Of a DNA stretch of 64,000 nucleotides, positions 1 to 64,000 are shown in pieces. The DNA is from Marchantia polymorpha subsp. ruderalis (taxonomy: Eukaryota; Streptophyta; Marchantiopsida; Marchantiales; Marchantiaceae). Location: the NCBI GenBank assembly GCA_037833965.1, contig AP031355.1:17199501-17263500 (forward strand), written 5' to 3'. The position numbers and the translations under genes were made by a program. The first letter of the stretch is position 1; every line of letters starts with the position of its first letter. Below the pieces are notes generated by a model. That model had not been told where the DNA came from, did no database searches, and saw only the letters and a program-made list of their open reading frames with translations.

Positions 1-609
1 GACGAGCTCACCAAGGAGCAGGTGAAGGTCAAGGAAGCACTCATTTCTGAGCAGGCCCAGAATCGGATTTTGTCAGAGGAGCTCGTGCGACAGACGCGGT
101 TGTTGGAACAATGTCAGCTCGCACGGCAGGCGGATGAAGAGTTAATCCGCAGGTTACAGTCAGAGTGTGGCGAATTGAGAGCGCAACGTGCTGAAGCCGA
201 ATCGCAATTAGTGATAATTGAAGAGGATCGCAGGAAGGAAGAGGATCGCACGAAGGTGGAGACGGCGAGGCGTGTCGCCCACTGTCTCAAGGGCTACGCC
301 CACTGGGAAGTGAAGGCGCAGGAGAAACTCACACTGCGTGAGTTTGAATTGCGCGCAGCCGGGTTGTTGTCAGGCGACAGTAGGAGTCGGCGGAAGGTAG
401 CAAAGAAGCTCGATGCCTTTCTGTCGAAGGCACAGGATACCATGTTCACCCTCGAGGTGGAGGTGTCCGCGGCGTTGCAGCGTTTGGGACTGCGCAGTCG
501 AGCGGAAGATTGGCAGGGTAGGGAGTTAGTGCGCGGCAGTCGGCCGCGCAGGAGACGTAGTACAGGTTCCGCGGAGTGTAGTGTAGCGTGGTTCCGTGCA
601 GGCGTGTAG
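1..609 (+). CDS. C-terminal part of LTR-borne coiled-coil protein (ORF2), cut by window edge
   Basis: The frame is open from base 1 to a TAG at 607-609, so the start lies outside the window. The visible 202 residues are charged and heptad-like (rich in E, Q, R, L), consistent with a long coiled coil, with an arginine-rich stretch near the end. The protein is nearly the same as the C-terminal two thirds of the ORF at 7550-8482 on the other strand; the few differences include Asp for Gly in the second visible codon. It sits just upstream of an LTR TATA box, so it is part of a long LTR and not a host gene. I do not recognise the family. The last codons overlap the shared U3 sequence that continues to the LTR end. 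Confidence 0.6.
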   Translation, partial: DELTKEQVKVKEALISEQAQNRILSEELVRQTRLLEQCQLARQADEELIRRLQSECGELRAQRAEAESQLVIIEEDRRKEEDRTKVETARRVAHCLKGYAHWEVKAQEKLTLREFELRAAGLLSGDSRSRRKVAKKLDAFLSKAQDTMFTLEVEVSAALQRLGLRSRAEDWQGRELVRGSRPRRRRSTGSAECSVAWFRAGV

Positions 610-645
610 CGTAGTGCAGTGTAGTGCTAGGTAGGACTTAGAAGG

Positions 646-654
646 TATAAAATA
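646..654 (+). promoter_or_regulatory. TATA box of the LTR promoter
   Basis: TATAAAATA lies between the LTR-borne ORF and the leader-like half of the LTR. The equivalent TATA is present in the other LTRs (7505-7513 on the minus strand; 32381-32389; 35461-35469). It probably marks the U3/R border; this is inferred from position. Confidence 0.6.
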
Positions 655-2068
655 GTTCCAGGCGTTTTGCCTGGGGTTCTTTCCCATCAGAAGTGCAGAT
701 CAGGAACCCATTTCCTTTGCGTGTTTGTGTCCTTGAGTTCTGTCACCACGCACGAGGAGTTACAACTTAGCGTTCCGCATTTTGTAGCTGAAGGCCTGCG
801 GCCGAATGTTCAGAGCTAGTACATTGGTTAGAGACTTGAGTAGTTCGGATCTGCACCTGCGGGTGACTGCCGATGCTCAGAGCCAGTGACTAGTTAGATA
901 CTTGAACAGTTTCGCACCTACCCCTTCGAGTGTTTCTTTCTGATTGTACTCCTTGGGATTTTTCCCCTGAATGCCAAAGTGAAGTTTTGCTACTTCGTGT
1001 AAGCCTTGGTTGTAAATTCAGGTTACGCTGCAGCAGGTGCCTTGAGGGTAACCCCTGTAGTATTTCTGGGAATGACAAGTGCCTGAGAATTCAAACTCTT
1101 CAATAGACTGTTGTTGTGTTACTGGAATGTTTCTCAGTGAGTCCTTCAGTGCGGACCTGTGTTCTCTGCGCGTTTTGTGAGTTGAGAGTGTTGTTCACCG
1201 CGTATGAGTGACTTCGATCCGAAGTAGGCAGTCCAAACCGGGTTTCCTACACTAGCAGCAAGCTAGTGGAAGCGTTGTAAAAGCCGGAGTTGGAAGTCAC
1301 TGCCCGCAGCTTTGCCGAGTGTGCTCGCGAGAGACTTTCCCCCTGAAATCTTGAAGTAGAGGTCCTAACGGGTCTCTGGGTTGTGTTTCTGTAGTTTCAG
1401 GTGTGTGTGTGTGTGTGTGTGTTACGCTGCACTGTGCGACCTCCGAGTGCGCTCCGAGTGGACACTTGCAGTATTTCTGGGAGTGACAGTTGCCTGAGAA
1501 TTCAAACTCCTCAATAGTCTGTTAAAACGTGACACTTTGTACCCTGTGTGTTCCTCTGTCCCTGTGGGTTCGACCTTTCTACCACTATATTGCAGTTTTA
1601 GCCTTTAGTGGGTTATTACAAAGGACCTCTTGTGGAATTCGGATCCAAGACTGAATTCACTCTGGAAGAACAACCACTCACTTCAAGTTTTCATTAGTTT
1701 TAAATATTTGAATATATTTTATTAACTAACAATATACATAGCAAGTTGATGGCTCCAGCTTTACCACATTGAATGGTATTCTTGGAGGGTCACTAAGATC
1801 AATGGATACAGTTGGTGGCAAGAGAGTTGTATCTAAACATGGATACAAATCTAAAAATAAAAAGCTCATTGTTTGTTGAAATTGTGGCAAGGAAGGTTAC
1901 ATGAAGCAAGATTGCAAATCTAACTCATAGAAAAGTGATTTTTCATCAGCAAATGTTACTAATTCTAATTAACGAGTATTTATCTCCGGATGAATTTTCT
2001 CTATCTATTTATTGTAAATTTTGCACATCATCAAGGTTATTTGATGACTTCTGGATTTTTGATAATCA

Positions 2069-4538
2069 TGTAATAACCCACCAAAGGCTAAAACTGCAAT
2101 ATAGTGGTAGAAAGGTCAAACCCACAGGGACAGAGGTAACACACAGAGTACAAAGTGTCACATTTAACAGACTATTGAGGAGTTTGAATTCTCTGGCGAC
2201 TGTCACTCCCAGAAATACTGCAAGTGTCCACTTGGAGATCATTCGGAGGTCGCATAGTGCAGCGTAGTTCACTCAACACACACACACACCTGAAACTATA
2301 GAAACACACCTCAGAGGTCGGTTAGGACCTCTACTTAAGATTTCAAGGGTAAAGTCTCTCACGAATACACTCAGCGAATCTGCGGGTAGTGACTCCCAAC
2401 TCCGGCTTTTAGAACCCTTCCACTAGTTTCTGCTAGCACAGGGAACCCGGATTGGACTTCCTACTTCGGATCGAAGTCACTCACACGCGGTGAACAACAC
2501 ACTCAACTCACAAAACGCGCAGAGAACACAGGTCCGAACTAAGAGACTCCACTGAGAAACGATCCAGTAGCACACCATAACAGTCTATTGAAGAGTTTGA
2601 ATTCTTAGGCACTTGTCATTCCCAGAAATACTACATGGGTTGCCCTGAAGGCACCTGCTGCAGCGTAACCTGAATTTACAACCAAGGCTTACTCGAAGTA
2701 ACAAAACTTCACTTTGGCATTGAGGGGAAAAATCCCGAAGGAGTACAATCAGGAACAATCACTCGAAAGTGTAAGGGGGAACTGTTCAAGTATCTAACTA
2801 GTTACTAGCTCTGAGTATCGGCAATCACCGCAGGTGTAGATCCGAACTACTCAAGTCTCTAACCAGTACACTAGCTTTAAACATTCGGCCGAAGGCCTTT
2901 AGCTACAAAATGCGGATAGCCAAGTTGTAGCTCCTCTTGCGTGGTGACAGAACTAAGTACACAAACACGCAGAGAAAATGAGTTCCTGATCAGTACTTCC
3001 GAACTGGAAGAATCCCAAGGCAAGACGCTTTGAACTACTTTAAACCCTCTAAGTCCTAACTAGCACTACACTACCTACTATGGTGCGAGCCGCAACAGAT
3101 CCTACACCTGAGGAGTCGGCGGTTGCCTTCCCCTCTAATTTACAACCTATATCTAACCCTAACCCTTAATCTGAATCCTAAGCCTACTGTACAGAGCCGC
3201 CAGCGTCTTTACATCCAAGATCTGAGGCTGAAAATTTGCAGGCATGCGTGGCCGGCTGAGACCAACGGCTCCATCAAATTTCAGATCCATCCAACCGTTC
3301 ATCGCAAAGATATGGGCCCCGCAAGATCTCTGAACCCAAGCCGACATGCCTTCTCCAAAATCCGAGGTCCGGGGTACCCACATGCCGCTTGAATGCCGTT
3401 TCCGCGATTATGGGTAACGGCCTGCTGCTCACGTGCGACTTCACTCCCCGCCGTTCTGCCTCCCATGCGCGACTTCACGCCCCGCTGTTCTACTTCCCAC
3501 ACTTGACATAATCCCGCCGATTTCCGTCATCATGAATCTTCTGCCACGTGGCGCCGAAGGCGTACCGCCAAAGGCCCTTGAGCCAAAGGCACGTTCCCCG
3601 CCGGCTCCCTACTCGCAACTCCTTGGCCCGAAGGCCCTTGCGCCGAAGGCTCCCTATCAATAACTTCCGACACTCATAACTCATTGATCTATTATCCGTT
3701 CCAAGCGTTCTTGAGCTCGTTAGAACGAGCGTGTCGAGATCTTTCCAACGAAATCCTAACCAAGTCAACGCGTTACGAATTGAGAAAGTTATGAGGAATC
3801 CAGTCTTCCACCGAAGGCATTCTCCCGCATCGCCGAAGGCGTATCCGCGAAGGCACACCCCGAAATCGAACATCTAGGGCCGAAGGCGGATTTCCCGCCG
3901 GAGGCGAACTCCTTCCGCTGAAGGCAAACGTCTACGTATCTTCCGATAGTCATAACTCCATGAGTCCTCATCCGTTCTAGGCATTCTTGGGCTCGTTAGA
4001 ACTAACGTGTCGAGCCTTTTCCAACGAGACTCTAACCCAGTCAAGGCGTTATGAATCGAAAAAGTTATGATGGATTCACTCTTCCGCCGAAGGCGTACCG
4101 GCGAAGGCACTCTTCTGCCGAAGGCCCTTGCCCGGAAGGCGGCTACCGCTGAAGGCGTTGACCCGAAGGCCCTCCCTATCAATAACTTCCGACACTCATA
4201 ATTCAGTGACCTCTTATCCGTTTCACAAGTTGTTGGGCTCGTTAGAACCAGCGCGTCGAGCTCTTTCCAACAAAACCCTAAGTAACTCAAGGCGTTACGA
4301 ATTGAGAAATACGAATGAGTGATCTACCGCCGAAGGTGCTCGAAGCGGGTCCTGCAGCATGAACCGCCCGTTCCATCCCAAGCGTTCGACTGTGGCCTAA
4401 GCCAAAAACCCCTTTACTGTCCTCGATCCTCTTTTTACTCTGATTTTGCATACCAATTACTATTTACAGCTGCTACCGCGGTACTTACTATTCAAAAATG
4501 TTTTAGTTCCGACGAAAAACAAAAAGTGAGTTACCACA
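2069..4538 (-). mobile_element. Solo LTR, 2470 bp, with TSD AATCA
   Basis: The element runs on the minus strand from TGTGGTAACTCAC (complement of 4526-4538) to TGGGTTATTACA (complement of 2069-2080). AATCA occurs at 2064-2068 and again at 4539-4543, a perfect 5-bp target-site duplication. No internal domain or second LTR is present, so it is a solo LTR left by recombination. It is inserted in the protease region of the Copia relic. The U3 half carries three copies of a roughly 125-bp module (about 3663-3795, 3943-4073, 4192-4320), many GCCGAAGGC motifs and a short telomere-like run at 3153-3168. No long ORF is present, unlike the 5.3-kb LTR. Confidence 0.9.
3663..4320. repeat. Three tandem-like copies of a ~125-bp LTR module
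   Basis: Each copy includes 'CATAACTC..TGA', a central block around 'GGGCTCGTTAGAAC' with 'GTCGAG', 'TTTCCAACGA', and 'CGTTACGAATTGAGAAA' or a variant. Spacing is about 250-280 bp, with GCCGAAGGC-rich filler between. Single copies or pairs recur in the other LTRs (about 11443-11548; about 29020-29130 and 29745-29880, in opposite orientation, with later copies at the array period). Confidence 0.6.
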
Positions 4539-5116
4539 AATCACAACTGTTACATTAGCGAGGTCTTTAGTTTATTTACTATTTCAAATGTATCAATTTT
4601 CATGGAGAATAATCAATCTTGTGAAATTGGAGATAGTAGATTTGTAAATATTTACATGTTTAATGAAGTTATGCGTACTTTGATTCATGTTAGAATTATA
4701 CATAGGAGTAGGAAGAACTTGACCTCAATTAAAATGTTGGCTAGAAAAATACTTGTTTGAAATGCTATCGAAGACTTACTTCAAGTATAGAGAGGTAAAT
4801 TGACAATTATCAGAGATCACAAGCATCACATTATGCATAAAAATTTGAATGTGTTTGAAATCATTAACATCGTTGGACAAGTGTACGCCAATTTGTTGCA
4901 AAGTAACATGATTAACGTGTGGTATTCATGTTTAGGACAAATGAACGGGATTTATGTCATTATTTTACAGGAGAAATTCATACTTTCCAAAAAAATAAAA
5001 GTGATTTTAGCTTTTGTGAGCATTATATCATGGACAAACAGAATAGAAAGCTTTTGGTATTGGAAATTATAATTCCAAAAATTTTCTTCACTATTTACAT
5101 AATGATGTGTGAGTAT

Positions 5117-5546
5117 TAGTGTTGGAGGCACAACTCAAAAGGCATGCTCACGGGCTAGATTCATTCGCATTTTTCATATGTGGCATGCCCGTATGTAGGA
5201 AAAAATGTAGTTGTGTTGTCTAGAGTTATAGACAGTGGGATCAAAAAATAAATAGGAAATTATGCTTGTTATTAGGGCTGCATGTACTGAAACTGCTCTT
5301 GAAATTGAAGGATTGCCAAGTATATGCAATGCTGTTCTTGTGTCGGTACGTGGAATGTAGACAGGTCCTCCGGCTTGCTGATTGTTTCTCCTTCTAAAAG
5401 TGCTTTATTTTCATAAGAGTACATTTTCTGATACATTAAATATACGTATTGTAATATGGGCATGCTTGGAGGCACCGGGCATGCCTTTTGGCTTTGAAAG
5501 GGGGCATGGACATGCATCAAAAAATTTTGTTTTGCCTCCAACCTTA
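5117..5546. mobile_element. hAT-like MITE, 430 bp, TSD GTGAGTAT
   Basis: The 8-bp sequence GTGAGTAT occurs at 5109-5116 and 5547-5554. Between them the ends form terminal inverted repeats: TAGTGTTGGAGGCA on the left and the complement of TGCCTCCAACCTTA on the right, 12 of 14 positions pairing. The insertion interrupts the Copia integrase reading, which resumes after the right-hand duplication, so the original sequence can be read across the site. An 8-bp TSD and TIRs starting with TA fit the hAT superfamily (inference). It has no coding capacity. Confidence 0.7.
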
Positions 5547-6035
5547 GTGAGTATACTCTTTTGTTGCATCACTTTTTGGCATATATTACTATGTATGAAT
5601 ACCCAAGATTTACATATTTTATTTTCTCACGGACAAATTAGAGATCTTTGCAACGTTTAAGAGTTGGAGAGCCCAAGTGAAAACTCAGAGCAAGAAGAAG
5701 GATGAGATATTCAAGATCTAATAGTCGTATTGAATAAAATTCCAATGAGTTTGGTAGCTATTGTTAAGAGTAGGGAATTACTTGCCATCTCACTATAATT
5801 CCTACTCTAAACCAAAATGTTGTAACTCAACGACTCAATAGAACAATGTTGGAAAATGCGCGAAGTATGTTGAATCAATCTCATGTATCACACGAATTTT
5901 GAACTGAAGCCGTAAATATTACCGTGTATTCGATAAACCTATCTCACTCAAATTCAATTGATTTTTTGACACCATTCGAATTAACACACAAACGGATATC
6001 TGACTATAGTATGTTAAGAATCTTTGGTTGCAAAG

Positions 6036-6539
6036 TATAATCTTTCACATCTGAAGAAAGTAGCTTAAAGCTAAAACCAATAATCAATCGGTTGTCATCA
6101 TCTCTAGCCAATGCGTTCAGCAATAAGGCAGCAAATCCACCCTTCATTTGATCTAAAACCAAATTTTTTAAACATGAGCTCTGGATCAAAGCGTGAAATA
6201 AGGTCCTAAAGGCCGCATCGTCCACATCGTAGATGTAGTCCGAGTAGCTGACCGATTACTTGCCTAACCTCAAAGTTTCTAATCAATTATCACCGTTCAA
6301 CATCTTAACGACATTCTTCACTGCACTTGCGTCCTCCCATACGTGAAGTAGTTGTAAAGACTTGAGTTTCGATTGGTAATTTTCTCGGAGTAATGTGAGA
6401 TTCGAGAAAATACTTACATTCCATCCGCAATTAACTATTGTCAAATCCGTTACAGTAGAGTCATTCTGAGTTACCCCAGCTGTAAACCCAAAGTCTCCAT
6501 TTTCGTTTTGGAACTCCAGTCAGTTGGGCAATTCTCATC
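6036..6539 (-). pseudogene. Leucine-rich-repeat (RNI-type) protein relic, downstream part
   Basis: On the minus strand the translation shows LRR-like strands: VTDLTIVNCGW, LKSLQLLHVW, LETLRLGK, LKNLVLDQ, with the helix AFRTLFHALIQSS between them. This resembles ribonuclease-inhibitor-type repeats with an N at the turn. At least two in-frame stops are visible (after the segment ending NGDN and after LRLGK). The upstream part of the frame lies beyond the inserted 5.3-kb LTR at 11843 onwards. It ends against the Copia relic. I cannot tell whether it came from an NLR or from another LRR protein. Confidence 0.55.
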
Positions 6540-7549
6540 TGTAATAACCCACTAAAGGCTAAAACTGCAATATAGTGGTAGAAAGGTCGAACCCACAGGG
6601 ACAGAGGAACACACAGGGTACAAAGTGTCACGTTTTAACAGACTATTGAGGAGTTTGAATTCTCAGGCAACTGTCACTCCCAGAAATACTGCAAGTGTCC
6701 ACTCGGAGCGCACTCGGAGGTCGCACAGTGCAGCGTAACACACACACACACACACACCTGAAACTACAGAAACACAACCCAGAGATCCGTTAGGACCTCT
6801 ACTTCAAGATTTCAGGGGGAAAGTCTCTCAAGAGTACACTCTGCGAAGCTGCGGGTAGTGACTTCCAACTCCGGCTTTTACAACACTTCCACTAGCTTGC
6901 TGCTAGTGTAGGAAACCCGGTTTGGACTGCCTACTTCGGATCGAAGTCACTCAGACGCGGTGAACAACACTCTCAACTCACAAAACGCGCAGAGAACACA
7001 GGTCCGCACTGAAGGACTCACTGAGAAACATTCCAGTAACACAACAACAGTCTATTGAAGAGTTTGAATTCTCAGGCACTTGTCATTCCCAGAAATACTA
7101 CAGGGGTTACCCTCAAGGCACCTGCTGCAGCGTAACCTGAATTTACAACCAAGGCTTACACGAAGTAGCAAAACTTCACTTTGGCATTCAGGGGAAAAAT
7201 CCCAAAGGAGTACAATCAGAAAGAAACACTCGAAGGTGTAGGGGCGAAACTGTTCAAGTATCTAACTAGTCACTGGCTCTGAGCATCGGCAGTCACCCGC
7301 AGGTGCAGTTCCGAACTACTCAAGTCTCTAACCAATGTACTAGCTCTGAACATTCGGCCGAAGGCCTTCAGCTACAAAATGCGGAACGCTAAGTTGTAAC
7401 TCCTCGTGCGTGGTGACAGAACTCAAGGACACAAACACGCAAAGGAAATGGGTTCCTGATCTGCACTTCTGATGGGAAAGAACCCCAGGCAAAACGCCTG
7501 GAACTATTCTATACCTTCTAAGTCCTACCTAGCACTACACTGCACTACG

Positions 7550-8482
7550 CTACACGCCGGCACGGAACCACGCTACACTACACTCCGCGGAACCTGTACT
7601 ACGTCTCCTGCGCGGACGACTGCCGCGCACTAACTCCCTACCCTGCCAATCTTCCGCTCGACTGCGCAGTCCCAACCTCTGCAACGCCGCGGACACCTCC
7701 CCTTCGAGGGCGGACATGGTATCCTGTGCCTTCGACAGAAAGGCATCGAGCTTCTTCGCTACCTTCCGCCGACTCCTACTGTCGCCTGACAACAACCCGG
7801 CTGCGCGCAATTCAAACTCACGCAGTGTGAGTTTCTCCTGCGCCTTCACTTCCCAGTGGGCGTAGCCCTTGAGACAGTGGGCGACTCGCCTCGCCGTCTC
7901 CACCTTCGTGCGATCCGCCTCCTTCCTGCGATCCTCTTCGAGTATCACTAATTGCGATTCGGCTTCAGCACGTTGCGCTCTCAATTCGCCACACTCTGAC
8001 TGTAACCTGCGGATTAACTCTTCGTCCGCCTGCCGTGCGAGCTGACATTGTTCCAACAACCGCGTCTGTCGCACGAGCTCCTCTGACAAAATCCGATTCT
8101 GGGCCTGCTCAGAGTTGAGTGCTTCCTTGACCTTCACCTGCTCCTTGGTGAGCTCGCCCAGTTTCTCATCCTTCATCTTCTCGGAGTGCTTGTAGAATTT
8201 CTGATTAAGCTTGTACTGACCCCACAAGCACGCATGCTTCTCCTTCAATTCCTTCAACTCCTGGTCCACTCTAGCTAATAGCTTGCTGGTGTGGACTTTA
8301 GTGCGAGTCTGCCTGCTCAGAGAGCGCCGCCGCCGGCGCTCCAACAATTTCCTCCTCCTCCTCCTCGGTGTCTTCTGCTCCTGACATTTCTTCCGTGGAG
8401 CCTCCGTCGTCATCATCCGAGTGGAGAATTTCAGTCGCCATTGATTGCGTCGGCGACTGCCCCGAGTGGGGCTGCACGTCAT
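7550..8482 (-). CDS. LTR-borne ORF2: arginine-rich/coiled-coil protein
   Basis: ATG at 8482 gives 310 residues. Residues 1-60 are very basic, with runs of Arg. Residues about 65-250 are charged and heptad-like, typical of a long coiled coil. The tail is arginine-rich. The first 185 nt overlap the end of ORF1 in another frame, so it could be reached by frameshifting, or it could be the second half of a once continuous protein in which ORF1's acidic tail ran into the coiled coil. A near-identical C-terminal copy lies at 1-609. I do not recognise a family. No nucleic-acid enzyme motif is visible. Confidence 0.55.
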   Translation of the reverse strand: MTCSPTRGSRRRNQWRLKFSTRMMTTEAPRKKCQEQKTPRRRRRKLLERRRRRSLSRQTRTKVHTSKLLARVDQELKELKEKHACLWGQYKLNQKFYKHSEKMKDEKLGELTKEQVKVKEALNSEQAQNRILSEELVRQTRLLEQCQLARQADEELIRRLQSECGELRAQRAEAESQLVILEEDRRKEADRTKVETARRVAHCLKGYAHWEVKAQEKLTLREFELRAAGLLSGDSRSRRKVAKKLDAFLSKAQDTMSALEGEVSAALQRLGLRSRAEDWQGRELVRGSRPRRRRSTGSAECSVAWFRAGV

Positions 8483-10598
8483 CGACGTGTGCTGCCTGCG
8501 AAGGCACGGCTGCAGCCTCGCTGCTCGTCGCCAAAATGTCTAAGGCGGAAGGCGAATGTACACGTGCGGCATCCCCGTCTCTCGCTTGTTGATTGTCTAC
8601 CGCATCCTCTCTGCCGCCGTCGTCCGCCGCCGAAGGCGATTGAGCGGAGGGTGGCTGCGCGGGGTTGGATTGCGCATCGCGCATCGAGATTTCATCCCGC
8701 GGACAGTCACTCCGCTCCTCCGTCTGCTGCTCCCTTGATCGGTCCGTGGGGGCTTTGCCCGGCCCGTGCGCAGGCGCATTTGCCGGCGCCTTGTCCGCCG
8801 CAGGCGTAGCGCCGCGGACATCTATCGCCGAAGGCGACAGGACCGGGGGCCGCACGCCCGATGTTCCTTGGCCTATAGGCCCTACCGCCGAAGGCGCATC
8901 TATCGGCGGACTTCCCGCCGATGGTGCGGCCTCCGCACGCTCTCTGCTCGTATCTCCTCGGCTCGAAGGCCCTGGCGCCGAAGGCGCAAATTGCGGCGCG
9001 TGGTGCGCCGGAGGGTCTGGCCCCGAGGGCCGGTGTCTCGTAGGCGGTTCTTCCGCCGGCTCCTTCCCCTTCCTACGCTGGAACGGGGGTGATTCTTGCC
9101 TGTGCACAGGCGGCACGTGTGGAGGTGTCCTGTGCACAGGCGACCTGTGCACAGGTGAGCGCCTGTGCACAGGCGGACTGCTCCTTCCCACGCGTAAGCG
9201 TAGATCCACGTCCACTTGTGTTCGCCGGTCCGCGGAGGCTCGTCCGTCCGCGGAGGCTCGTCTGTGCGCAAACGGAACATCTGTCCGCATCGCACGTGGT
9301 AACTCCGGAGGCCCTTGGCCCGTAGGCGGCCTTTCTCCCGTCGAGGTTGCAGCGTGGCCCGTCGCTCCTGCGGTCGTCCGCGCTTCCTCATGCCTCTCTG
9401 GCGACGCACTTCCTAACTCCGTCGCAATTGTCGCCGTGTCCGCACTGTCAGCTGGTAACACCAGTCTGCGTGCCTTCTGCTTCGGCCGGCTGTATGGCTC
9501 GCACAGCGGCCGCGGTCGAATGGGAGCAGAGGGTTCTTGATGCTGCTCCTCTTCGGACTCTTCCCTCCATCGCCGCTTCCGCGGCACTCGTGCTGCAGGA
9601 GTGTGTCTCCCTTCGTCCCTCCGTCTTGATGGGGTAGAAGTCGGTGACTCCTCTGCATCAGTGTCGACCTCGTTCTCCCGCACATACTTCCCGGGATGGT
9701 CGATGGACAATGGCGGAAAATGTTCAAGCTCCGCCGCTGTCAAACAATTCCGCTGTCGATAAAAATTGATGAGGAAAGGAGAAAGATGGTTTAGAGTTCC
9801 CCCCTTCTCCTCAAACGCGTGCTGTCGCATCACCCTGTGCAGGATGCTCGCCCAGTGAATTGGAGTTCCCTCGATGACGCACTCCACAAAAGAGACCTGC
9901 CACAATGTGATGTAGCAGGCGCGGTGCGGCTGCAGTAATTGCATCAGCGCCGCGGACAAAGTCCGGCGAAATCGATCCTTGTAATCACGGGTCCTGTACC
10001 CATTCTTGGTTGACCTCCCGGTCTTGAACAGCTCCACAAATTGCGCCTCTTCTTGCTTGGTCACCTTGATGCTCTCACTGTCGAAAAGGAGATGCCCTGG
10101 CATGCCAGCACATCTTCCCAACGCCTGCGCCCAATCTTGGACTGTCCACCGGTCAACATGCGGACGCAATCCGCGCGAGGGTGGTCCCTGTGGCTCTAGC
10201 CACTCGCGCACCATATTCGCACAGATGTAATTCCATCCCCATAGCAAGAAATCGAGCTTTCTTGCTATTAAGCGCTCCTCAAAAGCGCGCAGCCCGTTCT
10301 GCGGCAGGCGAAGTGGCACCATCCGCAATCTGCTCGGTCTCGTCATTGCGTTCCTGGGGTTCGCTCGCCCGCTCATTCTACTTCCGCACCGCCCGGGTTT
10401 CTTTCTCTCTCGGCAAACTCTAATCGCCCTCAATTCCAAATCACGCGCACTCACTTCTCCCTCAATCAACAAGAAATCTCCTGTGCGACGACGTCGAGAA
10501 TGTTCCGCAGCCAGCAGATGGATGCGCGCAGCGCGCACAAGAGATTGAAATCGCGAATTCAAGAATGGGACGTTCTCCGCCGCCCGGTCGAAGGTCAT
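8298..10598 (-). CDS. LTR-borne ORF1: 766-aa protein with globular N-terminus and low-complexity C-terminus
   Basis: ATG at 10598 gives a 766-residue frame without interruption. Residues about 1-330 look globular, with patches such as EWLEPQGPPSRG, WTVQDWAQALGRC and CVIEGTPIHWASILHRVM. This part vaguely resembles the accessory 'plant transposon' ORFs of large plant LTR elements, which is inference. Residues about 330-690 are Pro/Arg/Ser/Ala-rich and contain repeated PSA and PVHR peptides made by palindromes that also occur in the non-coding LTR. The last 60 residues are strongly acidic. No protease, RT or integrase motif is present. The long intact frame inside an LTR suggests recent activity or selection. 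Confidence 0.6.
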   Translation of the reverse strand: MTFDRAAENVPFLNSRFQSLVRAARIHLLAAEHSRRRRTGDFLLIEGEVSARDLELRAIRVCRERKKPGRCGSRMSGRANPRNAMTRPSRLRMVPLRLPQNGLRAFEERLIARKLDFLLWGWNYICANMVREWLEPQGPPSRGLRPHVDRWTVQDWAQALGRCAGMPGHLLFDSESIKVTKQEEAQFVELFKTGRSTKNGYRTRDYKDRFRRTLSAALMQLLQPHRACYITLWQVSFVECVIEGTPIHWASILHRVMRQHAFEEKGGTLNHLSPFLINFYRQRNCLTAAELEHFPPLSIDHPGKYVRENEVDTDAEESPTSTPSRRRDEGRHTPAARVPRKRRWREESEEEQHQEPSAPIRPRPLCEPYSRPKQKARRLVLPADSADTATIATELGSASPERHEEARTTAGATGHAATSTGERPPTGQGPPELPRAMRTDVPFAHRRASADGRASADRRTQVDVDLRLRVGRSSPPVHRRSPVHRSPVHRTPPHVPPVHRQESPPFQRRKGKEPAEEPPTRHRPSGPDPPAHHAPQFAPSAPGPSSRGDTSRERAEAAPSAGSPPIDAPSAVGPIGQGTSGVRPPVLSPSAIDVRGATPAADKAPANAPAHGPGKAPTDRSREQQTEERSDCPRDEISMRDAQSNPAQPPSAQSPSAADDGGREDAVDNQQARDGDAARVHSPSALDILATSSEAAAVPSQAAHVDDVQPHSGQSPTQSMATEILHSDDDDGGSTEEMSGAEDTEEEEEEIVGAPAAALSEQADSH

Positions 10599-11345
10599 GG
10601 TCGGCTCTTGGTCGTGAAGAACGTCTCACTTGATGGCCGCGCCGGCTGTACGCTGGAACGGTCTTCGCTCTCACGCGCGGCTTCACGCTCCGCCGTCGTC
10701 GATTAAACTCTCACGCTCGAATTGGCGGATTTGAACTCCGCGAGCGTATTACCCTGCGGACATGGGGGCGTAGCGCCGAAGGCGAGTTTTCCGCCTTGCG
10801 CGGTACACTTGTTCGTACCGCCCCTCGGCCAATCCCCCTCTGCCTTGACGCGTGTGTCCGCATGTCGGACAAAAGTTCAACTCCTGCCTGTGCGCAGGCA
10901 GGAGCCTCGGCGGATTCTCCGCCGGTGCGGAACTTCATCCTCCTGTGCACAGGCGTTCGCCTGTGCGCAGGCGAATTCCGTGCTCTACGTCGCGCTGGCG
11001 CGGAAGGCGTTGACCGTGGTCAGCCGTCTCCGTCCAGTCTGTCCGTTCCTTGTCTCTTCGTCGGCGCTTCCGCCGCCGCAACTCCGTCCGTCCAAGAGCG
11101 CATCCACCCTTCCCGTCCGCATGGTCCGTACCGATTTGATTACTCTGGCGGCTCTTCCGACGTACGCGGCGCCGCGCTGGCGCGGAAGGCGCCGTACACT
11201 TTCTACCTCACAAGGCGCATTTCTAGGGCCCAAGGCGGATTTTCCGCCGACGCCGAAGCGCCTGTGCACAGGCGAGCGCCTGTGCATAGGCACACTTCGC
11301 GCCTTCCCTAACCCTAATTCGCCTGTGCACAGGCGAACGCCTTCG
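9095..11345. repeat. Dispersed CGCCTGTGCACAGGCG palindromes
   Basis: About ten perfect or near-perfect copies of the palindrome built on CCTGTGCACAGG lie in this stretch. They occur inside ORF1 (near 9100, 9130, 9145 and 9165, read as PVHR) and in the non-coding U3 (near 10888, 10942, 10960, 11260, 11277, 11323). Variants include GTGCGCAG and GTGCATAG centres. They are mixed with GCCGAAGGC/GCCTTCGGC motifs, which can form four-base stems with a three-base loop. Confidence 0.75.
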
Positions 11346-11842
11346 TCCGCGCATAGGACAAAACTTGATTCCCCCTTCCGCGTAGGCGGAATTCGCGCCG
11401 GTGGCGAACTCCTTCCGCCGTAGGCGACCGCCTCCATTTCTTCCAATAGCGATAACTCCCTAAGTCCTCATCCGTTCCAAGCGTTCTTGGGCTCGTTGGA
11501 ATCAGTGCGTCGAGCTCTTTCCAACGGGACCCTAACTTGGTCAAGGCGCCCGAGGGTTGACCTAATTACGGGGGGTTTCCCTACAGCCGCGGACGCAACC
11601 TCCGAAGGCGGGTTTTGCGCCTTGCGCCGTAGAGATCCTAACTGCAGAGCTCGCAGGGAGGGTGGTGCCTGTCCTTACTGCTGTACCCCAAATCCCAGAT
11701 TCTACAAGATCCCTCGAGAATCCCCGCGATCTTCCGGATTCACTCGGTTTTGATGTACCGAAGGCTATTTACAATGCTGCCAGTGTACAGTTTTCCAAAA
11801 ATGTTTTAATTTCCTCAAAATTGCCAAAAGTGGGGTACCACA

Positions 11843-12025
11843 TCATCTGTCGTAGAACGCTATTGAAACCAACATCTTTGAAAATTAACTCCCAAACGCT
11901 AGCGGATATATGACAGCCACAAATACCTTGTACCTTCAAACCTGGTATAGCTGCCTATTGCCTCCGGCACTTGCATTCGTACTTGGTTTCGCCACCTGTG
12001 TTTGTTGAGAACGGTTGACGCATGG
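11843..12025 (-). pseudogene. LRR protein relic, upstream part
   Basis: Directly outside the TSD of the 5.3-kb LTR the minus strand reads VWELIFKDVGFNSVLRQ, which joins through the duplicated TCATC to the LRR relic at 6036-6539. The phrase fits an LRR helix-turn segment. Earlier codons are interrupted by stops. No start codon or promoter could be assigned. Confidence 0.4.
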
Positions 12026-14092
12026 GGAAGAAAATCTTAACTGTTGCTTGCATTAATATGGGGACATAATCGGGATGACAAAAGTGAATCAACAATACGA
12101 ACTTGGCTTTTCCTACCATTAATCTAATTTATGGAGAGAAGTGTAAATCCCTTTAAATCCTATCATCCACCAATCTACTCATTTCAAGACCTTTATGACC
12201 AAATCTCTTTATAGTGGATCTATATGTCATCAATATTCATTCCAGGTGCACGGTCTGTACTACATAAAGCACACATATCTACTTGTGCTACATAAAGAAC
12301 ACTTATCTATTTGTGATGTATTTTGAGTATCTGATTTTATACATAGCTAAACTGCTAGCATTGATATCTCCAATTGGGCAGGAAGGTTGATGTGGTTATG
12401 GATGTTTCTTCAGGTCCATTCAATACTCTCAGAGTTGCAGTTAATGAGACAATGATTTATGAGGTATATTGAGGTAAATTAGATTGTTTGTCAATATTTT
12501 ATTGAAGAAAATTCTCTTTGAACCTTGAAGAGGGACCAATGACACTTTTCTATGATTAGAATGACTTTCAGGTTGCTATGTAGATTGATACTTTGGAGTT
12601 TAGAAAGGAGATTACATTGAAGATTTGTAAATTTGGGGCCGAAAAGTAGTGCCTCAGATTTTTCCTCATGTGCATATGAGAAGTAATTCAGTTCTTCGTT
12701 CCTCGTGTTCTAGAATGTAGTATTCAGGAAGGCCAACCTCCACTGAGTTTCTTGTGATTTTAGATTTTCCTCGTGTTCTAGAATGTAGTATTCAGGAAGG
12801 CCAACCTCCACTGAGTTTCTTGTGATTTTAGACTTTCCTTACAGTACATACATAAAAGTTAGGCCAAGAGATTGTGACGTGTACTTGATGTTTGACTTGT
12901 TTATTCTAGGTATGAGGTTGCATATCCAGGAGACACCTTGGTGTGAGCAAGATGTTACCCTACCAAGAGTTGAATGAAGTGAAAGTAGAAATAGCAATGA
13001 CATTTTTCAACTAGATTGGTATTTCTAGCGAACAAATTAAATATATCGAATGTAAATTACAATATATCATCTTTCAAGTGTAATCTTTCTCCATGAGCAC
13101 CTTTCTAGTGAATCCGCTACATGACGAGGTAATTACCTCAAGTAGAGCATTATTGGTCATGCTACTTTTACACAAGTTCATGACAATATATAAAAGTATT
13201 ATAACATGGAATAGCTCTTTCTTATCTCAAGGAGCACACTCCTAGTAAAATCTCCTCCATGACGAGGTTATAAATACCAAGTAGAATGTAATTGATGCTA
13301 ACCTCTAAAACAAGACCTTGACATCTCACGTGGAGAAATTAGTGCAAGTCAATAGACATTCTTTACGCCTATAGACATTGTAGACTCAAACAAAAAAAGA
13401 TTATCCAAACATCAAGTAACAAGAGACTAAATCACATTTCCATGCAAACTCTTCTTGCACCATAAGCTGAAATTATAAAAACTAAGATAATTTAGCCAAA
13501 AGTTATCATAGTGTGTATTCCATACACATGATTCTATAGAAGACTTTGCACATCATAGAGCTGCTTCAAAGCTAGATCATCTTGCATCATAAACTGAAAT
13601 AAAACAAAATAAGATAATTTAACCAAATGTAACCGTGTGTTTTCCATACACATGATTCTATATAGTACTTTGAACATCATAGAGCTAGAGCAGAGCTAAC
13701 AAAAAAGTGTGTCTTCAGTTCTAGATTGCACTCAAACTCAATAACATAATCAATGTTGAGAATCATAGCAACTTAAGCTCTTTTGTTTATTTCTACAGGA
13801 CAGGTCCATGTTCTTAACATGTGACTTCATACGATATGTAATTTCAAAATATTCTTTTGGTATATATGAGTCTCATTAATGCATAAGAAAGTAGAAGCTA
13901 CAAACCGCAACTCAAAACGCACAAACTACATCAACTCGAATAAACCGTACATTTTACTTGGTTTGAGCAAGGTTTAGTAACATCCTAAGAAACTCAACAA
14001 TCACCATCTACAGCTACTCCAAAAGTAACTTTAGTTGGACTTAGGATGATATAATCACGGAGTTTCGAATACCTCTCCTCCATTATGTGTAC
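12026..14092. other. Intergenic, A+T-rich, with two small tandem duplications
   Basis: I see no gene. A 68-bp unit is duplicated head to tail at 12701-12768 and 12769-12836, almost unchanged. A second direct duplication of about 125 bp (about 13460-13585 and 13588-13690) shares CATACACATGATTCTATA and is more diverged. A weaker repeat containing CATGACGAGGT is at about 13085-13140 and 13230-13290. Confidence 0.6.
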
Positions 14093-14782
14093 CTACCACC
14101 TTAATTGTCCTTGATTAGGAAGTCGATTTAGCTCAAACATATATACCAGCGCTCCCTTCTTTCGCTCACTGTAAAATCTACTCACTTTGTACATACCGTC
14201 ATAGCTGTAGAAAAATTTGGATCGATGGAAGGAATCCTTGTGCTTCCGAATGACTCGGACTGATCGTCCCAGGTCAGCAGAATTCTTCAAAGCAAGATTT
14301 CCTCCCACTAGCTTTTGATCTTTTGTAACTTCGGTGCTGCGAACACTGTCAACGCGCCTACCGACCCCTCCCTCACCGCAGTAATGGATGGTGTCTCCCT
14401 CGTCGATATCATCTTTTTCTCCAGAGAGCACAACACTAACCGCTATAGATACAAACTCTCCATCAATCATTGCTGGACTTCGAATAGCGGGCAAATAATC
14501 GATTCCGGATTCAAGCCGATGGTGAGCTGCAACCAAATATAACTCCACTCGCGAGTTGAAGCATTGGCCGTTTTTGAGTCCGGGAATATCTCCATCGATA
14601 CTCTTCACCCCATTACACAATAACGGTTGAAACAGAATGCAGAAATCCTTTAAAGCAACTGATTCAATTTTCTTCTTCTGTCTGTACTTCTCTCGAAATG
14701 TGTCAAATTGATCCAAAAGTTTCTGAACATTCGCATTCTCGGACCGAAAATTATAAGATGGCCCTCGCCGCCTGGACTGCAT
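14093..14782 (-). CDS. SRA (YDG) domain protein, SUVH-like but without SET
   Basis: From the first in-frame ATG (14782) the frame gives 229 residues; the frame is open back to a stop at 14972-14974, so an upstream exon is possible. SRA hallmarks occur in order: IPGLKNGQCFNSRVEL (entry strand), GIDYLP, SIAVSVVLSG, the GDTIHYCGEGG segment (usually YTGQGG), DQKLVGGNLALKNS, VRVIR, the FFYSYDGMYKV (YDG) motif, and a closing segment like the usual LVRIPGQP. SRA domains bind methylated or hemimethylated cytosine; in plants they occur in SUVH H3K9 methyltransferases and VIM proteins. The frame stops right after the SRA domain and no pre-SET or SET follows, so this is either a truncated SUVH copy or an SRA-only protein. 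Tyr-Cys for Tyr-Thr and Glu for Gln in the TGQGG motif are departures from the consensus as I know it. Confidence 0.7.
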   Translation of the reverse strand: MQSRRRGPSYNFRSENANVQKLLDQFDTFREKYRQKKKIESVALKDFCILFQPLLCNGVKSIDGDIPGLKNGQCFNSRVELYLVAAHHRLESGIDYLPAIRSPAMIDGEFVSIAVSVVLSGEKDDIDEGDTIHYCGEGGVGRRVDSVRSTEVTKDQKLVGGNLALKNSADLGRSVRVIRKHKDSFHRSKFFYSYDGMYKVSRFYSERKKGALVYMFELNRLPNQGQLRW

Positions 14783-14974
14783 TCCGTCTCGCGGCTTGTC
14801 TTGTGACTTGCTGGCGAACTGCAGCAATGACTTGCCCTTGGAATGACTTCTGCTAAGCAGAAGTTTCTTCCCGTTCTTCGCAGCTCCCACTCTCGTAATG
14901 ATGAAATCCTTCCTCGAAGTAGCAAAAATGAGAGATTGTGTCAACTGTAACCAGCATGAGGTGCTTAAGTACTA

Positions 14975-16221
14975 TGGAATCATGTCAGTTCCGAGTCAAG
15001 CCCTAAGTGTTCTATGTTGTATTCACATCACGGTTGATGTGGACATTTTCCATATATTTTAATTTATATATACTTTCCATTTGATACTTTTGCTAGCACG
15101 GTTGCGTGCATGAGGTAAGTTTGAAATTGTGTTAAAGTTGATCTATACGAATCAGTGGAATGCATCTGAACTGCAATACAAAAACCAGGGATACTAAATA
15201 CATAACAAACTTCAATCTGTATTCACATGTCAATATCATAGTTCTTATTCTGCATTTGAGCACAATTCTCACCAAATCCATTATTGTAAGTGCAGTACAT
15301 TTCGACAATGGCTTCTGGTTATCGAATATTGTACCATTTATAAATTATAGCTCAGATGAGATATGAAGGAAGCTTTCAGTAACTGACAAACAAACCTCCA
15401 ATAGTGGGAAATCTTCAAAGACATCTCTAGCTCAAATCTCAACTATCGCTTTCAATATTCATTATCATCTCTCATGTCAACATATAATTGATCAGGTCAT
15501 AACTTTCTGTCCATTCCTCTAAGAAGTGTGATCAATTTCTACAATCTTCACCTGCTGTTCACCTTTTTAAAAAATGGACATATGGAAGTCGCAATCGACC
15601 AAGTCACCACCATCTGTTTCGTTTTTCTTCATGGGTGGATAGGATGCCAACCAGTGGAGACTCCACGGTATTGAAATCCTCATCAATCTGATAATGTTCG
15701 TACCAACAGTCACCCAACCATCCGTACACTATGTTCTATCATGATCATATGTAATCAGATTGGATGGATCTTATGTACTTGACCTGCATACAACTAGGAT
15801 TCCAATATTAAAGGTCTACATCATGGTAGTTTCAACCCAACGTTTGTGCCCATCATAAAGATTGGACAAATGTTTTTCAAGAATCTCTCCCAGATGTGCA
15901 GTCTGGGTATGATGTGGATACATATACACTTGGGACTACAATCTGAAATGACATATGATGGTTCTGGACGTGACCTTTCAGAACGAGCTCGGTCAATACC
16001 ACAAAAAAAAGTCTTTTGTTGTTACGAAACAACTCATCTAGGTAGAAGCACTGAATGATATAAACTCTTTATTTTCGTTACTTTAAAAAAAGAGAATGCA
16101 TATCACTTGGATCTGGATATGTATGACACTGCTGACGGGAGTGAATGCATGTCATCTTCATTTCGGAGCCACTGACTTCCTATTTGCAATTTGCCGTAAC
16201 TGGCAGTGGGCTCTAGATCTA
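14975..16221. other. Intergenic, no gene seen
   Basis: Mixed A+T-rich sequence with short frames only and no recognisable protein or RNA. A short palindrome GTGGAGACTCCAC lies near 15655; its GTGGAGAC part recurs in the longer palindrome at 21064-21090. Confidence 0.5.
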
Positions 16222-16678
16222 TCATAACTGGGAATTCAAACTTTGCAGGATCTCTCCCGACCTTTTAGGAAAAGTGGCATCTGCATTGTCATGGTCGAAC
16301 ACATTCTCGCCGATAGCGACTTTGCTCTCTCCTTCTAGTAAAGCTTGGTAGCAAATCTTCAAGATCTTTAAGCACTCCTCGTCGCCATTATTGTGGAAGA
16401 CCAGCGACACGATTTTGTATGCAATCAGTACTCAAATGAAGCATTAACTCCAAGTCCCTATCATCTCGAACAGAAAATCTATTGAATCACTACAGTCAGA
16501 TTACATTATATTAAGTTAATTAGAACTCGAGAATCACCACGCGAACGTTCCACCTACTATTCGATGATACAGATTTTTACTCAGATACAATAATGTATGA
16601 AAGACTTGCTCACCTTTAAAAAGATGGTATCAGCAGCAGTTACATTCTCAAAGTAATTGCCACCTACGTGATCCACTC
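16222..16678 (-). pseudogene. Plant O-methyltransferase remnant (COMT-like), two exon pieces
   Basis: The upstream piece, 16678-16614, reads VDHVGGNYFENV then TAADTIFLK. It is bounded by a good acceptor (TATGCTCAG) and a GT donor and matches the SAM-binding region of plant phenylpropanoid-type O-methyltransferases (usual form: VEHVGGDMFE..DAIFMK). The downstream piece, about 16410-16222, reads FHNNGDEECLKILKICYQALLEG, the next conserved block (usual form: LHDWSDEHCLKFLKNCY), then diverges and stops. The catalytic His block is altered to FHNNG, no clear acceptor precedes the second piece, and the N-terminal half and C-terminus are missing. Confidence 0.65.
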
Positions 16679-16682
16679 CTGA

Positions 16683-17701
16683 GCATACAAGCCACAAGTA
16701 GAAATAGTGTTAACCTACTACCTTAAAATGATACAAGGAAAAAAAAATTGGATGAATTTGATGACATTCTAAAAGATTTTTTACTGATGTTTTAATTAAA
16801 CAAAAGTGGTATGTAGTAATTGAAGTGATAATGAAAAGTATTATGAAAAAATTTGGAAGAATTATCAATATGAAAAATCTACAAAAATGACAATATGAAG
16901 ATAAAGGCTTTATTTGGGCCTAAAATTTTCTGCTTTTAATATGAACATTGTACGCAAATATTTCACCCCACTTTATTTCCAGAGTCACAAACTTCTTTAT
17001 CACCATGCAAACTTTGTGCATGCTCATATAAGTCATTCTCTATGGACAAAACAGTTGGTTGAAGTTTAACATCATCATTTGTCAAAACTCATATAGCATC
17101 GCCTCCACCTAAAATGTATTTCAACTTTGAGTCTCATCAAGATAACATCACTAGTTGAAACCAATTTTTCTTGGGAGTCACACCAATCTTTTCCAATCGG
17201 CCATGTGATGTTCAGCTTTGTGGTCTTGGCCGAACCTCTCTACCAATGAATTGCGTACCATACTGAAAAGACTGGGCTGCTCTCCAACAGATAGATTTCT
17301 GGGTATTCCTTCCAATGCTGCACAAAACTTCAAAAAATAATATTTTACGCCCCATGTGAAGAAAAATATTCTCATTGCATCCAACCTACTCAGCTCCAAT
17401 AAACATTTGATTTGGGTTTGACACCAGTTGACGTGAGTACACCAAAATAACTAATGGTTCGTGAATCCGTAAAACCTTGCAACGTATCTTGCAAAGCTGG
17501 GGGCGATTTTGAGCTCTTTTTTATCGGCATCAAAGAAATCAAAGTAGTGCTATTTTCCTTCCCACATGTTATATAACTTCGAGAAAGATGATAAACCTAC
17601 GAACTGTCAACTCTGTTATATCTCATCTGATTCTTCTCTCTACGGCCCCGAGAAGATTCTGAGAAAAAATAAAACTTCAAATTTGGATATATCTGACATA
17701 C
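16683..17701. other. Intergenic with a possible retrotransposon gag fragment
   Basis: Mostly A+T-rich. On the minus strand at about 17399-17178 a short frame reads FCAALEGIPRNLSVGEQ and SLVERFGQDHKAEHH. This loosely resembles a Ty3-type gag (…F..RFG…) but is too short to assign. Nothing else is seen. Confidence 0.3.
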
Positions 17702-17775
17702 GGCCCATTAGCTCAGTTGGTTAGAGCGTCGTGCTAATAACGCGAAGGTCACAGGTTCGAGACCTGTATGGGCCA
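17702..17775 (+). tRNA. tRNA-Ile (AAU)
   Basis: A 74-nt cloverleaf: acceptor GGCCCAT/ATGGGCC with discriminator A, D-arm GCTC/GAGC, anticodon stem TCGTG/CGCGA (one G-U), loop CTAATAA giving anticodon AAT, T-stem ACAGG/CCTGT with loop TTCGAGA. A-box and B-box are canonical. There is no intron. It lies 0.85 kb from a large array of tRNA-like units whose acceptor (GGCCCAG) and D-arm start (TAGCTCA) are similar. Confidence 0.97.
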
Positions 17776-18627
17776 ACCAGTGATTTTGACTGTCCAGGAA
17801 CGTGGCCAAGTTTTGGCCTGAACTAATTCTGCCCCGCGGTTGTTTCCGCCGCTCGACCCATCGCATGCTTTCGGGACTATGGCGTCGGCAGATCCTAGTT
17901 GTAACAGGGACAAATTAACTGAGTTCAGGTCTGAGGTCGATAATCAACATCTATTGTCAGGTGGCTTTGGACTTTCACAAAGTTAGATTAAAACCTGAAT
18001 TACACAATCCCTTCAAAGTTATTGCAAAGTTGAACTTCACGATAATCTGTTTCTGAACATAAAAAAATGGAACAATGACAATGAAAAGTAGAACCTTTTA
18101 AGATAAATCATCAAATCTTCTTTTTAGACTAACATGTGCTACATCAGATATAATTCTTAATAGCATTAAAGCGGAATACTTGCTTAAAAAAATAAATATG
18201 AAAAATTTCATGTTAAATAAAATAAATCACAATACAAAGATCAATAAAAACTAATTTAAAAGTGTAAAATTATGTAATTTTTATGCAAGATCTAATTTGG
18301 AAAAAATCATGGTTATTGCATCATTACGAAAAAAAATTAATTATAAATTGTCGATCATAATAACTTGTGTGACATTAAGATCTAAAAGTTGAACCCACTT
18401 GAAAATAAAACAAAAATTTTGAAAATGAGAAATATCTATAATTATTCTTTTTTTATCGATATAGATCTTTCAAACACAAAGATAAATTTTACTTCCAAAT
18501 TAGAATATGTAATAGAGAACTGATTTCCAACCTGAAGGAAATATGATCCATAAGTAATTCAGTGCAAACATTAATGACTCTACTGTTCAATTGGGGTATT
18601 TTTAGATGTAAGAAACCAAAAAAAAGT
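17776..18627. other. A+T-rich intergenic
   Basis: The first 200 bp are moderately G+C-rich without a recognisable frame; the rest is A+T-rich with oligo-A runs. I see nothing functional. Confidence 0.5.
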
Positions 18628-20918
18628 CAGCCCAGGAAGCATTTGAACCTGCAGCCCAGATCGATAACTTGCTGTCGCATCGAGCTACTGGACCATTCAC
18701 ATGAGGAGACATGATGACTGACTAAAATTAGAAGCATACGTATGTAATGATAAAAATGACGAATTTACACCAAAGTAAGGTATGTGCTCGAAACGAAGGA
18801 CCAGAAGAGACACCGTATTACGGGACTAAATTTACAGTACATTCCTCTCTGTTCTCAGGAGAGACGCGAGGAGAATTGGGGACCACGCACCACTTGAACC
18901 AATAACATAGATCCATATCTTCGAATCTAATGGGCCATTCATATGAAGACACGAGATTAGTGACTTAAAGAATGGAGCATTACTTATGTAGTGTACAGTT
19001 GAAGAATCTGCACCACAGTCCGTTATGTGTTCATAACCAAAAACAAAACTTGTGAGGCTCAGGCAGGCAGGATTTGAACCCGCGTAACAGATCCATAGCT
19101 TAGAAAGCTCACGCATTGAGCTACTGTGCCATTCACATGAAGAGACATGCCGACTGATTACAACTTGTAATTTGCAAGAAGATCAACTGATAAATCCACT
19201 GTATATCCTAGTATGTTCAGATGACAGAACAAAATACTTGCAGCCTAGGCAGGACTTGAACTCGCAGCACATATCCATAGCTTCGAAAGCTCTCGCATTG
19301 AGCTACAGGACCATTCATATGTAGAGGTATGCTGACCGTATAGAAGACAAAGCACATAACGGGACTAATGGAGTACAAACTTTTATAAATCCACTACACA
19401 TTCGAGTATGTTAAGATGACATATGGAAAGACTTGCAAATACCAGGCAGGACTTGAACCCGCAGCAAATATCCACAGTTTGAAACGCTATCGCTTTGAGC
19501 TACTGTGCCCTTCACATGAACAGAAATCCTGACTGACTACGAGAAGAAGCATATTCGTAGACAAATGGTGTGTAAATGTAGATGAATTTTCTGTAGATTC
19601 GATATGATTAGATGACACACCAAAAGACTACAGACCAGGCAGGACTTGAACCCGCAGCACAAATCCATGGACTGGATGGCTCTCGCATTGAGCTACTGGA
19701 CGCTTCATATGAAGGGACGTGCCCACTGATTACAAGAAGAAGCACACTCCTAGACTAATAGAGAGCAAATGTTGATGCATCTACTGTAAAGAGGAGTATG
19801 TAACGACGATACACAAAAAACTTGCAGCCCAGGCAAGACTTGAACCCACAGAACAGATCCAGAGATTGAAAGGCTCCCGCATTGAGCTACTGGGCCATTC
19901 GCATGATAAAACATGATAACTCACAAACAGAACAAACATACTCATGCAATACACCAGTTGATGTGCCTACAGAACACTCGCATATGTTTGGAAGACAGCC
20001 ACCAATACAGTCACCAAAAGAATAGCAGCCCAGGCAGGACTTGAACCCGCAGCAGAGATCCATGGCTTGAAGGGCTCTACAATTCAGCTACTGGGCCTTT
20101 CACATGAAGAGACATGATGACTCACTACAATATCAAGCATACTCGTGTAGTGCAACAGTTGATGAATCTACAGCACACTCGGGTATGTTTGACTCACAGG
20201 CACCAAAAGAATAGCAGCCCAGGCAGGACTTGAACCCGCAGCACAGATCCATATCTTGGAAGGCTCTCGCGTTGAGCTACTGGGCCCTTCGCATGATAAA
20301 ACAAGATGACTCAGTACAATAAGAAGCATACTCATGTAGTGAAACAGTTGAAGAATCTGTTGTAGATTCCAGTTTTTTAAGTTGCCAGAAATTAAAAATA
20401 ATTACAGCCCAAGCAGCACAGATTCATAGATTGGAATGCTTTCTCATTGAGGTACTGGGCCACTCACATGAAGCGACATGTCAAGTCACAACAAGATGAA
20501 GCATACTCCGGGACTCATGTCATGTAGCGGTTCAAGAATCTTCACCTCAGTCCACTGTGTAATCGTTGAAAACCCAAAATTTTTGCGTCCAAAGCAGGAC
20601 TTGAACCCGCAGCATAGATCCATAACTTGTAAGGCTTCGCATCGAGCTACTGGATCATTCGCTTGAAGAGACATGATGACTTTAACAAGAAGCAGACTCG
20701 TGTGCTGTAACAGTTGATGAATCTACACCATTTTCTCTATCATTTATATGAAACCACAAGATTAGTGAAAAAAGGAAGAGAGCAAATCCCGCGACTGATC
20801 ACATAACAGTTCATTAGGTTATTTTTTCATCACACAACTAAAATTGCAGCCAAAATTGGACATGAACGCAAATGAAATATCCATTGCTTGTATGGCTCTC
20901 AGATTGAGCTACTGGGTC
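18628..20918 (-). repeat. tRNA-like array, block 1 (12 copies, minus strand)
   Basis: Copies lie at about 18628-18694, 18880-18935 (degenerate), 19057-19130, 19241-19312, 19441-19509, 19631-19702, 19824-19896, 20025-20097, 20214-20286, 20404-20461 (T-arm lost), 20585-20655 and 20845-20918. The consensus copy is 73 nt: a 7-bp acceptor GGCCCAG/CTGGGCT, an A-box TAGCTCAATGCG, and a T-arm GCGGG-TTCAAGT-CCTGC containing the B-box GGTTCAAGTCC. The spacer is also conserved (CTGTAGATTCATCAACTG.., CTTCATGCGAATG just before the unit), giving a period near 180-230 bp. Most copies are followed within 15 nt by TTTT or longer. Confidence 0.85.
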
Positions 20919-21704
20919 TATCACCTGACGACAAAGTATTTCTGATTACAAAAAGATACCATCATTCGTGACTGATAGAGTGTATAAGTTGGCACCAACT
21001 TCACTTATCCAAGGGCTTGATGCGTACAAGCATTTATTGGTATAAGTTAAACTGATATTATAGCACTGGGTCTCCAGTGGAGACCCAGTGGAGACTCTCC
21101 ACCATGGCCTGATCCTCTATGTGGACTCTCATCTGAAGACAACGAATTCCATGTACTTTCGATTATGGGTGGATTGAACATACGAAGTAATTGCATTAAC
21201 AAACAGTCCTGGTTACTGATATAAAATAAGTGTACTTGTACGCGGAGATGGTATCCAAAATATAGCTAGCTTTGTGTCATAACTCGCTGGTTCATCAGCT
21301 CAGCGCATAAACCTGCGTCACTGCATGGCGAGAGTTTTAATTGTAAGTTCTAGTATGTTGACCAATCATATTTTTTAAAATTATTCCTCACCCTTCCCAG
21401 GCCAATAGTGCGGTGCAAGAACCTTCTTCTTCGAGAGGGTGTGCTGTGAATTCCACCAGGGCAGCCACGTTCTGTGCGTTCTTGGTTAGATTATATGATT
21501 CCTACAAAAGTGATAAACAGTAGTAGTTTAATCTCAAGTCGTAGGATTCCTCCTTTCTCCTCATGTGAATGGCCCTGGGAGCTCGAAGTCAGTCCCGAAA
21601 TATTCGATCTATTCTGGACTATTATTTTGAGAACTAACAAGACTTTGGTGAAGATTCATCAACCGTAACTCTACATGTACGCTTCTTCTTGGAGTCAGTC
21701 ATCA
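20919..21704. other. Spacer between inverted tRNA-like blocks, with a 27-bp palindrome
   Basis: This stretch separates minus-strand block 1 from plus-strand block 2. It contains a perfect palindrome at 21064-21090, 13-bp arms (CACTGGGTCTCCA) around a single G. No coding frame is convincing. Confidence 0.5.
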
Positions 21705-22850
21705 GTTCTCTTCACCTTGCGGTTTCAAGTCCTGCCTGGGCTGCTATCCTTTTGGTGTCTGTATTGGTGGCTGTCTTCGAAACATACCCGAGTGTTCTAC
21801 AGATGCATCAACTGTTGCACTACATGAGTATGCTTCTTTATCTTGAAGTGAATCAGCATGTTTTGTCATGCGAACGGCCCAGTAGCTCAATGCGAGAGCC
21901 TTCCAAGCTATGGATCTGTGCTGCGGGTTCAAGTCCTGCCTGGGCTGCTCTTCTTTTGCTACCTGTTTTGGCAGCTAGTATTAAAACTAAACCCAGTGTA
22001 CTGTAGACTCATCAACTGTTTCACTATATGAGTATGCTTTTTATTGTACTGAGTCATCATATCACTTCATGCGAAGGGCCCAGCAGCTCAATGCGAGAGC
22101 CTTCTAATAATGGATCTGTGCTGCGGGTTCAAATACTGTCTGGGCTGCTATATTTTTGGTGTCTGTATTGGTGGCTATCTTCCAAACATAACCGCGTGTA
22201 CTGTAGATTCATCAACTGTTACACTACATGAGTATGGTTTTTCTTATTTGAGTCATCCTGCTTTATCATGAGAACGGCCCAGTAGCTCAATGCTAGAGCC
22301 TTCCAAACTATGGATCTGTGCTGCGGGTTCAAGTCCTGCCTGGGCTGCAAGATTTTTGTGTTTGGTTGTTACATACTGCTATTTACAGTAGATGCATCAG
22401 CCTTTGGTGTCCATTAGTCAAGGAGTGTGCTTCTTCTTGTAGTCAGTCGGCATATTCTTCGATGTGAATGGCCCAGTACCTCAATGCGAGAGCCCTCCAA
22501 ACTATGGATCTATGCTGCGGGTGCAAGATTTTTGTGTTTGGTTGTTACATACTGCTATTTACAGTAGATGCATCAGCCTTTGGTGTCCATTAGTCAAGGA
22601 GTGTGCTTCTTCTTGTAGTCAGTCGGCATATTCTTCGATGTGAATGGCCCAGTACCTCAATGCGAGAGCCCTCCAAACTATGGATCTATGCTGCGGGTTC
22701 AAGTCCTGCCTGGGCTGCTAATTTTTTGGTGCCTGTTTTCGTGGCTGTAGCCAGTCATCATGTCTCTTCATGCAAATGGCCCAGTAGCTCAATGCGTTAG
22801 GCTTCCGAGCCTTATGTCTGTGCAGCAGTTACAAGTACTGGTTGGGTTGC
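21705..22850 (+). repeat. tRNA-like array, block 2 (7 copies, plus strand)
   Basis: Copies: a 3' half at about 21717-21745, then 21876-21948, 22077-22148, 22276-22348, 22470-22522 (cut at the T-arm), 22646-22718 and a degenerate 22778-22850. The copy at 21876 shows the full 7-bp acceptor, D-stem GCTC/GAGC and T-arm. T-runs follow (TTTT to TTTTTT) 5-12 nt after the acceptor. A 176-bp segment with its spacer is duplicated head to tail (22345-22520 and 22521-22700), so local tandem duplication is one mode of growth. Confidence 0.85.
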
Positions 22851-23478
22851 ACATGTTTTGGATTTCCAAATGTGGTGGACATTCTTCAACTTTTAAGCTG
22901 TATGAGTCCCGAAGTTCTGTGTTTTGAATCTTCTAAGATGGTTGGGTCGGGTCTTCCACACAACCATTCCTAATTTCTAGCAAATTTCATAACCCTGTTG
23001 ACATATTCTACACGTGCCATTGTCGCAGGTGAAATGTTGATATAAGCTGTTCCCGTGTAGGTCTATCAGCCGCACAATGTATTTCTCCTGGATCAGCCAT
23101 ACTTGAGCTCCTTTCTGCAGGAGCCCAGGAAAATTGGAACGTAGATCCACCAGGTCACTTTCCTAGTTGGCCGAAGTCTCTACATTCCGAAGTTACATCT
23201 AATTTTGGGCATCGCCGTATAGTGGTGGGAGAGCGTTCCAAGATGTCTTAAAAATTTCACTTAAAAACTTCACTGTCTTTGTCGCATGTTGTTTCTCCAT
23301 CTAAAGTGAATTTCAACTCTTCTTTCTCTATTTCTTATCCGGGTAAAAATCCTGGACTAAACATTGAGTATGTAATGTTCAAACTCCTATTTTGTGATAC
23401 CCATCTATAAACCCATGCACGTAGCAAGGAAGGTGTTCATAAGTCTCATACATTTTATATGGATCACGACGAAGAATC
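22851..23478. other. Spacer upstream of the U1 gene
   Basis: No coding frame is recognised. A TATA-like TTTATATGG at 23453-23461 lies about 20-25 bp before the U1 5' end, and a weak TGATACCCATC at about 23396 lies where the plant snRNA upstream element would be; the latter is only a loose match. Confidence 0.4.
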
Positions 23479-23639
23479 ATACTTACCTGGGCGGGGTTCA
23501 TCGTTGATCAAGAAGGACGATAGCCTAGGACGAGCTGACCCATTGCACCAAGGCTTGGCAAATCCTAGCACTTCCTGTATGGGAAAGTGCACGTCAAAAT
23601 TTGTTACAGAGGGGCTCGCGTACGCGCGGCCCTTCACCC
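23479..23639 (+). ncRNA. U1 snRNA (gene or close variant)
   Basis: The sequence begins with ATACTTACCTGG, the invariant U1 5' end that pairs with 5' splice sites. Stem-loop I keeps the U1-70K loop GATCAAGAAG, closed by ATCGTT/GACGAT. Stem-loop II keeps the U1A-type loop CATTGCAC. Stem-loop III (GCACTTCC..GGGAAAGTGC) is intact. AATTTGTTA is a good Sm site, and a G+C-rich final hairpin (CGCGTACGCGCG core) ends the RNA. The length of about 161 nt is normal. It differs from the plant U1 I know in the stems, but pairing is kept, so it may be functional. Confidence 0.85.
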
Positions 23640-23771
23640 AAAAAAATCAAACAGCATTTATTCTCACCACTGACACTTCAATTACGAAGATGTGACGATT
23701 CTGCTGAAAACTGCATTTCTATCGGCTTTACTCAGACTGCTATATATAGATGCCAAACATAAAACGTTGAT

Positions 23772-24405
23772 ACAGCCCAGGCAGGACTTGAACCCGCAGT
23801 ACAGATCTACGGCTTCGACGGCCGTCGCATTGAGCTACTGGGCGATTCAAATCGAACGTTATGCCAACTGAGTACAACAAGATAAAGTGCTCTGAGTCTA
23901 AACAAGTGCATATGTTCATGGATCTACTGTATAGTAAAGTATATGAAGATGGTACACCGAAACCTTGCAGCCCAGGCAGGACTTGAACCCGCAGCACATA
24001 TCCATGGCTTGGAAGTCTCTCACATTGAGCTACTGGGCCATTCGTATGAAGAGACGTGATGACCTATTCCAAGAAGAAGTATACTCATGTAACAGTTGAT
24101 TAATATTTAATACACTGTTATATTTAGATAATAGAATACAAAAAAAAGGCCCAGGCGGTACTTGAACCCACAGCACAGATTCATAGGTTTTAAGGCTCTC
24201 TCATTGAGCTTCTGGACCATTCGCATGAAGAGAAACTATGAGTCACTCCAAGAAAAAGCATACTCATGAAGTGTAACATTCGATGAATCTACAGTATACT
24301 CTGGTATGTTGATTGTAGACACAAAAATAATCGCAGCTCAGGCAGGACTTGAACCCGCAGCACAGATCCATAGCTTGGAAGGCTCTCGCGTTGAGCTACT
24401 GGGCT
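23772..24405 (-). repeat. tRNA-like array, block 3 (4 copies, minus strand)
   Basis: Copies at 23772-23843, 23967-24039, 24148-24218 and 24333-24405, with the same 73-nt layout as block 1 and a period near 180-195 bp. The copies at 23967 and 24333 keep the acceptor stem and both promoter boxes; the one at 24148 has lost the first base pairs of the acceptor. Confidence 0.85.
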
Positions 24406-24584
24406 ATTCATGAAGAGACATGATGACTGAATACAACAAGTATACTCATGTAGTGTAATAGTTGATGAATCTAAAGTTCACTTGCAGGCACCAAACGATC
24501 CTGCCTGGTACAGTGGATTCATCAACGTTTACACTCGATTAATCCGGGTCACTATTTCTCTTTGGAGTCAATGGGTACGTCATT

Positions 24585-25465
24585 TATTTTGTTCAAGTGT
24601 TGCCTTGGCTGCAATTGTTTTGGTGGCTGTCATCTAAAACGTACCCGAGTGTACTGTAGATTCATCAACTGTTACACTACATGAGTATTTTTCTTCTTGT
24701 ATTCAGTCATCATATCTCTTCATGCGAATGGCCCAGTAGCTCAATGCAAGAGCCTTCCAAGATATGGATCTGTGTTGCGGGTTCAAGTCCTGCCTGGGCT
24801 GCGATTGTTTTTGTGTCTATTATCTTAACATACCAAAGTGTCCTGTAGATTCATCGAATGTTACACTTCATGAGTATGCTTTTTCTTGGAGTGACTCATA
24901 ATTTCTCTTCATGCGAATGGCCCAGAAGCTCAATGAGAGAGCATTAAAACCTATGGATCTATGCTGTGGGTTCAAGTCCCGCCTGGACCTATTTTCTCTT
25001 CATGCGAATGGCCCAGAAGCTCAATGAGAGAGCATTAAAACCTATGGATCTATGCTGTGGGTTCAAGTCCCGCCTGGACCTATTGTTTTGTATTCTATTA
25101 TCTAAATATAACATAGGGCATCGAATATTCATTGACTGTTACAGTGCATGAGTATGCTTCTTCTTGTATTGAGTCTTCATGTCTCTTTATGGGAATGGCC
25201 GGTAGATCAATACGAGAGCCTTCACTGCTATGATCTGTGCAGCGAGTTCAAGTCCTGCCTTGTCCGCACAAATTTAGGTTTTTGAACAATTACATTAGGA
25301 CTGTGGTGCAGATTCCTCTTTAATTACATTCTATGAGTCCCAGAGTATGCTTCTTAATGTAGTGAGTCGTCATGACTATTTATGTGAGTGGCCTAGTATC
25401 TCAATGCGAGAGCCTTCCAAGCTATGGAGATGTGATGCGAGTTCAAGTCCTGCCCTAGGAGGCAC
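24585..25465 (+). repeat. tRNA-like array, block 4 (6 copies, plus strand)
   Basis: A 3' fragment at about 24590-24615, then copies at 24730-24802, 24919-24991, 25010-25082, 25197-25268 and 25390-25463. The copies at 24919 and 25010 are a 91-bp tandem duplication with no spacer between units other than the short leader, and both have CTGGACC in place of CTGGGCT at the 3' acceptor side. T-runs follow most copies. Confidence 0.85.
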
Positions 25466-25809
25466 AAGTTTTGGTTTGTTGACTAGAACATAACGGACTG
25501 GGGTGTAGATTCTTCAACTGTTACGGTGTATGAGTTCCGGAGAACCGTGTATTGAGACTTCCAAGATGCTAGGGTCGGATCTTTGACAAAACCTTTCCTA
25601 AGCTCTATCGAATTTTCATAACACTGTGATATGTCACAGTGTTCTTCATGTGCCATTGGGGCAGTTGAAAAGGTGGTATTAACTGCTGTGGAGGGAATTG
25701 GATGGAGTAACAACGTTCATTGCTCTTTCAGCTTCTGATGCTTTCTTCCTTATAATGACCCCAATCTTCGAAATAGTATACGATCCAATAGGATTATCCC
25801 ATTTTCCAA

Positions 25810-26700
25810 AATTGAGCGACTGGGCCATTCACATGAAGAAAAATTGCTGACTGGCTACGAGAAGAAATAGTGTTCCGGGACTAGTCGAGTGCAAAGGTTG
25901 ATTGATATACTGTAGATTCGAGAATGTATAGATGCCAAACATAAAAACTTGATACAGCCCAGGCAGGACTTAAACCCGCAGCACAGATCCATAAGAGACA
26001 TGTAACAGTTGCTGAATCTACAGTACACTCGGGTATGTTTCGATGACAGCCACCAAAATAGGCACCAAAAGCATAGCAGCCCAGGCAGGACTTGAACCCG
26101 CAGCACAGATCCATAGCTTGGAAGGCTCTTGCATTGAGCTACTGTGCCGCTCGCATGATAAGACATGATTACTCACTGCAAGGAGAAGGAGCATACTCAT
26201 GTAATGTAACAGTTGCTGAATCTACGGTAGACTGGGATATGTTTGGATGACAGCCACCAAAACAGGCACCAAAAGCATAGCAGCCCAGGCAGGACTTGAA
26301 CCCGCAGCACAGATCCATAGTTTGGAAGGCTCTTGCATTGAGCTACTGGGCCATTCACATGACGAGTGGACTGCAAACAATGATGAATCCACTATACATT
26401 CGAGTATGTTAAGATGACACACGAAAAAACTTGCAGCCCAGGCAGGACTTGAACCCGCAGCACAGATCCATAGCTTGGAAGGCTCTCGCATTAAGCTACT
26501 GAGCGGCTCGCATGATACAGCATGATGACTCACTTCAAGAAGAAGAAGCATACTCATGTTGTAGCAAAACAGTTGATGAATCTACAGTAAACTCGGGTAT
26601 GTTTGACTTACAGTCACCCAAAGAATAGCAGCCTAGGCAGGACTTGAACCCGTAGCACAGATCCATAGCTTGGAAGACTCTCGCATGGAGCTACTGGGCC
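25810..26700 (-). repeat. tRNA-like array, block 5 (6 copies, minus strand)
   Basis: A 5' half at about 25811-25829, a 3' half at about 25954-25993, then complete copies at 26076-26148, 26280-26352, 26433-26505 and 26628-26700. The copy at 26280 is nearly identical to the plus-strand copy at 22276, which shows recent spread or homogenisation between blocks of opposite orientation. Confidence 0.85.
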
Positions 26701-27577
26701 TTTCGCATGATGATAACTCCCTGGACCTCGCATTCGCCGAGGCAGGTCGGTCGATCGATCAACTTCTGTGTTTTATACTACGTAGTTCTATGTATGGCGT
26801 TGGACTTTGTGGACTTCCACGATGCCTTATCGAAGTCGGGTGCAGAGTTCTTGGCTAGCTCGTAGCGCTTCGGGTCTAGGGGCGGATATGATTGGGCAGT
26901 CAGTCATTCCACATCTGCACCAGGAGTTTCGCTCATGATGTCTTTTGACGTCACTACGGTGTTGCTTTCAAGCCCTCCGCTTGAGTTCTGGACGCTTTCT
27001 GCAGTTTCCGAGATGGCTTGCTGGGGATCGATTTCATTGGCACAAATGCAATCCTGAGGGCGTGGCCTGCTCCAACAGGTTTCGCTCCTCGATTTGTCGG
27101 ATAAAGAGAGTTTGCATGCAGTACGTGTATACGTGGGCATTCTAACAAGCTGGGCCAGATTATATGAATTGAATCATTCTAAAATAAAACATTGGAGTTA
27201 TATTGATTCTTCGATGCAATACTATAGTGTCATTGATAGAAAAAATATATTGTGTTTCAATCACTCAACAGTAATATTGCTCACATATACAATGAAATAC
27301 TAGAGAGAATGAAATTATAGTACAATTGAGAATGTAAGTTATTGAATGGATAATAAATTGAATCAAAATGTCAATACAGATAAATAAAAAGCAACCAACA
27401 GGAACTCTCACATGATAAAATCAAACATATTACAAACTTAATTTCACAAAGAGAAGATAATACTTTTGAACTAGTAAAAACCAAGTGGAGATATATCTAG
27501 CTCACGGGATGAGGCCGGATCAGACGTGGCTCAGGCGATGACCCGAACGAGAATGAACTTTCCCAGTCTACCACTTT
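26701..27577. other. Intergenic, moderately G+C-rich then A+T-rich
   Basis: 26701-27150 has a balanced composition. On the minus strand it holds a 78-codon ATG frame (27140-26904) that continues in pieces with AQSYPPLDPKRYELA after a stop; it might be a relic exon but I do not recognise it. 27150-27577 is A+T-rich with nothing seen. Confidence 0.35.
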
Positions 27578-27597
27578 GTCTACCGAAGGTACTGTAC

Positions 27598-27628
<31 letters not shown>

Positions 27629-27685
27629 GGCCCCTTGCGCAGGGGCCATGCTAAGGATGACCTGCACAAATTGAGAAATAGTATA
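27578..27685 (+). pseudogene. U6 snRNA-derived sequence with inverted 12-bp insertion
   Basis: The core AAAATTGGAACGATACAGAG then AAGATTAGCATGGCCCC is the U6 central domain with the ACAGAG box, and AGGATGAC plus GCACAAATTGAGAAAT is its 3' part. Between TGCGCA and AGGATGAC, GGGGCCATGCTA is inserted (27642-27653), the exact reverse complement of TAGCATGGCCCC at 27623-27634. This makes a 13-bp stem (27622-27634 with 27642-27654) and a 7-nt loop, and destroys the AGC/catalytic triad geometry of U6. The 5' stem-loop is diverged, no TATA box is seen upstream, and no T-run marks the 3' end. I treat it as a pseudogene. Confidence 0.85.
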
Positions 27686-28449
27686 GGGGAACGGGAATTA
27701 ACAACTTAGTGTTGTGTGAAAAAATCTGATACGGAGCCATGGCATGTGATCGCACTAGCTGTACTATAGTCGTCCAGACCAGAAAATATTATTACTTCGG
27801 CTCATGATTAATACAAATGTTCCTACGGACAAAACTCAAAACTCTTTATTTCTCTCTGCCTTATCAAGGGTACGTTGAAATTTTTTAATTGCTCGTTATG
27901 ATAGAAAACACAGGCTGAAAATTTAAGAGATTCAAAACTATCACAAGCATTTCAACCAGATGGTCATCAACAGTAGCAACAGGAACAGCAACAGCTCGCA
28001 TGGACTTCAATTTAGAAAGCCTCTGACCTCTCCCGAACAGCTCCAAGCCCGTTCTGGCCGTTCCTGTTTGCACGCTGCAAGTCGGCAGCGCAGCTACAAA
28101 TTGCTACGCCGTCTCTTCGACGAGAATGCCCAGGACTTGATTGCATAGTGCGTTCAGTTGACGTTTATCCGTTCTTTCATTTTCACATCGTGGACGAGAA
28201 TGTCACAGGACTTGATTGCGGAGTGCGTTCAGTTGACGTTTATCGGCGTATCCTTCAGGAGCGAACACTTAGTCGACGACGCATGTTTTGCATGACCGAA
28301 TAATTCGGTCAAGGTTTTTTCTAATGCTGCAGAGTCTAAGAGTTTCTTGTGATTGCGGAGTTGAACTAGATCGAAACCGAATTCATCTAGGTCAATGATC
28401 GATTGATTCATGGTATCGGCCGCCTTCCTTTCCGGGACACGCTGCTACT
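27686..28449. other. Intergenic with a 50-bp direct repeat
   Basis: A segment ending GTGCGTTCAGTTGACGTTTATC occurs at about 28117-28171 and again at about 28190-28245. A minus-strand ATG frame of 60 codons (28411-28229; DEFGFDLVQLRNHKKLLD) overlaps the second copy; it may be an exon relic but I do not recognise it. Confidence 0.35.
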
Positions 28450-28705
28450 TTGAACGACCGCTTCAAGCTTCTCGAAGGACTTGTAGATCCACAAGTCGGC
28501 TCCTCTTCAGCTACGTCAACACCTCCTGTCAAAGCCCATGTAGATCTGATGTACTTGTATGGACCTGGCCAAGTAATTTCGTCCGGTGATGGAGTGAGCC
28601 GACCATCAGGTTTAACTCATATGTCTGGATTGCCTGTCAGTCCACTGAGAGGATTAACAGGTATCGCTCGCCTTCCATGATCCCTCACTGTAGTGGTGGT
28701 AGCAG
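28450..28705 (+). repeat. Repeat unit with conserved frame, forward copy
   Basis: This 256-bp unit reads KLLEGLVDPQVGSSSA in one frame and recurs in reverse orientation on the other side of the LTR array (36691-36878 partly, 36880-37087 fully). The frame has no ATG start. The function is unknown; it could be a fragment of a repeated gene family or of a mobile element. Confidence 0.6.
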
Positions 28706-29114
28706 TTTGAGTTCAGGAGTGGCAGTGACAGTGGTCGTAGTAGACGCAGAAGTGGTTCCAACGCTGGAACCTTTATTCTAGACCGTATTCATCAGTGTGG
28801 TAACCCACTTTTTGTTTTTCGTCGGAATTAGAACATTTTTGATTAGTAAGTACCGTGGTAGCAGCTGTAAATAGTAATCGGTACGCAAAGCCAGAGTAAA
28901 AAGAGGATCGAGGACAGTCGAGGGGTTTTGGGCTTAGGCCACAGTGGAACGCTTGGAATGGAACGGGCGGTTCACGCTGCAGGACTCGCTTCGAGCACCT
29001 TCGGCGGTAGATCACTCATAACTTCCTAAATTCTTAACGCCTTGAGTTACTTAGGGTCTCGTTGGAAAGAGCTCAACGCGCTCGTTCTAACGAAACCAAG
29101 AACGCCTGGAACGG

Positions 29115-29699
29115 ATGAGGACTCAGGGAGTTGTGACTGTCGGAAGATGCGAAGGAGAACGCCTACGGATAGGCGGAAGGAGTTCGTCGTTAGCAGAATA
29201 TCCACCTTCGGCCCTAGATGTTCGCCTTCGGCGACGGACGTCTTCGTGTCAACTTCAAGTCGGCAAACTCGGAGTCGGCAAACTTGAGGTCGGCGAACTC
29301 GAGGTCGGAGAACTCGAGGTCGGAAAACTCGAGGTCGGAAAACTTGAGGTCGGCGAACTCGAGGTCAAAGAACTTCAAGTCAGCAAACTCGGAGTCGGCA
29401 AACTTGAGGTCGGCGAACTCGAGGTCGAAGAACTCGAGGTCGGAAAACTCAAGGTCGGAGAACTTGAGGTCGGCAAACTCGAGGTCGGCGAACTTCAAGT
29501 CAGCAAACTCGGAGTCGGCAAACTTGAGGTTGGCAAACTCGAGGTCAAAGAACTTCAAGTCAGCAAACTCGGAGTCGGCAAACTTGAGGTCGGCGAACTC
29601 GAGGTCGGCGAACTTCAAGTCAGCGAACTCGAGGTCGGCAAACTTGAGGTCAGAGAACTCGGAGTCGGCGAAACATCGTGCGGGCGCCTTCGGCGATAA
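29115..29699 (+). other. Sense ORF over the minisatellite (copy 1)
   Basis: ATG at 29115 gives 194 codons; most are VGKLE/VGELE-type pentamers from the 15-bp unit. Copies occur at 31180-31764 and 34260-34844. With frames open on both strands, this is expected from the repeat itself, and I would not call it a gene without expression data. Confidence 0.2.
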
Positions 29700-29750
29700 C
29701 AGATAACAAGCCTTTGACAGTGTGCCTTCGGCCAAGGATAAAACCGGCAT
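29214..29750 (-). CDS. Antisense ORF encoding 28 pentapeptide repeats (copy 1)
   Basis: ATG at 29750 gives 178 residues: a 26-residue leader, 28 consecutive pentapeptides of the form F-[ASF]-[DN]-[LS]-[EK], then a basic tail. This fits the A(D/N)LXX rule of pentapeptide-repeat proteins, which fold as right-handed quadrilateral beta-helices, with Phe at the corner position. Identical or nearly identical frames are at 31815-31279 and 34895-34359. It lies antisense to the LTR and has no visible promoter, so expression is unproven; the match may be an accident of the minisatellite. Confidence 0.3.
   Translation of the reverse strand: MPVLSLAEGTLSKACYLLSPKAPARCFADSEFSDLKFADLEFADLKFADLEFADLKFADSEFADLKFFDLEFANLKFADSEFADLKFADLEFADLKFSDLEFSDLEFFDLEFADLKFADSEFADLKFFDLEFADLKFSDLEFSDLEFSDLEFADLKFADSEFADLKLTRRRPSPKANI
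29251..29670. repeat. 28 x 15-bp minisatellite in LTR 1
   Basis: The unit is AACTYGAGGTCGGMR-like with variants (CAAGTC, GGAGTC). The tract is exactly 420 bp, 28 units, without length change. Because 15 is a multiple of three and the unit lacks stop triplets, long frames are open on both strands. A second short tract of four units lies at about 29938-30000. Copies of the long tract are at 31316-31735 and 34396-34815. Confidence 0.95.
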
Positions 29751-30245
29751 AACTCTTTCAACTCGTAACGGTTTGACTCAATTAGGGTCTCGTTAGAAAG
29801 AGCTCGACGCGCTCGTTCCAACGAGCCCAAGAACTCTTGAAACGGATCAAGGATCTGTGAGTTATGGGTGTCGGGAGTGACTGTTACAAATAGGCAAAGA
29901 TGCGGAAGTGCGTCTTCGGCGGTCAACGCCTTCGGAGAACTCGGAGTCGGCGAACTCGAGGTCGGCGAACTTCAAGTCGGCAAACTCGGAGTCGGCGAAC
30001 TGATCCGTGCATCCTCCGAGCATCCTCCGAGTTGAGATCCTCCTCCGAGTCGAGCCTCCGAGTCGAGCACTGCAGTATTTCTGGGAGTGACAGTCGCCTA
30101 GAATTCAAACTCTACCAAAAGTCTGTTAAATGTGACACTTTTACTCTGTGTGTTGCCTCTGTCCCTGTGGGTTCGATCTTTTTACCACCATACTGCAGTT
30201 TTAGCCTTTGGTGGGTTATTACATAAGGAGCCGACAACTTCTTTT

Positions 30246-30263
30246 TGGCGCCGCTGCCGGGGA
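30246..30263 (+). promoter_or_regulatory. Primer-binding site
   Basis: TGGCGCCGCTGCCGGGGA begins with TGG and is close to the site used by plant Ty3-type Tat/Athila elements, complementary to the 3' end of a tRNA such as tRNA-Asp (family knowledge, not checked base by base). The second copy is at 33326-33343. A spacer of 22 bases separates it from the LTR. Confidence 0.75.
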
Positions 30264-30847
30264 CAGTGTGTCAACACCAGAGTACTTGAGCAGCAATCTC
30301 AGTTAAGTCCTCAGTCGGGCCTGCACTCCCTGCGTTTGGTGTGAGTCGAGGGTGACGTCCACGGCGTATGAAGAGGCTTCGTTCCGAAGTGGGAAGTCCA
30401 GTCCGGGTACCCTACGCTAGTTCCTGGCGGAAGGGCAGTAAAAGCCGGAGTGGGAGTCACTACCTGCAGAGCCTCTGAGTGAACTTTTGAGATGAATGCT
30501 CGGTGAATGTCGACGAGCGATGGTGTGGGGGACCTGAGTGCGAGAGCCACACGTAAGCTCCGTCGAGATTCGGAAAAAAAAAAAAAAAAAAAAAAAGAAG
30601 CTGTAGAAGAAAAACAGCGAACTACAAAGAAGACTCAAAGTGAGAACTCTGCAGAAAGATCGCCATCGCCGATTGCTGGGAGCCAAGGGCGTTCTAGTTC
30701 ACCTACTGCGAGCATTGAGCTAATGGTTCTATTGGAAATCCCTCCGACAGGAACTCTTCCTGGGTCAGGCCAACCTAGGAGCAGTCCGTTGACAGGATCA
30801 CCAATGGCAGACCCTCAAGCCAAATGTTCGCGTGGGCGCTCACAATT

Positions 30848-30858
30848 GAGGAGGGGGG
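30848..30858 (+). promoter_or_regulatory. Polypurine tract
   Basis: GAGGAGGGGGG followed by CA lies just before the TG of LTR2. The second copy is at 33928-33938, before LTR3. This is the usual plus-strand primer position. Confidence 0.8.
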
Positions 30859-30860
30859 CA

Positions 30861-33303
30861 TGTGGTAACCCACTTTTTGTTTTTCGTCGGAATTAGAACA
30901 TTTTTGATTAGTAAGTACCGTGGTAGCAGCTGTAAATAGTAATCGGTACGCAAAGCCAGAGTAAAAAGAGGATCGAGGACAGTCGAGGGGTTTTGGGCTT
31001 AGGCCACAGTGGAACGCTTGGAATGGAACGGGCGGTTCACGCTGCAGGACTCGCTTCGAGCACCTTCGGCGGTAGATCACTCATAACTTCCTAAATTCTT
31101 AACGCCTTGAGTTACTTAGGGTCTCGTTGGAAAGAGCTCAACGCGCTCGTTCTAACGAAACCAAGAACGCCTGGAACGGATGAGGACTCAGGGAGTTGTG
31201 ACTGTCGGAAGATGCGAAGGAGAACGCCTACGGATAGGCGGAAGGAGTTCGTCGTTAGCAGAATATCCACCTTCGGCCCTAGATGTTCGCCTTCGGCGAC
31301 GGACGTCTTCGTGTCAACTTCAAGTCGGCAAACTCGGAGTCGGCAAACTTGAGGTCGGCGAACTCGAGGTCGGAGAACTCGAGGTCGGAAAACTCGAGGT
31401 CGGAAAACTTGAGGTCGGCGAACTCGAGGTCAAAGAACTTCAAGTCAGCAAACTCGGAGTCGGCAAACTTGAGGTCGGCGAACTCGAGGTCGAAGAACTC
31501 GAGGTCGGAAAACTCGAGGTCGGAGAACTTGAGGTCGGCAAACTCGAGGTCGGCGAACTTCAAGTCAGCAAACTCGGAGTCGGCAAACTTGAGGTTGGCA
31601 AACTCGAGGTCAAAGAACTTCAAGTCAGCAAACTCGGAGTCGGCAAACTTGAGGTCGGCGAACTCGAGGTCGGCGAACTTCAAGTCAGCGAACTCGAGGT
31701 CGGCAAACTTGAGGTCAGAGAACTCGGAGTCGGCGAAACATCGTGCGGGCGCCTTCGGCGATAACAGATAACAAGCCTTTGACAGTGTGCCTTCGGCCAA
31801 GGATAAAACCGGCATAACTCTTTCAACTCGTAACGGTTTGACTCAATTAGGGTCTCGTTAGAAAGAGCTCGACGCGCTCGTTCCAACGAGCCCAAGAACT
31901 CTTGAAACGGATCAAGGATCTGTGAGTTATGGGTGTCGGGAGTGACTGTTACAAATAGGCAAAGATGCAGAAGTGCGTCTTCGGCGGTCAACGCCTTCGG
32001 AGAACTCGGAGTCGGCGAACTCGAGGTCGGCGAACTTCAAGTCGGCAAACTCGGAGTCGGCGAACTCAAGGTCGGCAAACCGGATGCGGTTCAGAGATCT
32101 TGCGGAGTCCATATCTTTGCGATGGACGGTCGGATGGATCTGAAATTTGGTGGGACCGTTGATCTCGGTCGGCCACGCATGCCTGCACATATTCAGCCTC
32201 AGATCTCGGATGTAAAGACGCTGGCGGCTCTGTACAGTAGGCTTAGGATTTAGATTTAGGGTTAGGGTTAGATTTAGGTTGTAAGTTAGAGGGGAAGGTA
32301 GCCGCCGACTTCTCAGGTGTAGGATCTGTTGCGGCTCGCACCCTAGCGGGTAGTGTAGTGTTAGTTAGGACCTTAGAAGGTATAAAGTAGTTCAAGGCGT
32401 TTTGCCTTTTGACTCTTCCAGTTTCGGAAGTGCAGATCAGGAACTCACTTTCTTGGCGTGTTTGTGCGTTTTGGTCCTGGCACCACGTAGAGAAGCTGCA
32501 GCATAGCGAAGTTACCGTATGTTGTAGTTGAAGGCCTTCGGCTGAATGTTCAGAGCTAGTACCCGGTTAGAGACTTGAGTAGTGCGGATCTGCACCTGCG
32601 GGTGATTTCTGATACTCAGAGCCGGCTGCGAGTTAGATACTTGAACAGTTCCCCCTTACTCCTTCGAGTGACATATCCTGATTGTACTCCTACGGGAAGT
32701 TTCCCCTGAATGCCAATGTGAAGTTTCATTACTTCGTGTAAACCTTGGTTTGTAATTCAGGTTGTGTGTGTGTTACTGGATCGTGTTTTCAGTAAGTTCT
32801 CAGTCGGGTCTGCACTCCCTGCGTTTTGTGTGATAGTCGAGGGTGACGTCCACGGCGTACGTAGAGGCTTCGTTCCGAAGTGAGAAGTCCAGTCCGGGTA
32901 CCCCCGCTAGTTCCTGGCGGAAGGGCAGTAAAAGCCGGAGTGGGAGGCACTTCCTGCAGAACCTCTGAGTGAACTTGCGAGACACTTTCCTCCTGAAATC
33001 CGAAGCGGAGGTCCTGACCGACCTCCGAGTTGTGCTTTTTGCCAGTTTCAGGTGTGTGTGTGTGTGTTGAGTGACCAAGCTGTACCGTGCATCCTCCGAG
33101 CATCCTCCGAGTTGAGATCCTCCTCCGAGTCGAGCCTCCGAGTCGAGCACTGCAGTATTTCTGGGAGTGACAGTCGCCTAGAATTCAAACTCTACCAAAA
33201 GTCTGTTAAATGTGACACTTTTACTCTGTGTGTTGCCTCTGTCCCTGTGGGTTCGATCTTTTTACCACCATACTGCAGTTTTAGCCTTTGGTGGGTTATT
33301 ACA
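30861..33303 (+). repeat. LTR 2 (2443 bp, complete)
   Basis: It starts TGTGGTAACCCA and ends TGGGTTATTACA, near-inverted termini. In order it holds a 125-bp module, GCCTTCGGC motifs, the 28-unit minisatellite (31316-31735), a second module, a six-unit minisatellite (about 32003-32080), a telomere-like run (32254-32277), TATAAAGTA (32381-32389) and a leader-like half with a (GT)n run. An antisense pentapeptide frame is at 31815-31279. Confidence 0.92.
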
Positions 33304-33940
33304 TAAGGAGCCGACAACTTCTTTTTGGCGCCGCTGCCGGGGACAGTGTGTCAACACCAGAGTACTTGAGCAGCAATCTCAGTTAAGTCCTCAGTCGGGC
33401 CTGCACTCCCTGCGTTTGGTGTGAGTCGAGGGTGACGTCCACGGCGTATGAAGAGGCTTCGTTCCGAAGTGGGAAGTCCAGTCCGGGTACCCTACGCTAG
33501 TTCCTGGCGGAAGGGCAGTAAAAGCCGGAGTGGGAGTCACTACCTGCAGAGCCTCTGAGTGAACTTTTGAGATGAATGCTCGGTGAATGTCGACGAGCGA
33601 TGGTGTGGGGGACCTGAGTGCGAGAGCCACACGTAAGCTCCGTCGAGATTCGGAAAAAAAAAAAAAAAAAAAAAAAGAAGCTGTAGAAGAAAAACAGCGA
33701 ACTACAAAGAAGACTCAAAGTGAGAACTCTGCAGAAAGATCGCCATCGCCGATTGCTGGGAGCCAAGGGCGTTCTAGTTCACCTACTGCGAGCATTGAGC
33801 TAACGGTTCTATTGGAAATCCCTCCGACAGGAACTCTTCCTGGGTCAGGCCAACCTAGGAGCAGTCCGTTGACAGGATCACCAATGGCAGACCCTCAAGC
33901 CAAATGTTCGCGTGGGCGCTCACAATTGAGGAGGGGGGCA
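33304..33940 (+). mobile_element. Internal domain 2 (637 bp)
   Basis: Almost identical to internal domain 1, with primer site 33326-33343, a 23-A run (33654-33676), the 129-codon frame (33587-33976) and purine tract 33928-33938. It shows that the array was made by duplication of a whole LTR-internal unit. Confidence 0.85.
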
Positions 33941-36383
33941 TGTGGTAACCCACTTTTTGTTTTTCGTCGGAATTAGAACATTTTTGATTAGTAAGTACCG
34001 TGGTAGCAGCTGTAAATAGTAATCGGTACGCAAAGCCAGAGTAAAAAGAGGATCGAGGACAGTCGAGGGGTTTTGGGCTTAGGCCACAGTGGAACGCTTG
34101 GAATGGAACGGGCGGTTCACGCTGCAGGACTCGCTTCGAGCACCTTCGGCGGTAGATCACTCATAACTTCCTAAATTCTTAACGCCTTGAGTTACTTAGG
34201 GTCTCGTTGGAAAGAGCTCAACGCGCTCGTTCTAACGAAACCAAGAACGCCTGGAACGGATGAGGACTCAGGGAGTTGTGACTGTCGGAAGATGCGAAGG
34301 AGAACGCCTACGGATAGGCGGAAGGAGTTCGTCGTTAGCAGAATATCCACCTTCGGCCCTAGATGTTCGCCTTCGGCGACGGACGTCTTCGTGTCAACTT
34401 CAAGTCGGCAAACTCGGAGTCGGCAAACTTGAGGTCGGCGAACTCGAGGTCGGAGAACTCGAGGTCGGAAAACTCGAGGTCGGAAAACTTGAGGTCGGCG
34501 AACTCGAGGTCAAAGAACTTCAAGTCAGCAAACTCGGAGTCGGCAAACTTGAGGTCGGCGAACTCGAGGTCGAAGAACTCGAGGTCGGAAAACTCGAGGT
34601 CGGAGAACTTGAGGTCGGCAAACTCGAGGTCGGCGAACTTCAAGTCAGCAAACTCGGAGTCGGCAAACTTGAGGTTGGCAAACTCGAGGTCAAAGAACTT
34701 CAAGTCAGCAAACTCGGAGTCGGCAAACTTGAGGTCGGCGAACTCGAGGTCGGCGAACTTCAAGTCAGCGAACTCGAGGTCGGCAAACTTGAGGTCAGAG
34801 AACTCGGAGTCGGCGAAACATCGTGCGGGCGCCTTCGGCGATAACAGATAACAAGCCTTTGACAGTGTGCCTTCGGCCAAGGATAAAACCGGCATAACTC
34901 TTTCAACTCGTAACGGTTTGACTCAATTAGGGTCTCGTTAGAAAGAGCTCGACGCGCTCGTTCCAACGAGCCCAAGAACTCTTGAAACGGATCAAGGATC
35001 TGTGAGTTATGGGTGTCGGGAGTGACTGTTACAAATAGGCAAAGATGCAGAAGTGCGTCTTCGGCGGTCAACGCCTTCGGAGAACTCGGAGTCGGCGAAC
35101 TCGAGGTCGGCGAACTTCAAGTCGGCAAACTCGGAGTCGGCGAACTCAAGGTCGGCAAACCGGATGCGGTTCAGAGATCTTGCGGAGTCCATATCTTTGC
35201 GATGGACGGTCGGATGGATCTGAAATTTGGTGGGACCGTTGATCTCGGTCGGCCACGCATGCCTGCACATATTCAGCCTCAGATCTCGGATGTAAAGACG
35301 CTGGCGGCTCTGTACAGTAGGCTTAGGATTTAGATTTAGGGTTAGGGTTAGATTTAGGTTGTAAGTTAGAGGGGAAGGTAGCCGCCGACTTCTCAGGTGT
35401 AGGATCTGTTGCGGCTCGCACCCTAGCGGGTAGTGTAGTGTTAGTTAGGACCTTAGAAGGTATAAAGTAGTTCAAGGCGTTTTGCCTTTTGACTCTTCCA
35501 GTTTCGGAAGTGCAGATCAGGAACTCACTTTCTTGGCGTGTTTGTGCGTTTTGGTCCTGGCACCACGTAGAGAAGCTGCAGCATAGCGAAGTTACCGTAT
35601 GTTGTAGTTGAAGGCCTTCGGCTGAATGTTCAGAGCTAGTACCCGGTTAGAGACTTGAGTAGTGCGGATCTGCACCTGCGGGTGATTTCTGATACTCAGA
35701 GCCGGCTGCGAGTTAGATACTTGAACAGTTCCCCCTTACTCCTTCGAGTGACATATCCTGATTGTACTCCTACGGGAAGTTTCCCCTGAATGCCAATGTG
35801 AAGTTTCATTACTTCGTGTAAACCTTGGTTTGTAATTCAGGTTGTGTGTGTGTTACTGGATCGTGTTTTCAGTAAGTTCTCAGTCGGGTCTGCACTCCCT
35901 GCGTTTTGTGTGATAGTCGAGGGTGACGTCCACGGCGTACGTAGAGGCTTCGTTCCGAAGTGAGAAGTCCAGTCCGGGTACCCCCGCTAGTTCCTGGCGG
36001 AAGGGCAGTAAAAGCCGGAGTGGGAGGCACTTCCTGCAGAACCTCTGAGTGAACTTGCGAGACACTTTCCTCCTGAAATCCGAAGCGGAGGTCCTGACCG
36101 ACCTCCGAGTTGTGCTTTTTGCCAGTTTCAGGTGTGTGTGTGTGTGTTGAGTGACCAAGCTGTACCGTGCATCCTCCGAGCATCCTCCGAGTTGAGATCC
36201 TCCTCCGAGTCGAGCCTCCGAGTCGAGCACTGCAGTATTTCTGGGAGTGACAGTCGCCTAGAATTCAAACTCTACCAAAAGTCTGTTAAATGTGACACTT
36301 TTACTCTGTGTGTTGCCTCTGTCCCTGTGGGTTCGATCTTTTTACCACCATACTGCAGTTTTAGCCTTTGGTGGGTTATTACA
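33941..36383 (+). repeat. LTR 3 (2443 bp, complete)
   Basis: Same layout and length as LTR2, with minisatellite 34396-34815, telomere-like run 35334-35357, TATA 35461-35469 and terminal TTATTACA at 36376-36383. It is followed at once by the TSD ATCAG. The apparent identity with LTR2 points to a very recent event. Confidence 0.92.
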
Positions 36384-36388
36384 ATCAG

Positions 36389-36690
36389 GCGGGAAGGGAT
36401 GGATGCGGACGAATCGTGTTCCTATAGTGACGAAGATATTGACGGTGCTACTTGCCAGGTAAGTGAGCCACTTCCTCCCAGGAAAAAGGGGAGGATTTCC
36501 AGATTGTGCAAGGCAATCTGAAAATATTTTTCCTGTTATAGGATATGTGAGGAGCAAGAAAGAATCCCAGGGACGGGTATGTAGACAAAATGATACCCAT
36601 CGATGAGATAGATTTCTGTTTGATTTATTATGGACTAGATAGTAAATTATGCTATGTAGGATTTTTGTCTAGAGGAGGTTGTGATGATGT
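36389..36690. other. Flank of the LTR array with a splice-like donor
   Basis: A short frame (MDADESCSYSDEDIDG) starts at the ATG at about 36400 and meets CAG|GTAAGT near 36458, a consensus donor; a plausible acceptor (CCTGTTATAG) lies near 36541. After splicing the frame stops soon. It may be the 5' part of a gene broken by the insertion, but I cannot support a product. Confidence 0.25.
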
Positions 36691-37087
36691 GTAATGGTTG
36701 GCTCCCTCCATCACCGGACCGAATTATTTGGCCAAGTCCATACAAGGACCTCAGATCTACATTGGCTTTGACAGGAGGTGCTGACGTAGCTGAAGAGGAG
36801 CCGACTTGTGGATCTACAAGTCCCTCGAGTAGCTTGAAGGGGTCGTTCAAAGGAGCAGCGTGTCCCTGCTACCACCCACTACAGTGAGGGATCATGGAAT
36901 GCGATTGGAGCGATACCTATTAATCCTATCAGTGGACTGACAGGCAATCCAGACATATGAGTTCAATATGATGGTTTGCTCCCTCCATCACCGGACGAAA
37001 TTACTTGGCCAGGTCCATACAAAGACATCAGATCTACATCGGCTTTGACAGGAGGTGCTGACGTAGCGGAAGAGGAACCGACTTGTC
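36691..37087 (-). repeat. Repeat unit with conserved frame, two reverse copies in tandem
   Basis: 36880-37087 is a full reverse copy of 28450-28705, including CCACTACAGTGAGGGATCATGG at its start; 36691-36878 is a second, partial copy ending in GTCGTTCAAAGG. The frame KLLEGLVDPQVGSSSA is kept in the first, with small changes in the second. The LTR array is thus flanked by inverted copies of the same sequence. Confidence 0.6.
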
Positions 37088-38960
37088 TCTTTAATCATTT
37101 TTTAAGCTCATATAAATTTTTATTTCATAAGTTATAGGATTATACATTATTAAGAAAATACATAATAGAAAATTACATCATATATATCCTTGTGACTTTC
37201 AATCTGATATGTATCAAAATATAATTCTTTATAATGGCAGTTCTGAATTTCATCTTACTAGTCACATCACGATGGGACACTTCATAGAATTTTTTGAATT
37301 GGCAAAATGGGCATAACAAAAGAATGTAATTGTCTTTTCCAACTATAGCATCTTTTCCAACAAGCAGAGGAAAAGTCCAATCCAGGCTCTCTACAATTAG
37401 TCATCCAGATACTTAGCACATAGTTTAGAAATGTATCACTATTGGCACGATGTTATGAGCATTAAGGTGCAGTTTTCGTTCGTAGAAAAATGTTGCTGTT
37501 GTCAGATACATGTACTGTTTATGACGAGGTGGCTTTATTCTCATTATTTGAAGACCTTGTACTAATTGTTTGATGTTTCTTCTTCCAGTTGGTGGCTTGT
37601 CATTGGCATACAAGTTGAGAGCGTTATCAGCGGAACATTTTGTACAATTACTCATTGCAGTCTTTGGAACTGTCCAGGTGCGAAGAACTGACGCTGACCT
37701 TTGCGTTCCCATAATCCTTATATAAGGAGATCGATTTCAGTGAACATTGATGCTGGAGATTCACACAGATGACATATTTGAGACATCGTCCTTACAGTTT
37801 TTCCATGATCTTGTTTACGTTCAATCTGCTGTGTTGTGAATGTCCAAACCACTTTATGACACCAAACAAATGCTCGTAAGACCTCATCCTCGGTTCGACA
37901 AAAAAGCACTTTGTTGTTGATCAATTCACTCCATTTCCGAACATATACACAGGCTAGGATGGTGCGAGCAGCCGAAGTCCGAACTGTTGTAGAGCAAATA
38001 ATCGGGGGCTTACAAGGAAGCTACGCTGCAGCAGCGGTTGCTGCCGCTTTTGCATCGGGCGCAGCAGCGGCCGCAGCTGCTGAAGCTGCTCAAGAAGGAC
38101 AACAAGGACCTTCTCCCACAGGCTCCAAAGCATTGCCTTCTACAAGCCATCTCATCATATCCAAAGGAACAATAGGAGCAAGTTCGAGTATATCAAGACA
38201 GTTCAGGTGCATATCACGAATTTGCCACGGGATGTCCTTTTTCCTTTCTTTTTGTACAAGAAGTTGGAGAGAAGCAGTGGAGTATTTAACTTGAGACTGC
38301 TTAGACTGTGTTCTTGAGTATTTGAGATAACTGACCAGATTTTTCCTCATCATGGAATCGGATCTTCATTCAGGGCGGATGTCTTACGAGAGACATGTTC
38401 CGTACATTTCTCCACGAGCCATTCGCCCCGCCCTCCTTTCAGAGTGGAAAAAGCAGCAGCAACATGCCAGTTTGGTCCTGCGGGGGCCATGATTCGGGGT
38501 TCCTCGATTGCCGCAACTTCGGCATTATGACGGTTTACATTCACCCAAAATGCCCGACTACGATTCCCCCTTTCCCATCAAACAGCTCCACTCTGTCGTT
38601 CACCTTCAATCTCAAAACTTTCGTCATGTGCCAAAATTCATCGTCGACCAATTTTGCGACCACTTGGGAATCTCGTCTACATGAAACCGAGGTAAACATC
38701 CCCGGGCTTTATCTGGATGCTCGGTTGAGGTCGAACACGATACTCTGAGTCGACTGCCGACGAGAATTTGTCTGCTCGCGTCAGGAGCCTTTGATACAAA
38801 AGCCCTTTCCAGCATTCTGCAGCAATCCAGCCCCGGCATGAGATGTCGGCGCCGAGTCCAATTAAAATTACTCGGCCGGAAGGACGTGAAAGATGTTGGT
38901 TTCAGCATTGTAAGATTTAACGGTTCCGGCTTGAGCTCGGGAAATCATCGTTTCTGAAAG
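37088..38960 (-). pseudogene. Decayed coding sequence of unknown family (minus strand)
   Basis: Four short minus-strand frames follow one another: 38908-38624 (HVDEIPKWSQNWST), 38544-38350 (FWVNVNRHNAEVAAIEEPRI, continuing upstream of its ATG), 38353-38090 (WQIRDMHLNCLDILELAPIV, LRR-like in look) and 37924-37425. They are separated by stops and frameshifts and have better base composition than the surroundings. I do not recognise the protein. On the plus strand 38000-38090 reads as an alanine-rich run, which I take as a shadow. 37088-37400 is A+T-rich with nothing seen. Confidence 0.3.
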
Positions 38961-41695
38961 AAGAGATGAAATTTAGAGGTTTACTAATTGCACTACGTCG
39001 GCAACTGTAATCCATGGACTGTTGTGCAGAAGTTGTGTTACTTGTTCTCTATTATCAGTATAACTCCCGGAAACTTTATTTATTTATTTATTTGTATCAC
39101 GTATTCTCTTCGTAATTTGCAAACGAGGCAAAATAGATTTAAGTTATGATACTTGGCAAAAAATATTATGATAAATATTTGCAGATTCAAAAATTAGATT
39201 GAAAATGAAGGGTTATAAACTTACATAAAACTCATTTCAAAATTAATGATTGTGTCCGAGCTTCTTCTATCTATACAGCAGTAGACGGGTCTGAAAGAGT
39301 ATTTGGTAAGTTTCTAGTCAGTAATGGAATCAATCGTCTTTATAAAATACCAGCACCAATTGAAAATTCTTTCAAAATTCAAACTCTCTTTCGCCCTCTC
39401 CGGACACTTTTTTGGTCCAAAGGACACGAGACCTGCCGGGTATCGTGTGCGTCGTCAAGCAATTATGAATAAGGACCTTAGATTAATCAATCAGTTCAAT
39501 CCTTAGATTAATTATCATGAAGTAATTTATAATCATCCCTCATGAATCAAAATTAATAGCTTACACTTATTTCAAACAAATATTATTGGATGGAAGTTTA
39601 CATCTACTGTACACAATTAGGTTTAAGTTGATTCTTTTAAAAGTGAATTATTGATTTTTGCACAGCTCTATCATCTGCTTACGCCTGAGAAATGGTAAGG
39701 AAGTACTTCTTGTTCAAATAAAGTGCATTCAAAATAGGTTTGATTTAAATACATTCATCCAGTGTTTGATAATACTTATAGTTTTTAACCACTTGCATGA
39801 ATATGAATATATGTCAATAGAAAAAATGTGAGTCCTAGTGTAAACTCAATATCCTCATTTTCATAATTAGTAGATATATATTCACGTTAAATTTAGCCAC
39901 ACATTTTCATTCATAAATCTTACCGTTGCGATAATTAAAATTCATTCACAATATAGGTTCTTGCGTGACAAATCATATAAAACAGGAAAATAATTTACCT
40001 TTAACTCTTCATATACTCAGCATGAAGATAAAAGTTTAGATTAATTTTCAAAATTTCACTGAAGACGAAATAGACAGAATCATACTCATATACAGAAACT
40101 TAGAAATTCCAGTGGTAAATAACTTCAACATTGTTGGAAAATTTTGATCTAGATACTTGTTGAAGTAAAAGAAATTATAGTCGTAGGAATGTGATTTGCA
40201 TTGATTTTATTTATGTAAGTATTTATATATACCACGTTCTTATGCAAAATTGCAGTGAATGAAGATAATGAGGACGTTGATAATGTTAAAATAATTAATT
40301 AAAGAATAATTTACTTCATATTGAAATTTTTATAAGCTTAACTCTACAAGCTTAAAAATGATTGGAATTTTTCTTAATTCTTTGATTTTTATTAATTGGG
40401 ATGAAATTCACACACACACAAATACATATATGTGAATGTTCACAACATGTTTTTTCTATCAAGAAATAAACTTTGTAACCGAAAATTTAAATTTTTGCAA
40501 GTATTCTTCAATAAGTGCTTGAACATATGATGATTCATGACGATTCAAAACTTTTTGCAATTAGATGAAAATAAAAAGTGCAGAGAAAATTATTTTGTGA
40601 ATTTCTTTGAATAAGTAAGCACTTTTTTTATCTTGAAAGCGGTACTTTGAAATAATTTATTTTCCTTACATGTCTATGATATTTTTAAAAAAATTACATT
40701 TAAATAATTAATTAAAGAAGAAATTGACATAAACTAAAAGATGCTAGACTATGTTTAGCTTATGAGTCTTGAGATACATACATATTTAAGTTTCTTAAAA
40801 AAACACAAGCATTTTACCTCGTATATGAAACATGGAGAATTTTTAAATTCATAAATCCATATGAAGTGGATTTGAAGTGTTCTCTTCAAAGTTATTTGAT
40901 TCTATAATTATAATTATTTATTTAGAATTGAATCATAATAAAAATTTCTAAGATAAAAATTTGAGATTTATAAAATATTATAAATTTAAAATAATGATTT
41001 AAAACCCTAATTGAGTATGATATAAAAAATCTAGTAAATAATATATTTGAATTTGTCAATCATAATATATGCTGAAGGTAGATTATTCTTAATAAAGATA
41101 TTGTATCTGGATAATAAGCATAATAGAATTTTTACACATCAAAACACATTGAACATTTAAGTAATGAATTGTATGAATAAGAAGATATCTATCCAAAATG
41201 ATATATTTATGATAATTATAACTCTACAATCATAAAATTGTTGGTTAACTTTTGTCATTAAATTTGTCATAATCTGATCTCATTGTTTGTTCTACTTTTG
41301 GGACCAAGAGTAGTCATCTTGGGATGCCGTCTGCTGGCGATGTACATGTTGATAGACTCGCAGGATCTTTGCCTTCCCAATGAAGGCTGAACTGCGAGAC
41401 CCACCGGTACTCTCATGGAGGCTGTCGGCCCGGAGAAACTCTCTCATTTGCCGCACTATGGAACTGTTTTATTTTTTCAAAGAAGTTTGTCGTCCAAACA
41501 GTAGCTTCATAGATTGTTTTATCTGAATAACACTAGTTATCTAAATAACTAGTGTGAGAATGCGAAGTTCTGAATCAACTAAATAATTTTGAATTATTAT
41601 TTTAAGAGTTTGGTCAAATTGATACTTAGTCAGCTTATTAACCTTATTGGTAATGCTGTACTTTAAATTGTTGTAGTCCTTGGTGGTAACGACGA
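38961..41695. other. A+T-rich intergenic with a G+C island and a hairpin
   Basis: Mostly 25-30% G+C by eye, with TTTA repeats near 39078 and a (CA)n run near 40410. A G+C-richer block lies at about 41290-41480 without a recognisable frame. A perfect inverted repeat, 11-bp arms (ACACTAGTTAT) and a 4-base loop, is at 41530-41555. No gene is seen. Confidence 0.55.
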
Positions 41696-41767
41696 GCCGA
41701 CCTAGCTCAGTGGTAGAGCGCGTGGCTTTTAACCACGTGGTCGTGGGTTCGATCCCCACGGTCGGCG
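41696..41767 (+). tRNA. tRNA-Lys (UUU)
   Basis: A 72-nt cloverleaf: acceptor GCCGACC/GGTCGGC with discriminator G, D-arm GCTC/GAGC, anticodon stem CGTGG/CCACG, loop CTTTTAA giving anticodon TTT, T-stem GTGGG/CCCAC with loop TTCGATC. A-box and B-box are canonical; there is no intron. It lies 505 bp upstream of the KRI1 start, on the same strand. Confidence 0.97.
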
Positions 41768-42272
41768 GCGCTTGAAACCCCCGACAGACGTTTTGGACCT
41801 TTACATTCCGCAGCCGAAGACTCCCTTAAACCCTAGGGTGTCTTCTGCTGCGGAACGAGAAGCGGCAAGCACATCACTCCTCAGCGGGAACTCGACGACG
41901 ACGTCGAAACCCACACTGACGAAAACTGCACAATTTCCAGCACGAAACTATTTTTCCAAGTGTTGTTGTTGCTCGCTTCTTCTTCTTCTGCTGCCGCCGT
42001 TGGTGGCTCTTGAAGGCGATGAAGCGTTAACTCTCATGGCCGCCCGGTCTCTCGTGGCCGCCTGAACATATCGGGGGGAAACTGTGGAAGGAGATCCAGC
42101 CAGGAGCTGCTGATCTTTAGTAGTCGAAGAGAAGCGAAGTTCCAGTTCTCTTTCTCTCTCTCTCACTGTGGGGGGGCATGTACGGTTTTTTCTACATATG
42201 TCTAGAAAAGAGGAGAGGAGGAAGACACATCGAGCTGGAGAATGCTGAGGAGGTCAGTTGTGGATTGAAGGC
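41768..42272 (+). promoter_or_regulatory. Upstream region of KRI1
   Basis: G+C-richer than the DNA before the tRNA and free of a convincing frame. It contains a CTTCTTCTTCTT tract near 41975 and a (CT)n pyrimidine tract near 42145, as often seen in plant 5' leaders. Upstream ATGs are present (for example 42007 and 42036), so the transcription start is probably after them, or short upstream ORFs exist. Confidence 0.4.
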
Positions 42273-44180
42273 ATGGCTAGCGGGCGGAGATCGCTGCTGG
42301 ACGATGATGAAGGAGACGAGGAGGTTGCCCCCCAGCTGCGAGTGAATGAAGCGTACGCGAAGCGGTTCGTGCACAACAAGGAACGTGAAGACTTGCACCG
42401 GCTTCAGGAGCTGCGCAAGGACGGGCTTGCTCAGGATTCCGATGAGTCGTCGTCCGAAGAGGAAGATGAGGACGGACTTCTGTCCGTGAAAACAGAGGAG
42501 AAGATTTTCGAAACTCTTTCCAAAATTAAGAAACGCGACCCTAGTATTTACTCTCAGGAGACTGCGTTTTTTGGAGATGACGACGAGGAAGATGAGGAAG
42601 AACTTAAATCCACAGTGAAGAAGCAGAAACCCCAGTATTTGAAAGATGTGATTGCTCGCCAGCTGCTTGACGGTGGCCCAGAGGACGAGGAAGAGTTAGT
42701 GGAGAAGCCCAGGCCGAAAAGCTATCTCACGGAGCAGGAGGAACTGAAGAGAGCTTTTCTGCAAGGTGTGAGAGAAGTCGAAGGAGAGGAAGATGCTGAC
42801 GATCTTCTGAGGGTGAAGAAGAAGACGAAGGAGGAGATCGACAAGGAGAAGCAAGACACGGAGGAGGCAATCGCTTGGGCCGAGCAGCGGGCAAAGGACG
42901 CCAGCATTGCCAAGAAACTAGAGGAATACTTCGGCAGAGACGACGACCTGGATGATAACGACAAGTTTCTGAAAGAATATCTTTTGAATAAGGGCTGGGT
43001 TGATCAGGATCAAAAGACGAGTAGGTTTCCGAGCTATGGCGAGGACACGGAATTGTTAAGCGAAGATGAGGACGAATTGGAAAAGCAGGAGGAGTACGAG
43101 GCGGACTACAATTTCCGCTACGAGCAAGGGGATAACACGTACGTGAAGGGACATTCCAGGATTATAGACGATTCTGTGCGAAAGAAGTCGGAAACCAGGA
43201 AGAAGCAGAGAGAGAACAAGAAGCTTCGTCAGTCTGAAGAGGAGCGAGCTCGGCAGGATGAACTGAAGCGACTGAAGAACGTGAAGAAGAAAGAGATTTT
43301 GGAGAAATTGGCCAAAATCAGGACCGTCGCAGGCGTTAGCGAAAAGTCTGGAGCCGAAGTCCTGGATGAAGATGACTTGGAGGAAGATTTTGATCCCGAA
43401 GAGTACGATAAGAAGATGAAGGAAGCGTTTGGTGAAGAGTACTATGGGGCCGATGATCCTGATTTCGCTTCGGATGACGGAGAGGAATTAGAAAAACCGG
43501 ACTTCGACGCAGAAGATGAACTGCTGGGAATAGCGCCGGAAGCAGGTATCAAAGGAGCAGGTTTCGCAGCCACCAAAGAAAAGCTGGACAAAAAGGTTAA
43601 GGTTCCATTCGAAGAGAAGGTGATGATTGATAGGCATCTCGAGGAATACTACAAACTTGATTACGAGGATGTGATCGGTGATTTGCCGACTAGGTTTAAG
43701 TATACCCAAGTGAAGCCGAACAAGTATGGCATGAAAACCAAGGATATCTTAGCTGTCGATGACGCAGAACTCAATCAGTTTGTTTCTTTGAAAAAACTAG
43801 CCCCTTACACCACACAGGAGTGGAAACCTAAGCGGCCTTTTCCCCGGTTAAGCAAGAAAGGCAGACAAAAAAAGGCCTTGAAGTCTGATGACGGTGTTGA
43901 GAGGGTTGACAAAGAGCACGGAAACTCCGCTGATGATGCCGATGGAGACGCAGAGCAGAACGATCATCAACCTGACAGGGCAGGTACCACTGGCAGTGAT
44001 TTGGATGCCGCGGATGAAGGCGTCTCGGGTGTGGATGATGAAGGTGAACCTAGTAAAGGGAATGGGGAAGCAAACGGCGTCAAGAAGAAGAGGAAGAGGA
44101 AGAAATCGAATACACCTCTTCCTCAGTCTAGAATGCTGACGTACGCACCACCAACGAAGAAGAAGAAGGTTAAGAGGTGA
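42273..44180 (+). CDS. KRI1: KRI1-like ribosome-biogenesis protein
   Basis: A single uninterrupted exon from ATG 42273 encodes 635 residues; the frame is open a little upstream but has no earlier ATG. Near residue 24 is the family motif VNEAYAKRFVHNKEREDLHR. The middle is highly charged, with long acidic and lysine-rich stretches. At about residues 455-515 is the Kri1 C-terminal domain, with LDYEDVIGDLPTRFKY, NKYGMKT and ILAVDDAELNQFVSLKKLAPY. The tail has two basic clusters (KKKRKRKK; KKKKVKR) that look like nuclear or nucleolar signals. Kri1 in yeast works with snR30 and Krr1 in early 40S assembly in the nucleolus. The length agrees with plant homologues. Confidence 0.95.
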   Translation: MASGRRSLLDDDEGDEEVAPQLRVNEAYAKRFVHNKEREDLHRLQELRKDGLAQDSDESSSEEEDEDGLLSVKTEEKIFETLSKIKKRDPSIYSQETAFFGDDDEEDEEELKSTVKKQKPQYLKDVIARQLLDGGPEDEEELVEKPRPKSYLTEQEELKRAFLQGVREVEGEEDADDLLRVKKKTKEEIDKEKQDTEEAIAWAEQRAKDASIAKKLEEYFGRDDDLDDNDKFLKEYLLNKGWVDQDQKTSRFPSYGEDTELLSEDEDELEKQEEYEADYNFRYEQGDNTYVKGHSRIIDDSVRKKSETRKKQRENKKLRQSEEERARQDELKRLKNVKKKEILEKLAKIRTVAGVSEKSGAEVLDEDDLEEDFDPEEYDKKMKEAFGEEYYGADDPDFASDDGEELEKPDFDAEDELLGIAPEAGIKGAGFAATKEKLDKKVKVPFEEKVMIDRHLEEYYKLDYEDVIGDLPTRFKYTQVKPNKYGMKTKDILAVDDAELNQFVSLKKLAPYTTQEWKPKRPFPRLSKKGRQKKALKSDDGVERVDKEHGNSADDADGDAEQNDHQPDRAGTTGSDLDAADEGVSGVDDEGEPSKGNGEANGVKKKRKRKKSNTPLPQSRMLTYAPPTKKKKVKR

Positions 44181-47100
44181 CATTTAGATGCAGTTAGCTA
44201 GTAGTATGTAGATTCTATTGAAAGCAGAGTTGATCCTATAATTTGGAGAAATGCACGAGAAATTTTTGCGAGTTCCACTTGAATGCGATGAAATTCGCCT
44301 GCGATGAAATTCCACTTTGAATGAGTTTTCCCGTCTCTGACAGACTCCTTGTAGAAAAGTTCATTGTATGTGACAAGGTACTCTACGTTGGTTGGCAATT
44401 CAAAGGCCCTGTGTGCCTACCCAATGTTGTAGAATTCGGCCTTTCGGCATTTGACCCTACTCCTGCACAGTAGTTGAACGCGAAAAAGCTTTGATTCTGG
44501 TCAGGCGACCAACAGCTATCACGGATTTTACGTGCACTGAGCTCCACTAGGTACACTGAGATATGCAGTCCATCTACACCTCTGGGTATGATGTGGGGCA
44601 GTGGCCTTGCAGCAAACTGTATGCAAACTGGTCGTTGAGACACTGCACGTTAGCAAACTGGTCGTTAAGACATCTGAGCCCCCCTCCAATAAAGAGGCGG
44701 AAGTTGTAGCTGTGGAATCTGAGTTTAGCAAAGGTGTGTTCTATGCATCAAGAGTTGGAAAGGATGCTCATGTAGGTGTTCTTGCGGGACTCAGAAGCAC
44801 AACTATCTGTAAGTTAGATGTAGATGGTATCTCAATTTTTGAGACATTATATCCTGTGAATTTCTTGTCTCCATATGCTGTCCAGCCGTGCAAATCCGCA
44901 GACCAGCTGACGTGCATACTTTTTTTGTGTAGGTTATGGATTAGACTTCTATACAGTGTCTCTATTTCATTTTCTTTTAGGTTATGTTTGGCCTTAGTTT
45001 GTTGGATCCCAGCTTCACCAGGAAGAAAGAAGAGAACACCAAATGCTTGGAGTCCTACTGTTCATTTTGAAGGTTGTCAGTGTAGCTTAATTGGCCTTCA
45101 GGTGCTACGCTTCCCTGGAGATTTTGTGATGAGGCGATCTGTACCAAAACATGTGTTTGTTTCCCTCGTGGATGTGCTTTCGCTTTGATACACCGCCTTA
45201 CTGATTATCAAATCAGATCGTCCGAAACTAAATTCAGGTAGATAGATTGATTAACTAAACTCCCTGACAGTGACATGGCTGGACTTAATGGCTGGCTCAT
45301 CTTTACCCAAAGATCATGTATTTGTTGGTTTTGCAGGACCAGGCGTAATGCCCTCTTATCCAGATATGTTTTGGCATGGCCGCCCATACCTCAACATGGA
45401 CGTCCCTTTCCTATGGGATACGGAGAAGGCATGTATGGGCCAGGCCCTGGACCGATGTCCTTTGATGTTGATGCATTGTAGAATTCGGCCTTTAGGCATT
45501 TGACCCTACTCCTGTAGCCCTGCACAGTAGTTGAACGCGAAAAAGCTTTAATTCTGGTCAGGCGACCAACAGCTATCACGGATTTTACGTGCACTGAGCT
45601 CCACTAGGCACACCGAGTACACCATATGCAGTCCATCAACACCTCTGGGTATGATGTGGGGCAGTGGCCGAGCAGCGAACTGTATGTTGAAGACTAGATC
45701 AATACACAGTTTCAGACGTCTGTGTGAATCTGCAAGGCGATTATAATGCAGAACTGCACAAGGTGCACGAGATAGCGAACTGTATTCAAGGTTCTGGATC
45801 ATGCAGCTCATTAGGATCACATCATCATTTTATCTATATTTACTGTCTTCCTGGCTTACACTTGTCATCCGGACCAAAGCTAGATCATACTCCTGAAACA
45901 ATATACTGAAGAGAGTTCAAGTCGATTTTCAAGCACGGAACTCACACCGCCACGGGCAGAATATGTATTCCTGCTCTAGAGAGAGATGCTACTTCGTGAT
46001 GAGGTTGTTACCGGTGAGAATTGGCTGCTTCGTGTGACCACACGCGGTTAAGTGCTTTCTTGGGGGTGTGTCTGCCGTCACTCGGACTATATGACGTGCA
46101 GCATGATGAGTATAGCGAGGCTACAGATTTAAGGACAGGGCCTGCTTGCAATCGGACGAGGTTTTGTCATCCTCTGATGCCTGTCCATGTGAGGATCCCT
46201 CGCTGTGTGTTTGGCAACAACGACCAAACCCATTGCAGTCACTAGTGAAACTTGCAAACGATGTATGTCTATAGGAAGAACACGCTGTGATACGGCGAAG
46301 AAGAAGGTTCTCATTCCAGGCGAATGAGAATCTACCAGCGGTACTCTACCCATTTTCAAGGCTTTAGTCCAGATACCGATAATTGAGATCAGTGAAGAAC
46401 CTGCTCCGACTGTACACGGCTGCGAATTTTTTTCGGTGATAAACGTGAGCGAGTGTGGTATCTTCTCTAGCTGGTATCCTTTTCGCCTTCGGCCGGAGAT
46501 AAACACATGCCTTTTTCCAACAGCCAGGGAACGTGAGAGAGACGAGCCGGGATTCATATCTGACCACTTTCCCGTTGAGTTTGTTTTATCCTTCCACCCA
46601 TCAAACCATTAATTGTCTCCGAGAGGATCTAATGGTACACCGTACATATTCAACCAAGACTCTTCTGGTGGAAAGGGCATAAGGAAGTTAATGCTGCGTT
46701 TGACGTTGGAGCTTTTCCAGTGCCATGTTCTTCGTACTACCAGAGACAAGCACTTGGTGCTGGACTAAGACGTGTGTCTCTGGGAATTGATAGTAGTGGT
46801 ACTATAAGTTTCCATGCCGACCTTTTCTGAGCACTGCACGTGAATGGGTCCAGAACCGCGCACATCCGCCTCTTCCCAGTGCTGCTTTTAAGTCGATCCC
46901 CGCCGACTTCGGGGACATGAAAGACTGCTACTGAGTTAAGCGGCAAATGCAGTCTCAATATTCAGAGATTTGCGGTCAGACTTTTGGGAATTGATCGTAA
47001 GAAGGAAGCAATTATTGCCGTTGGTCGAGATCGTCCTCTTCTACGAGTTCTCCGGGGACCTGACGACTGGCAACTTCAAGCTCGGCCAACAATAAGCCTG

Positions 47101-47505
47101 GTAGTCGGGCATTCACATCGTTGCAATCGCGCATAACCGCCAGCTCCGTCATGCAGCACGAAAAACCCTTCTCTGATCGACAGTATAAGCCCGCCTAGAG
47201 TAGAACAGACCTCATTGCATAACTCACAAGGTGCGCAGCAGATCCGACTGGCCAGCAGTGAACAATTTCTCGACAGCATTTCTGAGGCTGTTCGTAATGG
47301 AGAAACTTACAGCACCGTGCCAACAAATTGAATTTACAGCAGAACATGGAAATAATTTTGGTCGGTGCAACAGTTGAGAGCAAGAATACATCATCAATAC
47401 ATCACCAGTACGGCTAAACGTGTGCAGGTACTAAATTCAGAGCAGAAATTTGTATTTTATGTACCAAAGTGTTCGGATCCGAGAGGCTAACGCCGAGGGC
47501 AGTGC
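44181..47505. other. Intergenic between KRI1 and the minus-strand gene, with a 200-bp direct repeat
   Basis: A segment starting TTGTAGAATTCGGCC occurs at about 44427-44622 and again at 45476-45685, with two short insertions in the second. Just before the second copy the plus strand reads GYGEGMYGPGPGP then SFDVDAL and a stop, preceded by a good acceptor (GTTTTGCAG near 45338); this may be the last exon of a lost gene and its 3' UTR, with the 3' UTR duplicated. Frames at 44600-45190 lack an ATG start. From 45.9 to 47.5 kb I see no product. Confidence 0.45.
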
Positions 47506-48525
47506 TCACGATGAAGTTGTCATAATGAAGTTGGCAACGTCCTCCATTTCGGCCTCTCTGTAGAAGGAGGCGAGCTGCTCCCTGGTGTCATCCCAGCTGC
47601 CATCTACTGCAGCGAGGTCTAGCAAAAACGCGGCCTGATCCAGAGCAATCTGGGCAGGGATCTTCCCCTTGTTCAGATCCTCCTTCCGCCCTTCTTCTGT
47701 TACCCTCTCTCTCATAAATTCCACTTGCTCGTCTCCCCAGCCTGCCATCTCGGCCACTTTGTCGTAGCTGGATCCGAGTGTCCACCACGGCGACTTCAGA
47801 GCAATTTTGGCGGCGTCCTTCGACTCTAACTTCCTGCCAGCTTTGAGCAGAAGCTCGGCATTGAATACAAATGGCCTTCCGAAACCCGGGAAATGCTTCC
47901 TGCTCGCATAAAACTCTCCTGTCACCAGAGCGGAGATGGCGTCCCCTTTTCCCAGATGATTCAACGCCAATCTCTCAAAGACATCGGGGAATTTCCCCAC
48001 ATTCTTCATCAAGTACACATCCACTCCCGGCGAGCCTGAAGATCCAAAATCGCCGCGCCTGTAGAGCTTCTGGCCCAACTCGCCAGCTCCCGAGAAGAAT
48101 TTGTCCTCGGCACCATTGCTGTTGCAATCCTCTTCCACCAAGAGCCGGTGAATGTACTCCGCCATGCTCTTGGCGAGCAGAGTCACTCCGTGTTTGTGGC
48201 AGGTCACCACAGGAATGGCCATGCCCTCGGCGGGAGTCGGCCATCTCAAGAGGGCAGTGACAGATCCGTCCTGCGGATTCTCCGAGAGAGGGATGGCGAG
48301 GGGCATCAAACCCTTGCGCTCGTATGGAGAGACGACTTTCTCTCCCTTGGCCTGCAGAACGCTGAGAAGCGAATCCAAGTAGGGCTGCGGCTCGAGCCCG
48401 GCCACATTTTGCACGAAGCCCACATGGTCCGGTGCTGCTGTCGTCGTGGACAGACCGGCTTTCGCGATGGCCACCGCTCTCAGCTTCGTCGCGCTTTTCA
48501 TCGGTAAAATGCTGAACGCCTGCAT
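47506..48525 (-). CDS. Conserved plant protein, plastid-type (At1g16080-like), function unknown
   Basis: ATG at 48525 gives 339 residues in one exon. The first 30 residues are rich in Ser, Thr, Ala and basic residues with no acidic ones, as in organelle transit peptides. The body contains HVGFVQNVAG, SPYERKGLMPLAIPLS, TALLRWPTP, the segment ISALVTGEFY, FPGFGRPFVFNAELLLK, ALKSPWWTLGSSYDKVAEMAGW and PAQIALDQAAFLLDLAAVDG. These match, as I remember it, Arabidopsis At1g16080, found in chloroplast stroma preparations and without an assigned activity. No catalytic motif is visible; the C-terminal half looks helical. The start agrees with family length. A 28-bp palindrome lies 42 nt upstream of the ATG, in the leader. 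Confidence 0.85.
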   Translation of the reverse strand: MQAFSILPMKSATKLRAVAIAKAGLSTTTAAPDHVGFVQNVAGLEPQPYLDSLLSVLQAKGEKVVSPYERKGLMPLAIPLSENPQDGSVTALLRWPTPAEGMAIPVVTCHKHGVTLLAKSMAEYIHRLLVEEDCNSNGAEDKFFSGAGELGQKLYRRGDFGSSGSPGVDVYLMKNVGKFPDVFERLALNHLGKGDAISALVTGEFYASRKHFPGFGRPFVFNAELLLKAGRKLESKDAAKIALKSPWWTLGSSYDKVAEMAGWGDEQVEFMRERVTEEGRKEDLNKGKIPAQIALDQAAFLLDLAAVDGSWDDTREQLASFYREAEMEDVANFIMTTSS

Positions 48526-48566
48526 CTTGTCGCCTGATCTGATCCGGACAGCAGTCCTTCGGTATC

Positions 48567-48594
48567 GACTAGAGAATCGCACGATTCTCTAGTC
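48567..48594. promoter_or_regulatory. Perfect 28-bp palindrome in the 5' leader
   Basis: GACTAGAGAATCG at 48567-48579 is matched by its exact complement at 48582-48594, around CA. In the minus-strand transcript it would form a 13-bp stem with a 2-base centre, 42-69 nt before the ATG, if transcription starts upstream. Such a stem could slow scanning; as DNA it could be a dimeric protein site. Confidence 0.6.
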
Positions 48595-49854
48595 CTCTCG
48601 CGAACAGAGACAGCAGTCCATTCTGTGGGATGATGGAGCTCGATTTGTCTCGTTCTGAACCTCCGGAATCTACAATTCTCTACGCTCGACTCCTCTGTTC
48701 GTTCTCTCGAGAGCACAGATTGTGCAATTCAGGGGCGGACGAGTCGAAGAATTCGGATCGACCAATGTCGAACGACGACTCGCGGAGCTGTGGTGGCGGG
48801 TTTCTGAAATGTCAGATAAACCCTCGAGCAAACCCCGAGAGTTCATGTTGAGGACCGATTATCCTCTGCGTTGCTTTTGCTTGCCATTCGTGGACGAGAG
48901 GGGCAGGCCAAGCACAGCCCTCGGGAGACACCTGGGCTCACGGCAGTCACTCATTTGCAGCTTTGCATCACTCGAGTCCTTCCATAAAGCTTCGGCCATT
49001 TCATTCGGCCCTCCGTTTCAGATGGCTCGCTCGCTCACCACGCCTTCACAGATTTATGAATGTTGAGCCATCTCACTTTCTGTTTTGACTATATCCCTTC
49101 GCCGATCAATTGAAGCTTCAAGCTTCACAGAGGATGGAAAATGAAATTTCACTCAGTCAAAGTTAGTCTTGCCTAAAAGATTTTAATTCTGGATAATCTC
49201 GGGAGAAGAAACATAATGTTTTCACTTATATCTGGACTAGGATTTATGGGACTCGAGGACAAATGACTGACTAGTAATATTGGCGGAAAGGGTCCCAACA
49301 AATGTTGCACCACGACCACTCGAGAAAGACCTTGTGAAACGACAGTTCGAGTATGAACTAGGCTACCTACGGTTCGCTTTATTCTTCCAATCCAAATTCG
49401 ACTTAGAATCTCCTTATGAACATATTTGATTTATTATTTGATTTGATGTACCATTAAGATTAAGTATATTTAACAATTAAAACATTAGCAATTAAATCTA
49501 AATTGAGCTGGGAAAGTTTCAGTTTACGAAGATCTTATCATATTTTGCATCTAATTATGTCTACCGTTAATTTCATTCCAATCATCAGATACAATGTTAT
49601 TTTTATTGAACTATATTATTACGTTTTAAAAAAACATTGTATCTAATAACCAAATTATATTTCAATGCACTTATTTACATCGCTTTCTCTTTCATAAAAT
49701 TACATAAAAAAAATATCTTGAAGAAACTCTTGATTTTACAAATTTGATGTAAAAATGAGTTCTAATAAATCCCATCATCAACATTTGATCATTTCACTTT
49801 TCATTTCAAATATTTAAAGATTCGTGTCATTACATTTTCATGATATTAGTGGTA
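48595..49854. other. Upstream flank of the minus-strand gene, then A+T-rich DNA
   Basis: 48595-49070 has balanced composition and CTCTCG-type pyrimidine stretches, as expected for a promoter and leader; the open frame on the plus strand has no ATG start. 49070-49854 is A+T-rich with nothing recognised. Confidence 0.45.
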
Positions 49855-49863
49855 TAACAAGAA

Positions 49864-50176
49864 GGGTACGACTAGGGCCACACCCCCGCTCGTGTAAGTT
49901 GCCTGGATCAAAGCCGCCGAAGGAGTTTGAAGAGGCATGGCAGACAAATAGATCAAATAGAACGGCAGCGGTACAAGCCGCAGCAACGCGGGAGACAGCG
50001 ACGGCCGCAGAGGCCCCGCGCCCCTCGAAGCCTCTCGACTAACCTCTCCTCTGCCTCGCGGACGAGCTCGGGTTAGCCGCTGGGTTTGAGCGGAAGCGTG
50101 CTTTGACGCGCAATCAGTTGTTTGTATGTAGCGGGTGTGCCCGTAGCAAAAAACGGGTGTGGCCCTAGTCGTCCCC
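49864..50176. mobile_element. Mutator-like MITE, 313 bp, 9-bp TSD
   Basis: Terminal inverted repeats of 22 bp, 21 of 22 pairing, lie at 49864-49885 and 50155-50176; the core is ACGACTAGGGCCACACCC. TAACAAGAA stands at 49855-49863 and 50177-50185, a perfect 9-bp TSD, the hallmark of Mutator-type elements. The inside is G+C-rich in an A+T-rich host region and has a short Ala/Thr-rich frame but no transposase. A GGGTGTGCCC subrepeat lies just inside the right end. Confidence 0.88.
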
Positions 50177-50185
50177 TAACAAGAA

Positions 50186-51228
50186 ATCTTGAAACCATTT
50201 ACAATGTCTATCTACTTTTGGTATATTTATTAAACATGCATATATTTGGTCTAATAAACAATAATTCTTTACCTTGGATTATAAACTGAAACTTGGTTCA
50301 GTTCTATGTGGATCTCGACTCATCTGGTCTTACCAACTTTTGTTTACACCTACATCTCTAAAACCTTCATTGCAAAAGGAAATGTATTAGGAGAGATTCA
50401 CTGGATTGAGGATACAGTAAGCCAGAATGGAATAACATCCAAATCCGAATCAGAGTTAACGTTCACGACTTGTTTTATCATGCTTGGAACCACTTAGATC
50501 AAGCTCTACGTGTATAATCATAGTAATTCTATGGCAACCCCAACATGTCCAAGCCCCTCGTGAACTGAGACAAGTTCCCTCACTCTTCTTTCAGTTGCAA
50601 TTATCGTAATTCCACGAAATGGGCTTCTCGTAACCATCAGCTACGTGCAGCATGCAGGACCTACAACACTTCGGGCCACGTCACGCTGTGCAATTCCACT
50701 TAGGCCCTGCCGCGTCATGCTCTTTCGGAACTGCATGTCATGCTCGGTCTCCATCTCCCTCTCTGTCCCTCTTGAGGAAAAATTACGTGAAATCGTCCTG
50801 GATTCATTCATGGGCGCACAATTTCGATCGCCGCGGGGCCTAACGACGAAGCAGAGCAATTTCCAGGCTGCTGTTGATTGCGGCGTTCGACGCTCCTCCT
50901 AGTTGAGGCCGTGGGATCTACGCATCCGTGCTTGTTGTGTTTGGAATTTCGCAGACGGGGAATTTCGCTCCGTCATCTGCTGAGTCTCCACACCGAGGTG
51001 ATTGTCCGGTGAGTCAGGAAGTGCCTGTGTTGCTATGTTCCGTATCGTTTACTGTCTCGGAGGACATCTGGGTTTGCCCTGCACCTTATTGCGTTGTGAT
51101 GCTCAGCCCTCTCACTGAAATTGCGCAGCTTTTCTTTGCTACCTTCCTTGGCTTCCGTGTTAGTCTGACTCTGGGTTCTGTGATGGAAAGGTGTGGGCTG
51201 GGGAGTTCGCGAACAAGTGCGCGCTGCG
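50186..51228. other. Flank and probable promoter/leader of the small membrane-protein gene
   Basis: 50186-50600 is A+T-rich with no gene. From about 50640 composition rises and the region is probably the promoter and 5' leader of the gene starting at 51229. No TATA box stands out. Confidence 0.4.
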
Positions 51229-52076
51229 ATGTCTGGAGCACGGCGGTTGCCTATGGTCCAGCGACTGGGAGTACTGGCGGCCTTTAATGTGGCTGTGTAC
51301 TTCGCGTACATTCAAGTCATTGAGGTGGGCTCATTAACGAGTTTCTGCTCGTGGATGGATTCTTTTTTGTGTAGTGGCATGTGGCTGTAGTTAGTGTGGG
51401 AAGGTGGTAAGTTTAGGGTAGGTTTGGAAGGTGAGGACTTGACTGAATTATGCCTTGCTTCACGTTTTCCTTTGTCCGTGAATCTCGTATCGCACACGAC
51501 TGTTTGCCAGCCATCAGCGAATGCATAAACTTGAAGATTTTACTCTGTTGGGGATCGATTACAAACGTCCAACATAGATTCAGTTTTCGTGCTGGAGTGC
51601 TTTTGGGCGGATGATTTTCCTCATTGTGTTTCTTATTGTCGATGTGGAATCCACTAAACATCCTCGTACAAGAATTCCATTTTTGTGTACCGCTGTAGAC
51701 GACCAGAGATCAATTTCCCTCGCATTTAAGTGATACTTGTGAATAGCTGATTCAAATGTTAGATCAACATATTACCGGTTATCATCAAGGATCTTTAGTT
51801 TAGCCTATTGAATCTACCATAGTATCCTTATTCGAAATAGATCCAGTAGATTGCTATATCGTGAATATTATCAATTTGCGGTGGTAATGATCATCACCCG
51901 TCCGCGTAATGGACTCCTTTTCATATTGAATTTGAATCCGTGTACTGCAGAGGTCAAAGCAAAGAGGAGGTAGTTTCTCGAAAGACGGTTATGACTACTG
52001 GAGCATGTTCAAAAAGCCGAAGCACCAGTTGGAGCTGGAAGAGAAGGTTGTAGCAGAAAAGAAAGCTCAAGGTTGA
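51229..52076 (+). CDS. Two-exon gene for a 73-residue one-pass membrane protein
   Basis: Exon 1, 51229-51324, encodes 32 residues from ATG and ends GAG|GTGGGC. Exon 2, 51951-52076, starts after TGTACTGCAG and encodes 41 residues to TGA. The intron is 626 bp, phase 0. Residues about 10-30 (QRLGVLAAFNVAVYFAYIQV) form a hydrophobic, membrane-spanning segment; before it are basic residues; after it KDGYDYWSMFKKPKH and a Lys/Glu-rich helix. Such small one-pass proteins are common as accessory subunits of mitochondrial complexes, but I do not recognise this one. The clean splice signals, balanced codon use and YDYW motif argue that it is real. Confidence 0.65.
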
Positions 52077-54290
52077 TAGAATATCTCTGATGAATTCGCC
52101 TTGTCGTGCTGCGAATGTTCCATAAATAGATTAGTGCTAGGCCTTACAACTGGTACTCTGTAGCCTTAACAAAAACTCGAATTTCCTGTATTTAAGGTGT
52201 CATTGGGAGGCTGGAAAGTCAATACGCTAGTAATACCAGTTAGCAAGCTCCTCTCGTTTTTCCAAGACACATCAGTTCAAGCAACTATTACGAGTTCGGT
52301 AATGTGAGGAGTTGACTGAACATATGCCTAGTGTCTCTACTATATTGAGAGCAACGGATTGAGATCGTCAGAATTTGCTATTGTAGAGAGCATGGAGAGC
52401 AGAGGTAAAGCTTCGAATGACAAGCTATCAGCTCTCTCAGTGGGAAAAGAATTCATTCCCGATGGATGTGTTTGTAGATGATTCTGGATCAAAAGTAAAG
52501 AAAAGGGAAATTATATCGTGAGGTAGCTTTGGTGAAAAGCGAGAACGTGGCATTTTTCTTGAGGGGAGCGATGTCCTTGGTTGAAAGTTTTTCCAAGGAA
52601 GTGGAGGAAGACTCAACAGCAGCTAGGAATACACTATCTTCCTCTTACTTGATGTTTCAGCAAAGGCAGGACGAGGAGGCTGTTCTCCACACTGAACCCT
52701 CTGATGGCCCTCCCGACGGTTTCTTTTCATTATCCACATGCGGATTAGAAATCTCTACTCGCGCTTGAGTCGGTAGGCACGCCGATGCGCGGCGTAGTGA
52801 ATGATGTTCGGGTGTGGAAGAAGTTCAGTCTTCGACTCCCCTTAAGCGAAGACATGTGAGATGACATTCTTATGATAGTTGTCAAGAGGGCCAACAGAAA
52901 GCTGAAGAGTACGAGGCTTGTAATGTGCCTAATGATCAGTGATGCAGGACTGGCTATGTGCTGTCTCTCTGTCCAGAGCTTGAGAAGGTTAGAAACACCT
53001 TCACTACTCTTCTTTTCACAAGTGCAGTTTTGAGTTGAATGTTTGTTTGTTGCATGATCTTCAAGGCAGCTTATTCTTGACTCCCATCGCGAAATGCTTG
53101 CAGCTTGATATTTACGCATGTTAGCGACTCGGTGCTGATGCCCTCGTGTGTATGGTGGTGGAGCAACAGGGTGAAGTAAGTCTTTGGAAGGGGATGCCTG
53201 GTATCAAACAGTAGCGAGGTAGAGGAACATTCAACATAAACGCCAACACTGGAATGCCCTTAGAGACATGGTTTTGAGCAGTAGGGAACATCAGTCAACG
53301 CTCATCAGACCTATTTAACGGAATGCAGATCCTCTATCAGTAGCGGGTGACGAACGAGATATCGATGTTGGAACGCTAATGGGCAAAGTTTCTGTACTAC
53401 TAAGTTGTCACAACGAGGGGTGTGCGGTCTATTTACCAAAATTCAATGAGTGCTGTACTTGTTTTCTTAAGGATTAGGAGTTGAAGAAACCAGTTTCAAA
53501 GACCTTGTTTGTTTGAGCTGCTGGTTGCAATCTACGAATTGAGGACAATGGAAGGGTGCCACCAGCAGGTAGCACAAGGCGAAGTTCCGTGAAGGGCACT
53601 CATGTAACAATGTGATCTGTGAGGACTGCTTATAATTTTTACGGAGAAAAAATATATCTGGAAGTTTGTGATGATGTCATTTCTGGAGCCTACGGATCGG
53701 TTTAATTCTGGGCATGGAGTTGAATCGTTGATTTCAGGAGAATTGGATCATACGAAAGATGAAATTTTGAGATCACAGGTGATGCTTTTCAACTTCGATT
53801 CTTACGATGACATGGGGTTTATTTTAAGTTCCAGTTAACCCAGCTATTTACAGCAACGTCGTACGACTGTAAGCTATATAAGCCCCTTTGTGCGTTTTGT
53901 TTCGAGCGTCAGCTCTTGATTCTTCATCATTCTAGATGGATGGGGAATATGGATGGAAAACGACAATTCATCTCCTTAATAAGTTGCTAGAATTGTATAC
54001 TCGAGTGAAGTAATATATCTATGTTGGGTGAGATACTGTGGACTTCGAGAACTTGCTATTGTAGTGGCTTTTTCAAGTTACACTTGGAGAGATTTTTTTT
54101 TACTTTGCGGGGATGGAAGAGAAAACGGAACATTTTGTCCTTTGTTGCAATGCAATAAGTTTAGAATACAATACATATTCTTTGGCAGGGAAAGTTTGAT
54201 GATCTTTCTTTGACGTTGATAACAATTTTCGTTGAAATATATCTCAGTAGTAGACATAGAACGAATTAGATTACATAGGATAGGTGTTTT
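52077..54290. other. Downstream of the small gene; no gene assigned
   Basis: Composition stays near 42-45% G+C to about 53.6 kb, so untranslated or relic transcribed sequence is possible. Short frames exist (for example 52529-52768) but lack ATG starts and homology that I can see. Confidence 0.4.
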
Positions 54291-57200
54291 CTCATGTCAT
54301 GTGGAGCAGTAAGTACAACAATTAAACCAAAATTTATTAATGTATATTCTTGGGTTATTCAACTTGACATGATAGAGATCAGGAACAAGTATGATATACT
54401 TTTTGCTACCAACATGTTGAATTCTAATGCTGCAATAGAGGAAGTTATGAGACTTGTGAGACACACCATCTATTACATACGAAGTAAAAACATATGTAAT
54501 CATCTTCGAGATTATCTATGGCTGGTCTTACCTCTGACCATTAGTCGATGCAGTCAAGAATAAAGAAATGTTCAAAATGCCAGATTTAGTATCATTGGTA
54601 TGGAGACGAAGAGGTGGACTCATTTCACATAATGTTTGGTGTTGTGTGGAGCAAAATGATGTGAATCATCTCCAGGTTATACACAATGTAGATGGAACTA
54701 CGGAGAAATTGTAGCATGTATCAGGAATATAAATTAGAATTTACACTTTATACCTCCACTTCTTAAAAGAGAGCTTATGAAACTTTATCACAAAATTTCC
54801 GAAGAATATCTGAAAACTGACAAGATTTTTCATAAATTATCCTAACCTTCAAGGATTAATTACAAGTATTAGATGTAAAATTTCGAAAATACTATTTACC
54901 ATTCAATAGTTTGTTTGAGTAAAGAAATATTTGTAGACGGAGTATATGAAAGTATGTTTGATCAGACATTATTTTAAGTTTTTTATTCTAGATTAATGAG
55001 AATATGACTATGTGTCCAAAGAATTACATTTGATGAAATTCATACCATTGTATAAAGCATGTGAAGTTAACCAAGAATTTTTATATATAACAATCATCAA
55101 TATGTTATGATACATTTACAAATTTTTCATTACCATTTACCTTTACCATTATCATTTACCATTTCAATTTATCGTTTTGTAATTACAATTTGATCAGTAT
55201 ATTATGTATATGCATAATATACACAGAATTCTAGATATACATACATTTACATAGATTTCTTTCTTTATTAGACTCATTCAAAGTATGTAATCAATCTTCA
55301 TTTGACTATATGCTAAAGTATAAGAAATAGAAGTTATTGGATGAATAATTTGCATGATCATGATATGATATATAAGTAAAAATAATACTTATGTACGAAC
55401 TCCTTTCATTTCACTGATACTAGATTCATGAAAATTTGCATAATATTTAACAATGTTGTAGTATGAAAAACATTCACCCAATGTATCTCAAGAGTCATAA
55501 TTTGTGTTGAATTGCATACTAATGTAACTTAGCATCTGTTATTAGTATTAAAAATATCATACTATATGTGAAAACTAGTATTGGAAAATCAAAAAATAAA
55601 GATGTATGCATTTCATTTAGATTTGCAGTTTTTTAATGGAAAAGCTAAATACATTTATGCTTGATTCACAATCAAAATATATGTGAAACGGATATGATTT
55701 GCATCAAGTTGAAAATTTAGATCTCAATACTTCATGCACATGTAGCAATATTGTCAAAGTTTTGTTAGCGGCAGTTATAATAACATTAATTTTAAAGCTA
55801 TATGATGCTTAAAAATAAACTTCATTGAACGGAGTTTCATTGAATGTTACTTTCTACTTTTTTTTAAATTATAAAAAATGTAACTCATTTAAAAAAATAT
55901 ATCTGAAGTGAGATTCAAATTGACACGTGACAACTTTATAGTTGCAATATATTTTTAAGTAATTTAGTTCCATAGTATTTCAGAAAAGGATATTATGAAT
56001 GCAGATTGTCATTTTTTAATTTTAAAACATAAATGTTGTATTACAAACCAACTCAAATTTCATGATTTATTTAAAATATCGTGGATATTTTTGCAAGTTA
56101 TTCTTTAAAAATTCAAAATATGATACCCATTGTTGATAATCAGAGTATCTATCTTTGTATACATTCTAATTTTTTTTATTAACAGATTTAAACAAAAATA
56201 TCAGTTTCTTTACATCAAATAGTTAACTTTGAATTGATAAAATTTTTATTATAATAAAATTTGTTTACATTGTATATGAGTTTACATTGTTGTTTTTAAT
56301 ATGAGATAAAAAATTTCAAAAAATCAAATCTAACAAAACACATATTAAAAAAAATTATTTCATATGTAATCATATGATATTATTTTCCAAATTTATGAAT
56401 AACTTATTGATATCATCCAATCTAATATATCAAGAACTAACCTATGTAATCTTCATAAAATCTTAACTACTTCTGCATTAAATAAATTTAATAATCTATC
56501 ATATTTTGAATATGATTGCAATTTCACTTATTTACATATTCAAATTTGAGTGTGCATGTACTTGTATATATGTCAAACATATTTAAGAATATGATGGATA
56601 TATGAATTATATTGTGAAAATCCATGCAATTATATAAATACAATTTAAATGATTTATGAAAAAATTGAATCTATGTTTATATTTATAGGAGAGGATTTAA
56701 AAAAACATCATTCAACCAATAATTCCACATAATTGCAGTCAGATAAGAAACTTCTCTCTGGGTGCTTCATGGAAACTAAACATATTTTCTATCAAAAATT
56801 AATAAGCTCTTCAATTTTAGATAGAGATTTGAAGAACTAAACTATAGTAAAAACATGATAAGATAGAAAATATAAAGAGTTAACCAAAATTGCTAGATAT
56901 GCTCTTCATGCAAAATATATATATTAGCACAATGTATTCTAAAATTATCTTATCGGAATAATTTTGATCATCGTATCAGTCGGATTGAATTAACAGTTAA
57001 TCTTGACTAGCTCAATCTTTTTGTCCAAAATTACACATCTTATAAAAAAATACATGATATATATGTGTTTCATTCTGTTATCCATCATTTGATTTGCAGC
57101 AAGATGTAAAGTACTTTGACTACCTTCTTTTCCCTAACAGCACGCTTGACAGAATTCAAAGAGTCCTTGTAGCTTACGGGAATGATCCTCCCATCCGTCA

Positions 57201-60200
57201 CAATAAATATATTTAACTCATGTTTTAATAAGATCTAAGTGATAAGCTTACGCAACCAAATATCTTCATTTTATGTTTTTGCTAACATTGCATATTCAAC
57301 TTTCGGTGTGGACCGAAGTATGCACTTCTACAAAATAGACATTCAACTAATATATTCATCACTAAATATAAACATATATTCAATTGTAAATAATATTTTG
57401 TCCATAGTGAACATCAATGTAATCTAGCAAAGATTTGACATTGTTTAATAAATCATCAAACAATGAATTATACTCCAAAGTAATCTTCAAGTAGATGAGA
57501 ATCCATTTCATTAATACCCAATATAATGTCGCTGGATTTCATATATACTTGCTCATCTTGCCCATTAATTAATATTAATCCAACTATGGCTGGATAAATA
57601 TTATAACTTGTGCTCACTATTAAATATATAAAGAACACCATAACTTTTTCATAGAAAATTGATGGCATTTTTTCTTTCTTATTGACATTGATTGGATAAA
57701 GAATTATACAAAATTTAAAATGTGATACCGAGTATGTTCATAATTTTTGAGAATCTGCCATGTTAGTTTTAATTCAAATTATTATACATATCCATTCATA
57801 ATATAATATTTGATTTATACAAATTTTTCATTTTGAATGAAAAATTTTGATTGGTTTTTGCACATATTGACTTTAGATTGATTATTTGCCAAAGTTAACA
57901 TGTCATACATTTAAAATATTTAAATAATGATATTGAAGATCTTATCATTTGACTTTTTTTATGAATATTCATGTATCATACGCACTCCATACAATTGGAG
58001 TGAACAAGAAGATTTTTTATCTTTTATCTTTTACTCATTTAATTCTTTTCAAAATATCGTCCATCTTGTCAAAGGTACCAGATCAGAAGCATCAAATTTA
58101 GCAAACTTGTTTGATAACACATTTGCTACGTCCTTTCCTTGAAAATGTTAGTAGAAGAAATCATCTAGTTTCTTGTACAGGCTTCCAACATCGCTGCTTT
58201 AAGTTTCCACTTGCTAATATACCATCATTAGATGCCAACATCTCAAACATCTTCCAAGCTACTTGGAATGTCGTAATTAACATGATAATGTGTCTTTACT
58301 GCACACAGATAAGCTGATAGAGGCTCGGTCGCTTTAATCACGATACACAACTTGAGTGAGTAATTTAAGCGAGTAATTTTGTAACTCCTACCAGTCCATC
58401 CAACTACAGTCAACCTTCATCCATGCGCTAATTCGCGACTAGAACGAATTGGACTACGGACGGCACTTGAGCTGGAAGAAAAGTGGGTCATGTTTTGTCT
58501 AGACATAATTTTTTCATATGAGATTCTCGGCAATGATATGGCCACGCGTTATTTGCCTAACTTTACGCAAATAAACGATGCTCAACTCTACTAGTGTGGC
58601 ATCAAATTGATGCTGAAACCTCCTTTAACACATGACGATAGAAACCCAGAGTAATGTAAGTCTTGAGATGAGTAGTAGGACTTGAGTCCGATCTGTCTCG
58701 CTTAGAGACGAGAGTAGAAAGATAAAAAAAGACACATGCACAAAGGGAGACACTCAACGCAGTTCACTTTGACTGCATTTATATTTGCGTATATATTGGA
58801 CATGGGTGTAGCGCAACAGAGACAACAACAACTTATCAACATTTGGACAAAGTAGGCTAGAAATGAAAAGAGTCGCGATGATATGCAAGATCTTTCAATA
58901 AATTTTGAAATAACTAACATTGATCTGATTATTTATTTCAAAAATTTTGTTATATTCCTATGGTTTGAAATTATAATAATAATTGAAATACAATTAATGA
59001 TGCATGTAACAAGTATCATTGCTAGTTTGTTAAAAAACTATTTGGATCATTTTTTTCTGGAATGGTTTTGGTATGAAAAAAAAAAATTCATTTTTTTGAT
59101 ACCTATAATGTGAATGGACTATATGTGTTAATGTTAAAGATTCATTATCAATCAAATTTTTTATTGAATCATGAAAATCATGATGTATACATTGTATTTG
59201 ATTATATTTCATGATCTCTAATCAGATATATTTTTCATGTTTCAAAAATATATTGTGGTGTAATGTTCAAGATATTATCAAACTCAACTTTATCATTACA
59301 ACATTAGAGGTTTTTTCGGACTACAATGATCAAAATGAGGCATTTTGCTACAGATTTTTCACGGTAAATTCAGATTATTCTATGTTTAAAAAATATATTG
59401 TAATCAAAGCATCCCCTTTTTAACCATATAAGTGTATATAAACATGCCTCGAATTAACTTTAATAGTGCAATAGATTGTATTTAAAGCACATCAAAATGC
59501 TAATGACTAATTTGATACTTCTCATCATGACAACCACTGCATCAATCTTAGATTTTGCAGAATCAAGAAATTTTATGTACAATATGATACATTCATAATT
59601 CATTCTCAACACTATCAATACACATATGTATTACACTTTTTGAATAAATATTTCTCAAGACAAAAAATAAATATAAATATCATTGCAATTTATTTAATAT
59701 CTGAAGATTTACTATGCAATTTGTAGCCCAACAAACCCAACTTTCATATTGATGAAGCAAGATATTATTCCAAATAAGAAATTGAAAATTTTTACCAATA
59801 ATTTAGTATTCTCAAATAAAAATCAAAAGATTGTTTCAAATCTGAAAAACTAATGGGTTGAAACCCTCAATTGTTATGAGGATGAACATTTTATCACAAG
59901 AAGAATTCAAGGTGAACAAACCTTTATATATCTGAAATGTGATATTAAAACTAAAGCAACCTTTTTTAAATAAATCGAACATATGTGATAGTTCTTCAAG
60001 AAATCAAATACAAATTATCAATAAAATGGACGTGAGATTATCAAGGTAGTTCATCACGTAATAAAAATATAAATTTCTTGACATCAAATTTCATTCACGT
60101 GAGTTTTTTATGGCTGAAATGATGTTCTGGAACAAGGATACACCTAAAATGCATGCAGAAGTATAGGTGGTAGAAACTTTTGTTTATCATCTTGAATCTT

Positions 60201-61417
60201 TGTTCATAGAAACACTGAAATTCTACTGGAAAGTTTTTACTTTGTGTCACAAAGAGCTTCTCCCAACTCTCTAAAATAGAGATAGATACACGTGGCAACT
60301 AACTAGAGTTCAAGAATACCTCAATAAACTCACAGTATGGATAGGTTCGAAATAGAACATTAATAATCTGAATCAATGAAAAAAAATTTATTCAGTTTTT
60401 TTCAAAATTGAAAGAAAATAAAAATTGTATGCAATGTACTTAGAAAGAAGTAGCAATTGTATGACTTGAACTTGTAGCAAGAACACTTCATTACCTCCTC
60501 TGAAGTAGGTTACTTTCTATCACATAAAAAGCATTTTTGTGGTGCATCATGCACACAGCAGTGGAGGCAGAAAATAAGCTGTATGATGTATATAGTGGAT
60601 CTTTCGCAACTTCCAGAATGTAAGAGGTCATTCAAAACTTCCACTTTTGCTTTACATAAATTTATTTATTATAATAATTGTTTTAATTTATATAATATAT
60701 TAATGACATAAGGTTGAGCACGTTCCGAAACCTGCCTTTCCAGCTGAGCTTGAAAGTCGGTAGAGCACACTGTTTCTCGGAGGATTTTCAGATGAGTCAA
60801 AAGGTTATCATTGTAGCTACGAAATGTCAGATCCTAGCTTTGAGGCGACTGCAGTTAAGATGACAAATGATGCGTTAAGAATGTCTTTATGGCGACAATT
60901 AAACACAGTGATTAACTTATGACTGTCTGTATGCATTTCATAGGGGTCGAGATTCGGACACCTCCCACAATAAAGCGTTCCTCAGAGATTTTCTCATCAT
61001 TCTACTGTCATAAATCTGTTGGAAGGTCCTGCGGAATCGTCTATCATTTGTCTACTGTCAGGAAACAATCTCATCTATTGAGCATACGGAATCTCCGACG
61101 CTCAGAATTTATCACGATAAGACTAGTTGAGGAATTCGGTGACCAACCAAGTCTAAGAGGAGGAAATGTAGCTGAGACATGCGCAGACTCGAATTTTATT
61201 ATGTAAGAACTCCCACGCAATCGCTTTACCTTCACCGTTGTAGATAAGATTCCTGACTCACATACTGTATTCCAGAATGTTTAAAATACTGAAATTCTGG
61301 GATTCCACAGAACCAGACAGACGTCTTCAATAGGAATAGACGCAGAGATATGGCCTATGAGATTTGGTTATTATTTTTACAAATAGATGTTGTACAGCGG
61401 AAGCCAAAGACAACAAT
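54291..61417. other. Long A+T-rich gene-poor stretch
   Basis: Very A+T-rich, with oligo-A and oligo-T runs. 54294-54563 (+) has an 89-codon ATG frame followed by broken frames; I do not recognise it. On the minus strand near 57200-57075 a fragment reads NIFIVTDGRI then VKRAVREKKVVKVLYILL, reminiscent of a vWA-domain strand, without flanking support. 57.9-58.3 kb also has short minus-strand pieces (AWKMFEMLASNDGILASG). 60919-61206 has a 95-codon plus frame without recognisable features. Confidence 0.4.
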
Positions 61418-61488
61418 GCGCAGCTGGTGTAGTGATATCATAGTACCCTCCCACGGTACTGACCGGGGTTCGATTCCCCGGCTGCGCA
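61418..61488 (+). tRNA. tRNA-Gly (CCC)
   Basis: A 71-nt cloverleaf: acceptor GCGCAGC/GCTGCGC with discriminator A, D-arm region GGTGTAGTGATATCA, anticodon stem GTACC/GGTAC, loop CTCCCAC giving anticodon CCC, T-stem CCGGG/CCCGG with loop TTCGATT. A-box and B-box (GGTTCGATTCC) are present; there is no intron. Confidence 0.96.
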
Positions 61489-63740
61489 GCCCCTTTTCCT
61501 TTCGACGTCTCCAGTTCTGCTCCCTTTTCGCTGAAGAGAGATTTCGCTTCTGCGCGATCAGACTCCAGACCGAGGGCGAGAAATGCGCAGACATTTTAAG
61601 CCTATGCTAACCCCGTAAAACTCCCTCTGTGGCTGACAGATGTTGCGTGACACAGCACACTGATTTACTGTACCCGGCTCAGACCCTTTTAGAGTCTGAT
61701 TTAGGAACCTGATGCTAGTTTCCTACATCGACTGGTATGATTTAAAAAATGATTTTAGTTCCACCGATACTTTCAGAATTTAGTCTAAAGTTGAATGAGT
61801 AATAAGAATGTCAGGAAAAAAATGATAACAAGCTAAAGCTGACGGAGAGAAATAGAATATCGTTTCAATGGGAAATAGATGCTAGTTTCCGGTAAGAGGA
61901 TGGCTATAAAGCTTATTGTAGCTCTAGGGATCTAAAACACTAACTTTAAGTCTTGAATGATTCAATCAAATGTCAGCAAAGAGATTAAAAATTACTAAAG
62001 TTGAAATTTAACTATGAAATCTTTGAGTTTCGATGATGGTGCCCATTTCCTGCATCACCTGAGATGATTTAAACCTTGATGAACATATCTGAAGTATTCG
62101 ATGATTACAACCTTGATATCAGTTCCACGAATGTAAACATTGTCTTCTAGTCTTGTATGAGTTGTGAGAAAGTCAGCTAGGAGATGATTACTACCTACGG
62201 CTGATAGATAACCAAATAACAAACTAGGATAACGCTGCTGTTATCTTGCATCTCCTGGGAGTCTGGGAGGCTTCATAATAGTTCCAGGAGTCTAAAGGTG
62301 ATCTTGGAGTCTGAAGTCTTGTATAATTACTAAGTCCGGGTTCACAGATTAAACCGTATATATGACTACAGTACCTTTATCTTTTCAGCTTCACTCATGT
62401 AAAGTCAACCATACCTCAGTATACCTCCTTTCTCTAACCCTTCGCAGTGTTCAGTTAGCTGTAAACATTCAATCAAAGTAGGAGAAATACAAAAATAATG
62501 CCGAGTAAACTATTTGGCCATATTAACAAACAAAACAAAGTCTCTTCAATGACGCCAAGATCTGGGCGATGAGGTAGGAAAGCTTTTGTTTCGATTCGTG
62601 CCAAATCTGATGTTAAATCCTGCAATGAGTCAGTTCTAAGATATTATCTAAGTTACCCCATAGGAAAGAATTAAACTATCAAACAGTACTCAAAATTCAG
62701 GTGCCAAATCTTTCAGGCTTATTATCTTGTATCAATTCAACAGCAAGTAAACATTGTGAAAGAAGCCATCTATCGATCCTTTTATATTTTGATTGTATCA
62801 ATTAAAAGATGTGAGCAGGAGATGTGTACATTTGAAATTTCGAAAAACATGGAATCTCTTCCCAGAAGATAGTTTATGCGTTCACAAAACCTTCCTAGAT
62901 GGACATTCATTTCCATAATGTGATTTCTTATATAAAAGCATATACTTACACCAACACATTTTCCGATTGAACCCACATATAAGCCTACATAACCGCGGCT
63001 TCCCTATATATGTACATATTCATTGTAAAACCAAACGAAGAATAATTCCAATTACATCAAGTACCATGTACGGGATATTTAATGCTTAAGCAAAAGAGAA
63101 AGCATTATTCCTCTGATGAATTTGTTTTATTATGGAAGAGTAATTCTAGGAGAACTTTATGAATATCGCTCACGATTTTAGTGCTGAATTGCAAAACTCT
63201 TCCGTCATTACCAACTTAAGAACTATTTCAAATCACATCAAGAGATTTTACATGGGCAAATAACTAATCGGACCAACAGGGCACGCTGAAGTCTCTAAGA
63301 CTGAAAACATACATAGACATATCACTAGATGGTGGTAACAGATTGTACTGGTATGATCTCGAAGTCCTAAGAAACATGTGTATATTTCTCACAGGTAATC
63401 GTGATACAAAGATAATAAGCTTAAAAGATGATTTTGTTTTATTATTCTCCAAGTTCATCCTTAATAATTATGGTGGGTCTATCGCAAATAGAATTTCGGA
63501 CTATGGAATCAACAATTGGGGTCTTTTTCTCCGCACGACCTTATATTTGATAGACTGTTAACCCTGGATTGTCCACATAAAATCAAAACAAGCAAGTAAA
63601 ACTTGTCAAGTACTTGTTGATTCTACCGCCGATGTTGAAATGCAAACTAGTACAGTCCCCAACTTTTAAGATGCATGCTTTCACCCCAACATGCAATGTT
63701 TATGCTGGTCAGCACCGTTATGAAACATGTTCACTAACTT
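61489..63740. other. Intergenic, no gene assigned
   Basis: No recognisable protein or RNA. 63343-63561 has a 72-codon ATG frame (+) with no known motif. Several related phrases such as 'TGCTAGTTTCC' recur between 61.7 and 62.1 kb, suggesting an old local duplication. Confidence 0.4.
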
Positions 63741-64000
63741 TTGCCCCAGGTTGGAGAATGTGAGACGAGTTTTCGATGTAGGACATTAACGCCAACGTGA
63801 GTCTCGTTCGATGTCGGGTGCATATCGTGCAGTGACCCAGAATCAGATTTCCTTGATTTTTGCTGACCCCCCGGGGAGAAGGGCAGTAGAAAGGCAAGCC
63901 GGGCATCGGACAGATGTGCAGTTAACACTGGTGAAGGAGCAGTTATACCATCAAGCCATGAAGCAAAGCAGTAACTGCTATGGTCGCCCCTGTGAACGAA
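63734..64000 (-). CDS. Possible exon of an unknown gene, cut by the window edge
   Basis: The minus strand is open from the window end to a stop at about 63734, some 88 codons, in a stretch richer in G+C than its surroundings. It reads CFASWLDGITAPSP and ARLAFLLPFSPGGQQKSRKS. TTCGTTCACAG at the very edge could be a splice acceptor, and AAAA|GTTAGT near 63739 a donor. I do not recognise the protein. Confidence 0.25.
   Translation of the reverse strand, partial: FVHRGDHSSYCFASWLDGITAPSPVLTAHLSDARLAFLLPFSPGGQQKSRKSDSGSLHDMHPTSNETHVGVNVLHRKLVSHSPTWGKS

Follow-up and report, generated by a model that had tools for sequence, protein, structure and literature searches.

In the human genome, variant U1 genes on chromosome 1 are located among tRNA genes. 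In plants, the Tyr-Tyr-Ser (SYY) and Pro clusters of Arabidopsis and other tDNA clusters are methylated and mostly repressed in the accounts that the cited reports give of them (PMC12308677, PMC11700998). The Marchantia polymorpha subsp. ruderalis locus described here resembles the plant clusters, as outlined in those reports, in that long tandem Pol III gene arrays lie on one chromosome (PMC12308677, PMC11700998). It falls within a stretch of 64,000 nucleotides (contig AP031355.1, positions 17,199,501 to 17,263,500, forward strand), referred to below as the window. Titles and abstract openings of openly licensed papers gave no account of these Marchantia arrays, which is weak evidence of absence. 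We report the anatomy of the array, the distribution of its copies, their conservation and substitution rates, and their CpG depletion. We regard it as likely that the arrays are a tRNA-derived macrosatellite, with units that were once constrained and are now mostly decaying, probably methylated and quiet, and carrying a retained U1 variant.

Results

A profile search with the 72-73-nt tRNA-like unit gave 33 matches in the window, every one inside positions 18628-26700, and 28 of the 33 are near full length (at least 65 profile columns). They form five blocks of alternating orientation (-,+,-,+,-, with 12, 7, 4, 5, and 5 matches), so that the array of about 35 units in five alternating blocks described in the original prediction is real. 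Block 1 (18628..20918, minus strand) has units starting at 18628, 18883 (partial), 19064, 19240, 19442, 19631, 19825, 20026, 20215, 20413 (partial), 20586, and 20846, and Block 2 (21718..22850, plus strand) at 21718 (3' part alone), 21876, 22077, 22276, 22470 (partial), 22646, and 22778. Block 3 (23773..24405, minus strand) has units at 23773, 23968, 24149, and 24334; Block 4 (24730..25463, plus strand) at 24730, 24919, 25010, 25198, and 25390, with the second and third of these inside an exact 91-bp tandem duplicate; and Block 5 (25955..26700, minus strand) at 25955 (partial), 26077, 26281, 26434, and 26629. Over all arrays fetched, the spacing of units in the same orientation has its mode at 194 bp, with 196 of the 248 values in the range 175-205 bp (counts exclude L022, a near copy of L021). 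These are head-to-tail repeats with a constant period, as in a tandem satellite or tDNA cluster; both the predicted repetition every 180-230 bp and the proposal of a tandem satellite were thus borne out.

Arrays of at least four units of the ~195-bp repeat were fetched at 15 other C6 loci, making 16 with the window, and small or degenerate clusters are present on C2, C3, C5, C8, and C9; there are 330 profile matches over 20 sources. Two 24-base half-unit patterns (at most 2 mismatches) matched the genome 228 and 218 times, compared with 0 for a reversed-pattern control, which argues that the array is not due to chance. Among the matches listed, those of the first pattern are all on C6 and those of the second all but two. 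For 157 of 176 repeats the nearest relative is in a different array, and the repeats therefore diversified before the arrays were copied. An rDNA-spacer origin was considered for the 25.77-kb repeats on C3 and rejected: none of the five listed 5.8S hits falls there (39 of 7728 candidates scored). A tRNA-derived SINE family turned tandem would account for a tRNA-like head carrying A and B boxes and for the related pieces on the five other chromosomes, but dispersed single copies, as are typical of such SINEs and as the term SINE-like in the original prediction would imply, were not found; the copies are nearly all tandem with a common spacer and mostly on C6 among the matches listed, and we consider this origin extremely unlikely.

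Between Blocks 2 and 3, a variant U1 snRNA gene occupies 23479..23635 on the plus strand (Rfam RF00003, 109.1 bits against a cut-off of 69.5). This gene had gone unnoticed in the original prediction. Its 5' end, ATACTTACCTG, the region of 5' splice-site pairing, is intact in the window and present in 10 of 10 array copies aligned. A single variant U1 gene is found at the same place in 11 C6 arrays including the window, and in all 11 the gene is preceded by plus-strand units or a half unit and followed by a minus-strand block. In the window, alignment of the 11 arrays and their layouts show a remnant of a 5' half unit upstream of U1 (GGGAGAGCGTTCCAAG, 23227..23242, plus strand); the other 10 arrays have a longer half unit at this site, with the D loop AATGGGA in 8 of them. 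About 70 bp upstream of U1, the alignment places a AAACCCAT element (23409..23416, plus strand), which is exact in 8 of 10 aligned array U1 genes and at 5 of 12 U1 loci outside arrays and would be a promoter element. The array U1 is presumably expressed. Its Sm-like site is AATTTGTTACAG, that commonest at other U1 genes being AATTTGTGGCAG, and small indels are found in L012, L016, L020, and L023; on these features, the array U1 could be decaying too.

The unit itself has the acceptor GGCCCAG/CTGGGCT, in which pair 1 is G-U, as well as an A box and the B box GGTTCAAGTCC. A run of at least four Ts lies within 30 nt for 24 of the 27 distinct full-length units of the window; over all arrays the count is 184 of 218, compared with 17 of 218 in the following 30 nt and with 107 on average after shuffling; the acceptor, boxes, and T-run are thus kept, as had been predicted. 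The boxes and the sharply placed terminator indicate that the units descend from Pol III genes, and because 92 of 100 high-scoring units retain the terminator, some may be active. GCTC/GAGC forms a canonical D stem that closes a 7-nt loop. Position G19 is mostly C, but GG is kept in some copies (L017:5596, L042:72). Of the two anticodon arms drawn originally, the 5-bp stem presenting anticodon UCC fits poorly, with pair 21-35 open in 134 of 150 units, and TCCA-AGCTA-TGGA (4 bp, 5-nt loop) fits better. The units thus have the A box, B box, and T-run terminator of a decoding tRNA gene but not the 5-bp anticodon stem and 7-nt loop, and, with this collapsed arm, they are not decoding tRNAs, in agreement with the view that they are not ordinary tRNAs. 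Automatic tRNA calls at these arrays (e.g., Gly-TCC) probably do not denote decoding tRNAs either. An ordinary tRNA-Gly(TCC) array, the ARAGORN call, was rejected because the UCC stem is broken and the cloverleaf stems hardly covary. A genome search for a canonical parent tRNA gene with a single pattern (same acceptor start plus TTCGA T-loop) gave 0 matches.

Window units score 25-40 bits as Rfam tRNA, and this, together with boxes and a terminator conserved across old divergence, would fit an active cluster of non-coding Pol III genes, in which intact units yield tRNA-like RNAs of ~75-90 nt with a function in trans or as precursors of small RNAs. The scarcity of the TATA-like motif and of the CAA near the start that are associated with plant tRNA genes in the cited account (PMC11700998) speaks against such a cluster; these motifs are present in 2 and 23, respectively, of 212 distinct unit upstreams. 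Stem tests on 150/157 distinct ungapped units with 500 shuffles bear on both sides. The stems are mostly paired (acceptor and T stems in 92-93% of cells), and the alternative anticodon-stem structure has 20 cells changed on both sides against 9.7 in shuffles, a value reached by 0 of 500, although this stem is broken in most units. In the cloverleaf, however, 91.5% of stem cells are paired versus 91.2% after shuffling, the observed value being reached in 21 of 500 shuffles, and 8 cells are changed on both sides versus 5.5 (84 of 500). Compensatory changes, for which the acceptor and T stems had been proposed as a check, thus hardly exceed those of 500 shuffles in the acceptor, D, and T stems of 150 units.

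Across old divergence (176 distinct repeats), mean pairwise identity is 0.848 in the unit versus 0.638 in the spacer, with a unit/spacer distance ratio of ~0.4; within each of the 12 arrays that offer 10 or more pairs the ratio is 0.33-0.64. Between recent duplicates (11 array pairs), there are 230 unit differences versus 254 expected (OR 0.86, p 0.06, approximate, as are all p values from these pairs, because the window occurs in 6 of the 11). With noise controlled, the recent unit/spacer ratio is 0.69-0.82, and relaxation of the units may therefore be partial. Substitutions spread evenly over stems and boxes, which the original prediction had named as evidence against functional units, are nearly what recent divergence shows, and not what old divergence shows. 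The best reading of these rates would be that the units were formerly constrained and are now mostly decaying. The units might instead work as DNA, as arrays of TFIIIC sites with a nucleosome-length period that have a boundary, clustering, or chromatin role, perhaps for the U1 gene embedded among them. This would be in keeping with the B-box stretch being the most conserved part of the unit (0.92), with conservation that tracks sequence and not pairing, with the regular ~195-bp period, and with the uniform placement of U1 in 11 of 11 arrays. But the B box differs between recent duplicates at 30 of 892 positions (0.034), hardly below other unit parts (0.032-0.050), and a conserved terminator fits transcription and is unexpected for binding alone; we regard a role as DNA as very improbable. 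The U1 gene shows 16 differences versus 37.8 expected from array spacer in the duplicate pairs (OR 0.36, p 6e-5, approximate), and 16 of 156 of its columns are variable compared with 49 of 177 in the outer flanks (p 5e-5). Judged from these comparisons, the array U1 variant looks to be held by purifying selection, and it is probably what matters in the array now.

CpG observed/expected is 0.47-0.59 in 14 of 14 arrays tested and 0.70-1.01 in flanks, and GpC is not depleted. CpG and GpC divergence are 0.141 versus 0.069 in arrays and 0.058 versus 0.020 in flanks; since CpG diverges faster in flanks also, the rate signal is not special to the arrays. From the CpG-decay signature we infer CG methylation and silence, and the arrays are probably CG-methylated and quiet. 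With depleted CpG, little cloverleaf covariation, and recent duplicates that differ in their units at a near-spacer rate, the originally suggested Pol III genes making small RNAs are unsupported, and a living cluster seems unlikely.

Discussion

Under the macrosatellite reading that we favor, the ~195-bp repeat would be a former Pol III gene, with A box, B box, T-run terminator, and tRNA-like ends, plus spacer. Because copies on other chromosomes share it, the founder probably had the collapsed anticodon arm already, and that form would have given no decoding tRNA. The repeats may have spread by local tandem duplication and inversions; a compound array already carrying a captured variant U1 snRNA gene would then have been copied as a segment, giving rise to the eleven U1-bearing C6 arrays, an order of events that we infer. 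As old divergence shows the unit conserved, the tRNA-like part would have been constrained in the young family, and most copies today would drift nearly like spacer, the arrays being presumably methylated and silenced, as large Arabidopsis tDNA clusters are reported to be. A compound Pol II/Pol III locus, in which arrays of tRNA-like cassettes that do not decode are retained for the transcripts they give or for TFIIIC binding, and frame and regulate a chromosome-specific set of variant U1 genes in a land plant, appears quite improbable. The 16 C6 arrays of at least four units, 11 of them compound with U1, provide a system for asking how a tRNA-like Pol III unit passes from constrained to decaying, and the linked variant U1 genes allow one to ask whether these serve splicing in a laboratory model whose genes are easily removed.

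As far as the cited reports describe them, plant tDNA clusters are methylated and repressed, and the CpG decay in Marchantia suggests the same; unlike those clusters of decoding tRNAs, the Marchantia units have a collapsed anticodon arm and switch orientation from block to block, and their arrays are found again as duplicates, 11 arrays containing a U1 gene (PMC12308677, PMC11700998). Entamoeba tRNA gene arrays, in the account cited, are likewise tandem, and some include another small RNA gene (5S), but they are mostly uniform and consist of genuine tRNA genes, which in some species are separated by short tandem repeats (PMC2652664). The human tRNA tandem repeat at 1q23.3 is also a large tandem repeat of tRNA genes and is proposed in its description to be a boundary element, whereas its unit measures 7.3 kb and includes a CTCF site in addition to the tRNA genes (PMC4041453). 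Finally, the human variant U1 genes of chromosome 1, as reported, are similar in that one chromosome carries many copies unlike the main U1; Marchantia, a liverwort, differs in having a single U1 in each U1-bearing tRNA-like array (PMC13172311).

Genomic distribution and history of the array

Our results, drawn from sequence comparison, point to a compound satellite of tRNA-derived repeats in which a U1 variant is embedded. A search profile made from 27 window units (alignment A1) gave 33 unit matches between 18628 and 26700, 28 of them with at least 65 columns, and bears out the original prediction of about 35 tRNA-like units in five blocks of orientation -,+,-,+,-. In the 241-Mb, nine-contig assembly, where the window is C6:17199501-17263500, the window and 19 other loci together hold 330 profile matches; at least four units occur at 15 other chromosome 6 (C6) loci, and one or two at three further C6 loci and one C9 locus. 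Two 24-base patterns, allowed up to 2 mismatches, matched 228 and 218 times genome-wide (places are given for the first ~100 matches), and a reversed 24-base control pattern had no match genome-wide. Spacing between units of the same orientation peaks at 194 bp.

For 157 of 176 repeats the closest relative sits in a different array, so repeat diversification preceded the copying of arrays. Segment duplicates extend past the array (window 17929-20692 versus the C6 locus L012, 95.6%). An exact 91-bp duplicate at 24919/25010 and the varying unit numbers of matching blocks represent local tandem growth. A degenerate repeat copy also lies within tandem mega-repeats at C3:21993911-22173024 (eight copies, mostly ~25.77 kb apart) and C5:18080001-18127284 (three copies, ~23.56 kb apart); a 5.8S search had no match in these among the matches listed.

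Several other features were recorded in the window. Near the array, a U6-like sequence (27573-27673, +; 51.5 bits, cut-off 44) matches poorly both at its 5' end and in its 3' part and resembles a pseudogene. A stretch of 15-bp repeats (29115-36228) comprises three near-identical copies 2,065 and 3,080 bp apart and reads as pentapeptide repeats on the minus strand (PF13599, E 5e-16), with further frames open too. The product of 47506-48582 (-) is 100% identical over 95% of the query to a Marchantia polymorpha subsp. ruderalis protein. An ORF at 14093-14944 (-), some 4 kb away from the array, carries a SAD/SRA domain (PF02182, E 9e-38), a fold known to bind methylated DNA.

Unit structure and Pol III signals

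The unit consensus has the acceptor GGCCCAG/CTGGGCT, whose pair 1 is G-U, a D stem GCTC/GAGC with loop AATGCGA, a middle arm TCCA-AGCTA-TGGA and a T arm GCGGG-TTCAAGT-CCTGC. Most C2, C3 and C8 copies read have GCAGG, which makes the T stem wholly Watson-Crick; the acceptor of one C3 copy (L029:4600) is GGCCCAG/CTGGGCC. The D loop had been described as lacking GG; this holds for the consensus, and some copies retain it (L017:5596; L042:72). A Gly-TCC tRNA, proposed by ARAGORN, was rejected: the stem that it requires lacks pair 21-35 in 134 of 150 units, and the suggested drawing with anticodon UCC fits poorly.

As first described, most copies have a T-run terminator: T4 or longer occurs within 30 nt past the unit in 184 of 218 distinct full-length units (shuffled mean 106.9, maximum 124), starting mostly 4-8 nt after it, and in the following 30 nt in 17 of 218. 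The T-run columns, at 0.72-0.97, are distinct from adjacent columns. Upstream, a TATA-like motif precedes 2 of 212 distinct units, and CAA lies within 12 nt of 23 of 212.

Some arrays contain or end in better-formed tRNA genes (Ala-TGC, Val-AAC), at L020:4192-4264 (-), L023:4044-4116 (-), L023:6371-6444 (+) and L024:7732-7805 (+). A second tRNA-like family of ~121 nt, with one copy fetched (L045:36-156, -; C4:13031786-13031906), shares the array unit's acceptor start and T arm, with 24-25 exact bases in the 3' part, and has a long inner arm and TTTT after it. It has 12 matches on C4, C5, C6 and C8, ten with 81-100% identity over most of the query, and could be a structured Pol III RNA, ancestral or related to the array unit.

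Stem covariation and substitution rates

Compensatory changes, the test proposed for the acceptor and T stems, hardly exceeded those in shuffles. Among 150 of 157 distinct ungapped units, paired cells amounted to 91.5% versus 91.2% shuffled (21 of 500 shuffles reached the observed value), two-sided changes in the cloverleaf to 8 versus 5.5, and its covariation score to 0.083 versus 0.084; a count over 198 distinct units had the same outcome for the acceptor, D and T stems. The alternative anticodon stem, that of ARAGORN's Gly-TCC reading, showed 17 paired double changes in the 198 units versus a shuffled maximum of 12, and the structure with this stem 20 two-sided cells versus 9.7, reached by 0 of 500 shuffles. 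Several two-sided changes trace by eye (alignment A2) to homologous units adjoining U1 (such as L012:4819, L014:7788 and window 23773), and thus probably to few events. The excess in the alternative stem remains evidence against our reading of mostly decaying units.

Substitutions had been expected either to spread evenly or to spare stems and boxes; recent divergence comes close to the even pattern, and old divergence departs from it. Across 11 duplicated array-segment pairs, which are not independent as the window is in 6 of them, units carry 230 differences versus 254 expected from same-pair spacer (OR 0.86, p 0.06; 7-pair subset, OR 0.84, p 0.08). Over old divergence, mean pairwise identity is 0.848 for the unit versus 0.638 for the spacer (176 distinct repeats); profile-based picking might favour conserved units, and few were missed, because spacings of two or more periods are rare. 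Inside the 12 arrays that offer 10 or more pairs, the unit/spacer distance ratio is 0.33-0.64. The ratio declines from 1.15 to about 0.4 across bins of spacer distance, and from 0.69-0.82 to 0.39-0.46 once independent spacer halves remove binning noise. These ratios indicate that past constraint on the unit was real and that present constraint is weaker, perhaps not gone.

The embedded U1 variant

A U1 snRNA gene lies at 23479-23635 (+; 109.1 bits). The genome has at least 41 U1 matches (best 42 of 3,379 candidates scored); among those listed, at least 11 are array U1s of this unit family (92.7-109.1 bits), and outside arrays at least 24 score 113.8-128.8 and at least 6 score 32-105.5. No U1 was detected in the fetched stretches of L009, L013, L017 and L025, though units are present. 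Read along U1, all 11 U1 arrays run from plus units and/or a half unit through U1 to a minus block; the half unit alone precedes U1 in L016 and is a short remnant in the window. The closest relative among loci compared is a U1 at C6:7.60 Mb without adjacent units (87% identity across 454 bp, ~230 bp of them upstream). Array U1s are set apart from most of 12 other aligned loci by the Sm-like site and by stem I, where T-A replaces C-G, by eye a compensatory pair.

The variant still looks constrained. In the 6 of 11 duplicated segment pairs that carry U1, it has 16 differences versus 37.8 expected from spacer (OR 0.36, p 6e-5). Across 10 arrays, 16 of the 156 columns in U1 are variable, compared with 49 of 177 outer-flank columns (p 5e-5), excluding the promoter stretch (22/110) and any-gap columns. 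L022 was dropped from this count for its 99.97% identity to L021 over 9.5 kb (C6:9.79 and 9.61 Mb, 173 kb apart), which reflects either a very recent duplication of the segment or a duplicate in the assembly.

CpG depletion and comparison with silenced tDNA clusters

All 14 arrays above 2.5 kb in length have a CpG observed/expected of 0.47-0.59, versus 0.70-1.01 in flanks; these arrays share descent (L021 and L022 being nearly the same) and are not 14 independent tests. Array GpC is 0.97-1.27, and CHG is not depleted. Divergence at CpG versus GpC sites is 0.141 versus 0.069 in arrays and 0.058 versus 0.020 in flanks, so depletion alone is specific to arrays.

From this depletion and a parallel with the Arabidopsis clusters described in passages of PMC11700998 and PMC12308677, we infer that the arrays may be methylated and silent; one passage in these sources holds that silencing of the SYY cluster is likely not due to DNA methylation. 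The array likely works like a silenced tDNA cluster; in the strict sense it is not one, since decoding tRNAs are not what its units encode.
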